A stretch of DNA of 48,509 bases from NCBI GenBank assembly GCA_022571215.1, contig JACZYG010000017.1, positions 1-48,509 on the forward strand. Reading direction: 5' to 3'. Below are positions 1 to 48,509 of this stretch, in pieces. The translations under genes and the position numbers were made by a program. Source of the DNA: Fidelibacterota bacterium. GTDB taxonomy: Bacteria; Fidelibacterota; SORT01. The first letter of the stretch is position 1. Each line of letters starts with the position of its first letter. The notes under the pieces are model-generated. The model was not told the origin of the DNA. It ran no database searches and saw only the letters and a program-made list of their open reading frames with translations.

Positions 1-89
1 GGCTGAAGGAAGTACTTGCAGGCGATAAAGTTAGAATAGATATAAAAGTTGAATTCTTATTACAGAGGAGTGATTCAGTCTTATTTTAG
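1..89 (+). CDS. 3' end of a gene cut by the window edge (YceI-like tail?)
   Basis: A reading frame open from the window edge (frame starting at base 3) ends in TAG at 87-89. The last 28 residues include LAGDKVRIDIKVEFLLQ, an alternating hydrophobic/charged strand pattern. It resembles the final beta strand of YceI-like lipid-binding barrels, but too little is visible to assign a family. It runs tail to tail into the minus-strand type IX tail, sharing 9 bases with it. Coding status is inferred from composition only. Confidence 0.35.
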   Translation, partial: LKEVLAGDKVRIDIKVEFLLQRSDSVLF

Positions 90-317
90 GAGTACCATCT
101 TCTTCGTTCGGACAAAATTGCCTGCCCGCAAGACTGATGTCGGGTTGGCTTGGAGGCGGTAGAAATAAATACCCGACGCCAAGTCAGAGGCATCCCATTT
201 CACCGAGTGTTTACCTGCCCCTTTTTCTTCATCTACCAATCGTGCTACCTCTTGACCATTTAGATTGAAGTTAATAAGAGAAATATCAGACCGAGTTTCC
301 AAAGTGTATTCAATAGT
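81..317 (-). pseudogene. Truncated type IX secretion C-terminal sorting domain
   Basis: The minus-strand frame gives TIEYTLETRSDISL..NLNGQEVARLVDEEKGAGKHSVKWDASDLASGIYFYRLQA..NFVRTKKMVLLK and a stop, the complete C-terminal sorting domain of Por/type IX secreted proteins. No cargo protein is attached: upstream the frame runs into the end-like repeat at 317 and meets a stop at 342-344. A TTG at 300-302 could start a short ORF, but that cuts into the first strand of the domain, so it is not a believable start. I read it as the 3' remnant of a secreted-protein gene whose 5' part was lost at the junction with the repeat. Confidence 0.65.
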
Positions 318-359
318 GACCTGCCCCCAGTAATTGGAACACTAGTTATGTTACACATT
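317..359 (+). repeat. IS-end-like repeat, copy 1
   Basis: Begins TGACCTGCCCCCA and ends AGTTATGTTACACATT. The same 43-base unit recurs at 23995-24037 (38 of 43 positions agree by eye) and, inverted and more diverged, at 22638-22680. The TG start followed by a C-rich stretch and a TAATnGG..CA block resembles terminal repeats of IS3-family (IS150-type) elements; this family call is inference. No transposase is attached. The outer end lies exactly where the type IX tail gene is broken. Confidence 0.5.
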
Positions 360-461
360 TATCTTTAAGATTGTACTAAAATCTTCAAAAAGGTCATAAA
401 CATATGAGTTGAAAACTAAAAATGGACTTTAAATGTCTCTGAGTATCAGCAGCTCGACGTT

Positions 462-914
462 TTAGTTTTGATTAGTGGAAGAGGTTCCGTTCCAAAAATT
501 AAATTCGACATTTGCCTGCTGAACGTGACACTGAGTGCAGTTATAGCGAATCCCGGTCACACCATCTTCAACACTTTCCTGTCTATATTCATTTGTGAAA
601 TGAGTTGGGGGAATCTTTGTCGCAATATGATCTTCATCCATCTCTTCTCCCTCTAAATGACAATCAAGACAATCGTTCGATTCTCTGTCTATACTGAAAT
701 CCGCGATAGAATGAGGCACAGAAGGAGGAGCGTTTTCATAAACTCTTTCAAATGGGGTCGTTTCACCCGGCTCTTCTTCGGGATAGCTGTTCATTCCCGG
801 TTCACCCGTCACGAGACCGTCTCCTTCGAATACAACTCTCGGAGGAGTGCTGCACGTTAAAAGAATAGCAAAAGGCAAAAGCAGTAGAATCAATGAAATC
901 TTCGCATAGCTCAT
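462..914 (-). CDS. napB: NapB-type diheme cytochrome c lipoprotein, copy 1
   Basis: Electron-transfer subunit of periplasmic nitrate reductase, 150 aa. Two CxxCH haem sites are visible (C82/C85/H86 and C126/C129/H130). Further histidines at 68 (PPSVPHSI), 96 and 105 (PPTHF) are candidates for the distal haem ligands, as in NapB. The N-terminus is a short hydrophobic segment ending LLTC-S, a lipobox with Cys21, so this copy is probably membrane-anchored, unlike the soluble NapB of proteobacteria. It lies 13 bases downstream of napA on the same strand, with ATG start, so the two are co-transcribed. A second copy at 8117-8554 has the same haem spacing. No NapC, NapD, NapG or NapH is present in the window, so the electron donor is unknown. 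Confidence 0.85.
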   Translation of the reverse strand: MSYAKISLILLLLPFAILLTCSTPPRVVFEGDGLVTGEPGMNSYPEEEPGETTPFERVYENAPPSVPHSIADFSIDRESNDCLDCHLEGEEMDEDHIATKIPPTHFTNEYRQESVEDGVTGIRYNCTQCHVQQANVEFNFWNGTSSTNQN

Positions 915-927
915 ATCAACCTCCCCG

Positions 928-3324
928 TCAGACCTTTTCTATCTTAACAGCGCATTTCTTGAAGTCTGCCTGTTTTGAAATAGGACAATAAGCGTCAAGT
1001 GTGACGTTATTTATCATCACGTCCTCATCAAACCAGGGGACAAAAACCATACCCTCCTGTGGCGTAACTCTGCCGCCGATTTCCGCATGGAGGACTACTT
1101 CACCCCTTCTTGATTTTATCCTGATTTTATCACCGTTCTTAAATCCCGCTTTCTTCGCGTCGTTCGGATGCAGATTTGCTGTTGCATGCGGATACGCCTT
1201 ATACAGAGTTTCCACTCTCCGCGTCATAGTCCCGGAGTGCCAATGTTCCAATACCCTGCCTGTACTCAGCCAGAACGGATATTCTTCGTCAGGCAGCTCC
1301 GGCGGAGGCTCATACGGTCTAAACCATATAGTTGCTTTGTTGTCCTGCTTTTTGTTTCCATAAAACTGCACATCCGTTCCTGCTTCCACGTAGGGATCAT
1401 ATCCTTCTTTAAAACGAATGAGAGTTTCTTTCCCGTCAACTACAGGCCATCTAAGTCCCCTTGAGTTATGGTACACTTCAAACGGCGCAAGATCGTGTGC
1501 ATGTCCGAGCCCGAATTGCCTGTATTCCTCCCAGATAGCCTTTTCCATGTAAAATCCCGCGCTTAGGGTGGCATCTGATACATCATAATCCGAAGGTATA
1601 GGATATTCTGTTGATGAATATTCGAATAATTTACCAAGTCCCAATCTCTTAGCAACCTCTATCAGCTGCCAGAGATCGGATTTCGATTCGCCGGGGGCAT
1701 CAACCATCTTTTTCCAGAAATGTGTTCGCCGTTCCGCGTTCCCGAAGGCTCCCTCTTTTTCCACCCACATCGCGCTGGGCAGCACTACATCGGCAACCTC
1801 CGTTGACCGGGTCGGATACACATCGGAGACTATGATGAATCTATTTTTTTTCAACGCTCCTTTTTTATACCTGTTGAGATTCGGATACGCCTGAAACGGA
1901 TTGGCGGTCATACTCCAGAAAATTTCCACATCCCCCCTATCAAGAGCTCTCATCATCGCAATCGCATGATATGAGGGTTTAGCAGGGATTGTACCCGGTT
2001 CAATATTCCATATCTTTTCGGTCCTGGCTCGATGCTCGGGATTTGCCACGACCATATCCGCAGGTAGGCGATGAGTAAATGTGCCGACTTCGCGGCACGT
2101 TCCGCATGCGCTTGGTTGACCTGTCAGAGAATACGGCTGGTTCCCCGGCTCGCTGATCTTGCCTGTTAACAGATGCAAATTATATATCAAATTATTCATC
2201 CATGTACCGCGGGTGTGTTGATTCACTCCCATCGTCCAGAACGACATAACTTTCGTATTGGGATTTCCATAGATCTCTGCCAACATTTCTAAATCAGATT
2301 TTGATACTCCGCTTATTTTTTCCACGTATTCAGAAGTATATTTCGACACAAATTTCGCATATTCCGCGATACTAATGAGTTCCGCTTCTTCTTTGAATTT
2401 AAAATTGTCTTCAAGACCGTAACCGATATTTTCTTTACCCTTTTTCAGCAGAACGTGTTTTTCTAAAAAGTCTTTATCAATCATATTTTGTTCTATAAGA
2501 ATTTTCGCGATACCGTTGGCTATTGCCAGATCGGATTGAGGATTGAAAAGTATCTCTTTATCGGCAAATTCCGAACTGAGATTTGATATAGTCGTAAGAT
2601 TTATCAGCTTCGCATTTTTATTATTTAAAAGCCTGTCCGTCATCTTCGAATGGAGTATCGGATGCATTTCCGCAACATTGGCTCCCCAAAGGATAAATGC
2701 GTCCGCATGGTTAAAATCTTCATAACTGCCCATCGGCTCATCAATTCCGAAGGTGGTCATAAATCCCGCAACCGCACTTGCCATACAATGCCGCGCATTC
2801 ACTTCCAATGAATTTGAGCGTAATCCGCCTTTCCAGAGTTTCGATGCGGCATATCCTTCCCATATAGTCCATTGCCCGGAGCCGTACATCGCCACCGCTT
2901 GAGGTCCTTTGGTGTCGATAGTTTTCTTGATTTTTTTTGCTATCAGATCAAGCGCTTCATCCCATGTCGCTTCCGACAGCACGCCATCTTTATCAAACTT
3001 GCCGTTTTTCATCCTGATCAGCGGTTTCGTAAGACGATCTTCGCCATACTGTATGAATGGCAGTGAATATCCTTTGGAACACAGAGTTCCCTGATTGACG
3101 GATGATTTCGGATCACCTTTCACAGCCATTATCTTTCCGTTTTCAACACCCACCAGAACAGAACAGCCGGTTCCGCAAAACCTGCAAGGTGCCTTATCCC
3201 ACTTAAGGTCTGTTACCGGGTTACCTGCAAACAGTTCAAATGGATTTAAATATATTGCGCTTCCTGCGGCCACAACAGCGCCGGAACTTTGCCTTAGAAA
3301 TTCTCTTCTTGTAACTTTTTTCAA
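928..3324 (-). CDS. napA: Periplasmic nitrate reductase catalytic subunit, copy 1
   Basis: 798-aa molybdopterin oxidoreductase reducing nitrate to nitrite with electrons from NapB. It starts at TTG behind AGGGGAG. Residues 4-29 are a twin-arginine signal (TRREFL then a hydrophobic stretch), so it is exported folded. Cys47, Cys50, Cys54 and Cys82 form the 4Fe-4S site. Cys180 in NARHCMAS sits where NapA enzymes bind molybdenum. The C-terminal dinucleotide-binding domain ([20 protein letters not shown]) is complete. The length is slightly below the usual ~830 aa. It is first gene of a napA-napB operon and divergent from gltB. Copy 2 has the same length and the same metal ligands. Another nitrate-reductase-like substrate cannot be excluded, but the adjacent NapB supports nitrate. 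Confidence 0.88.
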
Positions 3325-3345
3325 TTGATTTTCTCCCCTATAACT

Positions 3346-3362
3346 CTAATTCATGGAATTAG
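3346..3362. promoter_or_regulatory. Inverted repeat between napA copy 1 and gltB
   Basis: CTAATTC-ATG-GAATTAG is a perfect 7-base dyad with a 3-base spacer, 22 bases upstream of the napA TTG start. A half-similar CATGAATTAG lies upstream of napA copy 2 near 10994-11003. It could be an operator for either divergent gene; no regulator can be named. Confidence 0.25.
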
Positions 3363-3491
3363 CTTTATACAGATAAAATATACTATTAATCGTTTATCAA
3401 AAGACACTTAACTTTTGAAGAGAGAGTCTATTTACAGCTATTTTGCCTAAAAAACGCATAATAGGACTTGTGATAGCACTATTTAAACATT

Positions 3492-6400
3492 ATGTTTGTA
3501 ATCGGTTTTTATTGGAAAATTGTACAGATGGCAACAAGCAGATCTATTTATCCTTTGTGGGATCAAAGCAAATTCCATGATGCGTGCGGAACAGGTTTTA
3601 TAGCTGAAATTTCCGGCGTTCCAAGTCGCCGAGTCATTGATTTCGCGCTGGAGTCTTTAGAAAAATTAACTCACCGGGGCGCCAGGAGCGCAGACAAGAA
3701 AACGGGTGATGGCTGTGGTATTCTTTCTGATATCCCAAAAGAATTTTTCCGAAAAATTCTGAAAAATGATTTAGGTTGTGACATAACTCCTAAAAAACCC
3801 ATCGCAATTGGAATGATTTTCACGACAAATGATGAAAAATCCATGCTCATTAAATTGTTTAAATCCGGCTCCAAAAAATTTGGATTTGATTATTTAGGCT
3901 ATAGGGAAGTTCCGGTCAATGAAGACGCATTAGGTGATTTTGCGCGAGAAACTTGTCCTCTTGTCATTCAGCTTTTTTTCTGTAGTCCCGAAAATCCTCG
4001 TTTAGAGCTGGAATCTTTGCTCTATCTTATGCGTAAATTTATTGAAAAAAAGATCGCCGGTAAAGGAGCCGCTTCGTATATCTGTTCGCTCTCCGCAAAA
4101 ACTATCGTGTATAAAGGTCTTCTATCCGCTCACCAGCTTCGCAGATTTTATGATGATTTAGATAATCCTGAATATGTGGTAAAAGTAGCTATCTTCCATG
4201 AACGATACTCTACGAACAGTATCTCTAATTGGGCAATGTCTCAGCCCTTCCGGTTTTTAGCCCACAACGGCGAAATAAATACTATTAAAGGCAATCGGCT
4301 ATGGATGCAGGCAAGAGAAGGTGAACTTAAATCGAATTATTGGGGTGATGACCTTGAAGTTCTAAAACCCATAGTTTCCAACGAGGGTAGTGATTCGCTT
4401 ACTCTTGATAATGCGCTTGAGTTTTTAACTCGCAGCGGGCGAAATGTTTTTCACAGCATTATGATGTTGATTCCGGATTATTATGCTCATTCTCGCAATA
4501 TTGAGCAGTCGTTAAAAGATTTTTTCATCTATCATGAAAACTTAATGGAACCATGGGATGGACCGGCCGCTTTAGTGTTCACAGACGGTGATTTCGTGGG
4601 AGCGAAGCTCGACAGGAATGGACTAAGACCGTTAAGATACACGGTTACGAAAGACGGCTTAATTATTATGGCTTCTGAAGCGGGCGTAATTGAGATTGAG
4701 ATCGAGAATTTAGAGTATCACCGTCATATGGCTGCCGGCGAAATTATCTCTGTAGATTTAAACGGTAGTGGAATTGTGGAAAATAACGAGCTTAAAAAAA
4801 GTGTAGCACGGAATTTTCCTTCCTCTGAACTTCTGTCTGATAATGTTAAAATTATCAGTCACGAGGATACTTTCGATGAGTTTAGTCCGTTCGGATTACC
4901 TTCAGGCGGTTTTGATAAACACATTAGGAACGCTTTCGGCTGGGAAAAAGAGGATCTGAGCAGGTATCTTATCCCTATGGCGAAAACCAGTCAAGAACCG
5001 ATAGGCTCAATGGGAGACGATACACCGCCAGCTGTTCTCTCATCAAGAACCCGCCCTTTCTATGACTATTTTAAACACACATTCGCTCAGGTTACTAACC
5101 CTCCGATAGATCCTATCAGGGAGAAGTTTGTGACAAGCCTTTATGAATATCTTGGCAGCGAGGCGAACTTACTTTCTGAAAAACCTTCATTCAACGGGGC
5201 TATCAGGATAGAAAGTCCTATTTTATCACCGCGTGAACTTTCAAGTATCATGGAAAACCACTCCTGGCTTCCCCATATAAAGATATTCAGCCATCTTTCC
5301 ATTGATGGAAATATAAAGAATCAACTTGAAACTATAATGATTCAATGCGAAGAAGCGGTTCATTCCGGGAATATGCTGATATTGTTGAGCGATGAAGGGA
5401 TAACTTCCGAGTTATTACCAATTCCGATGGCTCTGACCGTATCTGCCGTGCATCACCATCTTATTTCCAAAAAGATAAGAAGTAAGGTATCCCTGCTCTG
5501 CCTCTCCGGTGATATAGTGGAGGATCATCATGTTGCTTGTCTTGTCGCGCTCGGAGCAAGCGCGGTCTATCCTTACATGGCTTATGAGCTCATCAGAGAA
5601 GAGTTTTCCAATGACGATTGGACAAAAATGATGGGTAATTACAGGTACGCTCTCGAAAAAGGGCTCCTTAAGATAATGGCAAAATCAGGTATCACTACCC
5701 GAGCCAGTTATCACGGCAGTATGCTCTTACATGGCTTTGGTATGTCTCAGGAACTGTTAGACGATTATTTTCCTTCAATTAAATGTCAAACAGGCGGTAT
5801 AAATTTAGGTCATATTGAAGCGGCAATCCGCGCAAACAATTCGAAGGCATTCTCAACCGAGTCGTCCCGGCTGAAAGAGAGCGGTCGTTTTAATTATCGC
5901 AAGAACGGTGAAAAACATGGGTATAATCCGGCTGTCTTTAAACTAATTCATAAATCGTCTCATGGTGAGCCTGTGGATGATCCTGGTATACCAGCACAGC
6001 CTGTGTATATACGTGATCTTCTTGCGATTAAGAAGAAAACCTCCGTTCCGCTCGAACAAGGAGAGGAAGTTTCTCAAATACTCAAAAGATTCGGAGCCGG
6101 CGCAATATCATTCGGGGCTATCTCCGAAGAAGTTCACCGCACCATAGCGAGAGGATTCAATATGTTCTCGGGAAGAAGCAATACGGGAGAGGGCGGTGAA
6201 CAGCCGGACCGTTATGCCCATTCCAACCCCGATAAATTAGAATCGTGTTACGTAAAACAAATTGCGAGCGGAAGATTCGGAGTAACGCCTGAATATCTCG
6301 CGGCCGCAAATGAGATACAGATAAAGATCTCACAGGGAGCGAAACCGGGAGAAGGTGGTCAACTGCCCGGTCATAAGGTTTCCATGGCGATAGCAGTTAT

Positions 6401-8000
6401 ACGGAATTCTACACCCGGCGTTCCTTTGATTTCACCTCCTCCACATCATGATATTTATAGCATCGAAGATATTGCCCAGCTTATATATGATCTGAAGAAA
6501 GTTAACCCGCGCGCGCCTGTTTCAGTCAAACTCGTTTCACAACCGGGAGTAGGATTGATAGCGTCCGGGGTAATTAAGGGAGGCGCGGATATCGTTCTAA
6601 TTTCCGGACATGATGGCGGAACCGGAGCCAGCCCTCTCGGTTCTATCAAACACTGTGGAATTCCGTGGGAGTTCGGGCTCGCTGAAACACACCAGGTTTT
6701 GACAGCCAACGGACTCCGGGAGAAGGTAACTCTTCGCGTGGACGGGGGATTAAAAAATGCGAGAGACCTGATGATAGCCGCGTGTCTTGGAGCGGAGGAA
6801 TTCGATTTCGGGACGACCACTCTCATAGCTCTCGGCTGCGTAATGGCTCGACAGTGTCATCTGAACACATGTCCTGTGGGCATAGCCACACAATCCGAAT
6901 CGCTGAAAAAGAAGTTCAAGGGTAAACCGGAAAATCTGATTAAATATTACTCAAATCTCGCTGAAGATTTTCGACGCTTACTTACTGAATCCGGATTTTA
7001 CTCGATAGACGACTTAGTGGGAAGAACAGACATTCTTAAATTAAATCCAGATTTCTCGAAGTTGATCGCCGAACGCGGCATAGATCTCAGCGCAATAATC
7101 AATCCTCATGCCGCTAAAGGGTTACCCCTAAAAGGCAAAAAGAAGTATTATACCCCTTCCTCGAAGAGCGATGAACATCTGGACGAAGCGATACTTTCCG
7201 AATCCAGACAAGTCATTATGACTCATGGAAACTTAGTGTTGAGCCGAAGGGTTAGAAATACCGACCGTTCAATTGGAACTCGTCTCGCCGGAGAGCTTTC
7301 ATTTCTTTTTGGAGAAAATGGGTTTAAAGGACATATCCAGCTGCGATTGAAAGGTTTTGCAGGGCAAAGTTTCGGAGCATTTCTCACAGAGGGTCTCGAA
7401 CTGCGCTTAAACGGAGCCGCCAACGATTACGTGGGAAAAGGAATGTCGGGTGGTCTTATCACAATCCGGTTCGATAGAGCTATCAGAGAATCCCACCCTT
7501 CTCAAACTATTATCGGTAATGTCGCCCTCTACGGAGCCACAGGCGGAAAGCTGCTCGTGGCGGGTAAAGCGGGTGAGCGATTCGCTGTGAGAAATAGCGG
7601 AGCGGTCGCTGTTGTCGAGGGAACAGGAAGCAATTGTTGCGAATACATGACGAGAGGAACTGTTTTGGTTCTCGGAGCTGTCGGCAAAAATTTTGGAGCG
7701 GGAATGTCCGGTGGAGAAGCCTATGTCCGGTTTCGTGATGAAGAGTCTTTTGAAAATCTTAACGCTGAATTTGTAAGAGCTGCTGCATTACAGTCAGGTG
7801 ACGAACGCATCGTTCTGAAACTGCTGCGTGACCATCGCCTGCACACCGGCTCTCTCCTCGCGAAAAGTATTATCAAGAATTGGGATGCCGAAAAAACATA
7901 CTTTTATAAAATAATCCCCCTGACAATGGACATTATCAATTTCGACGAAATATACGATCAACAGATTTCAAATAGAATGAGCAGCCTGATGAACGAATAG
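3492..8000 (+). CDS. gltB: Glutamate synthase large (alpha) subunit
   Basis: 1502 aa. Transfers the glutamine amide nitrogen to 2-oxoglutarate to make glutamate. An N-terminal class II glutamine amidotransferase begins at Cys32 (HDACGTGF), the expected N-terminal nucleophile after propeptide removal. A central domain follows, then the FMN-binding synthase domain (GAKPGEGGQLPG, SGHDGGTGASP), then the 3Fe-4S ligands Cys1116, Cys1122 and Cys1127. The C-terminal GXGXG beta-helix has repeated G-x-G-x-G turns. A second in-frame Met at codon 13 (3528) is an alternative start; neither has a clear ribosome binding site. No gltD-like small subunit is nearby, so the electron donor (NADPH via a distant gltD, or ferredoxin) cannot be told. 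It lies between the two napAB operons on the opposite strand. Confidence 0.93.
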   Translation: MFVIGFYWKIVQMATSRSIYPLWDQSKFHDACGTGFIAEISGVPSRRVIDFALESLEKLTHRGARSADKKTGDGCGILSDIPKEFFRKILKNDLGCDITPKKPIAIGMIFTTNDEKSMLIKLFKSGSKKFGFDYLGYREVPVNEDALGDFARETCPLVIQLFFCSPENPRLELESLLYLMRKFIEKKIAGKGAASYICSLSAKTIVYKGLLSAHQLRRFYDDLDNPEYVVKVAIFHERYSTNSISNWAMSQPFRFLAHNGEINTIKGNRLWMQAREGELKSNYWGDDLEVLKPIVSNEGSDSLTLDNALEFLTRSGRNVFHSIMMLIPDYYAHSRNIEQSLKDFFIYHENLMEPWDGPAALVFTDGDFVGAKLDRNGLRPLRYTVTKDGLIIMASEAGVIEIEIENLEYHRHMAAGEIISVDLNGSGIVENNELKKSVARNFPSSELLSDNVKIISHEDTFDEFSPFGLPSGGFDKHIRNAFGWEKEDLSRYLIPMAKTSQEPIGSMGDDTPPAVLSSRTRPFYDYFKHTFAQVTNPPIDPIREKFVTSLYEYLGSEANLLSEKPSFNGAIRIESPILSPRELSSIMENHSWLPHIKIFSHLSIDGNIKNQLETIMIQCEEAVHSGNMLILLSDEGITSELLPIPMALTVSAVHHHLISKKIRSKVSLLCLSGDIVEDHHVACLVALGASAVYPYMAYELIREEFSNDDWTKMMGNYRYALEKGLLKIMAKSGITTRASYHGSMLLHGFGMSQELLDDYFPSIKCQTGGINLGHIEAAIRANNSKAFSTESSRLKESGRFNYRKNGEKHGYNPAVFKLIHKSSHGEPVDDPGIPAQPVYIRDLLAIKKKTSVPLEQGEEVSQILKRFGAGAISFGAISEEVHRTIARGFNMFSGRSNTGEGGEQPDRYAHSNPDKLESCYVKQIASGRFGVTPEYLAAANEIQIKISQGAKPGEGGQLPGHKVSMAIAVIRNSTPGVPLISPPPHHDIYSIEDIAQLIYDLKKVNPRAPVSVKLVSQPGVGLIASGVIKGGADIVLISGHDGGTGASPLGSIKHCGIPWEFGLAETHQVLTANGLREKVTLRVDGGLKNARDLMIAACLGAEEFDFGTTTLIALGCVMARQCHLNTCPVGIATQSESLKKKFKGKPENLIKYYSNLAEDFRRLLTESGFYSIDDLVGRTDILKLNPDFSKLIAERGIDLSAIINPHAAKGLPLKGKKKYYTPSSKSDEHLDEAILSESRQVIMTHGNLVLSRRVRNTDRSIGTRLAGELSFLFGENGFKGHIQLRLKGFAGQSFGAFLTEGLELRLNGAANDYVGKGMSGGLITIRFDRAIRESHPSQTIIGNVALYGATGGKLLVAGKAGERFAVRNSGAVAVVEGTGSNCCEYMTRGTVLVLGAVGKNFGAGMSGGEAYVRFRDEESFENLNAEFVRAAALQSGDERIVLKLLRDHRLHTGSLLAKSIIKNWDAEKTYFYKIIPLTMDIINFDEIYDQQISNRMSSLMNE

Positions 8001-8042
8001 TGTAAGTGCTTTTTTTGCTCTCCCTGACACGCTAATATAACT

Positions 8043-8060
8043 TGTACGCCCGACGTGATT
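8043..8060 (-). repeat. Short match to the tRNA-Arg 3' end
   Basis: GTACGCCCGACGTGATTC matches the 3' acceptor/T-arm end of the tRNA-Arg gene at 24157-24230 in the same orientation, with two mismatches by eye. Nothing further of the tRNA is present. It may be a distal attachment-site scar or chance. Confidence 0.25.
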
Positions 8061-8116
8061 CATCCACCGGTCAAGATGGAAATTACCCGTTATGGTATCC
8101 TATGACCATTTGCAGG

Positions 8117-8554
8117 TTACAAGGACCCGTTCCAAAACTTGAAATCGACTATCGCCTGTTGAACATGGCACTGCGTGCAATTATAACGAATCCCTGTCAC
8201 ACTCTCTTCAACACTCTCCTGTCTATATTCATTGGTGAAATGAGAAGGCGGAATTTTCGTCGCTATATGATCCTCGTCAAACTCCTCTCCGTCCAAATGA
8301 CATTCGAGACAATCGTTGGTCGTTCTGTCTATTGTGAAATCCGAGATAGCGTGAGGAACCGAAGGAGGAGCAATTTCATACGCTCTTTCTATAAGAGCAG
8401 TCTCTCCCGGTTCTTCTTCAGGATAGCTGTTCATCCCCGGCTCTCCTGTCACCAGTCCCTCTCCCTTAAAAACAACTCTCGAAGAAGCGCTGCACGTTAG
8501 CATAATAGAGGCCACTGTTAACAGTAGAATTAGTTTAATCTTTGAATTATTCAT
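8117..8554 (-). CDS. napB: NapB-type diheme cytochrome c lipoprotein, copy 2
   Basis: 145 aa, a close paralogue of the protein at 462-914, with haem motifs at identical residue numbers (DCLECH 82-86, CTQCH 126-130). The N-terminus is again a lipoprotein signal (IMLTC-S, Cys21). It differs from copy 1 mainly in the signal peptide and the extreme C-terminus, where it is shorter. It starts 15 bases after the napA copy 2 stop, so it forms a second napA-napB operon. It is convergent with gltB, about 115 bases from that stop. Confidence 0.85.
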   Translation of the reverse strand: MNNSKIKLILLLTVASIMLTCSASSRVVFKGEGLVTGEPGMNSYPEEEPGETALIERAYEIAPPSVPHAISDFTIDRTTNDCLECHLDGEEFDEDHIATKIPPSHFTNEYRQESVEESVTGIRYNCTQCHVQQAIVDFKFWNGSL

Positions 8555-8569
8555 ATCAAATACCCCCGG

Positions 8570-10966
8570 TCAGACCTTTTCCATTTTCACTGCGCATTTC
8601 TTGAAGTCTGTCTGTTTAGAGATTGGACAATATGCGTCCAGAGTTACGTTATTTATCATCACATCCTCGTCAAACCAGGGGACGTAGATCATTCCTTCCT
8701 GAGGTGTCACTCTGCCCCCGACTTCCACGTGAAGAACGACTTCACCTCTTCTCGATGAAATTCTGATTTTATCACCGCTCTTGAATCCCGCCTTCTCCGC
8801 ATCGCTCGGGTGCAGATTGGCTGTTGCATGCGGATACGCTTTGTACAGAGTTTCAACTCTCCGCGTCATAGTCCCGGAGTGCCAATGCTCCAATACCCTG
8901 CCTGTGCTTAACCAAAAGGGATACTCCTTGTCCGGCAGCTCCGGAGGAGGCTCATACGGTCTGAACCAGATAGTAGCTTTGTTATCTTGCTTTTTATTTC
9001 CGTAAAACTGAACATCCGTTCCTTCTTCGACGTATGGATCATAACCTTCTCTATAACGAATTACAGTTTCTTTTCCATCAACCACTGGCCATCTCATACC
9101 GCGCGAATTATGATAATCGTCAAATGGCGCGAGATCGTGTCCATGTCCGAGTCCGAATTGTCTGTATTCCTCCCAGATAGCTTTCTCCATGTAAAATCCT
9201 GCGCTCTCGGTGGCATCCGAAACTTTCTGACCCGTAGGCAAAGGGTAGTCTGTAGATGAGTATTCGAACAATTTGCCATGTCCTAACCTCTTTGCGATCT
9301 CTATCAGCTGCCATAGGTCAGATTTTGACTCACCCGGGGCATCCACCATCTTTTTCCAGAAATGCGTTCGCCGCTCGGCGTTCCCGAACGATCCCTCTTT
9401 CTCGACCCACATAGCGCTCGGCAGCACAACATCTGCAACCTCGGTCGAGCGGGTCGGATACACGTCTGAGACTATTATGAAGCGACCTTTCTTCAGTGCG
9501 CCTTTTTTATACCTGTTAAGGTTCGGATAAGCCTGAAACGGATTAGCGGTCATACTCCAGAAAATATCCACGTCTCCCCTGTCAAGAGCTTTCATCATCT
9601 CCACCGCGTGGTATGAAGGTTTTTCCGGAATCGTACCCGGCTCAAGATTCCATATTTTTTCTGTTCTGATTCGATGCTCAGGATTTGTGACAACCATATC
9701 CGCAGGCAGGCGATGAGTGAAAGTACCGACCTCTCTGCACGTTCCGCATGCGCTTGGCTGACCTGTCAGAGAATACGGCTGGTTTCCCGGTTCGCTGATC
9801 TTACCTGTCAGCAGATGCAAATTATAGATCAAATTGTTCATCCATGTGCCACGGGTATGCTGATTTACTCCCATCGTCCAGAAGGACATAACTTTTGTAT
9901 CAGGATTTCCATAGATCTCCGCTAACAGCTCCAGATCGGATTTCGATATCCCGCTTATCTTTTCCACATATTCAGGAGTATATTTCGCGACAGATTCCGC
10001 GTAATCCGCCATAGTTATAAGTTCTGCCTCTTCCTTAAATTCGAAATTGTCCTCAAGACCGTAACCGATATTCTCTTTTCCCTTTTTCAACAGGACATGT
10101 TTTTCTAAGAACTCTTTATCGATCTTATCTTCTTCTATAAGAATTTTTGCGATACCGTTGGCTATTGCCAGATCGGATTGAGGTTTGAAAATTATCTCTT
10201 TATCGGCGAATTCCGAACTGGGATTCGAGATAGTTGTAAGATTGATCAACTTCGCGTTTTTGCTGTTTAAAAGCCTGTCTGTCATCTTCGAGTGGAGTAT
10301 CGGATGCATCTCCGCAACGTTCGCTCCCCATAAGATGAACGCGTCCGCATGATTGAAATCATCATAACTTCCCATCGGCTCATCCATTCCGAATGTAGTC
10401 ATAAATCCCGCGACGGCGCTCGCCATGCAGTGCCGGGCATTCACTTCCAACGAATTTGACCGAAGTCCGCCTTTCCAGAGTTTAGCTGCGGCATATCCTT
10501 CCCATATCGTCCACTGTCCGGAACCGAACATCGCCACCGCTTGAGGCCCTTTTGTGTCAATTGTTTTCTTGATTTTCTCCGCTATCAAGTCTAAAGCCTC
10601 ATCCCACGTAGCTTCCATGAGCTCGCCACTTTTATCAAACTTGCCGTTCTTCATCCTTATCAGAGGTTTCATTAGACGGTCTTCGCCGTATTGTATAAAC
10701 GGCAGCGCATACCCTTTAGCGCACAAAGTTCCCTGATTTACTGAAGACTCCGGATCGCCTTTAACAGCCATTATCTTTCCGTTTTCTACTCCTACGAGAA
10801 CGGAACAGCCGGTTCCGCAAAACCTGCAAGGCGCTTTATCCCACTTAAGATCAGCTTCCGGATCACCCTTAAAAACTTCAAATGGATTCAGATATATGGC
10901 GCTCCCCACCGCAACGATAACGCCCGAACTTTGCCCCAAAAATTCTCTCCTCGACACTCTCTTCAA
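8570..10966 (-). CDS. napA: Periplasmic nitrate reductase catalytic subunit, copy 2
   Basis: 798 aa. The start is placed at the TTG ending at 10966: it has GGGGAGGAG six bases upstream, lines up residue for residue with copy 1, and puts the twin-arginine motif (SRREFL) at position 5. The longer frame to 11035 adds 23 residues with no counterpart. Iron-sulfur ligands Cys47/50/54/82 and the molybdenum Cys180 are conserved. The protein is collinear with copy 1 without visible gaps, differing at scattered surface-type positions, so it is a duplication under selection and not a decaying copy. Downstream comes napB copy 2. The regulatory region is unlike that of copy 1 apart from a short CATGAATTAG, which leaves room for different expression. 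Confidence 0.88.
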   Translation of the reverse strand: MKRVSRREFLGQSSGVIVAVGSAIYLNPFEVFKGDPEADLKWDKAPCRFCGTGCSVLVGVENGKIMAVKGDPESSVNQGTLCAKGYALPFIQYGEDRLMKPLIRMKNGKFDKSGELMEATWDEALDLIAEKIKKTIDTKGPQAVAMFGSGQWTIWEGYAAAKLWKGGLRSNSLEVNARHCMASAVAGFMTTFGMDEPMGSYDDFNHADAFILWGANVAEMHPILHSKMTDRLLNSKNAKLINLTTISNPSSEFADKEIIFKPQSDLAIANGIAKILIEEDKIDKEFLEKHVLLKKGKENIGYGLEDNFEFKEEAELITMADYAESVAKYTPEYVEKISGISKSDLELLAEIYGNPDTKVMSFWTMGVNQHTRGTWMNNLIYNLHLLTGKISEPGNQPYSLTGQPSACGTCREVGTFTHRLPADMVVTNPEHRIRTEKIWNLEPGTIPEKPSYHAVEMMKALDRGDVDIFWSMTANPFQAYPNLNRYKKGALKKGRFIIVSDVYPTRSTEVADVVLPSAMWVEKEGSFGNAERRTHFWKKMVDAPGESKSDLWQLIEIAKRLGHGKLFEYSSTDYPLPTGQKVSDATESAGFYMEKAIWEEYRQFGLGHGHDLAPFDDYHNSRGMRWPVVDGKETVIRYREGYDPYVEEGTDVQFYGNKKQDNKATIWFRPYEPPPELPDKEYPFWLSTGRVLEHWHSGTMTRRVETLYKAYPHATANLHPSDAEKAGFKSGDKIRISSRRGEVVLHVEVGGRVTPQEGMIYVPWFDEDVMINNVTLDAYCPISKQTDFKKCAVKMEKV

Positions 10967-11136
10967 TTTTTTCTCCTCCCCATTCTTTGAAACATGAATT
11001 AGAAGAAATATAACATCAGTGGCTGTTAAAAGCATATATCAATACAGCTAGCTGTTAGTCGGTGGAGGAAATATTAAGAGCTACGAGAAACACGTAGATT
11101 TAAATAGATGAAAAGTATTAAAAAGGGTTTTGTGAA

Positions 11137-11174
11137 TTAATAAAGCCTCCACAGTGAATCGGAGGCTTTATTAA
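11137..11174. terminator. Strong hairpin ending the TonB-receptor operon
   Basis: Perfect 14-base arms (TTAATAAAGCCTCC / GGAGGCTTTATTAA) around a 10-base loop. It begins 21 bases after the TonB-receptor stop and lies upstream of napA copy 2. The A/T-rich stem ends supply U-runs in both directions. It fits an intrinsic terminator insulating the two minus-strand operons. Confidence 0.75.
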
Positions 11175-11194
11175 TATAGTTCAGCTTTTCCGAA

Positions 11195-13609
11195 CTAAAA
11201 CGAATACTTAACCTCAAGAATCGCCAGTCTGCTTGTTGACGGCGAACCTACCATCTGAAACGCCTCCGTGTCAAAAAGGTTATCAATGTTAAGAACCAAA
11301 GATACCGTCTCGCTAACAGTGTAAGCCGCGTTAAGGTCTACGAGAGTAAAACCTCCGAGGGGACCGTTGTCGGCATAATAGGGATTCCCTGATGCAAACG
11401 ACGGAATAGTACCTTCCCCTGCTTTTGTAGCAGACCATTTCCCCGAGACGAAGTCATATTCATCAACATGGCGCGCTTTAACTGACACTGCGAGTCCGTT
11501 TGTGAGAATGTCTCTGCCTTCTATCCCGATATGCCACTTTCGTTCAGCGGTGTTGAAGAAGAATCCTTTGTAAAAATCTTCTTCATCCGTGCCGATAGAA
11601 TTCTCTTTTTGCTTATCAAAGTCTGACGCATCCACAAACGAAAAATTACCGAAGAGCTTAACGCTGTTATTCAGACTGTATTTCAGTTCCACATCGAACC
11701 CTTGCAGAGTTACTCCACCAAAATTCAGATAAGTCAGCAACGGAAGAGACGCGTCCAGATCGGTATCACCCATTTTAACCGCGTTTCCTACAGGAATAAA
11801 TCCGCTTATGAAATTTGTGTATTTACTGATATAGTAGCTTCCGTCCACATATAAATTAGGCGAAGGTGTGCCTTTATAACCGAACTCGAACGTCTCGTTT
11901 ATTTCAGGTTCGAGAGGGTCTATTGTTGACCCGTCAGCCAATGTAAACCCTAATCCGTTTCCCGCTTGATATCGTGAACCCGGGATGGCGATATACAGAT
12001 ATTGCTGCGCAATTGAAGGTGCCTGAAACGCGCGGTTCCATGTCGCTCTGATGTTCCCGTTTTGCAAGCCTTTCCAGACCAAACCGAAACGCGGACTCAA
12101 TTGACTTTCGTAGTTACTGTGAGTGTCGAAACGGAATGCCGTTGTGAGATGGAAATCGTTAGGAAGTTCACGCTCTACCTGTCCGTAAAAACCTACCTGA
12201 TTTACTGTTATATCCTCTCCTACTAACAATCCTGATATCGGGTCAATTCCTCTGTCTAAAAGCACCGTCCTTTCGCTTATCGGCGTTTGACGTTCCCAGC
12301 TGACACCTCCGATAAGATTTATCTTCTCGATCCGCATATTACCCTGAACTTCGCCGGCGACCGAGGTTGACTTGTCGACCAGGTTAGTCGCATTAATTGC
12401 ATCTTCATTACTGAAACCCAATGCGGTTTCGAAGAGAGCTCTGATATCTTCCTGATAATATATATCTGATTCATTTTTCATACCATAAAGACGGGCAAAA
12501 TATCGCGGATGTGTTGCGCCGATATTCCAGCGGTTCATCTTCCAATCTTTTATGATGTTATGACCGATATTCGTCATATTCCGGGATGAAAATTTATAGT
12601 AGTTGTAGCCGCCTGTTAATTCTAAATCGTTATTCAGTTCATAAAACAGATTACCGCTTCCGCGAAGATGTTTGATAGGATATTCGTTTCCTTCAATCGT
12701 GAACTCTCCAGCGTCTTCGGCTCCGTTGCCGTCATCATCAAACCAATATTTCCTGTTGTCATCCCAATCTTTGCCTGTCAGGCTCTCCGCGTTAATTTTA
12801 TATGAAAAGGGTCCGGATACTCCGGCGTAACGACCTCTTAAATTAAGAATCTCGTTCTGACCTCCACCTATTACTATCGTTCCGCCCTGTGAATCTCTCG
12901 GATGCAACGTGATGACATTCATCATCCCGTTATGAGCGTTAGGTCCGTACAACGCCGAACTCGGACCGACCACTATTTCGACCCGCTCTAAGTCTTCTTT
13001 CGATGCTAAATTCATGTGAGTTCCGGAGAATCCGTTGCCGGTGAGCATACTGTTCATGCCATCGGTCATAAGCTGGAAACGATAGTTATACGCCGTCATA
13101 AAACCTCTCGCGCTGATACCAACACCGTCAATTCCGTTACGATAAACGTTCACGCCTTTGACGTTTTGAACAGAATTTGCGAATGAAAATCCTGTTCCTC
13201 TATGAAGCTCCTCGGTATATACTACGGAAATTGTTCCCGGCGCGTCCACTAACTTTTGTGGTCTGAGAGCGGCGGATACAACTACTTCCTCGCCCGAGAT
13301 AGATCCTTTCATCATGCTGATATCGACAGCTACACTGTTTCCGCTGACTGTGACGGGCAGTTCAACAGATTGGTTTCCTATATGAGCCGCGATAAGCTCA
13401 TATGTTCCGTCAGGAACCCCGTTTATACGATAACTGCCGTCCGTCCGTGTTGACGAGCCTATAGTCGTGCCTTTCAGCCATACATTAACCCCTACAATCG
13501 GATCACCGTTTTCTCCCGTGATAACTCCGCTGATGGTGCCGGATTCAGCGTTGAGCGACCCTATCATCACTACTGCCCACACCATAATTGTGTATAGTTT
13601 ACTTCTCAT
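11195..13609 (-). CDS. TonB-dependent outer-membrane receptor with N-terminal CarboxypepD_reg-like domain
   Basis: 804 aa. A signal peptide (about 1-21) is followed by a carboxypeptidase-regulatory-like domain (GTISGVITGENGDPIVGVNV, about 24-105). Next comes a plug domain with VSAALRPQKLVDAPGTISVV and the ERVEIVVGPSSALYGPNAHNGMMNV signature, then a ~600-residue beta barrel ending ILEVKYSF with the terminal Phe expected of outer-membrane proteins. It imports a scarce ligand using TonB energy; the ligand is not evident from sequence. It is last gene of the TetR-ABC-prenyltransferase operon, 27 bases after the prenyltransferase, with AGAGGT five bases before ATG. The barrel has typical siderophore/vitamin-receptor features, but the neighbours suggest a small aromatic or vitamin-like substrate (inference). 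Confidence 0.88.
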   Translation of the reverse strand: MRSKLYTIMVWAVVMIGSLNAESGTISGVITGENGDPIVGVNVWLKGTTIGSSTRTDGSYRINGVPDGTYELIAAHIGNQSVELPVTVSGNSVAVDISMMKGSISGEEVVVSAALRPQKLVDAPGTISVVYTEELHRGTGFSFANSVQNVKGVNVYRNGIDGVGISARGFMTAYNYRFQLMTDGMNSMLTGNGFSGTHMNLASKEDLERVEIVVGPSSALYGPNAHNGMMNVITLHPRDSQGGTIVIGGGQNEILNLRGRYAGVSGPFSYKINAESLTGKDWDDNRKYWFDDDGNGAEDAGEFTIEGNEYPIKHLRGSGNLFYELNNDLELTGGYNYYKFSSRNMTNIGHNIIKDWKMNRWNIGATHPRYFARLYGMKNESDIYYQEDIRALFETALGFSNEDAINATNLVDKSTSVAGEVQGNMRIEKINLIGGVSWERQTPISERTVLLDRGIDPISGLLVGEDITVNQVGFYGQVERELPNDFHLTTAFRFDTHSNYESQLSPRFGLVWKGLQNGNIRATWNRAFQAPSIAQQYLYIAIPGSRYQAGNGLGFTLADGSTIDPLEPEINETFEFGYKGTPSPNLYVDGSYYISKYTNFISGFIPVGNAVKMGDTDLDASLPLLTYLNFGGVTLQGFDVELKYSLNNSVKLFGNFSFVDASDFDKQKENSIGTDEEDFYKGFFFNTAERKWHIGIEGRDILTNGLAVSVKARHVDEYDFVSGKWSATKAGEGTIPSFASGNPYYADNGPLGGFTLVDLNAAYTVSETVSLVLNIDNLFDTEAFQMVGSPSTSRLAILEVKYSF

Positions 13610-13636
13610 TATTACCTCTTTTATTGTTTATTTTTA

Positions 13637-14524
13637 TTATTTGCCAATTGCCAAAATCAATATTACTCCGTTTATCAGATAGAAAAGCCGGACGTAAATT
13701 CCATGTTGATCCAATTCCACCCAATCTGAAGTCCTCTTTGCTAAGCTGAGTATCTTTATGAAGAGCGGCAGGGTTATGAACGAAAGCAGAATCACCATCG
13801 AAAATCTTCCCGTGAAATATTCGGCGATTATCAGTGAATAGATAGCCACTCCGAACACTATCAAGCCGTTATAAGCTCCTCTTTTACCGAGCCGTACTGC
13901 AAGCGTTCTTTTACCGGCAGTTTCATCGGTCAACATATCCGGCAAGCTTTGATAGTAAAGGATGAAAGCGACCATCACTCCGGCAGGAATTGAGATCCAC
14001 ACGGCTTCAATGTTTGGGGTTCCTGTCATTACCCAATAGGAACCCAAAACCATGACGGGACCCATATTAAGCCCTACGAAAAGCTCTCCCAACCCCCTGT
14101 ATCCGTAACGGATTGGTGGCGCTACGTAAAACAGACTGCTCAAAAAGGCAAATGATATTATCCACCATAAGCCCCATAGATTTAACGAACTCGTCAGATA
14201 TATCGCTATTGCCGCGGCGGCAGTATACATTAAAACTATCGAGCTCAGTAGCACTTCCGGGGAGATCTTATTCTCCTGAATGACGCGTGAGCCGCCGATC
14301 GAACTTCCCGAATCACTGCCTTGCAGGTGATCGAAGTAATCGTTGCTGACATTTGTGGCAAGATGAACCAAAAAAGCGCCCAGATTAACAATCGCAAATC
14401 TGACCGGTTGCCAGATCCCTTCATTTCCTGCAAGCACAAAACCCATCGTTAGAGGGATAAGAGTCGCGATGTAAAAAGGCGGTCGACTTGCCTGAACCCA
14501 ATCATGCCAGGTACCGTATTTCAT
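13637..14524 (-). CDS. MenA-like UbiA-family prenyltransferase
   Basis: About 295 aa with 8-9 hydrophobic segments. Two Asp-rich prenyl-diphosphate/Mg sites are visible: NVSNDYFDHLQGSD (about residues 58-71) and DMLTDETAGKRTLAVRLG (about 197-214). The second, with GKRTLAVRLG, is characteristic of 1,4-dihydroxy-2-naphthoate prenyltransferases (MenA) within the UbiA family. Such enzymes attach an isoprenoid tail to an aromatic head group in the membrane. The start at 14524 makes an ATGA overlap with the permease stop and implies translational coupling; an upstream in-frame ATG at 14539 adds five residues. The unusual point is context: it is embedded between an ABC importer and a TonB receptor, with no other menaquinone gene nearby. 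Confidence 0.82.
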   Translation of the reverse strand: MKYGTWHDWVQASRPPFYIATLIPLTMGFVLAGNEGIWQPVRFAIVNLGAFLVHLATNVSNDYFDHLQGSDSGSSIGGSRVIQENKISPEVLLSSIVLMYTAAAAIAIYLTSSLNLWGLWWIISFAFLSSLFYVAPPIRYGYRGLGELFVGLNMGPVMVLGSYWVMTGTPNIEAVWISIPAGVMVAFILYYQSLPDMLTDETAGKRTLAVRLGKRGAYNGLIVFGVAIYSLIIAEYFTGRFSMVILLSFITLPLFIKILSLAKRTSDWVELDQHGIYVRLFYLINGVILILAIGK

Positions 14525-15264
14525 TGGGTGTGTTTCCATTTACACGTTTTTCTCTCTAAAATCTCAAAAAATTCGTAAAGCAATATTCCAAGGAGAGACA
14601 TGGAGACTATGCCGACATACATTGACGTATAATCAGCTCTGCCCCATGCGTCTATGATGTATAGTCCAAGCCCGTGAGTCGCGCTTATGGATTCCACAAA
14701 AAACAAGACTGCCACCGCCGTCCCTGCCGCTAAACGCATTGATGTAAAAATTCCGGGGAGACTTGCCGGCAGAACAATATGCCGGTAATATTGTAGTTTG
14801 TTTCCACCAAGCGACCTAAAAGATAGAATCATCTCCTCATTGATATTTCGCGCGGCATCCCTTGATGTTATAAAGACTTGAAAAAATATGATCAGCATGA
14901 TGAGTATGATTTTACTCAGATCACCAATTCCGAATAAAAGCAGAATTATCGGCAGAAGAACAATTTTCGGCACGGGATAACTCATGGATATAAACGGAGA
15001 AACAATTTTATTCAACTTTGGATTGCTGCCCACGACCAACCCGAACGGCACGGCAATTATAAATGCCAATCCCATTCCCGCAACAATTCGCCACGAACTC
15101 GCCCCAACATGAGCCCAATACTCGGCGCTACCCGCTTCTATCAGCAAAAGACTCAATACGGAAACCGGGTCGGGCAGCAACAACGCTCCTAATTGCGACG
15201 ATACGGCGTACCACACCGACAGAGCCACTGCTGACGTGATAATATATGAAACATACTTCGGCAT
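14521..15264 (-). CDS. ABC transporter permease, SsuC/TauC family
   Basis: 247 aa with about six transmembrane segments. The cytoplasmic coupling (EAA) loop is SFRSLGGNKLQYYRHIVLPASLPGIFTSMRLA, matching the SsuC/TauC/NrtB group of binding-protein-dependent permeases. It forms the channel for the substrate delivered by the lipoprotein at 16015-16980 and is energised by the ATPase two bases upstream. It overlaps the prenyltransferase by four bases. Substrates in this family include sulfonates, nitrate/bicarbonate, taurine and pyrimidine precursors of thiamin; the sequence does not identify which, if any, applies. Confidence 0.88.
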   Translation of the reverse strand: MPKYVSYIITSAVALSVWYAVSSQLGALLLPDPVSVLSLLLIEAGSAEYWAHVGASSWRIVAGMGLAFIIAVPFGLVVGSNPKLNKIVSPFISMSYPVPKIVLLPIILLLFGIGDLSKIILIMLIIFFQVFITSRDAARNINEEMILSFRSLGGNKLQYYRHIVLPASLPGIFTSMRLAAGTAVAVLFFVESISATHGLGLYIIDAWGRADYTSMYVGIVSMSLLGILLYEFFEILERKTCKWKHTQ

Positions 15265-15266
15265 AA

Positions 15267-16025
15267 TTAATCTGACGCTTTCAATACTTCTCTTAGTTGT
15301 TTTATCCGTTCAAAGAATTCCGGTGTATCCCGGTATCCTTCGCTCAAAAAGCCCGGATTATCAATAACCGCGCTTATGCCTCCTCCATTTGAATCCATCA
15401 CCATTATTCGTTCGCCGAGAAGGGAAGCTTCCTCGACATCATGCGTTACGATTATGAAGCTTAGACCGCGTTGACGGAAGATATTCAGCAGTAACTTTTG
15501 AAGACGTTCCCGTGTGAGCGCGTCAAGCGCGGCAAACGGTTCGTCCAATAACAATAATTTCGGTTTCAGCAGCAATATCCTCGCTATAGCTACTCTTTGA
15601 CGTTGTCCGCCGCTTAGTTGATGAGGATATAAATGATCCAATCCCTCAATTTTAAGATGAGATTTCAAGTCATTTATTTCATCATCACTTACAGGAATGT
15701 TTTGAAGGAGCGCTCCGAGTCTGATGTTATCTTCAACTGTCTTCCACGGCGGCAAACCGTAGTCCTGTAAAACTAAGGCTATGTCACTGCTTGGATTCGA
15801 GTATATCTTTCCGTTCAAAGAGAGAGTGCCGCCGGTAGGAGCTGTCAAGCCTGCCATAATGAGCAGAAGTGTGGTCTTTCCACATCCCGATTGACCTGCA
15901 ATGGATATGGATTCGCCCTCAGCCAGGTCAATGTTAATTCCGGAGAACACAACCTTTTCTCTGTCACCATTAGGAAAGACCTTACTGAGGTTTTCAACTT
16001 TAAGAAGATTTTTACTACTGTTCAC
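15267..16025 (-). CDS. ABC transporter ATP-binding protein, SsuB/TauB family
   Basis: 252 aa. Walker A GQSGCGKTT, Q-loop LQDYGLPPW, signature LSGGQRQRVAIARI, Walker B LLLLDEPFAALD and switch histidine THD are all intact. The PW after the Q-loop and the overall length match the nitrate/sulfonate/taurine importer ATPases. It starts at GTG overlapping the end of the binding-protein gene by 11 bases and ends two bases before the permease. The last ~40 residues (NPGFLSEGYRDTPEFFERIKQLREVL) form a short C-terminal extension of the usual type. Confidence 0.92.
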   Translation of the reverse strand: MNSSKNLLKVENLSKVFPNGDREKVVFSGINIDLAEGESISIAGQSGCGKTTLLLIMAGLTAPTGGTLSLNGKIYSNPSSDIALVLQDYGLPPWKTVEDNIRLGALLQNIPVSDDEINDLKSHLKIEGLDHLYPHQLSGGQRQRVAIARILLLKPKLLLLDEPFAALDALTRERLQKLLLNIFRQRGLSFIIVTHDVEEASLLGERIMVMDSNGGGISAVIDNPGFLSEGYRDTPEFFERIKQLREVLKASD

Positions 16026-16980
16026 GAGCCACTAAATCCTCATATCGGATATCAGTTTTGATTACCTTTTTCAATTTCAGCCAATTGATCACATTGTTAA
16101 ACTGCTCCCTGTCCGGAAGCTGTGGAAAGGGGAATTTTGGAACTTCCATGCTATCCTGAAGTTCCTTCGGGACGTTCACATAGCTGTTCATTATTTGACG
16201 AACCGAATCAGGATTAGTATTAATATATTCAATAGATTCCTTTACCGCTTTCAGGAAATTTTTCGCGGATTCGGGCGATTCATTCAGAAATTTCTCTGTA
16301 AAAGAAAATGTTGTAATTGAAAACGGCATGCCTCTGTCATCCGCAATCACTTTTGCCCCCTTCATCTCCGCGAACGTTACCAAAGGCTCTGACAGCACCG
16401 CCGCGGCAAACTGACCGCTTAGCAGCAATTGCAACCGGATAGGAATATTTTTCGTCTCTACAATATTATATTTAGCGCCAGCAGACGGGTCTTTATCAGT
16501 TAAAAGCAGATAAATGAAATAGTCCACAACCGTGTTCGAGCTGGTGGCAATTCCCAATTTCGCCGCCTCCGATATGGTCAACTTTTCGCTGCCCGGTGGT
16601 TGCAAAACAGCGAACATCCTTTGATTGTGAACACTGTTATTGAATGAAGCGGCTATACGAATAGGCGTATCATTTGATTTTAAAATGACGGGGGTGACCA
16701 TATCACCGAAGTATCCGGAAATTTGACCCGAAGTCAACGCAACGTTAATTTCCATCGCAGACCTGAAGCTCACGAGTTCTACATCTAAAGACGCTTCTGC
16801 GAAAAATCCTTTTTCAACGGCAACGAAAAGAGGTAAGGCTTGTATCACAGGCAACTTCCCGAATTTTAACGCAACCGGTTCATTTCTGTCAGAACTTTTT
16901 TCGGAATCGGCGCAGCCTGAAATCCCATAAAGAATAATTGACCCAACAAAAATGATCCTACTGAATTTAATTAGATTCAT
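16015..16980 (-). CDS. NMT1/SsuA-like ABC substrate-binding lipoprotein
   Basis: 321 aa. A lipoprotein signal (LYGISGC, Cys23) anchors it to a membrane, followed by a type II periplasmic-binding fold starting LKFGKLPVIQALPLFVAVEKGFF. The pattern VAVEKGFF..ASLDVELV followed by ..ALTSGQI is standard for the NMT1/TauA/SsuA family. It should capture the ligand for the ABC importer encoded immediately downstream. It overlaps the TetR gene by 14 bases and the ATPase by 11, so the cassette is translated as one unit. The fold is also shared with the menaquinone enzymes MqnA/MqnD, but the lipobox and ABC partners argue for a transport role. Confidence 0.85.
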   Translation of the reverse strand: MNLIKFSRIIFVGSIILYGISGCADSEKSSDRNEPVALKFGKLPVIQALPLFVAVEKGFFAEASLDVELVSFRSAMEINVALTSGQISGYFGDMVTPVILKSNDTPIRIAASFNNSVHNQRMFAVLQPPGSEKLTISEAAKLGIATSSNTVVDYFIYLLLTDKDPSAGAKYNIVETKNIPIRLQLLLSGQFAAAVLSEPLVTFAEMKGAKVIADDRGMPFSITTFSFTEKFLNESPESAKNFLKAVKESIEYINTNPDSVRQIMNSYVNVPKELQDSMEVPKFPFPQLPDREQFNNVINWLKLKKVIKTDIRYEDLVAREQ

Positions 16981-17668
16981 TTGAACTTTCTCCCATCCAG
17001 TTCCGTAATAGAGAGACCAACTCTTCTATCCATTTTTCAGATTCTTCACTGCTCGCCCCATAAAGATTTAATGATGGATCGAGGACATTCTGATGCTGAA
17101 CCTGTAGAAATCGATTTAACACGCTTTCAAGAATGAACGCGGTTTTATCTACATCGATCTCTCCCGAAAGTTCACCTCTCTCCACACCTCGCTCAACTAA
17201 AGAAGCAATAAACCTCATTGATTCCGCATGAAGTTCTTGTAAGATCGCAGCTCCTTCGGGTGAATCTCCTGTGTAAAGAATCCGGTAATAAATCCGCGCC
17301 AAGTTCGGATGCTTCTTGATAAATCGTACACCCGCCTCCATAATCTTCTGAAATCGGGTAAAAAATTCTTCGTCCTTTGTCTCTTCTCGGACTTCACGCA
17401 GATATTCTTTAACACGCTTGAATGCGACTTTATACGTATACATGAACAGCTGATTTTTTGAATTGAAATAATTGAAAAGTGAACCTTTGGATATACCGGC
17501 GCGTTCCACTATTTTGTTCATGCTCGCCGCTCTGAATCCTTTTTTGGCGAACTCGCTAATAAACGCTTCGGTAATTCGGTCTCTTTTCTCAACGGGAAGA
17601 TGATTAAATTGCTCTGTTTCTTCAGGCTTTTCAACCTTTTTGCGAACAGTAATTCTTGAAATGACCAT
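16967..17668 (-). CDS. TetR/AcrR-family regulator of the ABC-prenyltransferase-TonB operon
   Basis: 233 aa. The helix-turn-helix lies at about residues 26-70 (ITEAFISEFAKKGFRAASMNKIVERAGISKGSLFNYFNSKNQLF), typical of TetR repressors. The rest is an all-helical ligand domain. It is first in the operon, overlaps the binding-protein gene, and its start codon sits inside the palindrome TGACCATGTGGTCA, so autorepression of the whole cassette is likely (inference). The ligand may be the imported compound or its prenylated product. A charged ~20-residue leader precedes the HTH. Confidence 0.85.
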   Translation of the reverse strand: MVISRITVRKKVEKPEETEQFNHLPVEKRDRITEAFISEFAKKGFRAASMNKIVERAGISKGSLFNYFNSKNQLFMYTYKVAFKRVKEYLREVREETKDEEFFTRFQKIMEAGVRFIKKHPNLARIYYRILYTGDSPEGAAILQELHAESMRFIASLVERGVERGELSGEIDVDKTAFILESVLNRFLQVQHQNVLDPSLNLYGASSEESEKWIEELVSLLRNWMGESSNESN

Positions 17669-17675
17669 GTGGTCA
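17662..17675. promoter_or_regulatory. Candidate TetR operator over the operon start
   Basis: TGACCA-TG-TGGTCA, a perfect 6-base inverted repeat with a two-base spacer, spans the ATG (17666-17668) of the TetR gene. Its size and TGACC/GGTCA half-sites are common among TetR-family operators. Binding would block transcription elongation or translation of the cassette. This is a sequence-based prediction. Confidence 0.45.
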
Positions 17676-17821
17676 ATTTATGAACATTATCTATGAACTA
17701 CAAGAATATTTTAAAATATATAGTGTTTTTTCCCCTATACAAGTCTAAATAAACAGCTTTAACTATTGTTTTGTAATCCGATAGTTGTAAAATTTGCCGG
17801 ATAGAAGTACGTTATTTGACA

Positions 17822-17924
17822 TTGAGCAGTAGTCACTCAGAGAGAGCCGAGTCCTGAAAACAACTATTTTATGTCCCGGTTTGTTCCAAAGGAACTCCTA
17901 CGGAGTCCCGTAATGCCGATTCAG
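17822..17924. repeat. Dispersed intergenic repeat R1 in a gene-free stretch (17669-18036)
   Basis: This 368-base gap holds no gene. R1 contains TTGAGCAGTAGTCACT (shared with R2 at 21008), TGTCCCGGTTTG and CCCGTAATGCCGATTCAG (both shared exactly with R3 at 21861-21919). It also has an inner hairpin GGAACTCCTACGGAGTCCC that R3 lacks. It is a degenerate, non-coding repeat family of unknown nature. Confidence 0.5.
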
Positions 17925-18036
17925 TAGGATATTTAATATTATGCTTTTTATAGTGAGAAAAGCAAACTGCCGTGCTAAATAATTGTTTACTGCGTTGGGA
18001 TTAACACTGTCACGGAATATATGAATTAGGATATAA

Positions 18037-18978
18037 TCAATTTTCTTTGGAATCTGAATCTATATCTAATATCTCGATCCCGACAGCATATGGTTTTGTG
18101 CGATATTTGCGAATTTGCTGAAACTTATTTAGAATATCATCCAGGTCCTTCTTACTTTTCTTATACAGATTGTATAATTTCTCCTTCTGAAATTCATCTG
18201 ATCTTTCAACTGTCATTATTTTTTCGATTGCCATTTCCATTGCTGTTAAGGGTTGACTAAAGTGATGCAATGCCGCGCCTACACTTTCCATCATTACCCG
18301 TTGTTGTTCAGCATGAATCAGGTCCTCTTGCTGTTTTTTAAGATCTTTATTCGCATCCTCCAATTCCCGGGTCCGAATTGAGACCATTTCTTCCAAATTA
18401 TCTCGCTGCCGTTTCACCAGCCCTAACACTTCGCCTAAATATTTTATAGCTAAGTAAATCACAGTAGCCGCCATCGCAAATAACATACTATTTAGAATCC
18501 ATATTCTTAGGATATCATGCTCTACAAGTGAAACCGGCAAATTTCCGGAATATTCAACAACAAATATCCCTGCCCATGAGATGAGACTTAACAGTGTGAA
18601 GATTATGCCTCCCTTCTTACCTAAGAGTATACCGGCAACAAGGAAGACAAGAAAATATCCGCCAACCATGGGAGCTCGAATTCCGCCTGTTAGTAACACC
18701 GTAACCGTTGTAAAAATCAATCCTGATATAGACACCACAATCGAAGTGGCATGTATTTTTTGTAAATGTAGTAAGGCATAGGAGGCGAGGATTATCAATA
18801 ATAATGTAAGGCTCATTAAAAACCTGTACAGCTGAAATGGAGATTCGAACATAGCGATAATTAAGTATGTAGTTGTCAAAATCACTGATGATACGATGAT
18901 TATAAATAAGATATGAGCGATTCTTGTTTCTTCTTCACTCTCCATTTCCGGAACGGTTATAACTGATCTAATATCCAT
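18037..18978 (-). CDS. Membrane protein with histidine-kinase DHp-like domain but no ATPase domain
   Basis: 313 aa. Five to six transmembrane segments span about residues 21-180. A coiled coil follows (about 184-228, RQRDNLEEMVSIRTRELEDANKDL), then an H-box-like helix AALHHFSQPLTAMEMAIEKI with His238 at the phospho-acceptor position (compare AHEFNQPLQ in the protein at 40647). The frame then ends after KYRTKPYAVGIEILDID with no N, G1, F or G2 boxes, and none follow downstream. It cannot be a kinase alone; it may dimerise with or be phosphorylated by another protein. AAGGAAG five bases before ATG supports the start. It is monocistronic. The same C-terminal TKxY...ILD motif follows the DHp helices of the REC-DHp-REC protein. 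Confidence 0.7.
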   Translation of the reverse strand: MDIRSVITVPEMESEEETRIAHILFIIIVSSVILTTTYLIIAMFESPFQLYRFLMSLTLLLIILASYALLHLQKIHATSIVVSISGLIFTTVTVLLTGGIRAPMVGGYFLVFLVAGILLGKKGGIIFTLLSLISWAGIFVVEYSGNLPVSLVEHDILRIWILNSMLFAMAATVIYLAIKYLGEVLGLVKRQRDNLEEMVSIRTRELEDANKDLKKQQEDLIHAEQQRVMMESVGAALHHFSQPLTAMEMAIEKIMTVERSDEFQKEKLYNLYKKSKKDLDDILNKFQQIRKYRTKPYAVGIEILDIDSDSKEN

Positions 18979-19176
18979 AATTACTTCCTTTAGATTAATG
19001 AAAATCAGGCCCGACCCTGTAACATTCTTACTACCGTCTGTTCAAACGTACTAAACCATAAATAGTTTGATTAATGAAGATGTTACTGATTTTGTATTAA
19101 TATTGCACTGAAAATATATTTTATCTTGTCCAGACACATTCGTTTCAAAAGCTAATTATCAAATGCTTTCGTATTC

Positions 19177-19594
19177 ATGAGTTTCAGAACGGCGAAATCC
19201 TGTGTCATAACTCTTTTTTGCATGTAGTGATGATAATCCTACAAGTCCGGAGATCAACCAGTTGATTGGTTCATGGAAGGCAGGTTTACACACTACTTTT
19301 TATGGGTCTATATCAACACCTGATTCTTTGAAGGTGGAAACCTTCGACAGTGACAACCAATTTACTATTACTTTTAACGATGATAACACATATTCAGCAG
19401 TATTCGTTTTCTTTGGTGATACAGAAAGTGAGGCAGGTACTTGGTCGGTTAATGAAAATAAACTCACTATCATTACGTCGGATGGTGAAGCGGTAGGCGA
19501 TTACTCTATATCAGGTAATACGCTTACTTTAGAGTTTGGTGAGACCATTTCCGGCTACACGACCCTTGAAGTATTTGTGTATACTAAGCAATAA
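19177..19594 (+). pseudogene. Lipocalin-like lipoprotein with a frameshift in a T6 tract
   Basis: Frame 2 encodes LFFACSDDNPTSPEINQLIGSWKAG and then an ~105-residue beta-rich domain (FTITFNDDNTYSAVFVF, GTWSVNENKLTII, ISGNTLTLEF), typical of lipocalin-like domains in secreted lipoproteins. A stop at 19208-19210 interrupts that frame just upstream. An ATG at 19177 in the next frame gives MSFRTAKSCVITLF. Removing one T from the TTTTTT run at 19214-19219 joins them into a normal lipoprotein signal (VITLFAC-SDDN). So the gene is frameshifted, switchable at the tract, or carries an indel error. No good ribosome binding site is seen before 19177; the shorter TTG start at 19262 would lack the signal peptide. 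Confidence 0.6.
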
Positions 19595-19795
19595 TTATCT
19601 TTAAATTTACGCCCCTCCAGCGATTCTGCTATACGGCGATGACATAAGCCAAGAAAATTGTTCCTAATTACATCAATCCAAGCACCTAAATTGTTTACCA
19701 TCATTTGATCTATTGGAACAGTGCAACATTCGTGCATGCCGGCCCTCCCTTGTAAGGGGTAGAAGATGTTCTTATTTATTATAATATCACCTTAA

Positions 19796-19975
19796 AGACA
19801 AGAGTGTTTTCACTTAGGCGATGGGCCGAATAAAGAAACCGAATCTTGGGATTATGTGTCCAACTTTTTGAAGAAGCACAGTATGGATAAACGCTATGTC
19901 TTTCGATTCCATCATGGAAATTATATTTATTGCATTAACACTCACGATAGCTTATCGTATCGTTCAGTTGGGTAA
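19796..19975 (+). other. Gap 19595-20024: short unassigned coding-like fragment
   Basis: This 430-base gap holds no complete gene. One stop-free stretch with protein-like composition (PNKETESWDYVSNFLKK, then DKRYVFRFHHGNYIYC) ends at TAA 19973-19975, with an upstream stop at 19793-19795 and no ATG near its beginning. It may be the tail of a lost gene. I do not recognise it. Confidence 0.2.
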
Positions 19976-20024
19976 TAGTAATCTTTAACCAGTATCAAAT
20001 CAAAATGAGCTTAGAGGAGAAAAT

Positions 20025-20780
20025 ATGAAAAAATCCATTCTATGGTTAGCCATTCTTACCTTAATATTTTCAGCTGGAGCGGTAGATTTTGCGCAAGCGC
20101 AACTACCGGATCCGGGTATGGAGATCGACCCAATCCGGACGGCGCTTGTTGTTACTGACCCACAGAACGATTTTTTAAGTCCCGAAGGTGTAACCTGGGG
20201 TGTAGTCGGTGAAAGCGTCACGGAAAATAACACCGTGAAAAACATCGAAAAACTCTTTAAAGTAGCGAAGAAAAGAGGCATGCCCGTCTTTATCTCACCT
20301 CATTACTATTATCCAACGGACCACGGGTGGATGTTTGAGGGCTCACTCGAAAGACTGATGCATAATATTGGCATGTTCGACCGTAAAGGGGCACTTAATT
20401 TGGATGAGTTTGAGAACTCAGGCGCCGATTGGCTAAAAAAATATAAAAAATATATCGAGGATGGCGAAACGATTATCGTTAGCCCACACAAAGTTTACGG
20501 ACCCGAAACCAATGACCTTGTGCTTCAATTGCGAAAACGAGGCATCGATAAGGTGATCCTTGCCGGTATGTCCGCTAATCTGTGTGTGGAAGCGCATATG
20601 CGAGAACTAATAGAACAGGGATTTGAGGTGGCGGTAGTTAAAGATGCCACCGCAGGAGCCATTGTTCCCGATGGTAACGGTTACGAGAGCGCGCTGGTCA
20701 ACTTCCGCTTCATAGCGAATACAGTATGGACGACGAAAGAAGCCGTGCATAACATCAAAGAGAGTTTCGCAAAGAAGTAA
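20025..20780 (+). CDS. Exported isochorismatase-fold cysteine hydrolase
   Basis: 251 aa. A signal peptide (MKKSILWLAILTLIF...FAQA-Q, cleavage near 25) is followed by an isochorismatase-like alpha/beta domain. The catalytic triad is visible as Asp45 (VVTDPQNDF), Lys156 (SPHKVYG) and Cys187 (GMSANLCVEAHMRELIEQG). The family includes nicotinamidases, N-carbamoylsarcosine amidases and true isochorismatases; cysteine-type members hydrolyse C-N bonds. The substrate is unknown. Periplasmic export of this fold is uncommon. GAGGAG lies just before the ATG. Single gene; a possible terminator follows at 20798-20830. Confidence 0.88.
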   Translation: MKKSILWLAILTLIFSAGAVDFAQAQLPDPGMEIDPIRTALVVTDPQNDFLSPEGVTWGVVGESVTENNTVKNIEKLFKVAKKRGMPVFISPHYYYPTDHGWMFEGSLERLMHNIGMFDRKGALNLDEFENSGADWLKKYKKYIEDGETIIVSPHKVYGPETNDLVLQLRKRGIDKVILAGMSANLCVEAHMRELIEQGFEVAVVKDATAGAIVPDGNGYESALVNFRFIANTVWTTKEAVHNIKESFAKK

Positions 20781-20797
20781 CTTGTAAAATTTTGGAT

Positions 20798-20830
20798 ATG
20801 GGGTGATAAGGCTCTGTCTTATTTCCCCAT
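20798..20830 (+). terminator. Possible terminator after the hydrolase gene
   Basis: ATGGGG(TG)ATAAG pairs with CTTAT(TT)CCCCAT around a 7-base loop (6 + 5 base pairs with a 2x2 internal loop), 18 bases after the stop. The T-run after it is weak. Confidence 0.35.
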
Positions 20831-20889
20831 TTCTCGTGCCAGTAAATAACTGACACAAAGTAGAATTCAAAAACGAACGTTTATTTAAC

Positions 20890-21013
20890 AGTACGCCCGA
20901 TGTGACTTCCCGCTTTCAGCGGGACAAAATCCCGCCAATGGCGGGGCGAACACATAATTCATCCCGATCTGTCGGGAACCTACGGCTTAGAATTACGTTG
21001 ATTGCCCTTGAGC
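20890..21013 (-). pseudogene. Broken tRNA-Arg copy interrupted by palindromes
   Basis: In order, segments match the intact tRNA-Arg(TCT) at 24157-24230 on the same strand: AGTACGCCCG, GTGACT, CGAACAC, AACCTACGGCTTAGAA, CGTTG and TTGAGC. They are separated by insertions of about 38 and 23 bases made of small palindromes. The T-arm and variable-loop region are split, so it cannot fold as a tRNA. It merges on its 5' side into repeat R2. Confidence 0.6.
20909..20976. repeat. Three short CCCG/CGGG palindromes inside the tRNA remnant
   Basis: CCCGCT-TTC-AGCGGG (20909-20923), CCCGCC-AAT-GGCGGG (20931-20945) and CCCGA-TCTG-TCGGG (20963-20976) are perfect hairpins of different sequence but the same outer CCCG...CGGG form. 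They look like REP- or MITE-like miniature insertions. None lies in an intact gene here. Confidence 0.6.
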
Positions 21014-21110
21014 AGCAGTCACTTACAGGGAGCAGTGACCTCACCGTGACTATTTTTGTCCCTGTTTACTCCTGAGAAACTCCTCTGCAGGCGTTCCTAT
21101 GGAAGAATCT
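21008..21110. repeat. Dispersed intergenic repeat R2 in a gene-free stretch (20781-21329)
   Basis: The ~550-base gap carries no gene. After the tRNA remnant comes R2: TTGAGCAGCAGTCACT (as in R1), GAGCAGTGACCT and GTGACTATTTTTGTCCCTGTTT (as in R3 with few changes), then a diverged ACTCCT...GCGTTCC portion. The remainder up to 21329 shows nothing recognisable. Confidence 0.45.
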
Positions 21111-21329
21111 GTAACCTACTGCGTAGAAGAATGTCAGAACTGTTGTAAACAAGAACTTTACAGCGACATGTGCCATATCTGTACCAAAATTAACTCTGAA
21201 AAGGGGTATATACGACTATTGAAGCTAGTGCTAAGTTAATTTCAGTTGTAATAAAGCCTAAATCGGCATAAACAATTAGTTGCCTGAAGGAATGAAAGCG
21301 CTGAAAAACATACTTAAGATTTATATATA

Positions 21330-21641
21330 TTAAATTTCAGATGGAGAGTTTGAATCAAACTCAGTCCGCCTTCGTGGGGGGGATGTTAATCCGGACTCCT
21401 GATACCACTCAGGAATGTGAGTGACAAAATACTTTATCGTCTCTTGGGGCGTTGGAATTTTGTCATTTTTCCTTGATTGATCCGGACTATAAAAAATTCC
21501 CAGCCCTGTTATGGCTATGCTTCCTTGATTCTGAAGTTTTTTCTGTATATTTGATGCCAGAGAATTGATTACTTCAAACGTTTGGTATTCAGATAACCCG
21601 CATTCCCTTGATACTTCTTGAATTAGATCTAATTCATCCAC
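21330..21641 (-). CDS. HU/IHF-like DNA-binding protein
   Basis: 103 aa, GTG start with GAGGGAGAG six bases upstream. The first ~65 residues fit the HU/IHF fold: helices DELDLIQEVSRECGLSEYQTFEVINSLASNIQKKLQNQ, then the strand turn GSIAITGLGIFY, matching the conserved G-F/L-G-x-F before the DNA-binding arm. The tail (TPQETIKYFVTHIPEW...) departs from canonical HU and ends in a charged stretch, so the beta arm may be shortened. It probably binds DNA; a nucleoid or element-associated role is open. It stands alone between repeat-rich gaps. Confidence 0.55.
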   Translation of the reverse strand: MDELDLIQEVSRECGLSEYQTFEVINSLASNIQKKLQNQGSIAITGLGIFYSPDQSRKNDKIPTPQETIKYFVTHIPEWYQESGLTSPPRRRTEFDSNSPSEI

Positions 21642-21860
21642 TCTGAACTCTCCCTCTTTTAAATAATTCGCAAGCCGTAAACTGGAATTTTAAGGGCAAA
21701 TCCTATGCCAAATTCTGATAATGTTGATTTTACGATAATCAGAAGGCGGAAAATGAAAGGTTTCTACTTTAGAACGGAAAGATCGGTAGTATATTGCCCA
21801 TTTTCTGTCAAAAGTGTCAAAATGTTGCACATTTTGACCAACAACCGGCACTCTTGCGGA

Positions 21861-21919
21861 GAGCAGTGACCTGAGAGTGACCATTTTCTGTCCCGGTTTG
21901 TCCCGTAATGCCGATTCAG
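21861..21919. repeat. Dispersed intergenic repeat R3 in a gene-free stretch (21642-22080)
   Basis: GAGCAGTGACCTGAGAGTGACCATTTTC (R2-like), then TGTCCCGGTTTG and CCCGTAATGCCGATTCAG (identical to R1, but without R1's inner hairpin). It ends directly at the stop codon of the type IX tail remnant at 21920. A minus-strand ORF over this stretch (21690-22001) is out of frame with the tail and I do not believe it. Confidence 0.45.
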
Positions 21920-21964
21920 CTACTTCAACAACACCATCTTCCTCGTTTGGACGAAATCGCCTGC
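21920..21964 (-). pseudogene. Scrap of a type IX sorting tail (AGDFVQTRKMVLLK)
   Basis: Minus-strand codons spell AGDFVQTRKMVLLK-stop, exactly the final residues of a type IX C-terminal sorting domain. Upstream the frame no longer resembles the domain, so only about 45 bases remain. Confidence 0.55.
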
Positions 21965-22080
21965 TCGATGGTAGTTGGTTAACTTGAAAATGAAAGAGCA
22001 TAAACAGGTATTTACAAAAGTCATTGTAGGGGGTTGCTAGGTTAGCGAGGTATTTTGAACTTTAAATCAGATTCTACGGT

Positions 22081-22350
22081 CTATTTCTTCCGGTGTATTG
22101 CCTTAACGTCGTTAATATCTTTAGGAGACATTTTTGTCAATCGGATAGCTCGCGCATTAACCCGCAACAAAGGAGGAACAGACATCAGCGCCATCGAGTG
22201 ATTCTCTGCTTCAATTATTGCCCAGCCGCAATGCTCGTCATCATCGCAGCCCCAATCAAAATGGGCGAGATAGCCTTGAGCCAGAACTTGGCCCAATATC
22301 TTGTGTCATTCACCAATGTCATGTGGCGATTCAATCAAATATCGGTCCAT
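22081..22350 (-). CDS. Small protein with in-frame TGA: candidate selenoprotein or nonsense-mutated gene
   Basis: ATG at 22348-22350 with AAGGGAG nine bases upstream opens MDRYLIESPHDIGE, then TGA (22306-22308), and the same frame continues HKILGQVLAQGYLAHFDWGC...HCGWAIIEAENHSMALMSVPPLLRVNARAIRLTKMSP to a TAG. Together that is 89 residues. From memory of this small-protein family (IExPHxxxxC...HFDWGC..GEH.GWxIIEA..), a Cys is expected where the TGA stands, so Sec-for-Cys is plausible. An 8-bp hairpin lies 9 bases after the TGA. The alternative is a TGC/TGT to TGA mutation. TGA is a normal stop elsewhere, so code reassignment is unlikely. Function unknown. A plus-strand ORF across it is a shadow. 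Confidence 0.55.
22276..22305 (-). promoter_or_regulatory. SECIS-like hairpin just after the in-frame TGA
   Basis: On the minus strand after TGA come CACAAGATA, then TTGGGCCA-AGTTC-TGGCTCAA. The arms pair over 8 positions with one G-U, and the 5-base loop AGTTC has G at its second position. The loop starts 17 bases after the TGA. This meets the usual bacterial SECIS rules (loop about 16-37 bases from UGA, G in the first two loop positions). It also lies in coding sequence and could be chance. Confidence 0.4.
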
Positions 22351-22517
22351 GAGATTTTACTCCCTTATTTAATAATCTTAATTAGGGGCTATCCTATCTA
22401 TTCCAGGAAAAGTGCTCTAAACCTTTTAGATAATCCCAACATCCAAAATAATATGTTATGTAGAATATTCAAAGCTTTATCAGGTTGTGTCTTAACCCGA
22501 ATTAATTACACTACCAT

Positions 22518-22565
22518 CTACTCCAACAGCACCATCTTCCTCGTCTGGACGAAATCGCCTGCTTT
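22518..22565 (-). pseudogene. Second scrap of a type IX sorting tail (KAGDFVQTRKMVLLE)
   Basis: Minus-strand codons read KAGDFVQTRKMVLLE-stop. It is nearly identical at DNA level to the scrap at 21920-21964 and in the same orientation. Nothing else of the sorting domain survives. The rest of the gap 22351-22744 holds only the inverted IS-like end at 22638-22680. Confidence 0.55.
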
Positions 22566-22637
22566 AAGGCGATTCTAACCATTGAAATAGGAAATTACTT
22601 AACAAAAAATGAGATATTTAATGCTTTCTAAAGGCGT

Positions 22638-22680
22638 AATGTGTAACATAGTAAGTAGATTGCAAAACGGGTGCAGGTCA
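22638..22680 (-). repeat. IS-end-like repeat, copy 2 (inverted)
   Basis: On the plus strand this runs AATGTGTAACATA...GTGCAGGTCA: the same outer 13-base and inner 10-base blocks as the other copies, in reverse orientation and with a diverged middle of identical length. Its outer end (22680) faces the one at 23995, so the quinone-reductase gene lies between two such ends. Confidence 0.4.
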
Positions 22681-22744
22681 GCCGGCACAACATTATTCTA
22701 TAGAGACCAAAATTTAAGACGATAAAATGGGAGAATAAAATTCA

Positions 22745-23911
22745 ATGTCAAAAACAATTATTATCGTCGGCGGCTCATTTGGAGGCATCAAGGCAGCTTG
22801 GAGTTTGCGCCATCTTCTTGATGTTAAGCATCGCATCCTGATCATTTCAGACAAACCACGCACAACTTTCAGGGCTTCTTTTCCCAGAGTTCTTTTTGAG
22901 AACCTAGACCCAGAAAAGATCACGATGGATCTGTCAGAAAATTTTAAAGATACCGATATTGAGTTCGTCTGTGATCCGATGACTGCCATTAATCAGGATA
23001 AGAACGAGGTAATCTGCCAAGACAACCGTTATCAGTTTGATTATCTGATCTTGGCGACAGGGGTACGGCATGCATACGAGCTTCTACCAGGCTCGCATGA
23101 ATTCGGCCTTTCTGTTTGTGATCCGGCGAGAATAATTGAAACAAGAGAAGCATTGCTCAATTTCGAGAAAGGTGAATTCTTCGCAGGCGTTGGCGCAGGG
23201 TACACTCCCTGCGACGGCCCACCGATGGAAGTTTTAATGAACATTGATCACCTCTTGCGTGAAAAAGGAATACGTGACAAGACGAACCTTCACTATATCA
23301 GCGATAAGGGACACCTTTTGCCTCCCGGAGGTCCCAAGGTCTGGAAATACCTGGATGGCCATTTTAAGAAACGCGGAATCAACGTTCACCTTGAGGTTTT
23401 TTTGGTAAAACTCGACAAGAACAGACTCTATTTTAAAGACGGTAAGACCATGCCCTATGATATGTGCTTACTGGTGCCACCCTATCGCGGAATCCCGGCG
23501 ATGGAAAACTCCGGTCTAACCGATGAACGTGGGTTTGTTCCAGTGCACATGAAAAATATGCTTGCGAAGGAATCGGAGCACGGAAATATCTACGCAGTTG
23601 GAGACTGCGTTGGTAACCCCGGCCCAAAACAGGGACATTTGGCATTTATGCAGGCTACCGTCGCGGCAGAGCATATTGCCTGGAGGGTTAATCAAAAAGG
23701 CCTCGTGAGAATGTACCTGCCTGAATTTCGCTGTGTTATGGACCAGGGAGGCGGCATAGGGCTATATACTTATTCGCAATATATGTCGGAAGGAGATGGG
23801 TTGAAAATTGAGATTGGAGAAGAACCATATAAGTCGAAAATTCGATTCGAAGAGATTTTTATGGAGAAAAAGGGTGACATTGGAGAACTCCATCATCAGA
23901 TGATGAAATAA
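22745..23911 (+). CDS. sqr: Sulfide:quinone oxidoreductase-like flavoprotein
   Basis: 388 aa. An N-terminal FAD Rossmann motif (IIIVGGSFGGIKAA, residues 5-18), an ATG motif (LILATGVRH) and a C-terminal FAD motif (IYAVGDCVG, 282-290) define the two-dinucleotide-binding family. Cys125, Cys156 (GYTPCDGPPMEV) and Cys330 (PEFRCVMD) correspond well to the three redox cysteines of sulfide:quinone oxidoreductases (for example Cys124, Cys156 and Cys347 in the Aquifex enzyme). That favours sulfide oxidation to polysulfide with electrons to quinone over a plain NDH-2. The C-terminal part is slightly short. GGGAGA lies ~10 bases before ATG. It is a single gene flanked by IS-like ends, suggesting separate acquisition (inference). 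Confidence 0.72.
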   Translation: MSKTIIIVGGSFGGIKAAWSLRHLLDVKHRILIISDKPRTTFRASFPRVLFENLDPEKITMDLSENFKDTDIEFVCDPMTAINQDKNEVICQDNRYQFDYLILATGVRHAYELLPGSHEFGLSVCDPARIIETREALLNFEKGEFFAGVGAGYTPCDGPPMEVLMNIDHLLREKGIRDKTNLHYISDKGHLLPPGGPKVWKYLDGHFKKRGINVHLEVFLVKLDKNRLYFKDGKTMPYDMCLLVPPYRGIPAMENSGLTDERGFVPVHMKNMLAKESEHGNIYAVGDCVGNPGPKQGHLAFMQATVAAEHIAWRVNQKGLVRMYLPEFRCVMDQGGGIGLYTYSQYMSEGDGLKIEIGEEPYKSKIRFEEIFMEKKGDIGELHHQMMK

Positions 23912-23994
23912 GAACTTATTGAAAGAGGTATTGCCCCCCACTCTTTAGCCCACCTCCAAAGTCAAAAAAAGACCCTGATACTGCTCGAATTCTT

Positions 23995-24037
23995 TGACCT
24001 GCCCCCAATAATCGGTCCACCAGTTATGTTACACATT
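23995..24037 (+). repeat. IS-end-like repeat, copy 3
   Basis: TGACCTGCCCCCAATAATCGG then TCCACCAGTTATGTTACACATT; agrees with copy 1 (317-359) at 38 of 43 positions and in the same orientation. No transposase remains in the ~115 bases between here and the tRNA gene. Confidence 0.5.
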
Positions 24038-24156
24038 AAGCGTATATAATTCACTGAAAAATTGACTCAATTCTTATTAACATATAATGGCTGAATTTTC
24101 CAAAGTAAAAACATTAAGGCCTTGTAAAAATATTGTTTTAAAAACTTACTGATTAG

Positions 24157-24230
24157 TACGCCCGGCGTGACTCGAACACGCAACCTACGGCTTAGAAGGC
24201 CGTTGCTCTGTCCAGTTGAGCTACGGGCGC
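24157..24230 (-). tRNA. tRNA-Arg (anticodon TCT)
   Basis: Cloverleaf on the minus strand: acceptor GCGCCCG/CGGGCGT with discriminator A, D-arm TAGCTCAACTGGACAGAGCA, anticodon stem ACGGC/GCCGT around loop CTTCTAA (anticodon TCT, Arg AGA codons), variable AGGTT, and T-arm GCGTG-TTCGAGT-CACGC. CCA is not encoded. 74 bases. Fragments of the same gene occur at 20890-21013 and possibly at 8043. Confidence 0.93.
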
Positions 24231-24244
24231 ATTAATTCCGACTG

Positions 24245-24273
24245 AATGTATCGAAAATCCGTTTTGCAATCAA
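24245..24273 (-). promoter_or_regulatory. Sigma-70-like promoter of tRNA-Arg
   Basis: On the minus strand TTGATT and TACATT are separated by 17 bases, with the -10 box ending 14 bases before the tRNA 5' end. Spacing and position fit a housekeeping promoter. Confidence 0.5.
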
Positions 24274-24344
24274 GTGTAATTCGTGTAGCTTGTTCCTTGT
24301 TGGTGTATTTGGTAGTTTAATTGCTTAATACGATTCAATAAAAT

Positions 24345-25724
24345 ATGAAGAAACTTTCAATTTATATCATTGGTGAGCTCATTCCACCGTTTCTGCTCGG
24401 CTTAGTAGTGATAGTATTTATATTTCTGATGAATTTTATGATAAAAGTGGTCGACAAAATTTTGGGCAAAGGCATAGAACCGTTGGTGATTCTGGAATAT
24501 ATAGGTTTGAATATCGCATGGATAATCGCTCTTGCTATCCCTATGTCGGTTCTAATCGCATCGCTGATGGCTTATGGTCGGCTTTCAGATGATAATGAGA
24601 TAACCGCGTTGAAGGCAGCTGGCGTGAGTTTCACCAGGATTATTCTGCCCGGCCTCATTTTCGCGGTCGCGATGGCCGGATTTATGGTCTATTTCAATAA
24701 TAACATTCTTCCTGATTTCAATCATCGCGCTCGAATGCTCGGCTCCGATATTTACCGGACAAGACCCGACTTGACTATCGAGGAGGGATACTTCACTAAC
24801 GATATTCCCGGTTACAGCCTGCTTGTGCGAAAGAAAAACGGAGAGATATTGGAAGACGTAACAATCTATAACGACGAAAACTCTCAAACACAAACTACAA
24901 TTACCGCTCAAAGAGGACGTATAACGATAAAAGGGAATCGGGTTGTTCTTGATCTCGAAAACGGTGAAATCCATGAATTCAACGTTCTCAATCCGGAAGA
25001 GTATCGAAGGATAGAATTTGAGTATCATCGTTTTACCATCCCCATAGAAAATATGATTCTTGAACGGAGCACGACCCGACGCAGAGGTGACAGAGAAATG
25101 TCAGCCGAAATGATGAGGGGAAAAGTAACTGAAATCGATGCAAAGATCGCAAAAGCATATGAAAAGCTACAGGGTCATTCAAATAATAATCTTGAGAAAA
25201 TATTCCGGAATGAAAGTGATTTTGATGATTCATTTGATCTGGACAGCTCCGTCTGGCCTCCCGCTTCAGGTGAGATCAATCTTGCTATAAACAGATCGTT
25301 ACGAAGCATAAAACGGACGATACAGCTGATAGCGAGTGAAATCAATTTAATTAAAAATTATAAAAAGCAGCAAAATAAATATAGCGTGGAAGTCCAGAAG
25401 AAATATTCCATCCCCTTCGCTTGCATAGTCTTCATGCTTGTAGGAGCGCCGTTAGGCATTTTAGCAAAAAAAGGCGGATTTGCTGTAGGAATGAGTATAA
25501 GTTTAGCTTTTTTTATTATGTATTGGACTTTCCTCATAGCCGGAGAAAATCTGGCTGACAGGGGAATGATCTCTCCCTTTTGGGCGATGTGGAGTCCGAA
25601 TATTCTAATCGGTTCTTTGGGTATATATCTTTCCACAAGGTCAGTGAAGAAATTAGGCAGTTGGAATGCGGACAGGATAACAAGCCAATTCCGAAAAATT
25701 GTTAAAAGGGATGGAGTCTATTGA
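24345..25724 (+). CDS. LptF/LptG-family LPS export permease
   Basis: 459 aa, YjgP/YjgQ family. Three N-terminal transmembrane helices (about 11-33, 53-75, 100-120) carry the typical ELIPPFLLGLVV and GRLSDDNEITALKAAGVS coupling segment. A large periplasmic beta-jellyroll region follows (about 125-350), somewhat long and with a charged insert around 240-320. Three C-terminal helices end at about 440 (IPFACIVFMLVGAPLGILAKKGG). With LptB it extracts lipopolysaccharide from the inner membrane. Only one permease gene is here; whether it acts as F or G cannot be told. The stop overlaps the start of the next gene, so it heads a three-gene overlapping run. Confidence 0.88.
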   Translation: MKKLSIYIIGELIPPFLLGLVVIVFIFLMNFMIKVVDKILGKGIEPLVILEYIGLNIAWIIALAIPMSVLIASLMAYGRLSDDNEITALKAAGVSFTRIILPGLIFAVAMAGFMVYFNNNILPDFNHRARMLGSDIYRTRPDLTIEEGYFTNDIPGYSLLVRKKNGEILEDVTIYNDENSQTQTTITAQRGRITIKGNRVVLDLENGEIHEFNVLNPEEYRRIEFEYHRFTIPIENMILERSTTRRRGDREMSAEMMRGKVTEIDAKIAKAYEKLQGHSNNNLEKIFRNESDFDDSFDLDSSVWPPASGEINLAINRSLRSIKRTIQLIASEINLIKNYKKQQNKYSVEVQKKYSIPFACIVFMLVGAPLGILAKKGGFAVGMSISLAFFIMYWTFLIAGENLADRGMISPFWAMWSPNILIGSLGIYLSTRSVKKLGSWNADRITSQFRKIVKRDGVY

Positions 25725-26242
25725 TTAAAAAATTTGACGGCATAATGCCGGAAATTCACGAAAGCGTATTTATTGCCGAAACGGCTGCTGTTATCGGGGA
25801 TGTTCATATAGGAATGAGCAGCTCCGTGTGGTATTCCGCAGTGATCAGGGGTGATATGAACTCGATTCGAATTGGCGAAAGGACTAATGTTCAAGACGGC
25901 GCCGTGTTGCATGTTGTAAAAGGAACCTTTCCTTGTCTCGTTGGAAATGATGTAACTATCGGGCATGCCGCGGTTGTTCATGGTTGCACCGTTCATGACA
26001 AGGTGCTCATAGGAATGAACGCTACTGTCCTGGACGGAGCTATAATCGAAGAAGGTTCCATCATTGCGGCAGGGGCATTGGTTCGCGAAGGAGAGAGAGT
26101 TCCCCAAAACAGATTATTTGCCGGTGTCCCGGCGCGTGATATCCGAGCCACAACAGATAAAGACTTTAAAAGGATAATGAGCGGCTCGGAAGAGTATGTT
26201 CATTATGGAATCCGATTTAAAGAGGAGACAATTCCCTCTTGA
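25721..26242 (+). CDS. Gamma-carbonic-anhydrase-like hexapeptide-repeat protein
   Basis: 173 aa. Left-handed beta-helix hexapeptide repeats run from about 18 to 140 (AAVIGDVHIG, SSVWYSAVIRGD, IRIGERTNVQDGAVLHV). The metal-binding histidines of the gamma-CA/PaaY/YrdA family appear at LHV, GHAAVVHGC. Such trimers bind Zn/Fe; many bacterial members have weak or unproven carbonic anhydrase activity. It starts at TTG overlapping the LptF/G-like stop by four bases (TTGA) behind GGGATGGAG, and it overlaps the next gene by four bases in the same way. Confidence 0.88.
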   Translation: MIKKFDGIMPEIHESVFIAETAAVIGDVHIGMSSSVWYSAVIRGDMNSIRIGERTNVQDGAVLHVVKGTFPCLVGNDVTIGHAAVVHGCTVHDKVLIGMNATVLDGAIIEEGSIIAAGALVREGERVPQNRLFAGVPARDIRATTDKDFKRIMSGSEEYVHYGIRFKEETIPS

Positions 26243-27540
26243 CTCCCTATGAACTAATTTCCCGGAAACAGAATGGTGATGAGCTCTCTGCTGAAGAGAT
26301 AGAATTTTTGATTTCCGGATTCGCCGAAGGAACTCTGCCTGATTACCAGATGGCAGCCTTTTTAATGGCCGTTTATTTTAAAGGGATGACCGATGCCGAA
26401 ACGAATTCGCTTGTCAAGTCTATGTTAGAATCCGGTGAAACCATTGATACTTCAAGTATCCCCGGAATTAAAGTAGACAAACACTCCACGGGCGGAGTCG
26501 GTGATAAGGTCTCTCTCGTGCTTGCCCCTCTTGTCGCCGCAGCCGGACTGCCAATCCCGATGATTTCCGGGCGAGGACTTGGTCATTCGGGCGGAACGCT
26601 CGATAAATTGGAATCGATACCCGGATTTAATGTAAATCTCCCCGTCGAACAATTTCTCGCTCAGATTGCGGATATCGGGCTCTCCATTATCAGCCAATCG
26701 GAGGCTCTCGTTCCCGCCGACCGCAAAATGTACGCCTTGCGTGACGTCACCGCTACTGTTCGTTCTATACCTTTGATGTGCGGAAGTATAATGTCAAAGA
26801 AAATTGCCGAAGGTATCAACGCTCTGGTGTTAGACGTTAAAACGGGAAGAGGAGCCTTTATAAATGACATAGACGAATGCAGGCTGCTCGCAAAATCACT
26901 CGTCTCCATCGGCGAACTCGCGGGCATAAAAACAAGAGCTCTCATCACTGATATGTCGCAACCACTCGGCAACACAATCGGGAACTGGCTTGAAGTTGAA
27001 GAATCAGTTCGCTGTTTGAAAAATGAAGGTCCTGATGATTTGGAAGAATTAACTCTTCAGCTCGGCGCTCACATGCTCATACTTGGAGAAATGTCTGAGA
27101 ATGTTGAAGATGCCAAGAAAAAACTTAAATCGTTATTAGAGGACGGCTCCGCGTTTAATAAATTTGTGGAATTAGTCGAAGCGCAGGGAGGTGATTCATC
27201 TGTGCTCCTTGAGAAGAATAAATATCCGTCAGCGAAATTTTCAGAAGATATATTTGCAGTTAGCGACGGATATGTTGAATCAATCGATCCTTATGCTCTT
27301 GGAATTGCCTGCATCGGTCTTGGAGCCGGAAGGACAAAAATAGATGACGTTATTGATCATAAAGCGGGAGTAGAATTATTTAAAAAAATGGGTGCTTCTG
27401 TCACCCGGGGAGATAAACTCGTTAGTCTGTATTCTGATTCAAAAGAAAAACTTGATTCTCAATTGAATGCAATAAACTCAGCAATAGTTATTGGTAACGA
27501 GAAGCCTCAGATTCCGGAATTAGTAATGGAAGTTATATAA
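26239..27540 (+). CDS. Pyrimidine-nucleoside (thymidine) phosphorylase
   Basis: 433 aa. Cleaves pyrimidine nucleosides with phosphate in salvage. The family signature SGRGLGHSGGTLDKLESIPG is present at about 110-129, preceded by the phosphate-binding KHSTGGVGDK segment (~80-89). The length equals that of bacterial pyrimidine-nucleoside phosphorylases (~433) and DeoA (~440); sequence alone does not separate uridine/thymidine from thymidine-only activity. A TTG start overlaps the upstream stop (TTGA), so translation is coupled. It converges with the PBP1A gene across a 27-base gap. Confidence 0.92.
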   Translation: MTPYELISRKQNGDELSAEEIEFLISGFAEGTLPDYQMAAFLMAVYFKGMTDAETNSLVKSMLESGETIDTSSIPGIKVDKHSTGGVGDKVSLVLAPLVAAAGLPIPMISGRGLGHSGGTLDKLESIPGFNVNLPVEQFLAQIADIGLSIISQSEALVPADRKMYALRDVTATVRSIPLMCGSIMSKKIAEGINALVLDVKTGRGAFINDIDECRLLAKSLVSIGELAGIKTRALITDMSQPLGNTIGNWLEVEESVRCLKNEGPDDLEELTLQLGAHMLILGEMSENVEDAKKKLKSLLEDGSAFNKFVELVEAQGGDSSVLLEKNKYPSAKFSEDIFAVSDGYVESIDPYALGIACIGLGAGRTKIDDVIDHKAGVELFKKMGASVTRGDKLVSLYSDSKEKLDSQLNAINSAIVIGNEKPQIPELVMEVI

Positions 27541-27567
27541 ATCTTCGCTTGTTAAGAATATAAGTTC

Positions 27568-29802
27568 TTAAAAATCTATCTTACCTTTTTTCTTGTCGAT
27601 AGCGCCTGTATGGATGGGGCATAAACCTTCCGGAACATATTTTTTATTGTATATCTCAGTTTTTATCGGACAATAAGGCGTTGGGTTTTTCCCCGTAACG
27701 CTGCAAATTTCCAGTTCAATTATATTCTTAGGTCTTTCAAATGGTTTGTCGGGAAAATCCAGACTGTCATATACCGCCTTCATAAAATTCGCCCAAATTG
27801 GCAATGCCGCCACCGAACCTGACTGACCATCACCAAGCGATACTTGTGGATCATCTATCCCCACCCATACTCCGGCTGAAATCAAAGGAGTGAATCCGAC
27901 AAACCATGCGTCTGTAAAATCGTTTGTAGTTCCCGTTTTACCTCCCGCATCCTTGTAGAATTTGTACTTCCAACGGGATGATATTCCTGTTCCATTCTTC
28001 ACCACTGATTCGAGAAGATCCGTCATCAGATAGGCTGTCTCTTCACTTAGTATCTCTTTGCGTTCTGGTATGTTATCTAAAATTACGTTTCCGTACCTGT
28101 CAGTAACTCTTCTGATAATTATCGGAGCAACCCATACCCCTTTATTTGCAAATATGGCGAACGCCGAAACGACTTCCATCGGGATCAATTCGCTCGTGCC
28201 AAGCGCTATCGCTTGCACGGGACGGATATTCGTCGTGAAACCCATAGCTTTTGCGTAATCCCTAACAGTTCCGGGAGTAATAAGTTCCTGTACCATCCTG
28301 ACGGATATTAAATTTAATGACCTTCTGAGCGCTTCCCTTAGATCAACCAAGCCTCCCGTGGAGCCGTCGTAATTTCTTGGTCTCCATCGTGTAGAATCAT
28401 CCATGAACAGTACAACAGGCTGATTAAGAAGCATTTCTGAGGGAAGATAGCCGTTGTCAAGCGCCGCAGTCCACACAATAGGTTTGAAAACTGAACCGGG
28501 TTGTCGCTTAGCCTGCGTTGCCCTATTAAATTTATCAAATTGAAAATCTCGTCCGCCTACCATAGCGAGTATATATCCTGTAGACGGATCTTTAGCCACA
28601 AGAGCTGCTTGAACTATCAGCTTGTTCCGCAATTCTAATGCGACAGGAATCTCTCCACGTATCATAGAATCTACAGATGAGAGGGAATATTTAGAGGTCT
28701 CTATAAGCTTCATAAGTTCATCAGGATTGTCGAGCAGCCGTTTATTCAACACTCCCTGCTGTCCGAGAGCCCAATCAGGAATCAGGGAATCAGCTGCAGT
28801 GCGGACTCCCAATATGTGATCATGCACTGCCTTTTCAGCAGCGAATTGAATTCGACTATCAAGAGTGGTGTATATTGTTAGTCCGTCTCTTAAAACATCA
28901 AACCCATATTCATTCGATATCCTGTTGAGTTCCTGACGAACATTTTCTGTAAAATAAGGAGCGGAACCACCTACATTTAAATTTCTCTGTACTACGAGCG
29001 GCTTCGCTTTTGCCGTGAAATATTCACCTAAGGTTATCTTCCCCTGTTCCTTCATAAGCCTCAACACCAGATTACGTCTTGATATAGATTTTCTGGGATT
29101 GAATATAGGTGAATAACCACTGGGAGATTTCGGCAGGGCGGCAAGCATGGCGGATTCTTCAAGCTTCAGCTCCTGCACTGTCTTATCAAATAATCTTCTC
29201 GCTGCCGCCTGCACACCGTATGCCCCATGACCGAGATAGATCGAGTTGAGGTACATCTCAAGAATTTCCTCTTTTGTATACGTTCGCTCGATCTGAATGG
29301 CAGTTATCATCTCTTTAAGTTTGCGGGTGACACGTTTTTCCCTATTGAGATAAAGAACTCTCGCTAACTGTTGGGTAAGAGTACTCGCCCCCTGTTTCTT
29401 CGACAGGGTCATGATATCTACGGCAATCGCACGGGCTATATCTCTGGTACTTATGCCCCAGTGGTCCCAATATCTATTATCCTCAATCGCGATAAATGCG
29501 TTCTTCGTGTGTTGAGGAATTTCGTTAAGCGGCACAAGAACTCTTCGTTCAGCGAAAAGCTCATGAATCAAAACAGAATCTGCTGAATAGATCTTTGTAA
29601 CAAGATTAGGATCGAAATTTTCAAGCTGCTTAAGCGATGGAAGATCCTCTGCCATTGCATCGTAAAGAAGAAGTCCGAATACCATTATGCTGAGACTGAT
29701 AATAAGAGAAATGATGAACTTCCGACGGTGAGAATTCGGAATTTTTTTCTTCTTCTGTTTTCGCAATCGAACTGCTACTTGTGGTCTTCTTCCCTTCGCC
29801 AT
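27568..29802 (-). CDS. Penicillin-binding protein 1A (bifunctional peptidoglycan synthase)
   Basis: 744 aa. A basic cytoplasmic tail and one transmembrane helix (about 28-48) precede a GT51 glycosyltransferase domain (FIAIEDNRYWDHWGIS, GASTLTQQLARVLYL, RKLKEMITAIQIERTYTKEEILEMYLN). The transpeptidase follows, with catalytic SVFK (after KRQPG), SLN and KTGTT motifs. It polymerises and crosslinks cell wall on the periplasmic face. The C-terminal ~50 residues contain four cysteines (EICSVTGKNPTPYCPIKTEIYN...GLCPIH), a common tail in this class. It is transcribed alone. Confidence 0.93.
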   Translation of the reverse strand: MAKGRRPQVAVRLRKQKKKKIPNSHRRKFIISLIISLSIMVFGLLLYDAMAEDLPSLKQLENFDPNLVTKIYSADSVLIHELFAERRVLVPLNEIPQHTKNAFIAIEDNRYWDHWGISTRDIARAIAVDIMTLSKKQGASTLTQQLARVLYLNREKRVTRKLKEMITAIQIERTYTKEEILEMYLNSIYLGHGAYGVQAAARRLFDKTVQELKLEESAMLAALPKSPSGYSPIFNPRKSISRRNLVLRLMKEQGKITLGEYFTAKAKPLVVQRNLNVGGSAPYFTENVRQELNRISNEYGFDVLRDGLTIYTTLDSRIQFAAEKAVHDHILGVRTAADSLIPDWALGQQGVLNKRLLDNPDELMKLIETSKYSLSSVDSMIRGEIPVALELRNKLIVQAALVAKDPSTGYILAMVGGRDFQFDKFNRATQAKRQPGSVFKPIVWTAALDNGYLPSEMLLNQPVVLFMDDSTRWRPRNYDGSTGGLVDLREALRRSLNLISVRMVQELITPGTVRDYAKAMGFTTNIRPVQAIALGTSELIPMEVVSAFAIFANKGVWVAPIIIRRVTDRYGNVILDNIPERKEILSEETAYLMTDLLESVVKNGTGISSRWKYKFYKDAGGKTGTTNDFTDAWFVGFTPLISAGVWVGIDDPQVSLGDGQSGSVAALPIWANFMKAVYDSLDFPDKPFERPKNIIELEICSVTGKNPTPYCPIKTEIYNKKYVPEGLCPIHTGAIDKKKGKIDF

Positions 29803-29960
29803 ACACCGGTATAATAACGAATATTCCCCGAAAACGCAACAGCCGCTATATTGGGAATAATATCACTTTGATAGATAACTTCCACGAACCCTATAACCGA
29901 TTACTTGCCTTTAGAAGGTAAATCAGTATATTTTAAATTCAATTTAGGAATTGTTCCATT

Positions 29961-30512
29961 ATGACGAGAGAAGAAACGCTCAATCTGATGCATGAATATG
30001 TGGAGAACGAAAATCTCCGTAAACATATGTACGCGGTTGAAGCTGCGATGAAAACGTATGCAAGGAAATATAATGAAGATGAGGAGCTTTGGGGTATCAC
30101 AGGGCTTATACATGATTTTGATTATGAAAAATATCCATCTGAAGAGGAACACTCTGTTATCGGAGCCGGTATATTGGAAGAGAAGGGATATCCCCCCGAA
30201 ATCATACACGCCATTCGCTCTCATGTTCCGGGAAGCTCCACTCCGAGAGACGCTCTCCTGGACAAAGCTCTTTTTGCAGTTGACGAACTCTGCGGTTTTA
30301 TCGTTGCCGTCGCATTAGTGCGACCAAGCAAGAAAATTGAAGAGGTTAAAATTAAATCAATCAAGAAAAAACTAAAAGCTGCGGGATTTGCCCGTCAGGT
30401 AAGCCGTGAGCACATAGAGCGGGGAATCGAAGAACTTGACGTAGAAAGAGACGAACATATGCAGACTGTCCTTGATGCGATGAAAGGCGTTTCAGATTCT
30501 CTTGGACTTTAA
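29961..30512 (+). CDS. HD-domain hydrolase
   Basis: 183 aa. An HD/HDIG-type metal phosphohydrolase fold: first His in ENLRKHMYAVEAAM, HD pair in LIHDFDYEKYP, then HSVIGAGILEEKGYPPEIIHAIRSH. The sequence EKYPSEEEHSVIGAGILEE is common in small stand-alone HD proteins annotated as predicted hydrolases (often called HDIG domain proteins). The C-terminal ~60 residues are basic helices (KKIEEVKIKSIKKKLKAAGFARQVSREH). Substrate unknown, probably a nucleotide. It is followed by a NUDIX gene ~60 bases downstream, so both may serve nucleotide cleanup. Confidence 0.82.
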   Translation: MTREETLNLMHEYVENENLRKHMYAVEAAMKTYARKYNEDEELWGITGLIHDFDYEKYPSEEEHSVIGAGILEEKGYPPEIIHAIRSHVPGSSTPRDALLDKALFAVDELCGFIVAVALVRPSKKIEEVKIKSIKKKLKAAGFARQVSREHIERGIEELDVERDEHMQTVLDAMKGVSDSLGL

Positions 30513-30571
30513 TAGGCAGAACGTCGGCTAACCGAGTTTTTTTTGAAACAATTTATTTTTTTTATTTAACG

Positions 30572-30964
30572 ATGAAATCTTCACTAACAGCTGTTGTCGC
30601 CGGCATAATCAAACACAATGGTCATTATCTCATAACAAAGAGGTTTGAAAATTCGCATCTTGGAGGAATGTGGGAATTCCCCGGTGGAAAAATAATGAAA
30701 GGCGAGAGCGAAAAAACCGCGCTAAAAAGAGAGCTAAAAGAGGAAGTCGGCATAAATTGCAGCATAGGTGAACTTGTCTATAAAACCAACTATCATTACC
30801 CTGACCTAAGCATAAATATTAAATTTTATCAGTGCAAGCTGCTCTCGGGAGAGCCGAAACCGCTCGAATGCGCGGCAGTCAAGTGGATTAAATCATCTAA
30901 GTTTTCGCAGTATGAATTTCCCCCTTCGGACATCAAACTGATTGAGATGCTTTCGATCGATTAA
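30572..30964 (+). CDS. MutT-like NUDIX hydrolase
   Basis: 130 aa. The NUDIX box is complete (GGKIMKGE then REL.EEVGI, residues ~38-60), preceded by LGGMWEFPGGK, as in MutT-type 8-oxo-dGTP pyrophosphatases. The length (~130) also matches MutT. It likely removes oxidised nucleotides from the pool; other NUDIX substrates are possible. No ribosome binding site is obvious in the T-rich leader. It converges with the TetR gene, leaving 17 bases. Confidence 0.85.
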   Translation: MKSSLTAVVAGIIKHNGHYLITKRFENSHLGGMWEFPGGKIMKGESEKTALKRELKEEVGINCSIGELVYKTNYHYPDLSINIKFYQCKLLSGEPKPLECAAVKWIKSSKFSQYEFPPSDIKLIEMLSID

Positions 30965-30981
30965 GTCGTTATCGGGTTCTC

Positions 30982-31614
30982 TCAATCTCCGTTATTAATG
31001 TATCTCCCCGAAAATGTGCCTGCTCCTTTAACGAAAATCTCATATAGCAATTGTGAATCGGCTTGCAAGTCCATTTTTCCGCCGGACAATTGGTAGCGCA
31101 TGTACATTCCAAAGAGCGTGTCAGCAAAATTTTTGGAGAGAATCTCCACGTCTAACGGTTTGAGTAATCCTTCCTCAATCCCTTCCTTGACTATTCCCGA
31201 GATCAAAGCGGCTATCTCTTCGTTATATTCATTCAGAAGTTCGCTAAGCTTATTACCTTCTTCTCTCGTTATGCATTCAAAGCTGAACTGCGCAAGAAAT
31301 TTCATCTGTATCTTATCGTCAGCGCAAATTTCCGCGTTAATTTTGGCTACTCTCCTTAATTTTGATAATGGATCACTGCTCTCTTTTAGCACTACCCAAT
31401 ACTTCGATAGAACGGATTCTTTGAACTTGGAAAAAACTTCAAGAAACAATTCGTCTTTGCTTGCGAAATATTCATAAAGCGTGCCCTTACCTATATCGGC
31501 AGTTTTGGCGATATTCTCAATCTTGGAATTTTGAAATCCGTCTCCGGAAAAAACGGTAAGCGCTGCATTGATTATTCGATTTCGTTTATCAGTTTTTTTC
31601 ACCCGTGTGGGCAT
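30982..31614 (-). CDS. TetR/AcrR-family transcriptional regulator
   Basis: 210 aa. The N-terminal helix-turn-helix covers about 12-58 (RNRIINAALTVFSGDGFQNSKIENIAKTADIGKGTLYEYFASKDELF). A helical ligand domain follows, with a region (FLAQFSFECITREEGNKLSELLNEYNEEIAALIS) resembling TetR regulators with a TetR_C_11-like fold. GGAAAGAG precedes ATG. The adjacent upstream gene is a small membrane protein on the same strand, 56 bases away, a possible target. Different from the 16967-17668 regulator in length and tail. Confidence 0.88.
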   Translation of the reverse strand: MPTRVKKTDKRNRIINAALTVFSGDGFQNSKIENIAKTADIGKGTLYEYFASKDELFLEVFSKFKESVLSKYWVVLKESSDPLSKLRRVAKINAEICADDKIQMKFLAQFSFECITREEGNKLSELLNEYNEEIAALISGIVKEGIEEGLLKPLDVEILSKNFADTLFGMYMRYQLSGGKMDLQADSQLLYEIFVKGAGTFSGRYINNGD

Positions 31615-31670
31615 TACGCTCTTTCCGTGAGATTTTCGCCGATTATTGCTATGATAGTATCATTTTAATA

Positions 31671-32105
31671 TTATTTGAAAAATCCCGCTGTATAATATAC
31701 GAGTAAAGCAGAAACGACCATAAAAGTTCCGGTCATCTTCGGAAACTTCATCAATAGTTTTGAGTTTACCATTTCCTTACTCGTAAGCGAATTGATCATT
31801 TCGAAAAATCTTGAAGACATGAAAAATAACAGACCAAACAGGGTGAGCAAAATCCCGATGGAATAAAATGGAATCACGAGAATTTGCGCATGTACAGCCT
31901 GATATCCAGAAGCCTTATACATGAAAAACAGACCAAACAACAAAGATATGCTTCCTGAGTAGAACCTATGTTCTAATATTTTTTTTTCTGTCAAGATAAC
32001 GATATTTCCTGTATTGTTAAGCCAATTTGTAGCCTTTGGAAAAAATATCATAACTATCCCAACTCCAAAAAGTAAGATCGAAATTGATAACAACAGCGGA
32101 TACAT
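31671..32105 (-). CDS. Four-helix membrane protein of unknown function
   Basis: 144 aa with four hydrophobic segments (about 3-22, 47-66, 74-96, 122-141) and a polar loop ILTEKKILEHRFYSG between the first two. No catalytic motif is visible. GGAGG-like TAGGAGGCAGG sits just before ATG. It lies upstream of the TetR gene and may be co-transcribed with it. I do not recognise the family. Confidence 0.6.
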   Translation of the reverse strand: MYPLLLSISILLFGVGIVMIFFPKATNWLNNTGNIVILTEKKILEHRFYSGSISLLFGLFFMYKASGYQAVHAQILVIPFYSIGILLTLFGLLFFMSSRFFEMINSLTSKEMVNSKLLMKFPKMTGTFMVVSALLVYYTAGFFK

Positions 32106-32517
32106 ATCCTGCCTCCTATATTTAAATGTGGATATAAATCGTAAAACTAAATTTCAGGAATTATATACAATTTAAATGTTATAGCAAATAAAATATCTCT
32201 AATGAATTTGAATTGCTACAAAAATATACTATAGGGTTAAAAACTTAAACACTTCTATCCTTTACAACAATAAGATAATTTCCGAATGCCGTAAAGCTGA
32301 TAAACTAGTTGATATTGGATGATATTTTCATTTATTATTCAAATAATATCGATATTTTCACTTTAAAATTGGAATAATATTATATCTCTACCCATTTGAG
32401 CTGATAATATTGTATAATTATGTATTATCAACCCTTTTATTGTTATTTATGACTATTCATGTGAATTATAGTTATTTTACCCTAAATAAGTTTATAATAG
32501 CTAATATATTATGACTC
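32106..32517. other. AT-rich gene-free stretch
   Basis: About 410 bases, very AT-rich, between a leftward membrane protein and the end of the LPS-type operon. I see no coding frame, tRNA, riboswitch core or clear repeat. Several TATAAT-like boxes occur, as expected from composition, and short near-palindromes such as ATATCGATAT. Confidence 0.4.
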
Positions 32518-33345
32518 TTATGGGTTATTATCGTTTAATGATAACAATTTTCTTATCATCAACGCTACTCCGTCCTCATCGTTTGAAAGAGCAATTTTCC
32601 ATGCGAGCTTTTTCACATCAGGTAATCCGTTAGATACTACTATCGGATACTTTACGGCTTCAAGACATTCTACATCATTATAATTATCACCAAAATAAAT
32701 TGCCTCGTCAACTCCTATTCCCTTCCTCTTCATAATTGACAATAAGGCGTTTGCCTTTTTAGCATTCGGATTCAGAACCTCAAGCCACGATCGATTCTTT
32801 TGAATTGATACCGTCACGTGCCACTCCTCTCCAAATAGCTCTTCCGCCTCTTCCTTACAAGTCAATATATCCTCTGTAGCCTCCCACGCGCTCACTTCGA
32901 CCGGATCGGTTTTTAATACATTGTTCAGATCCGAAACTTCGATGTACGATTTTCTTGGCGTAAAACGTTTGTTCATCCTTTTATAGTAGGTCTTACAGTT
33001 ATTATCGAGACCGGAAAACAGTATTGGCGAAAAACCCTTAGATTCAAAAAATTCAACTACTTTCAGGGCAATATCTTTATTTAAATAATTCGTTTCTAAT
33101 AGCGCTTCTCCATCAAATACGATCGCTCCGTTTTGAATTATGGTAATAAGTTTATCGGATATTTGAGAGGCAAATTTATCGGTTATTTCTTTACTATATC
33201 CGGTTGCGAGCACAATAATGATACCTCTTTCTTGAAGAGTCCGGAGCGTTTCAACGGTGAAATTTGAGATGGAGCCGTCGCTGCGAGCGAGAGTGCCGCC
33301 AATATCCGTAGCGACGATTTTGATATTAGCCAAAAAGGGTTTCAT
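32518..33345 (-). CDS. Cof-type HAD-superfamily protein with altered motif I
   Basis: 275 aa from ATG 33345, which lies five bases after the preceding stop; the longer frame to 33504 runs through the upstream gene and is rejected. Cof/IIB HAD layout: motif I ATDIGGTLARSDG, motif II region VLATGYSKE, a cap domain (about 85-190), motif III Lys (KKANALL), motif IV FGDNYNDVECL. In motif I the usual DxDGT is D14-I-G16-G-T: the second Asp, acid/base in phosphatases, is Gly. So phosphatase activity is doubtful or altered. Last gene of the six-gene operon. Confidence 0.82.
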   Translation of the reverse strand: MKPFLANIKIVATDIGGTLARSDGSISNFTVETLRTLQERGIIIVLATGYSKEITDKFASQISDKLITIIQNGAIVFDGEALLETNYLNKDIALKVVEFFESKGFSPILFSGLDNNCKTYYKRMNKRFTPRKSYIEVSDLNNVLKTDPVEVSAWEATEDILTCKEEAEELFGEEWHVTVSIQKNRSWLEVLNPNAKKANALLSIMKRKGIGVDEAIYFGDNYNDVECLEAVKYPIVVSNGLPDVKKLAWKIALSNDEDGVALMIRKLLSLNDNNP

Positions 33346-33350
33346 ATAGA

Positions 33351-34475
33351 TTAAGGTTCGTTGGCTGTAGCCGGATCTATTATAATCTCGAAGTTGAAAT
33401 AATCTACTTTTTTCCGATCCATTGTCCGAGCAATAGCCCGTTTTTTCTCCCGTGAATATTTTATGGTTGAATATCTCATAAATTTTTCTCCGAAAGTGTC
33501 CCAATGATACAGGTGATTTATCTCATCTTTTTGAGCCTTGTAACTTCCTCGATACTCCCAATCATTTTTCCAGAACAATATTTGATGCTTATTGAGGATA
33601 GGATCACCAAACTTAATCGTCAAATCTGCTTCGGGCATCTCTCGCAACCGGATGCCCTCCGGATTTAACGCGCCCCGCCATAATTCCTTTCCCTTTTTAT
33701 CATATACCGAATCATTTCCTCCCCGCTCAACGACCAATACCTCTTTATCTTTATCCAATATGGATTTTACTATCAATCCTTCCCCCGGCAAGTACCAAAT
33801 AATGTCGTCTTCAATGTTCTTGAAGAAAATTGCGCCCTCCATGGAACCGATGACAACATGTTTTTCATCCCAGATATATACAAATCCAAAACCGCCGAGA
33901 TGCCCCGGAAATGTTATCAATTCCTTTAATTCGCCGGATGAAGCATCAGTTACCCTCAAACAACTGTAGTCGGTCCCCTCCTTCTCATCTCTGAAGCATG
34001 GAACCGATTCTTTCCCGAATGCCGAACCGCTTAATAGTACGCTCTTCCCATTATTAAGAAATCCGACCATACCTAAATCTATTCTCCACAATTCTTTACC
34101 TTTTGCATCGAACATTATGGTTAACGATTGAAATTGTCGGGGAGAATTAAACGGAGCGGATATTCCGGTTACCGCTATCTTATCGGAATTATTGGATATA
34201 AATATCTCGCTTACATGTAAAACTTTACCGGATGTGACGATATTTTTTTTAAAAATTACCTTTCTATTAGAAGAGACAAAATGGAATATTTTTACATCTG
34301 ATATCCCTTCATTAGACTGTTCCAAAACTGCGAATTTGCTTCCGTCAACAGATATTTCCTCTGCCAATACATCATTTTTAAACAACATTACCCATTGCGG
34401 AGAGGGATTTTGCGCCGGAAGTTCAGCAATTATGCCAAAATAAAATAGAAATATGATAAATCTTTGATTATTCAA
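33351..34475 (-). CDS. Secreted protein of unknown function, propeller-like
   Basis: 374 aa. An N-terminal signal (RFIIFLFYFGIIAELPAQ-N) is followed by repeated strand segments such as ISVDGSKFAVLEQ, ISNNSDKIAVTG, FDAKGKELWRIDLG and YDKKGKELWRGAL, suggestive of a beta-propeller. I do not recognise a named family. The TTG start overlaps the DUF3108 gene stop by eight bases (TTGAATAA). It sits in the lipid A/LPS-type operon, so an envelope role is possible (inference only). Confidence 0.6.
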   Translation of the reverse strand: MNNQRFIIFLFYFGIIAELPAQNPSPQWVMLFKNDVLAEEISVDGSKFAVLEQSNEGISDVKIFHFVSSNRKVIFKKNIVTSGKVLHVSEIFISNNSDKIAVTGISAPFNSPRQFQSLTIMFDAKGKELWRIDLGMVGFLNNGKSVLLSGSAFGKESVPCFRDEKEGTDYSCLRVTDASSGELKELITFPGHLGGFGFVYIWDEKHVVIGSMEGAIFFKNIEDDIIWYLPGEGLIVKSILDKDKEVLVVERGGNDSVYDKKGKELWRGALNPEGIRLREMPEADLTIKFGDPILNKHQILFWKNDWEYRGSYKAQKDEINHLYHWDTFGEKFMRYSTIKYSREKKRAIARTMDRKKVDYFNFEIIIDPATANEP

Positions 34476-35244
34476 CTAATCCTTCCGCCTCTTGCAATTC
34501 AACAATAATAGCGCCGATTATCGCCTTACTTTTCATCAATACCGGAATCTTTCGATGGTCGTCCGTCACCCATGCGGTAATTCTGCCCTCATTTTTAAAT
34601 AACCCGCCACTTTTCAATTCGGGAATTATAACAAGACAATCAAATGTACCTGCCCTTGTCGAAATACGCTCTCTTCTGACAACTCTAATATCAAGCGGAT
34701 ACAGTTTATCGTTATCTAAAACGGTCAGTGTTTCGGTCTTTCCGACCTTTAAATCAAGAGTTCTCATATAGTACATCGCTGAAAGTACATCAAGAGTAAA
34801 CTCGGGAATCTCTACCAGGCGTGTTCCACTTGGACTTTTAGAAACAGCGTTCATGCTGTCCGGATTGAAATCTATAGAATAATCATATGAATAGCTTCCT
34901 TCTCTTAGCGTTTTCCGGAATTTTATTGATTGGAGCGTATTAGTGTCTATATAAGTCACGATTTCATCTCTTACTTTATAAAAGGGATCAAAAAACCGAT
35001 AAGATTTTGCTCTTGAGGTTATCTGATATACCGACCTGCCGTTTATTACCGAAATTCCATCCACAGAGAGTATCGCTTTCCCCGCAGGAATAAATTCATA
35101 TCCTATGCTGAAAGTGAGCTTTTCTCCAACTTGAAAGGAATTATTTTTTCCCTTAATATCGATTTTATCGGATTGACCTTCGCTGGCAGTGAAAATCAGC
35201 AGAGTAAGAATGTTACTCAAAAAGAATATTTTTATATTACTCAA
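34468..35244 (-). CDS. DUF3108-family periplasmic/outer envelope protein
   Basis: About 258 aa. After a short signal peptide (SNIKIFFLSNILTLLIFTASEG) comes FQVGEKLTFSIGYEFIPAGKAILSV, the start of the DUF3108 domain, with RSVYQITSRAKSYRFFDPFYKVRDEIVTYID and the ITAWVTDDHRKIPVLMKSK ending typical of the family. Start chosen at TTG 35244, overlapping the phosphatase stop by eight bases (TTGAGTAA), the same pattern as its downstream neighbour; TTG 35268 is an alternative. Function of DUF3108 is unknown; it often accompanies envelope genes. Confidence 0.78.
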   Translation of the reverse strand: MSNIKIFFLSNILTLLIFTASEGQSDKIDIKGKNNSFQVGEKLTFSIGYEFIPAGKAILSVDGISVINGRSVYQITSRAKSYRFFDPFYKVRDEIVTYIDTNTLQSIKFRKTLREGSYSYDYSIDFNPDSMNAVSKSPSGTRLVEIPEFTLDVLSAMYYMRTLDLKVGKTETLTVLDNDKLYPLDIRVVRRERISTRAGTFDCLVIIPELKSGGLFKNEGRITAWVTDDHRKIPVLMKSKAIIGAIIVELQEAEGLVE

Positions 35245-35722
35245 TTTCAGTATTGCCTGACTCTGCAAATATCAATGGCATTATTCGCGTAATATTAGAT
35301 TCTATCTCCAAAAATACTTTATCATATTCTCCCTCTCCTTCAGTGAAAGGGTCATGGATGTCGCTGCCTATTTCCCCTTTATATCCCGTCAGAGTATGAA
35401 TTTTTTCACTTTGCTCTTTGTAAACGGATTTTAGGTATTCACTCTGTTCCGCTTCCATGGTAAGTATGATATTTGCTTGAAACAGATGGCTTCCGTCTAA
35501 CGGCTGCGAACGATGATCCTGGACATCCAAACCGTGTGCAGCGCATATTTTTATTGTGTTTCCCGCTGCTTTCGCTCCTGATAACCGTATCAATCCGGCA
35601 GAATCTGTTGCGATATTATCGGTTCCTGACTCTCTCAATTTATTATCAAAGATCGCCTTTGCCATTACGCTTCTGACCCTGTTGCCCAGACATACGAATA
35701 ATACATTGAATATTTTATCCAT
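35237..35722 (-). CDS. Low-molecular-weight protein-tyrosine phosphatase-like
   Basis: 161 aa. The P-loop VCLGNRVRSVMAK carries C11-X5-R17; the family's second Cys (CxGNxCRS) is Val here, as in some bacterial members. HDPF near the C-terminus supplies the catalytic Asp. The start at ATG 35722 overlaps the Sua5 stop by eight bases; the frame extends 11 residues further up, but those lie within the upstream gene. Substrates may be tyrosine kinases of polysaccharide export or arsenate. A Sua5-phosphatase pairing, like YwlC-YwlE in Bacillus, is well known. Confidence 0.85.
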   Translation of the reverse strand: MDKIFNVLFVCLGNRVRSVMAKAIFDNKLRESGTDNIATDSAGLIRLSGAKAAGNTIKICAAHGLDVQDHRSQPLDGSHLFQANIILTMEAEQSEYLKSVYKEQSEKIHTLTGYKGEIGSDIHDPFTEGEGEYDKVFLEIESNITRIMPLIFAESGNTEIE

Positions 35723-36341
35723 TGTCACCAATAAGCTCCCTAACGTCTTCTTCACTCACTACACCATGCCTCAAAATCTCTATATTTTCGTTATTTATCT
35801 TAATTACTGTTGAGCCTTCAGATTGCGGTAATTCTCCGCCATCTAAAATCAAGTCGATTTTATTTGAGAATCGGTTAGTCACTTCCGATGCTGAAATGGC
35901 GGGTGGCATGCCGGTTTTATTCACGCTTGTTGTCGTTATCGGTTTACCGTATTTTTCAACCAGCTTTCGACAAAAATCATTATCCGGAATTCGAACTCCC
36001 ACCGTTTCATTGGTATCTGATTTATCAACCGGGTTGCCCAAAACTATTGTAATAGCGCCCGGAAGCAATTTATCAATAGCCTTTTTTTCTAATGAGGAGG
36101 TATCCTTGAAATGTCGGTAAAGCATCTCCTTTCCCGAGAACATCAAGCTGATCGATTTTTCTTCACGCCTTTCTTTCAAATCAAACAATCTTTCAACCGC
36201 TTGAGAGATTTCAGGGTCCACGCCCAACCCGTATATTGTATCGGTCGGATAAGCGATTATGCCTCCTTTTTTTAGAATTTCACAAGCCCTGTTAACAGAT
36301 TCACCTATACCTTTTTCTAATATGTTAAGCATCTCTGTCAT
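35715..36341 (-). CDS. Sua5/YciO/YrdC family, threonylcarbamoyl-AMP synthase
   Basis: 208 aa. N-terminal nucleotide-binding motif GGIIAYPTDTIYGLGVD and K.R...K (FDLKERREEKSISLM), then PGAITIVLGN, VGVRIPDND and TTTSVNKTGMPPAISASEV are family hallmarks. It makes the threonylcarbamoyl-AMP used for t6A37 of tRNAs. At ~200 aa it is the short TsaC/YwlC form without the Sua5 C-terminal domain. ATGA overlap with the acyltransferase/heptosyltransferase gene. Confidence 0.9.
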   Translation of the reverse strand: MTEMLNILEKGIGESVNRACEILKKGGIIAYPTDTIYGLGVDPEISQAVERLFDLKERREEKSISLMFSGKEMLYRHFKDTSSLEKKAIDKLLPGAITIVLGNPVDKSDTNETVGVRIPDNDFCRKLVEKYGKPITTTSVNKTGMPPAISASEVTNRFSNKIDLILDGGELPQSEGSTVIKINNENIEILRHGVVSEEDVRELIGDNG

Positions 36342-38257
36342 CTCTTCAACAAATCCTTTGCTCGACTGGATATTCTTCTTTTAACGCTGTTAAATACTTC
36401 TTTAGCGTCTATATCCAGCATACATTCAAATGTTCCAATCGGGCATTTCATGCCTCCATGTATTGCGCAAGGTCTGCAAGGTAAATCTCGTTCAATTACA
36501 ATATCGTCATTATTGTACGGATAAAAACCGAATTTGGGCGCTGTTGCGCCGAATATTGCCACTACCGGAGTTTCAACCGCCACTGCAAAATGCAAGGGAG
36601 CGCTATCGTTCGTTACAAGCGCCTCACAATTTTTTAAAAGCGCAGCTGATTCAAGAAGTGTCGTATTTCCCGCTAAAATCTCTACCCCCTCTATTGATAT
36701 TTTTTCGAACAGCGATTTGTCCTTTTCACCTCCCAGAACAACGACACCGAATCCGTCTTTCACAAGCATCTTTGCCAATTCTATATACCTGTCTATCGGC
36801 CATCGTTTCGTAGGCCAGATGGAACCGGGCGCTATCGCGATAATGGGTTTATTCTTAAATTTTGCGTCGCTTTTTAATATCATCTCAGATTTCTTCAAGT
36901 CATTAGAGGATGGGTATAAACGGGGATTGACTTTTGATACGGATATGTTGAGCAATTCCACCAATTTCAGATTTCGCTCCACTTCATGCGCTTCATTATC
37001 ATACTTCACGATTTCGGTGAATAGAAAAGACCCTGCGCTTTTATCAAATCCGACCCGGTGCGGAATCCCCGAGAACTTTACCAATGCGGCGCTCCTGACT
37101 GAACGATGGGGAATCAGAGCGATGTCATAAGCTCCGGCTTCTATTTCAGTGATTATATTTAAGAATCCCTTTACCCCGCTTTCACTATTATTTTTATCAT
37201 AGGTCAATACTCTTGAAATATTCGGATTGTTTTCGAGTAGATTCGCCGAATGTGGCGTAACCAAAAAATCTACATCCCATTCCGGATGAGACTTTTTAAT
37301 CGCCTCGGCCATCGGCGTTGCGAGCACCACATCTCCAAGAAATGCTGTTTGAATGACTAAAACGCTTTTTTTCTCAGGCTCATCCGGAGGTCGAGTTTTC
37401 CATCTTTTATGGAACCAGAGCCATTGACCGGGATTTTCTCGAATCTGAGTTTCGAGCCGATAGGCAATCTCCTGAGTTGCCGCTCTGATTTTTTCCTCCG
37501 TTATTTTCCCCTTATAGTCTAACTCAATAGGGCTTATCTCCGCTTCATACTTGCCGTCATCCAACCGTTTTGAATAAACCGTAAATAGGGGAACCTTTGC
37601 TTTCAATGCGAGAAAAGCCGCTCCCCTTGGGGTTGAGGACTTTCTTCCCAAAAAATTTACAAAGATACCGCCCTTTCCTGCATCCTGGTCGGATATTACT
37701 CCAAGATTGCATCCTTCCTTCAATAACCTTAAAAATTTCGTTGGAGGTTCCGATTTGTATATCACCTCTTCAAATCCTGTAAATCGCAGTTTCTCGATGA
37801 ATTTATCTGAGTATGGATTCCTCATATGTTCAGCAATCCCTTTTACCGGAGGCCAACGTTGAGCCATGGCGCTCCCTAAAAGTTCCCAATTACCTATATG
37901 TCCGGCTGCTAATACTGAACCAGATTTTTTCTTAAAAACTTTATCAAGGTGTTCTGAACCTTTGAACGTTATTTCGCTTGATGCTTTTTTCCCGGCGCTG
38001 CTTCCCAACCGGAGAAATTCGACCGTAACAATACCGAAATTTCTGTATGAGTCCCGAAGGATACTCTGACGCTCTTCAGGCGATTTATCGGGGAACGAAT
38101 CCCTTAGGTTTCTTAGCGCGACCCGTCGTCTATATCTCAGTATCCTGTATGTGAGCCACGCGATGAAATTCGAGAATCGTTTAGCGCCCGATTCAGTTAG
38201 ACTATTCGCCACGAAATAGACAAATAGAAGAACCCAATATTCCAATAAATGTTTCAT
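36338..38257 (-). CDS. Fused lipid A acyltransferase - ADP-heptose:LPS heptosyltransferase
   Basis: 639 aa from ATG 38257 (a TTG at 38299 adds 14 residues not expected in LpxL-like proteins). Residues ~1-295 are an LpxL/HtrB acyltransferase: N-terminal membrane helix, RRRVALRNLRDSFPDKS, catalytic HIGNWE (HX4E), DQDAGKGGIFVNFLG, GQWLWFHKRWK. From ~298, a complete GT9 heptosyltransferase follows: VLVIQTAFLGDVVLATPMAEAI, IAIAPGSIWPTKRW, VTNDSAPLHFAVAVETPVVAIFG, and CRPCAIHGGMKCPIGTFECM. One polypeptide would combine late lipid A acylation with inner-core heptose addition at the cytoplasmic membrane. There is no stop or frame break between halves. First gene of the six-gene operon. Confidence 0.9.
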   Translation of the reverse strand: MKHLLEYWVLLFVYFVANSLTESGAKRFSNFIAWLTYRILRYRRRVALRNLRDSFPDKSPEERQSILRDSYRNFGIVTVEFLRLGSSAGKKASSEITFKGSEHLDKVFKKKSGSVLAAGHIGNWELLGSAMAQRWPPVKGIAEHMRNPYSDKFIEKLRFTGFEEVIYKSEPPTKFLRLLKEGCNLGVISDQDAGKGGIFVNFLGRKSSTPRGAAFLALKAKVPLFTVYSKRLDDGKYEAEISPIELDYKGKITEEKIRAATQEIAYRLETQIRENPGQWLWFHKRWKTRPPDEPEKKSVLVIQTAFLGDVVLATPMAEAIKKSHPEWDVDFLVTPHSANLLENNPNISRVLTYDKNNSESGVKGFLNIITEIEAGAYDIALIPHRSVRSAALVKFSGIPHRVGFDKSAGSFLFTEIVKYDNEAHEVERNLKLVELLNISVSKVNPRLYPSSNDLKKSEMILKSDAKFKNKPIIAIAPGSIWPTKRWPIDRYIELAKMLVKDGFGVVVLGGEKDKSLFEKISIEGVEILAGNTTLLESAALLKNCEALVTNDSAPLHFAVAVETPVVAIFGATAPKFGFYPYNNDDIVIERDLPCRPCAIHGGMKCPIGTFECMLDIDAKEVFNSVKRRISSRAKDLLKR

Positions 38258-38358
38258 GATTCGAGAGGAAATGTTATCAGAACGACCCTCTAATAGCAAG
38301 CGAATTAGGGGTAACGGTAAATTATTATATAATGGTCGAGAATTGCAAACTACTTATA

Positions 38359-38697
38359 TCAAATATGATCGAGAATTTGGAAAAGTATCTCTTCGGCTTT
38401 ATCCTTATTCTTTTCCGGAACATAAATAACGGAGTTACCGCTTATCGTGCTCGCTCCGGCTGTAAGATATGCCGTACTTAACGGATCAGATTTTATGTAG
38501 TTTGGAATTTCTTCCTTATCAAGGATCTCCGTCACCATTTCAGCATAAACCTTCCCAGGTACTCCCCTGAGAGGCACCCAATCAAATTCGTCTTCCTCTT
38601 CTTTTATATGAAGCGATTCAACAAGCTCTACATTACAATCGGGACATTCAATCGTATCCTCAACATATTCCGCTTCACATGATGGGCAGAAGGACAT
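38359..38697 (-). CDS. Zinc-ribbon / DUF2007-like small protein
   Basis: 112 aa. The N-terminus has a two-CxxC zinc ribbon (MSFCPSCEAEYVEDTIECPDCNVELVE). The C-terminal part (VYAEMVTEILDKEEIPNYIKSD..SVIYVPEKNKDKAEEIL) resembles the DUF2007 putative signal-transducing domain, which is usually paired with such a ribbon. Function unknown. Single gene, about 60 bases upstream of the acyltransferase leader. Confidence 0.7.
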   Translation of the reverse strand: MSFCPSCEAEYVEDTIECPDCNVELVESLHIKEEEDEFDWVPLRGVPGKVYAEMVTEILDKEEIPNYIKSDPLSTAYLTAGASTISGNSVIYVPEKNKDKAEEILFQILDHI

Positions 38698-38818
38698 TCG
38701 TTTCTCACATTTTAAACATTTTTACTTTACACATTATTGAACGGTACGTTTTATTCAAGGAAATGGCTACTATTATTATTTAAGAGCTGATACAGAGAAG
38801 ACTTTTCATGTATGACTA

Positions 38819-39298
38819 CTAATCTTTTGGGATCGACTCTCTTCTATCAGCAATATTTCTCCTGTCAATAACGATCCCCTTCTCCCTGCTAAATAGCGGG
38901 CTTTTAATTTTTCTTCTATTGCTACCGAGATCTCTTCGATTTTCAGTGGTCATTTTCTCATATTCATGGATATCAAGAACAGGATCCATATTGGCTTTAG
39001 CGCTGTTTTTATCCGCTACTTGTTCACTGATCTCATTTTTTGCGGCACGGGATATTTCGTCAAAAAGTTCATTTTTATTTTTAATAATTACAAGTCTTCC
39101 GCCGATTTCCTTGCCGTCAACATGTTCGATAGCACTTGCAGCCTCACTGATGTCAGGCATCTCTATTTGAGCGACATACTCATCCGTTAAATTTTCTTTT
39201 GTAATTGATAAGGTTGAAACGGTACCGAAAGCCTCGAATATAGACTGAATTAATCCTGGCGTGACTTCTGAAGATAGATTACCTACTATTAATTTCAA
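38819..39298 (-). CDS. RNA-recognition-motif (RRM) protein
   Basis: 159 aa. Residues 1-75 form an RRM: RNP2 KLIVGNLSS at the start, SIFEAFGTVSTLSI, RNP1-like DEYVAQIEM (aromatic residue sparse) and AIEHVDGKEIGGRLVIIK. The rest is hydrophilic with repeated ENRRDLGSNRRK and DRRNIADRRES. Stand-alone bacterial RRM proteins are thought to bind RNA, often induced by cold or stress. RNP1 lacks the typical two Phe residues, so affinity may be reduced. Confidence 0.75.
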   Translation of the reverse strand: MKLIVGNLSSEVTPGLIQSIFEAFGTVSTLSITKENLTDEYVAQIEMPDISEAASAIEHVDGKEIGGRLVIIKNKNELFDEISRAAKNEISEQVADKNSAKANMDPVLDIHEYEKMTTENRRDLGSNRRKIKSPLFSREKGIVIDRRNIADRRESIPKD

Positions 39299-39539
39299 TT
39301 CTTTTCCCTTTCTACATGGTAAAGGGTTGCACTAATGTTCACCTAATGCAGATTAAAATTTTGCTACTTGTGTATATTTTAATTTTATGAATGATAATTG
39401 TCAAGTTTAATCAATAATTATTTTCCGTTTTGTAACTAACGTCATAATTCAATAAAATTAATTACAACCGCCATTTTGAGTGGAAATAAACATTCTCTTC
39501 CCTAACTTTATTCAAATTTTATTTAAAAAAGGATAGATA

Positions 39540-40493
39540 ATGATATTCAAACAAATCAGTGCTATCGCCATGATATTTTATTGCTTGTTCTCAGTCAATA
39601 ACGTGACTGCTGAAGAACCGGGCGAATTTTCGGGTAAAACTTATTTCGAGTATTTTAGACCAGATAATTCCTTTAAAGAAGTTGAAAAATTCCGGTTTAC
39701 GAGATATTATTTTACGTATGATAAAAACATTTCGGATAATCTCGCCATACGGTACCGGCTTGATGCCGATAGAAAAACGGATGATAAGATGCGACCATTT
39801 CTGAAGCATGCTTACATCTCTTGGGCAAATTTGATTACCGACGCCAAAATATATATAGGCATGCAGCAAACCCCGAACTGGTCTTCATATTCTGAGAAAT
39901 ATTGGGGACACCGAAACGTAGAAAAATCAATTCAGGATCTTCACAAGTTGGGTTCATCCGCCGATCTTGGTATAGGGTTGGTGGGGAAATTTTCCGATAG
40001 ACTCGGATATCACTTGTTATTAGCGAATGGAACGGGTTTCTCTAAACCGGAAAATGATAATTATAAGAAGACATCCGCTCTTCTTTGGTTTAGCCCCGGC
40101 AACAATCTTATTGGAACCGTTTATGCCGATTTCGAGCCGAAAAGCCCTGATTATTCTAATTCCACCATTTCATTTTTCGGAGGTATTGATACGGATCTTA
40201 TAATGGGTGGGGCAGAATATTTTATTCGTAACAACGGCAATCCGGCTGAAGGAAATGTTACCGGATTATCGTTATTTGCAACATTAAAAAATTCAAACGG
40301 AAATATCTTTGTTAGATATGATATATCCGATCTAAGCGATATTGTTGCTGATAATAATCTTAAATACATTATTCTCGGATATGAATATGTCGTAGACGAA
40401 AGTCTTAAAATTATACCCAACGTGCGTAATAAGAAAACAGGAAACGCCGATTCTAAAAGTGAAATACATATCAACTTCGAATTCAAGTTTTAA
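39540..40493 (+). CDS. Outer-membrane beta-barrel, porin-like
   Basis: 317 aa. A signal peptide (FKQISAIAMIFYCLFSVNNVTA-E) precedes alternating amphipathic strands such as LAIRYRLDADRK, LITDAKIYIGMQQTPN and SADLGIGLVGKF, ending INFEFKF with terminal Phe. No ligand-specific motif is visible; the layout resembles phosphate-selective-like porins. AAGGATAG precedes ATG. Single gene ended by the GC-rich terminator at 40514. Confidence 0.72.
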   Translation: MIFKQISAIAMIFYCLFSVNNVTAEEPGEFSGKTYFEYFRPDNSFKEVEKFRFTRYYFTYDKNISDNLAIRYRLDADRKTDDKMRPFLKHAYISWANLITDAKIYIGMQQTPNWSSYSEKYWGHRNVEKSIQDLHKLGSSADLGIGLVGKFSDRLGYHLLLANGTGFSKPENDNYKKTSALLWFSPGNNLIGTVYADFEPKSPDYSNSTISFFGGIDTDLIMGGAEYFIRNNGNPAEGNVTGLSLFATLKNSNGNIFVRYDISDLSDIVADNNLKYIILGYEYVVDESLKIIPNVRNKKTGNADSKSEIHINFEFKF

Positions 40494-40513
40494 TCAGAAT
40501 TTAATAAATAATC

Positions 40514-40539
40514 GAAGCCCGCGCGAAAGCGCGGGCTTC
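40514..40539 (+). terminator. Intrinsic terminator after the barrel gene
   Basis: GAAGCCCGCGC-GAAA-GCGCGGGCTTC: a perfect 11-base stem with a GNRA tetraloop, 20 bases after the stop. CGCGTTTT follows. It can also work for the convergent kinase operon on the other strand. Confidence 0.9.
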
Positions 40540-40646
40540 CGCGTTTTAATTGATTTTTAGTTTTTCCAGCGAATACACATACGTTTCAGATTCTCAATTG
40601 ACAATGCAAGAGTAGCTGATACTCCGACAAACAATATTTTGTTAGG

Positions 40647-41684
40647 CTAATATCTGAATATATTTTTTAATAGGTTGGAGACATCCTTCACAGAAAAAGG
40701 TTTCGCCAAAAATCCGGCCGATCGTTCTAATATTTCTTTACTCAATTCATCAACGGCATATCCTGATATAAATACGAATGGCGTATCCAAATTTTTCTTA
40801 TATGTTTTTTCGAATATGCTAATGCCGCTACCTTTGGGTAATTGTAGATCGCATATTATTAAACCATAGCTATTTTTGTTAAGATACGCCGAACCATCCT
40901 TTATACTGTTAGCGGTATCCACTTCAAAGCCTTCTTTTTTTATTATTCTTGAAAGCAGGCGTAAAATAGTTTTATCATCGTCGATAATTAATATTTTACG
41001 GTCCCTGGCTGGATTATCGATTTTTTTATATAGATCAAGGATTTTACTACTTCCTACATAAGTTTTGGTATTTATACTATCCAAGTTTTCTAACCTGCTT
41101 ACCAACTCGGACATCCTCGCAACCTGCTCAGAAATCCGTAAGGATAGATCGGTAATGTCAATCTCCTCCGCATCGGGTAATATCTCGGATATTATCATCA
41201 GTGCTTGTAACGGTTGATTAAATTCATGCGCTACTGCGCCGGCTAATTGCTGTATCGTTTCCAATTTTTCCCTTTCCCCTCTTAATTTGACTTCGTTCAA
41301 TTTTTTTTCCATATAGAATTTGTATTGTCCGATTTCTATTGCGGAGTTTAGTTCGTTCGTTCTGATAGGTTTTAATACATATCCATAAGGCCCTGTGATT
41401 TTTGCTCTTTGAATTGTCTGTTCATCGGCATACGCAGTAACGTATATTATCGGCACATCCCTTTCTTTATGTATTATCTCGGCAGTTTCTATCCCGTCTA
41501 CAGGACCGTTGAGTCTTATATCCATCAGAATAAGGTCAGGAGTCAAATTACGGTCTAAAGCAACAGCTTCATCGCTGCTTGAAGCTATCCCGCAAACTCC
41601 ATATCCCATATTTTGGAGCATCATTTTAATATCTTCTGCGATTATACGCTCGTCTTCAACAATTAGTATATCAATGTTTTTCAT
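40647..41684 (-). CDS. REC - DHp-like - REC signalling protein without ATPase
   Basis: 345 aa. Receiver 1 (residues 1-120: ILIVEDERIIAED, phospho-site D55 in LILMDIRLNG, Lys in VLKPIR). A DHp-like helical pair follows, with H153 in GAVAHEFNQPLQALMIISEIL and the tail NTKTYVGSSKILDLYK. Receiver 2 (~228-345: ILIIDDDKTI, phospho-site D279, LAKPFS). There is no HATPase domain, so phosphate must come from another kinase, most likely the 1140-aa kinase whose gene ends 19 bases upstream. This resembles a phosphorelay hub and lacks a DNA-binding output domain. Confidence 0.85.
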   Translation of the reverse strand: MKNIDILIVEDERIIAEDIKMMLQNMGYGVCGIASSSDEAVALDRNLTPDLILMDIRLNGPVDGIETAEIIHKERDVPIIYVTAYADEQTIQRAKITGPYGYVLKPIRTNELNSAIEIGQYKFYMEKKLNEVKLRGEREKLETIQQLAGAVAHEFNQPLQALMIISEILPDAEEIDITDLSLRISEQVARMSELVSRLENLDSINTKTYVGSSKILDLYKKIDNPARDRKILIIDDDKTILRLLSRIIKKEGFEVDTANSIKDGSAYLNKNSYGLIICDLQLPKGSGISIFEKTYKKNLDTPFVFISGYAVDELSKEILERSAGFLAKPFSVKDVSNLLKNIFRY

Positions 41685-41703
41685 TTATTTCCGAACTTTC
41701 GAT

Positions 41704-44700
41704 TTATAATTTAAAACTGATTTTGTACTCAGTACCGTTTTCCCTGTTTATCTTCAGTTTAGCCTGTAATTGAGCTATAAGTGTGTGAACTAATTTCAAA
41801 CCGAGAGATTCAAGCGTTCCTTCGGAATATTCTATAGGAATCCCGCATCCGTTATCTCTAATAATCAATTCAATGTTTTTTCGCCTGGCACGAAGTTCCA
41901 AATTTATCTTACCCTTTTCAGTTGTTCCAAAAGCATGTTGAATTGAATTTGTCAATAATTCGGTGATTATTAATCCAAGAGGTATCGCGCGGTTTATATC
42001 GAGAGTTATGTTCTCTATTTTCGTTTCAAGATATATTTTGTCTCTATCAACCACGTATGATTGCATAAGGTTCTCTGCCAACATTTTTAAATATTCGGGG
42101 ATATTTACGTCTGAAAGATTTTCCGATTGATAAATAATTTCATGGATCATTGACATGGACATTATTCTGTTTTTACTGTCCATTAGCAGTTTGATAGTCT
42201 CTTCATCATCGATGCTGTTTGCTTGTAGATTCAATAGGCTTGATATCAGTTGGAGATTATTTTTAACCCTGTGATGTATTTCCTTCAGCAAAACTTCTTT
42301 TTCTTTAAGGGATTCTTTAATTTTTCTGCTTGATTCTTCAAGCTCTAATGTTCTTTCCCTCACTCTTTCTTCGAGTTTTTCCTTCGCTTCTCGTAGCGCT
42401 CGTTCGGCTTCTTCACTCTCGGTAATATCTCGGACGACTGTAATGACATGAGTTATTTCATTATTTTCTTTTAAAAAGGAAAGAGTAATTTCCGAAGGAA
42501 AGAATGTGCCATCTTTTTTCATGAATGTTTGCTTTAAGTGAACAACTTCATCACCCCGTTTAATCGCTTCTTGCAGCGTCTTTCCGAATTCTTGGAATAC
42601 CTTTTCATTCGGGGTGAATACCCTCGTTGATTTTCCGATAAGGTCCGACCAGTCATAACCGAAAACAGCTTTTACTTGTAGACTCACTCGCTCAATTATT
42701 CTATCAGGAAATTTTACTATGAAAACCACTTCTCCCAACGATTCAAGCAGCTTATCAAAATGATTTCTTTCTTTCTCTAATCTACGGGTTGTTTCTTCCA
42801 ATTCCGTTATGTCGTGAACAGTACCTACCGAACGAATCGCCTTCCCGTTCCGGTCGAATACTTCTTCAGATTTTTCACGAACGATCCTGACTTCACCGTT
42901 AGGTCTAAGGACTCTGTGAACGACTTCGTAAGGTGTATTATTTTCAACCGAGTCAAGGTAAGCCTCGTTTACCATTTCTCTGTCATCAGGATGAATTGCC
43001 TTTAAAAAGGCTTCATAGGTAGCGCCGAATTCCTGCGGCGCTAATCCGAATATTCTGTAAACTTCATCAGACCAATTAAGCGTATTGGTAAGTAGGTCTA
43101 AATCCCAACTTCCCACTTGAGCCATTTCCTGCGCTTTTTTGAGATTAAATTCGCTTGCCGTAAGGTCGTCAACTGCCATTTTTTGTTCTGTGATATCCTG
43201 TAATGCGACAATCACTTTGGAAAGATCCAATCTTCCATTTATTTTCGGAGCCGTCCAAGCGACTTGGTACGAAATGTTATTCCCCTTTAACGTCTTTCCG
43301 CTTGCTTCAAGAGAGATATTTTCCTCTCCATCCCAGATCGCTATCAATTCTTCGGAGAATACTTCCCTCTCTGAATCATCAAAAAGAGTAACCAGTCCTT
43401 TGATAAGTTGCTCTTTTGAATCGGCTTCGTATAAATCAAGAGTAGCTTCATTTACGTCAATTATTTTTACCTTACTCATTGCTTTAACTATCTCTTTCGG
43501 ATTATCGCTTAGATATTTTCTCAGATCTTTCACTCCTTTTGACCTTAAATCCTCTATCCATTTCCCAACAGCCGTAAAATCCTCCTCCCAAATAGATATC
43601 GGGCTATGAACGAAAAGATTCTTATATCTTTCTTCGTTTATTTTTATCGCTTCTTCGTTTTTCTTTTGCTCTGTGATATCTATTGACATGGAGGCGAGAA
43701 ACTTCTCTTTTCCTTCGTTGAGAATTAATGGGAACTTATATGATAACCAATATGTAATTCCATGTTTTCCAGGAACCATTTCAATGGTTTTTTTCAGCCT
43801 ACCTGAGGTCAGGACTTCTTCGTCATTCGCTCTGATTTGCTTAACTGACTGTTCCGGCAGGAAATCCGCGTCATATTTGCCTATCCAATCTGTTTCGTCG
43901 ATTCCCAATGTTTCTTTTACCACTTTTTGAAATCCCAAGTTCGTATACACGTACCTCCCACTTTTATCTTTGATAAAGGTGGCTTCCGGAAAGTGATCCA
44001 TGAATGCTTCAAATCTTTTTTCACTGGCTAACAGTGAGGTTTCAATTTTTTTCCTTTCAGTTATATCTCGAGCAATTGAATTGGTAAATAACAATTCATC
44101 CTTTTCATCGTAATGATAATTAATGGTCCAAAGCATATCGGAAAAATGACCATCCGTATGAATTACGCGGTTTTCCAAGCTTGAGCTGTCTAATTTTTCG
44201 TTGGATTTATCTAATAAAATTGATTCGGTTTTTTCTCTGTCATCAGAATGTACGCATTCAAAAAAATTTATCCCGATGCAGATTTCACTCTTCTTCCCGA
44301 AGATACGTTCAGAGACTGAGTTGACAAAAAGAACAATTCCCTCGCTATCTATTTGAATGACTAAATCATCCGCTCCCTGAATAAAATCTTTGAACTTTAC
44401 TTCACTCCCCTTGAGTTGTGTCTTGATTTGATCTCGATTTGTTATTATTAATTTTATTTGTTGTAACATGAATGCGATAAAAATTATGCAAATCATGACT
44501 CCAATAATCAGCATGATTTTACGGATATCCGAATGATATTCTTTTAATTGCTGTAAATGCTTCAACTCGCTTTGATAAAAAATTTCGTGAAGCTTCTCAA
44601 ACTGATGTGTCGTAGAGGCGATAGGATTCAACAGTTGATTGAAGTTGTTGATGTTGATTTCCGTACTATGAAAGGTTTCTAATTCAAATTTAATATTCTC

Positions 44701-45126
44701 ATATTGCTTTTCCATTCGACTTAGAAGGAATTCGAACTGTTGCTGGTCGTATTCTTCCTGCAGTCTTTTAAGTATTTTTAAATTTCGCTCAATTATAAAC
44801 AGCAAATCGTTAAGCTTATCCCGAACGTTGATTTTTTGCTCCATTACATTAGGATTGGTTAGCGAAAAATCAGATTGATTACGGTTCTTTGATTGGAAAT
44901 CCGAATACCATAATTTTACTTCATCAATTTCTTGTCTGATCAATGATGCGGATTTTTCAGAAATTAGATGGTATTCTGTGAGCTTCTTGTATATCAGATT
45001 TTCGTCGTTATTTAGTATGCTCAATATCCAGAACACTATACCGCCAAGGACTATCAGACTTATAATTATCCAATAAATATATTTTTTAATTAACATCTCG
45101 TTTTTCAGTTGATAGTTCTTCAACAA
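41704..45126 (-). CDS. Multi-PAS membrane histidine kinase, HisKA_2 type
   Basis: 1140 aa. A TTG start behind AGGGTGG sits six bases after the binding-protein stop. TM1 at ~14-38 and TM2 at ~205-226 bracket a ~165-residue helical periplasmic sensor. Next come about five PAS domains (from ~245, 370, 495, 650 and 785; most end in DITE/DITER) and a coiled coil. The phospho-acceptor is in EIHHRVKNNLQLISSLL (HisKA_2) and the ATPase has TELLTNSIQHAFG and DNGCGIP boxes. It is a two-component sensor in a three-gene unit with a PhnD-like lipoprotein and the REC-DHp-REC protein. Confidence 0.9.
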   Translation of the reverse strand: MLKNYQLKNEMLIKKYIYWIIISLIVLGGIVFWILSILNNDENLIYKKLTEYHLISEKSASLIRQEIDEVKLWYSDFQSKNRNQSDFSLTNPNVMEQKINVRDKLNDLLFIIERNLKILKRLQEEYDQQQFEFLLSRMEKQYENIKFELETFHSTEININNFNQLLNPIASTTHQFEKLHEIFYQSELKHLQQLKEYHSDIRKIMLIIGVMICIIFIAFMLQQIKLIITNRDQIKTQLKGSEVKFKDFIQGADDLVIQIDSEGIVLFVNSVSERIFGKKSEICIGINFFECVHSDDREKTESILLDKSNEKLDSSSLENRVIHTDGHFSDMLWTINYHYDEKDELLFTNSIARDITERKKIETSLLASEKRFEAFMDHFPEATFIKDKSGRYVYTNLGFQKVVKETLGIDETDWIGKYDADFLPEQSVKQIRANDEEVLTSGRLKKTIEMVPGKHGITYWLSYKFPLILNEGKEKFLASMSIDITEQKKNEEAIKINEERYKNLFVHSPISIWEEDFTAVGKWIEDLRSKGVKDLRKYLSDNPKEIVKAMSKVKIIDVNEATLDLYEADSKEQLIKGLVTLFDDSEREVFSEELIAIWDGEENISLEASGKTLKGNNISYQVAWTAPKINGRLDLSKVIVALQDITEQKMAVDDLTASEFNLKKAQEMAQVGSWDLDLLTNTLNWSDEVYRIFGLAPQEFGATYEAFLKAIHPDDREMVNEAYLDSVENNTPYEVVHRVLRPNGEVRIVREKSEEVFDRNGKAIRSVGTVHDITELEETTRRLEKERNHFDKLLESLGEVVFIVKFPDRIIERVSLQVKAVFGYDWSDLIGKSTRVFTPNEKVFQEFGKTLQEAIKRGDEVVHLKQTFMKKDGTFFPSEITLSFLKENNEITHVITVVRDITESEEAERALREAKEKLEERVRERTLELEESSRKIKESLKEKEVLLKEIHHRVKNNLQLISSLLNLQANSIDDEETIKLLMDSKNRIMSMSMIHEIIYQSENLSDVNIPEYLKMLAENLMQSYVVDRDKIYLETKIENITLDINRAIPLGLIITELLTNSIQHAFGTTEKGKINLELRARRKNIELIIRDNGCGIPIEYSEGTLESLGLKLVHTLIAQLQAKLKINRENGTEYKISFKL

Positions 45127-45132
45127 GCCACC

Positions 45133-46026
45133 CTAATAACCGTTTATCAGATTTTGGGTTAGAATTATTTCTTTTAATTCATTGAAATCATCCATACTTG
45201 CCGGCACATAATAATCAGCGCCTAATTCTGTAAGAATCTTTTTATGTTCCGGATTTTTCATACTAAGGTTCAATAGGGCATCACGAAACGCTTGAATCTG
45301 TTTGGATGACATAGTGGATTGAGAAGCCCAAACATAATCCGCGAAGGGTGGAGATTGCCAAATCACTTTGACCTTATTTACATTCAATTCACCTGAGTGA
45401 AACATCTTTTGAATTACCTCTGAATTTATTACACCGGCTGTAATATCGCCGTTTTGCACTTTTAAAGCAGTCTCATTATGAGACTTTGAATAGTTAACGT
45501 CACTAAAAAAAGTCTCCGGCTTTATACCCAACTGGTTAAAAAAATATCTCGGCATCAAATGACCTGAGGTGGACAATCTTGATCCGAATCCAAAAGATAC
45601 ACCTTTTAAATCCTTCAGAGTTGAAGCATAATGTTTTACGTTTACAAGAACTATGCTGCTAGACCTTAGATCAACATTTCGTAAAGCAATCGGTTGAGCG
45701 TCACTCTCCAAATGTGCTTTTATAAATGTAGCGCCGCCGAATAAGGCAATATTTATTTCCCCAATCTTAAAAGAATCTACGATAGCGGAATAGGTAGGGG
45801 GGATAATTAATCTCCCTTTAATGCCCGTCGCATGTGATATATATTCAACTAAGGGGAGGTAAGTCTTTTCAAGTTTCTGAATATTTTGGTCCGGTACGAT
45901 TCCCAAACGCCATTCGGTAAATGATGATGTTTCCGTATCAGATTTTTGATGACAAGATGAACTCGCCATTAAGGTGATGACAAAAAATGTTATCTTCGGT
46001 ATATATTTATTTTGTAACAATCTCAT
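45133..46026 (-). CDS. PhnD-like periplasmic binding lipoprotein linked to a sensor kinase
   Basis: 297 aa from ATG 46026 with AAAGGAA just upstream (a TTG 27 bases earlier is less likely). A lipoprotein signal (FVITLMASSSC, Cys24) leads a type II binding fold of the PhnD/phosphonate family: EWRLGIVPDQN, YLPLVEYISHATGIKG, INIALFGGATFIKAH, LKDLKGVSFGFGSRLSTSGHLMPRY, NGDITAGVIN. No ABC ATPase or permease accompanies it; the next genes are a histidine kinase and a relay protein. It therefore most likely presents a ligand (phosphonate-, phosphite- or other anion-like) to the kinase. Confidence 0.85.
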   Translation of the reverse strand: MRLLQNKYIPKITFFVITLMASSSCHQKSDTETSSFTEWRLGIVPDQNIQKLEKTYLPLVEYISHATGIKGRLIIPPTYSAIVDSFKIGEINIALFGGATFIKAHLESDAQPIALRNVDLRSSSIVLVNVKHYASTLKDLKGVSFGFGSRLSTSGHLMPRYFFNQLGIKPETFFSDVNYSKSHNETALKVQNGDITAGVINSEVIQKMFHSGELNVNKVKVIWQSPPFADYVWASQSTMSSKQIQAFRDALLNLSMKNPEHKKILTELGADYYVPASMDDFNELKEIILTQNLINGY

Positions 46027-46265
46027 TTTTCCTTTAAATCCGTTGTGATACAAATTGAGAATTATTTCTCACTATTATGCTTCTTGCAACATCCGTGCCT
46101 GAAATATTATTTAAAGAATATCTGACCTTATAGCATTGTATTTACGCTACTTACAAAATCAGATATGAGTAACAGAATATTTTATATTATAGAGATTTTT
46201 ATTTCTTTAGTCTCATTTGTAGACTTGGATGAATCAGATGTAACTAATTGAGAATCAGTGAAGAA

Positions 46266-47126
46266 TCACCAACTCTCTTTCTTTATCATTTCTTTAGGTA
46301 TCCCTATTTCATCAACATATTTAAGCATTGTTTCGAGGAATTTCGGAACCAATTCAAGCCCCTTTTTTTTTGCTGCTTTCTTCTCATAAGAACTAATTCC
46401 CGGTCCGCAAATAAACGCAGCCGTGGTAGAGGGATCTTCTATCACCTCCTGAAGTAATTCGATCGTAGGTCTGCCCCATCTGACTCCAAATTGCTCTAAA
46501 TCAGGATTATTTTCACGTGTAATCATATGAATAATTGTTAATTTATCAGGATATTTTTTCTTGAGACTGTGCAATTCCTCTCGATATATAATATCGTTCC
46601 AGGTCTTATTAGTAAATATAAGTATATGTTTTTTTGATGATCCATTGTGCAATTCATCTTTGATAATTGAAAAATTAGGCACAATGCCGCTCCCTGCGCA
46701 ACCATGAAAAATAGTTGTTGCCTTACTGGCTATCTCATCATTCACGATATAGGAACCCGTATAACCTTTAACTGTCATTTTTGTCCCGACAGGGATCCGG
46801 AAGGTCAATAGTGGAGAAAGAAGTGGAGGATATGGATCTTCATCCGGATAGTAAGGATCCTCCTTAATTGTAAAAGAGACATATTTTTCATGTGGAGCGC
46901 TTGCCAAGGAATATGCTCGAACGGGTTCTTTTCTGCCCTTTTCTTTTTCGAGATAAAGGCACCAGCGTTCGAGAGCAGGAAATTGATGCGGATCTACGGT
47001 CAAAAATTGCCCTGCTTTATATTCCGGATTGTTTTCATCCTCGGAAAGATATAATGTTGTACTGTCCTTTGTTTCCCTGACAACATCAGCCACGATTACT
47101 TCCCGTTCCCTGATTTGAGTCGCCAT
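46266..47126 (-). CDS. FAD/NAD(P)-binding reductase of the ferredoxin-NADP reductase superfamily
   Basis: 286 aa. FAD-binding barrel with the RxYS motif (VRAYSLASAP, ~69-78) and GQFLTV. The NAD-binding half has IFHGCAGSGIVPNFSII and ends FICGPG. It lacks a 2Fe-2S domain, so it must reduce a separate partner. Two oddities: an unusual ~15-residue acidic insert (YYPDEDPYPPLL) after the flavin motif and a basic C-terminus. Adjacent to the sugar-dehydrogenase-like gene (25-base gap), possibly co-transcribed. Confidence 0.85.
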   Translation of the reverse strand: MATQIREREVIVADVVRETKDSTTLYLSEDENNPEYKAGQFLTVDPHQFPALERWCLYLEKEKGRKEPVRAYSLASAPHEKYVSFTIKEDPYYPDEDPYPPLLSPLLTFRIPVGTKMTVKGYTGSYIVNDEIASKATTIFHGCAGSGIVPNFSIIKDELHNGSSKKHILIFTNKTWNDIIYREELHSLKKKYPDKLTIIHMITRENNPDLEQFGVRWGRPTIELLQEVIEDPSTTAAFICGPGISSYEKKAAKKKGLELVPKFLETMLKYVDEIGIPKEMIKKESW

Positions 47127-47151
47127 TAAATTTTACATCCTTTTTAATTTG

Positions 47152-48300
47152 TCAATTACCGTCATATACAACTCTATAAATTTTCCCCCCCTCATCATCT
47201 GAAATGAACATAGCCCCGTTCACAGAAAATTCTATATCAACAGGTCTGCCCCAAACGCTGCCATAGGGAGTAAGCCAGCCGGATACAAAGTCCTCTATAC
47301 CGACAGGGGATCCATCCTCTATTAGTACCCTGACAATTTTGTAACCCGTCTTTTTCGATCTGTTCCACGAACCATGAAACGCTATGAACAGATCGCCTCT
47401 ATACTCTGTGGGAAACTCCGTTCCGCTGTAAAACCGCATTCCCAACGGAGCGGAATGAGCTTGCATCTCAAAAACCGGAGGAAGGGTTTCATCACACTTT
47501 GATTTCTCATCGGAATACTCTGGATTCATATTCCCGTCTCCGTAGCAGTATGGCCAGCCATAATGTTTTCCTTCAGCCAATATATTCAGCTCCTCAGGAG
47601 GTAGATCATCACCGATTCGATCCCGACCGTTATTTGCCGCCCAGAGTTCTCCCGATTCCGGATGAAACGCAAGCGCGACAGAGTTTCTTAGTCCATTTGA
47701 AAAAATCGTTTCGTCGCTCCCATCAGGATTATATCTCATCACCGTTGCTCTTCTCGGGTCACTCTCATCGCAAATATTGCACGACGAACCGATAGAAACA
47801 TACATCATGCCGTCCGGTCCGAAAGCCACGGTTTTTGTAAAATGCCCGATCGTCGGAAGACCCGATACAACCACTTCTCCCTCTCCGTCCGCCACATTGT
47901 TCCCGTCATCATCTCTGAAACGCGTTATCTTGTCGGATTCGCCTATGTAGACATATCCATCGAAAAACGCTACGCTGTGCGGATTCCGCAAACCATCAAC
48001 GAATATCAGACTCTTATCAGAAATTCCATCCCCATCTTCGTCCAACACCGCTACCAGCTCTCCCCTGTCCATCAGACAAACAAAGAGCTCGCCTTCAGGA
48101 GAAATCCCAATCCCCCTTGCTTTTCCAAGACCTTCCGCGAAAAGAGTGACAGAAAAGCCCAGCGGCAAAGACAACTTACCCTCAAAACTGTCTTCTACTG
48201 AAGCCCCGTCAGAACAAAATAGAATTAACAACAGCGCTGAGACTGATATCATAAGCGTCATAGCGCTTAAACCACCGATAGAATTAAAATATTTCGGCAT
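47152..48300 (-). CDS. Exported sorbosone/glucose-dehydrogenase-like beta-propeller
   Basis: 382 aa. An N-terminal hydrophobic segment (~13-30, ending LILFCSDG) is probably a lipoprotein signal with Cys29. A six-bladed propeller follows with blade motifs LGKARGIGISPEGELFVC, GLRNPHSVAFFDGYVYIGESDKITRF, HFTKTVAFGPDGMMYVSIGSSCNICDE, GLRNSVALAFHPESGELWAANNGRD and GSWNRSKKTGYKIVRV. This is the PQQ-type soluble glucose/L-sorbosone dehydrogenase family, which oxidises sugars or sugar aldehydes in the periplasm. The cofactor contacts cannot be confirmed by eye, and family members with other roles exist. Confidence 0.87.
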   Translation of the reverse strand: MPKYFNSIGGLSAMTLMISVSALLLILFCSDGASVEDSFEGKLSLPLGFSVTLFAEGLGKARGIGISPEGELFVCLMDRGELVAVLDEDGDGISDKSLIFVDGLRNPHSVAFFDGYVYIGESDKITRFRDDDGNNVADGEGEVVVSGLPTIGHFTKTVAFGPDGMMYVSIGSSCNICDESDPRRATVMRYNPDGSDETIFSNGLRNSVALAFHPESGELWAANNGRDRIGDDLPPEELNILAEGKHYGWPYCYGDGNMNPEYSDEKSKCDETLPPVFEMQAHSAPLGMRFYSGTEFPTEYRGDLFIAFHGSWNRSKKTGYKIVRVLIEDGSPVGIEDFVSGWLTPYGSVWGRPVDIEFSVNGAMFISDDEGGKIYRVVYDGN

Positions 48301-48509
48301 AAAACTACCATCTTTTCTGAATAATTACCCTTTGGATAGTTATAAAAACTTAATATAACCGATTTTATACTAAATAGAATAAAACTTTTAGGTCCGGTCA
48401 AGGCGAATAAGTTATAATTAGTGTTGTCAGTGGCTGTTGGGGGACTTGTTGCCTAAACTCCTTGTATGTTATCGGTGGTTAGAAGTTTTGTATATTATGA
48501 TGTTATTTA

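Follow-up and report, generated by a model that had tools for sequence, protein, structure and literature searches.

A probable selenoprotein gene in Fidelibacterota, with an in-frame TGA at the conserved cysteine of an uncharacterized small-protein family

The DNA analyzed here (the window) is a stretch of 48,509 nucleotides from the genome of a bacterium of the phylum Marinimicrobia/Fidelibacterota. On its minus strand, positions 22350 to 22081 hold a gene of 89 residues, very probably a functional bacterial selenoprotein gene judging from its sequence, to which homologues align over the full length. The gene starts with the ATG at 22350, which follows the ribosome binding site AAGGGAG (22360..22366, minus strand) at a distance of 9 nt, and meets an in-frame TGA at codon 15 (22306..22308). 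The same frame then continues for 74 codons and ends at the TAG at 22083..22081. This layout, with a well-started gene reaching TGA after 14 codons, had been described in an earlier note made from the letters alone and was confirmed. Behind the TGA, on the same strand, lies a SECIS-like upper stem-loop, TTGGGCCA-AGTTC-TGGCTCAA (22276..22296; loop at 22288..22284), which folding of the TGA genes extends by a lower stem, GATA/TATC, and a 3-nt bulge (22269..22300). Automatic annotation would overlook such a gene or call it as a 14-residue peptide.

The product was 46 to 61% identical to eleven homologues, from Chloroflexi, Ignavibacteria, Bacteroidia, Calditrichaceae, a deltaproteobacterial MAG, and Terriglobia, which aligned over most or all of their length and each carry Cys at residue 15. 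Three more sets of 391, 396, and 40 genomes, when searched, yielded many more homologues; all those read residue by residue carry Cys, while the weaker matches without a fetched locus and the new matches from the last search were judged only by having no internal stop. The family is distributed over genomes of Chloroflexota, Ignavibacteriota, Bacteroidota, Calditrichota, and Marinimicrobia. No convincing phage, plasmid, or virus homologues were found, and no anti-phage defense family matched. The residue-15 column of a 45-sequence alignment consists of 29 TGC, 13 TGT, and 3 TGA codons, so the earlier claim that homologues have Cys at the position of the TGA holds for 42 of 42 sequences outside the TGA group. 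When a distant Marinimicrobia subfamily was included in a 20-sequence alignment, residue 15 (Cys or Sec), His10, His40, and Trp43 were invariant; Cys35 is nearly invariant in the family.

The TGA form occurs in 3 of the 245 genomes of the phylum. Besides the window gene, these are L017, from the congener Marinimicrobia MT.SAG.2 (89% protein identity to the window gene), and G129, which belongs to a different family within the phylum (57% protein identity), and the three form one clade (support, 93/92). A misread of TGC or TGT, the codons that homologues have there, as TGA is a negligible explanation, because three separate assemblies agree on the TGA, including one whose protein shares only 57% identity, and G460 served as a control in which an apparent TGA did come from an artifact or mutation. 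The earlier note had named TGC or TGT in the reads as the outcome that would speak against Sec, and the two other assemblies do not bear this out. G460 itself was rejected as a TGA member: its apparent codon-15 TGA was made by a 1-base frameshift (L119, G460:C5:94500-98500), a caution for automated Cys/TGA searches. In G585 and the other stop-containing cases that were read, the stop is the natural end of the gene.

The genome of the window gene (2.56 Mb, 97% complete) encodes the complete Sec system, with all four parts proposed for the search being found: a tRNA-Sec with a TCA anticodon, SelB (338 bits), the adjoining SelA (566 bits), and SelD (353 bits). SelD has its own in-frame TGA, in the motif GGUACK, and provides an internal positive control. 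SelA is present in all three genomes with the TGA form, and the Cys forms occur in host genomes both with and without SelA. As had been stated before, TGA is an ordinary stop elsewhere in the window, terminating 10 of the 36 long open reading frames (ORFs). This count, together with the complete Sec system, argues against UGA reassignment to, e.g., Trp, or low-level suppression without selenium. The frame beyond the TGA is open, as readthrough would also have it, but the column holds Cys in all other homologues and never Trp, and we consider this reading extremely improbable.

The stem behind the TGA has 8 bp, including one G-U, and begins 9 nt past the TGA; the AGTTC loop, whose second base is G, starts at a distance of 17 nt from the TGA. 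This agrees with the geometry first noticed. The 40 nt from the TGA of the window gene fold with -11.0 kcal/mol in RNAfold. The published bSECIS model asks for a loop of 3 to 9 nt, an upper stem of 4 to 16 bp, and G in the first two loop positions, at 16 to 37 nt from the UGA and with an MFE of at most -7.5 (PMC13188914). All three TGA genes fit the model, at a spacing of 17 to 18 and with -11.0 to -12.1 kcal/mol, as do 6 of the 42 Cys homologues, every one at a spacing of 22 to 32. Random TGAs fit in 81 of 703 cases (11.5%), a rate computed with a looser version of the published model. Among the 1,986 TGA triplets of the window, 34 (1.7%) are followed by a stem of 8 bp or more that complies with the published spacing and loop rule, and 3 (0.15%) have such a stem at a spacing of 16 to 18 with a loop of 3 to 6 nt. 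By itself, the hairpin is suggestive but not decisive evidence for Sec decoding. Between the TGA genes, the pairs of the lower stem are mostly retained. The L017 stem differs by a single change (G-U to A-U), and the G129 stem keeps its ends and has an internal loop of two pairs. No compensatory change on both sides of a pair was seen among the three genes, so the support from covariation is weak. Synonymous conservation over the hairpin was in excess in the expected direction but not significantly so (Fisher P = 0.06 to 0.27), and no known RNA family was found over the hairpin.

SelB decoding at a hairpin is established bacterial Sec biology. Because its parts are found in this genome, the UGA at codon 15 would be recoded to Sec by SelB, which would bind the hairpin starting 9 nt downstream of the UGA while carrying a Sec-tRNA supplied by SelA and SelD; we thus infer selenium insertion at residue 15. 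The gene resembles SelB-dependent selenoproteins such as formate dehydrogenase and SelD in its in-frame UGA, its hairpin with G in the first two loop positions, its Cys homologues, and the presence of SelA, SelB, SelD, and tRNA-Sec. In the SelD of this same genome, the hairpin loop likewise lies 17 nt from the TGA. Unlike these selenoproteins, the window protein has a predicted fold that is not thioredoxin-like, and it has no UxxC or CxxU motif.

The window gene and L017 share more than their coding sequence. A 520-nt block holding the gene and its upstream region (22043..22562, minus strand) is 96.3% identical to L017 4789-5308 of MT.SAG.2, and the sequences flanking it are unrelated between the two. 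Inside the block, there are 2 differences in the approximately 172 nt preceding the ATG and 11 among the 267 sites of the coding part. By comparison, the two genomes are about 82% identical or less in their selA-selB region. Given this difference in identity and the unrelated flanks, the block was probably exchanged recently between the window species and MT.SAG.2. One end of the match is a type IX secretion system (T9SS) tail repeat, and the other is position 22043. This repeat (copy 1; 22515..22563, minus strand) is what remains of the 3' coding end of a type IX secretion C-terminal sorting domain (ending in AGDFVQTRKMVLLE and a stop). A second copy, 92% identical to the first, lies downstream of the gene (21917..21965, minus strand). 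An integron or transposon cassette was ruled out for these flanking repeats of 49 nt, since each codes for the C-terminal end of a T9SS sorting domain. About 20 copies of the approximately 49-nt repeat, with the ending YFYRLQAGDFVQTRKMVLLK followed by a stop, occur in the genome (including L042 to L060), and several of them are truncated remnants.

The near identity of the 520-nt block and its probable exchange mean that L017 does not count as an independent observation, which leaves G129 as the only truly independent comparison for the window TGA gene. Past the TGA, the window gene and G129 differ with a dN of 0.33 and a dS of about 2.2, and over 71 codons the differences at codon positions 1, 2, and 3 number 25, 14, and 41. 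Judged against G129, the frame past the TGA is thus under strong purifying selection. Against L017 there are 10 nonsynonymous changes and 1 synonymous change (dN, 0.050; dS, 0.018), so the genus shows no visible sign of recent purifying selection. This 10:1 excess, and the truncated copies of a secretion-domain tail on both sides of the gene, would suit a pseudogene in which an ancestral Cys codon became a TGA stop and the remainder is decaying. The conservation of the frame past the stop relative to G129, however, is not what is expected of a pseudogene. In addition, none of the three TGA genomes has a broken frame, the gene has a ribosome binding site (in G129, GAGGAGG precedes the ATG of the TGA gene), and the sole premature stop coincides exactly with the invariant Cys and is followed by a SECIS-like hairpin in three of three. 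We therefore regard decay as very unlikely. With the TGA retained, selection on the frame, the hairpins, and SelA taken together, the pseudogene, sequencing error, and reassignment readings fail or are very weak. Codon 15 of the gene at 22350..22081 is most probably decoded as selenocysteine where its relatives have Cys (probability, roughly 0.92).

A review from 2026 counts 119 prokaryotic selenoprotein families or subfamilies (PMC13188914). We recognized no match to the window family among them, with the cd- or PTHR-defined families being compared by name and motif only, and no Pfam or NCBIfam model fits it. The proposal of a Sec form of an uncharacterized family is thereby supported. On these comparisons, the family appears to be previously unlisted among selenoproteins, although selenium proteins as a kind are already known; it would add to the prokaryotic selenoprotein list a Sec/Cys family that has no domain model.

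The AlphaFold model (pLDDT, 85) has a ferredoxin-like fold, and we predict a small protein with such a fold, of the dimeric alpha/beta-barrel (DABB) type. Foldseek gave weak matches to the DABB enzymes TftG (4lbp) and ClcF (3znu) at E values of 0.01 to 0.02, the best being TftG (E = 0.011; TM, 0.49), while searching solved structures by sequence returned nothing beyond de novo designed TIM barrels and matches due to chance. With the DABB proteins (muconolactone isomerase, TftG, and YciI-like proteins), the window protein shares the predicted ferredoxin-like topology and the length; it differs from them in the lack of a sequence family match, in a TM-score under 0.5, and apparently in the invariant Cys/Sec15. 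In the model, helix 1 spans residues 12 to 25, and Sec15 lies in its first turn. Reactive thiols or selenols are often located at the start of a helix, and Sec is generally found in place of a catalytic Cys. For these two reasons the protein may well be a selenol/thiol redox or nucleophilic catalyst, in which Sec would be a faster version of the family Cys; we consider this the most likely role and give it about even odds. An OsmC-like gene near L018, L019, and L021 points the same way, for one subgroup only: it is common only to a related subgroup of the Cys homologues, and the Pfam check covered the L019 copy only. The position of Sec points to the probable active-site residue of a family that is widespread yet unannotated, so that its biochemistry should be directly testable through the Cys forms.

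The main functional rival, under which the protein would still be a selenoprotein, is metal binding by a ferredoxin-like protein with His10, Sec15, Cys35, and His40 as ligands. The invariance of His10, His40, and Cys/Sec15 and the near invariance of Cys35 are compatible with it, and the weak fold matches include Atx1-type metallochaperones. SCO4226, of the DUF4242 family, is a nickel-binding protein of about 80 to 90 residues with a ferredoxin-like fold, as is predicted here, but its nickel ligands include no Cys (PMC4186839). The window family, in turn, has no CxxC motif and no sequence match to the DUF4242 (Pfam profile) or HMA families, and no conserved metal-related neighbors were seen. 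We hold metal binding to be plausible but less likely than the redox role.

A broader scenario would join these elements: a new selenoprotein family whose block of about 520 bp is mobile between Marinimicrobia species through recombination at T9SS tails, and whose product is a selenol enzyme with a fold not before known to use Sec. As a whole, we offer it only tentatively.

No neighboring genes are conserved across the family. Divergent from the window gene, at 22745-23911 on the plus strand, lies a gene for a Pyr_redox_2 FAD protein resembling NDH-2 or sulfide:quinone reductase, which was not seen beside other family members. In G129 and MT.SAG.2, T9SS cargo genes stand just upstream (polymorphic-repeat and plastocyanin-like; L120 4830-6977 and L017 4129-4833); this may be a coincidence, such genes being many. 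Just downstream of the MT.SAG.2 gene is a short dispersed repeat (L017 5320-5392) that matches the window at 317-384, 22611-22650, and 23992-24048 with 81 to 91% identity.
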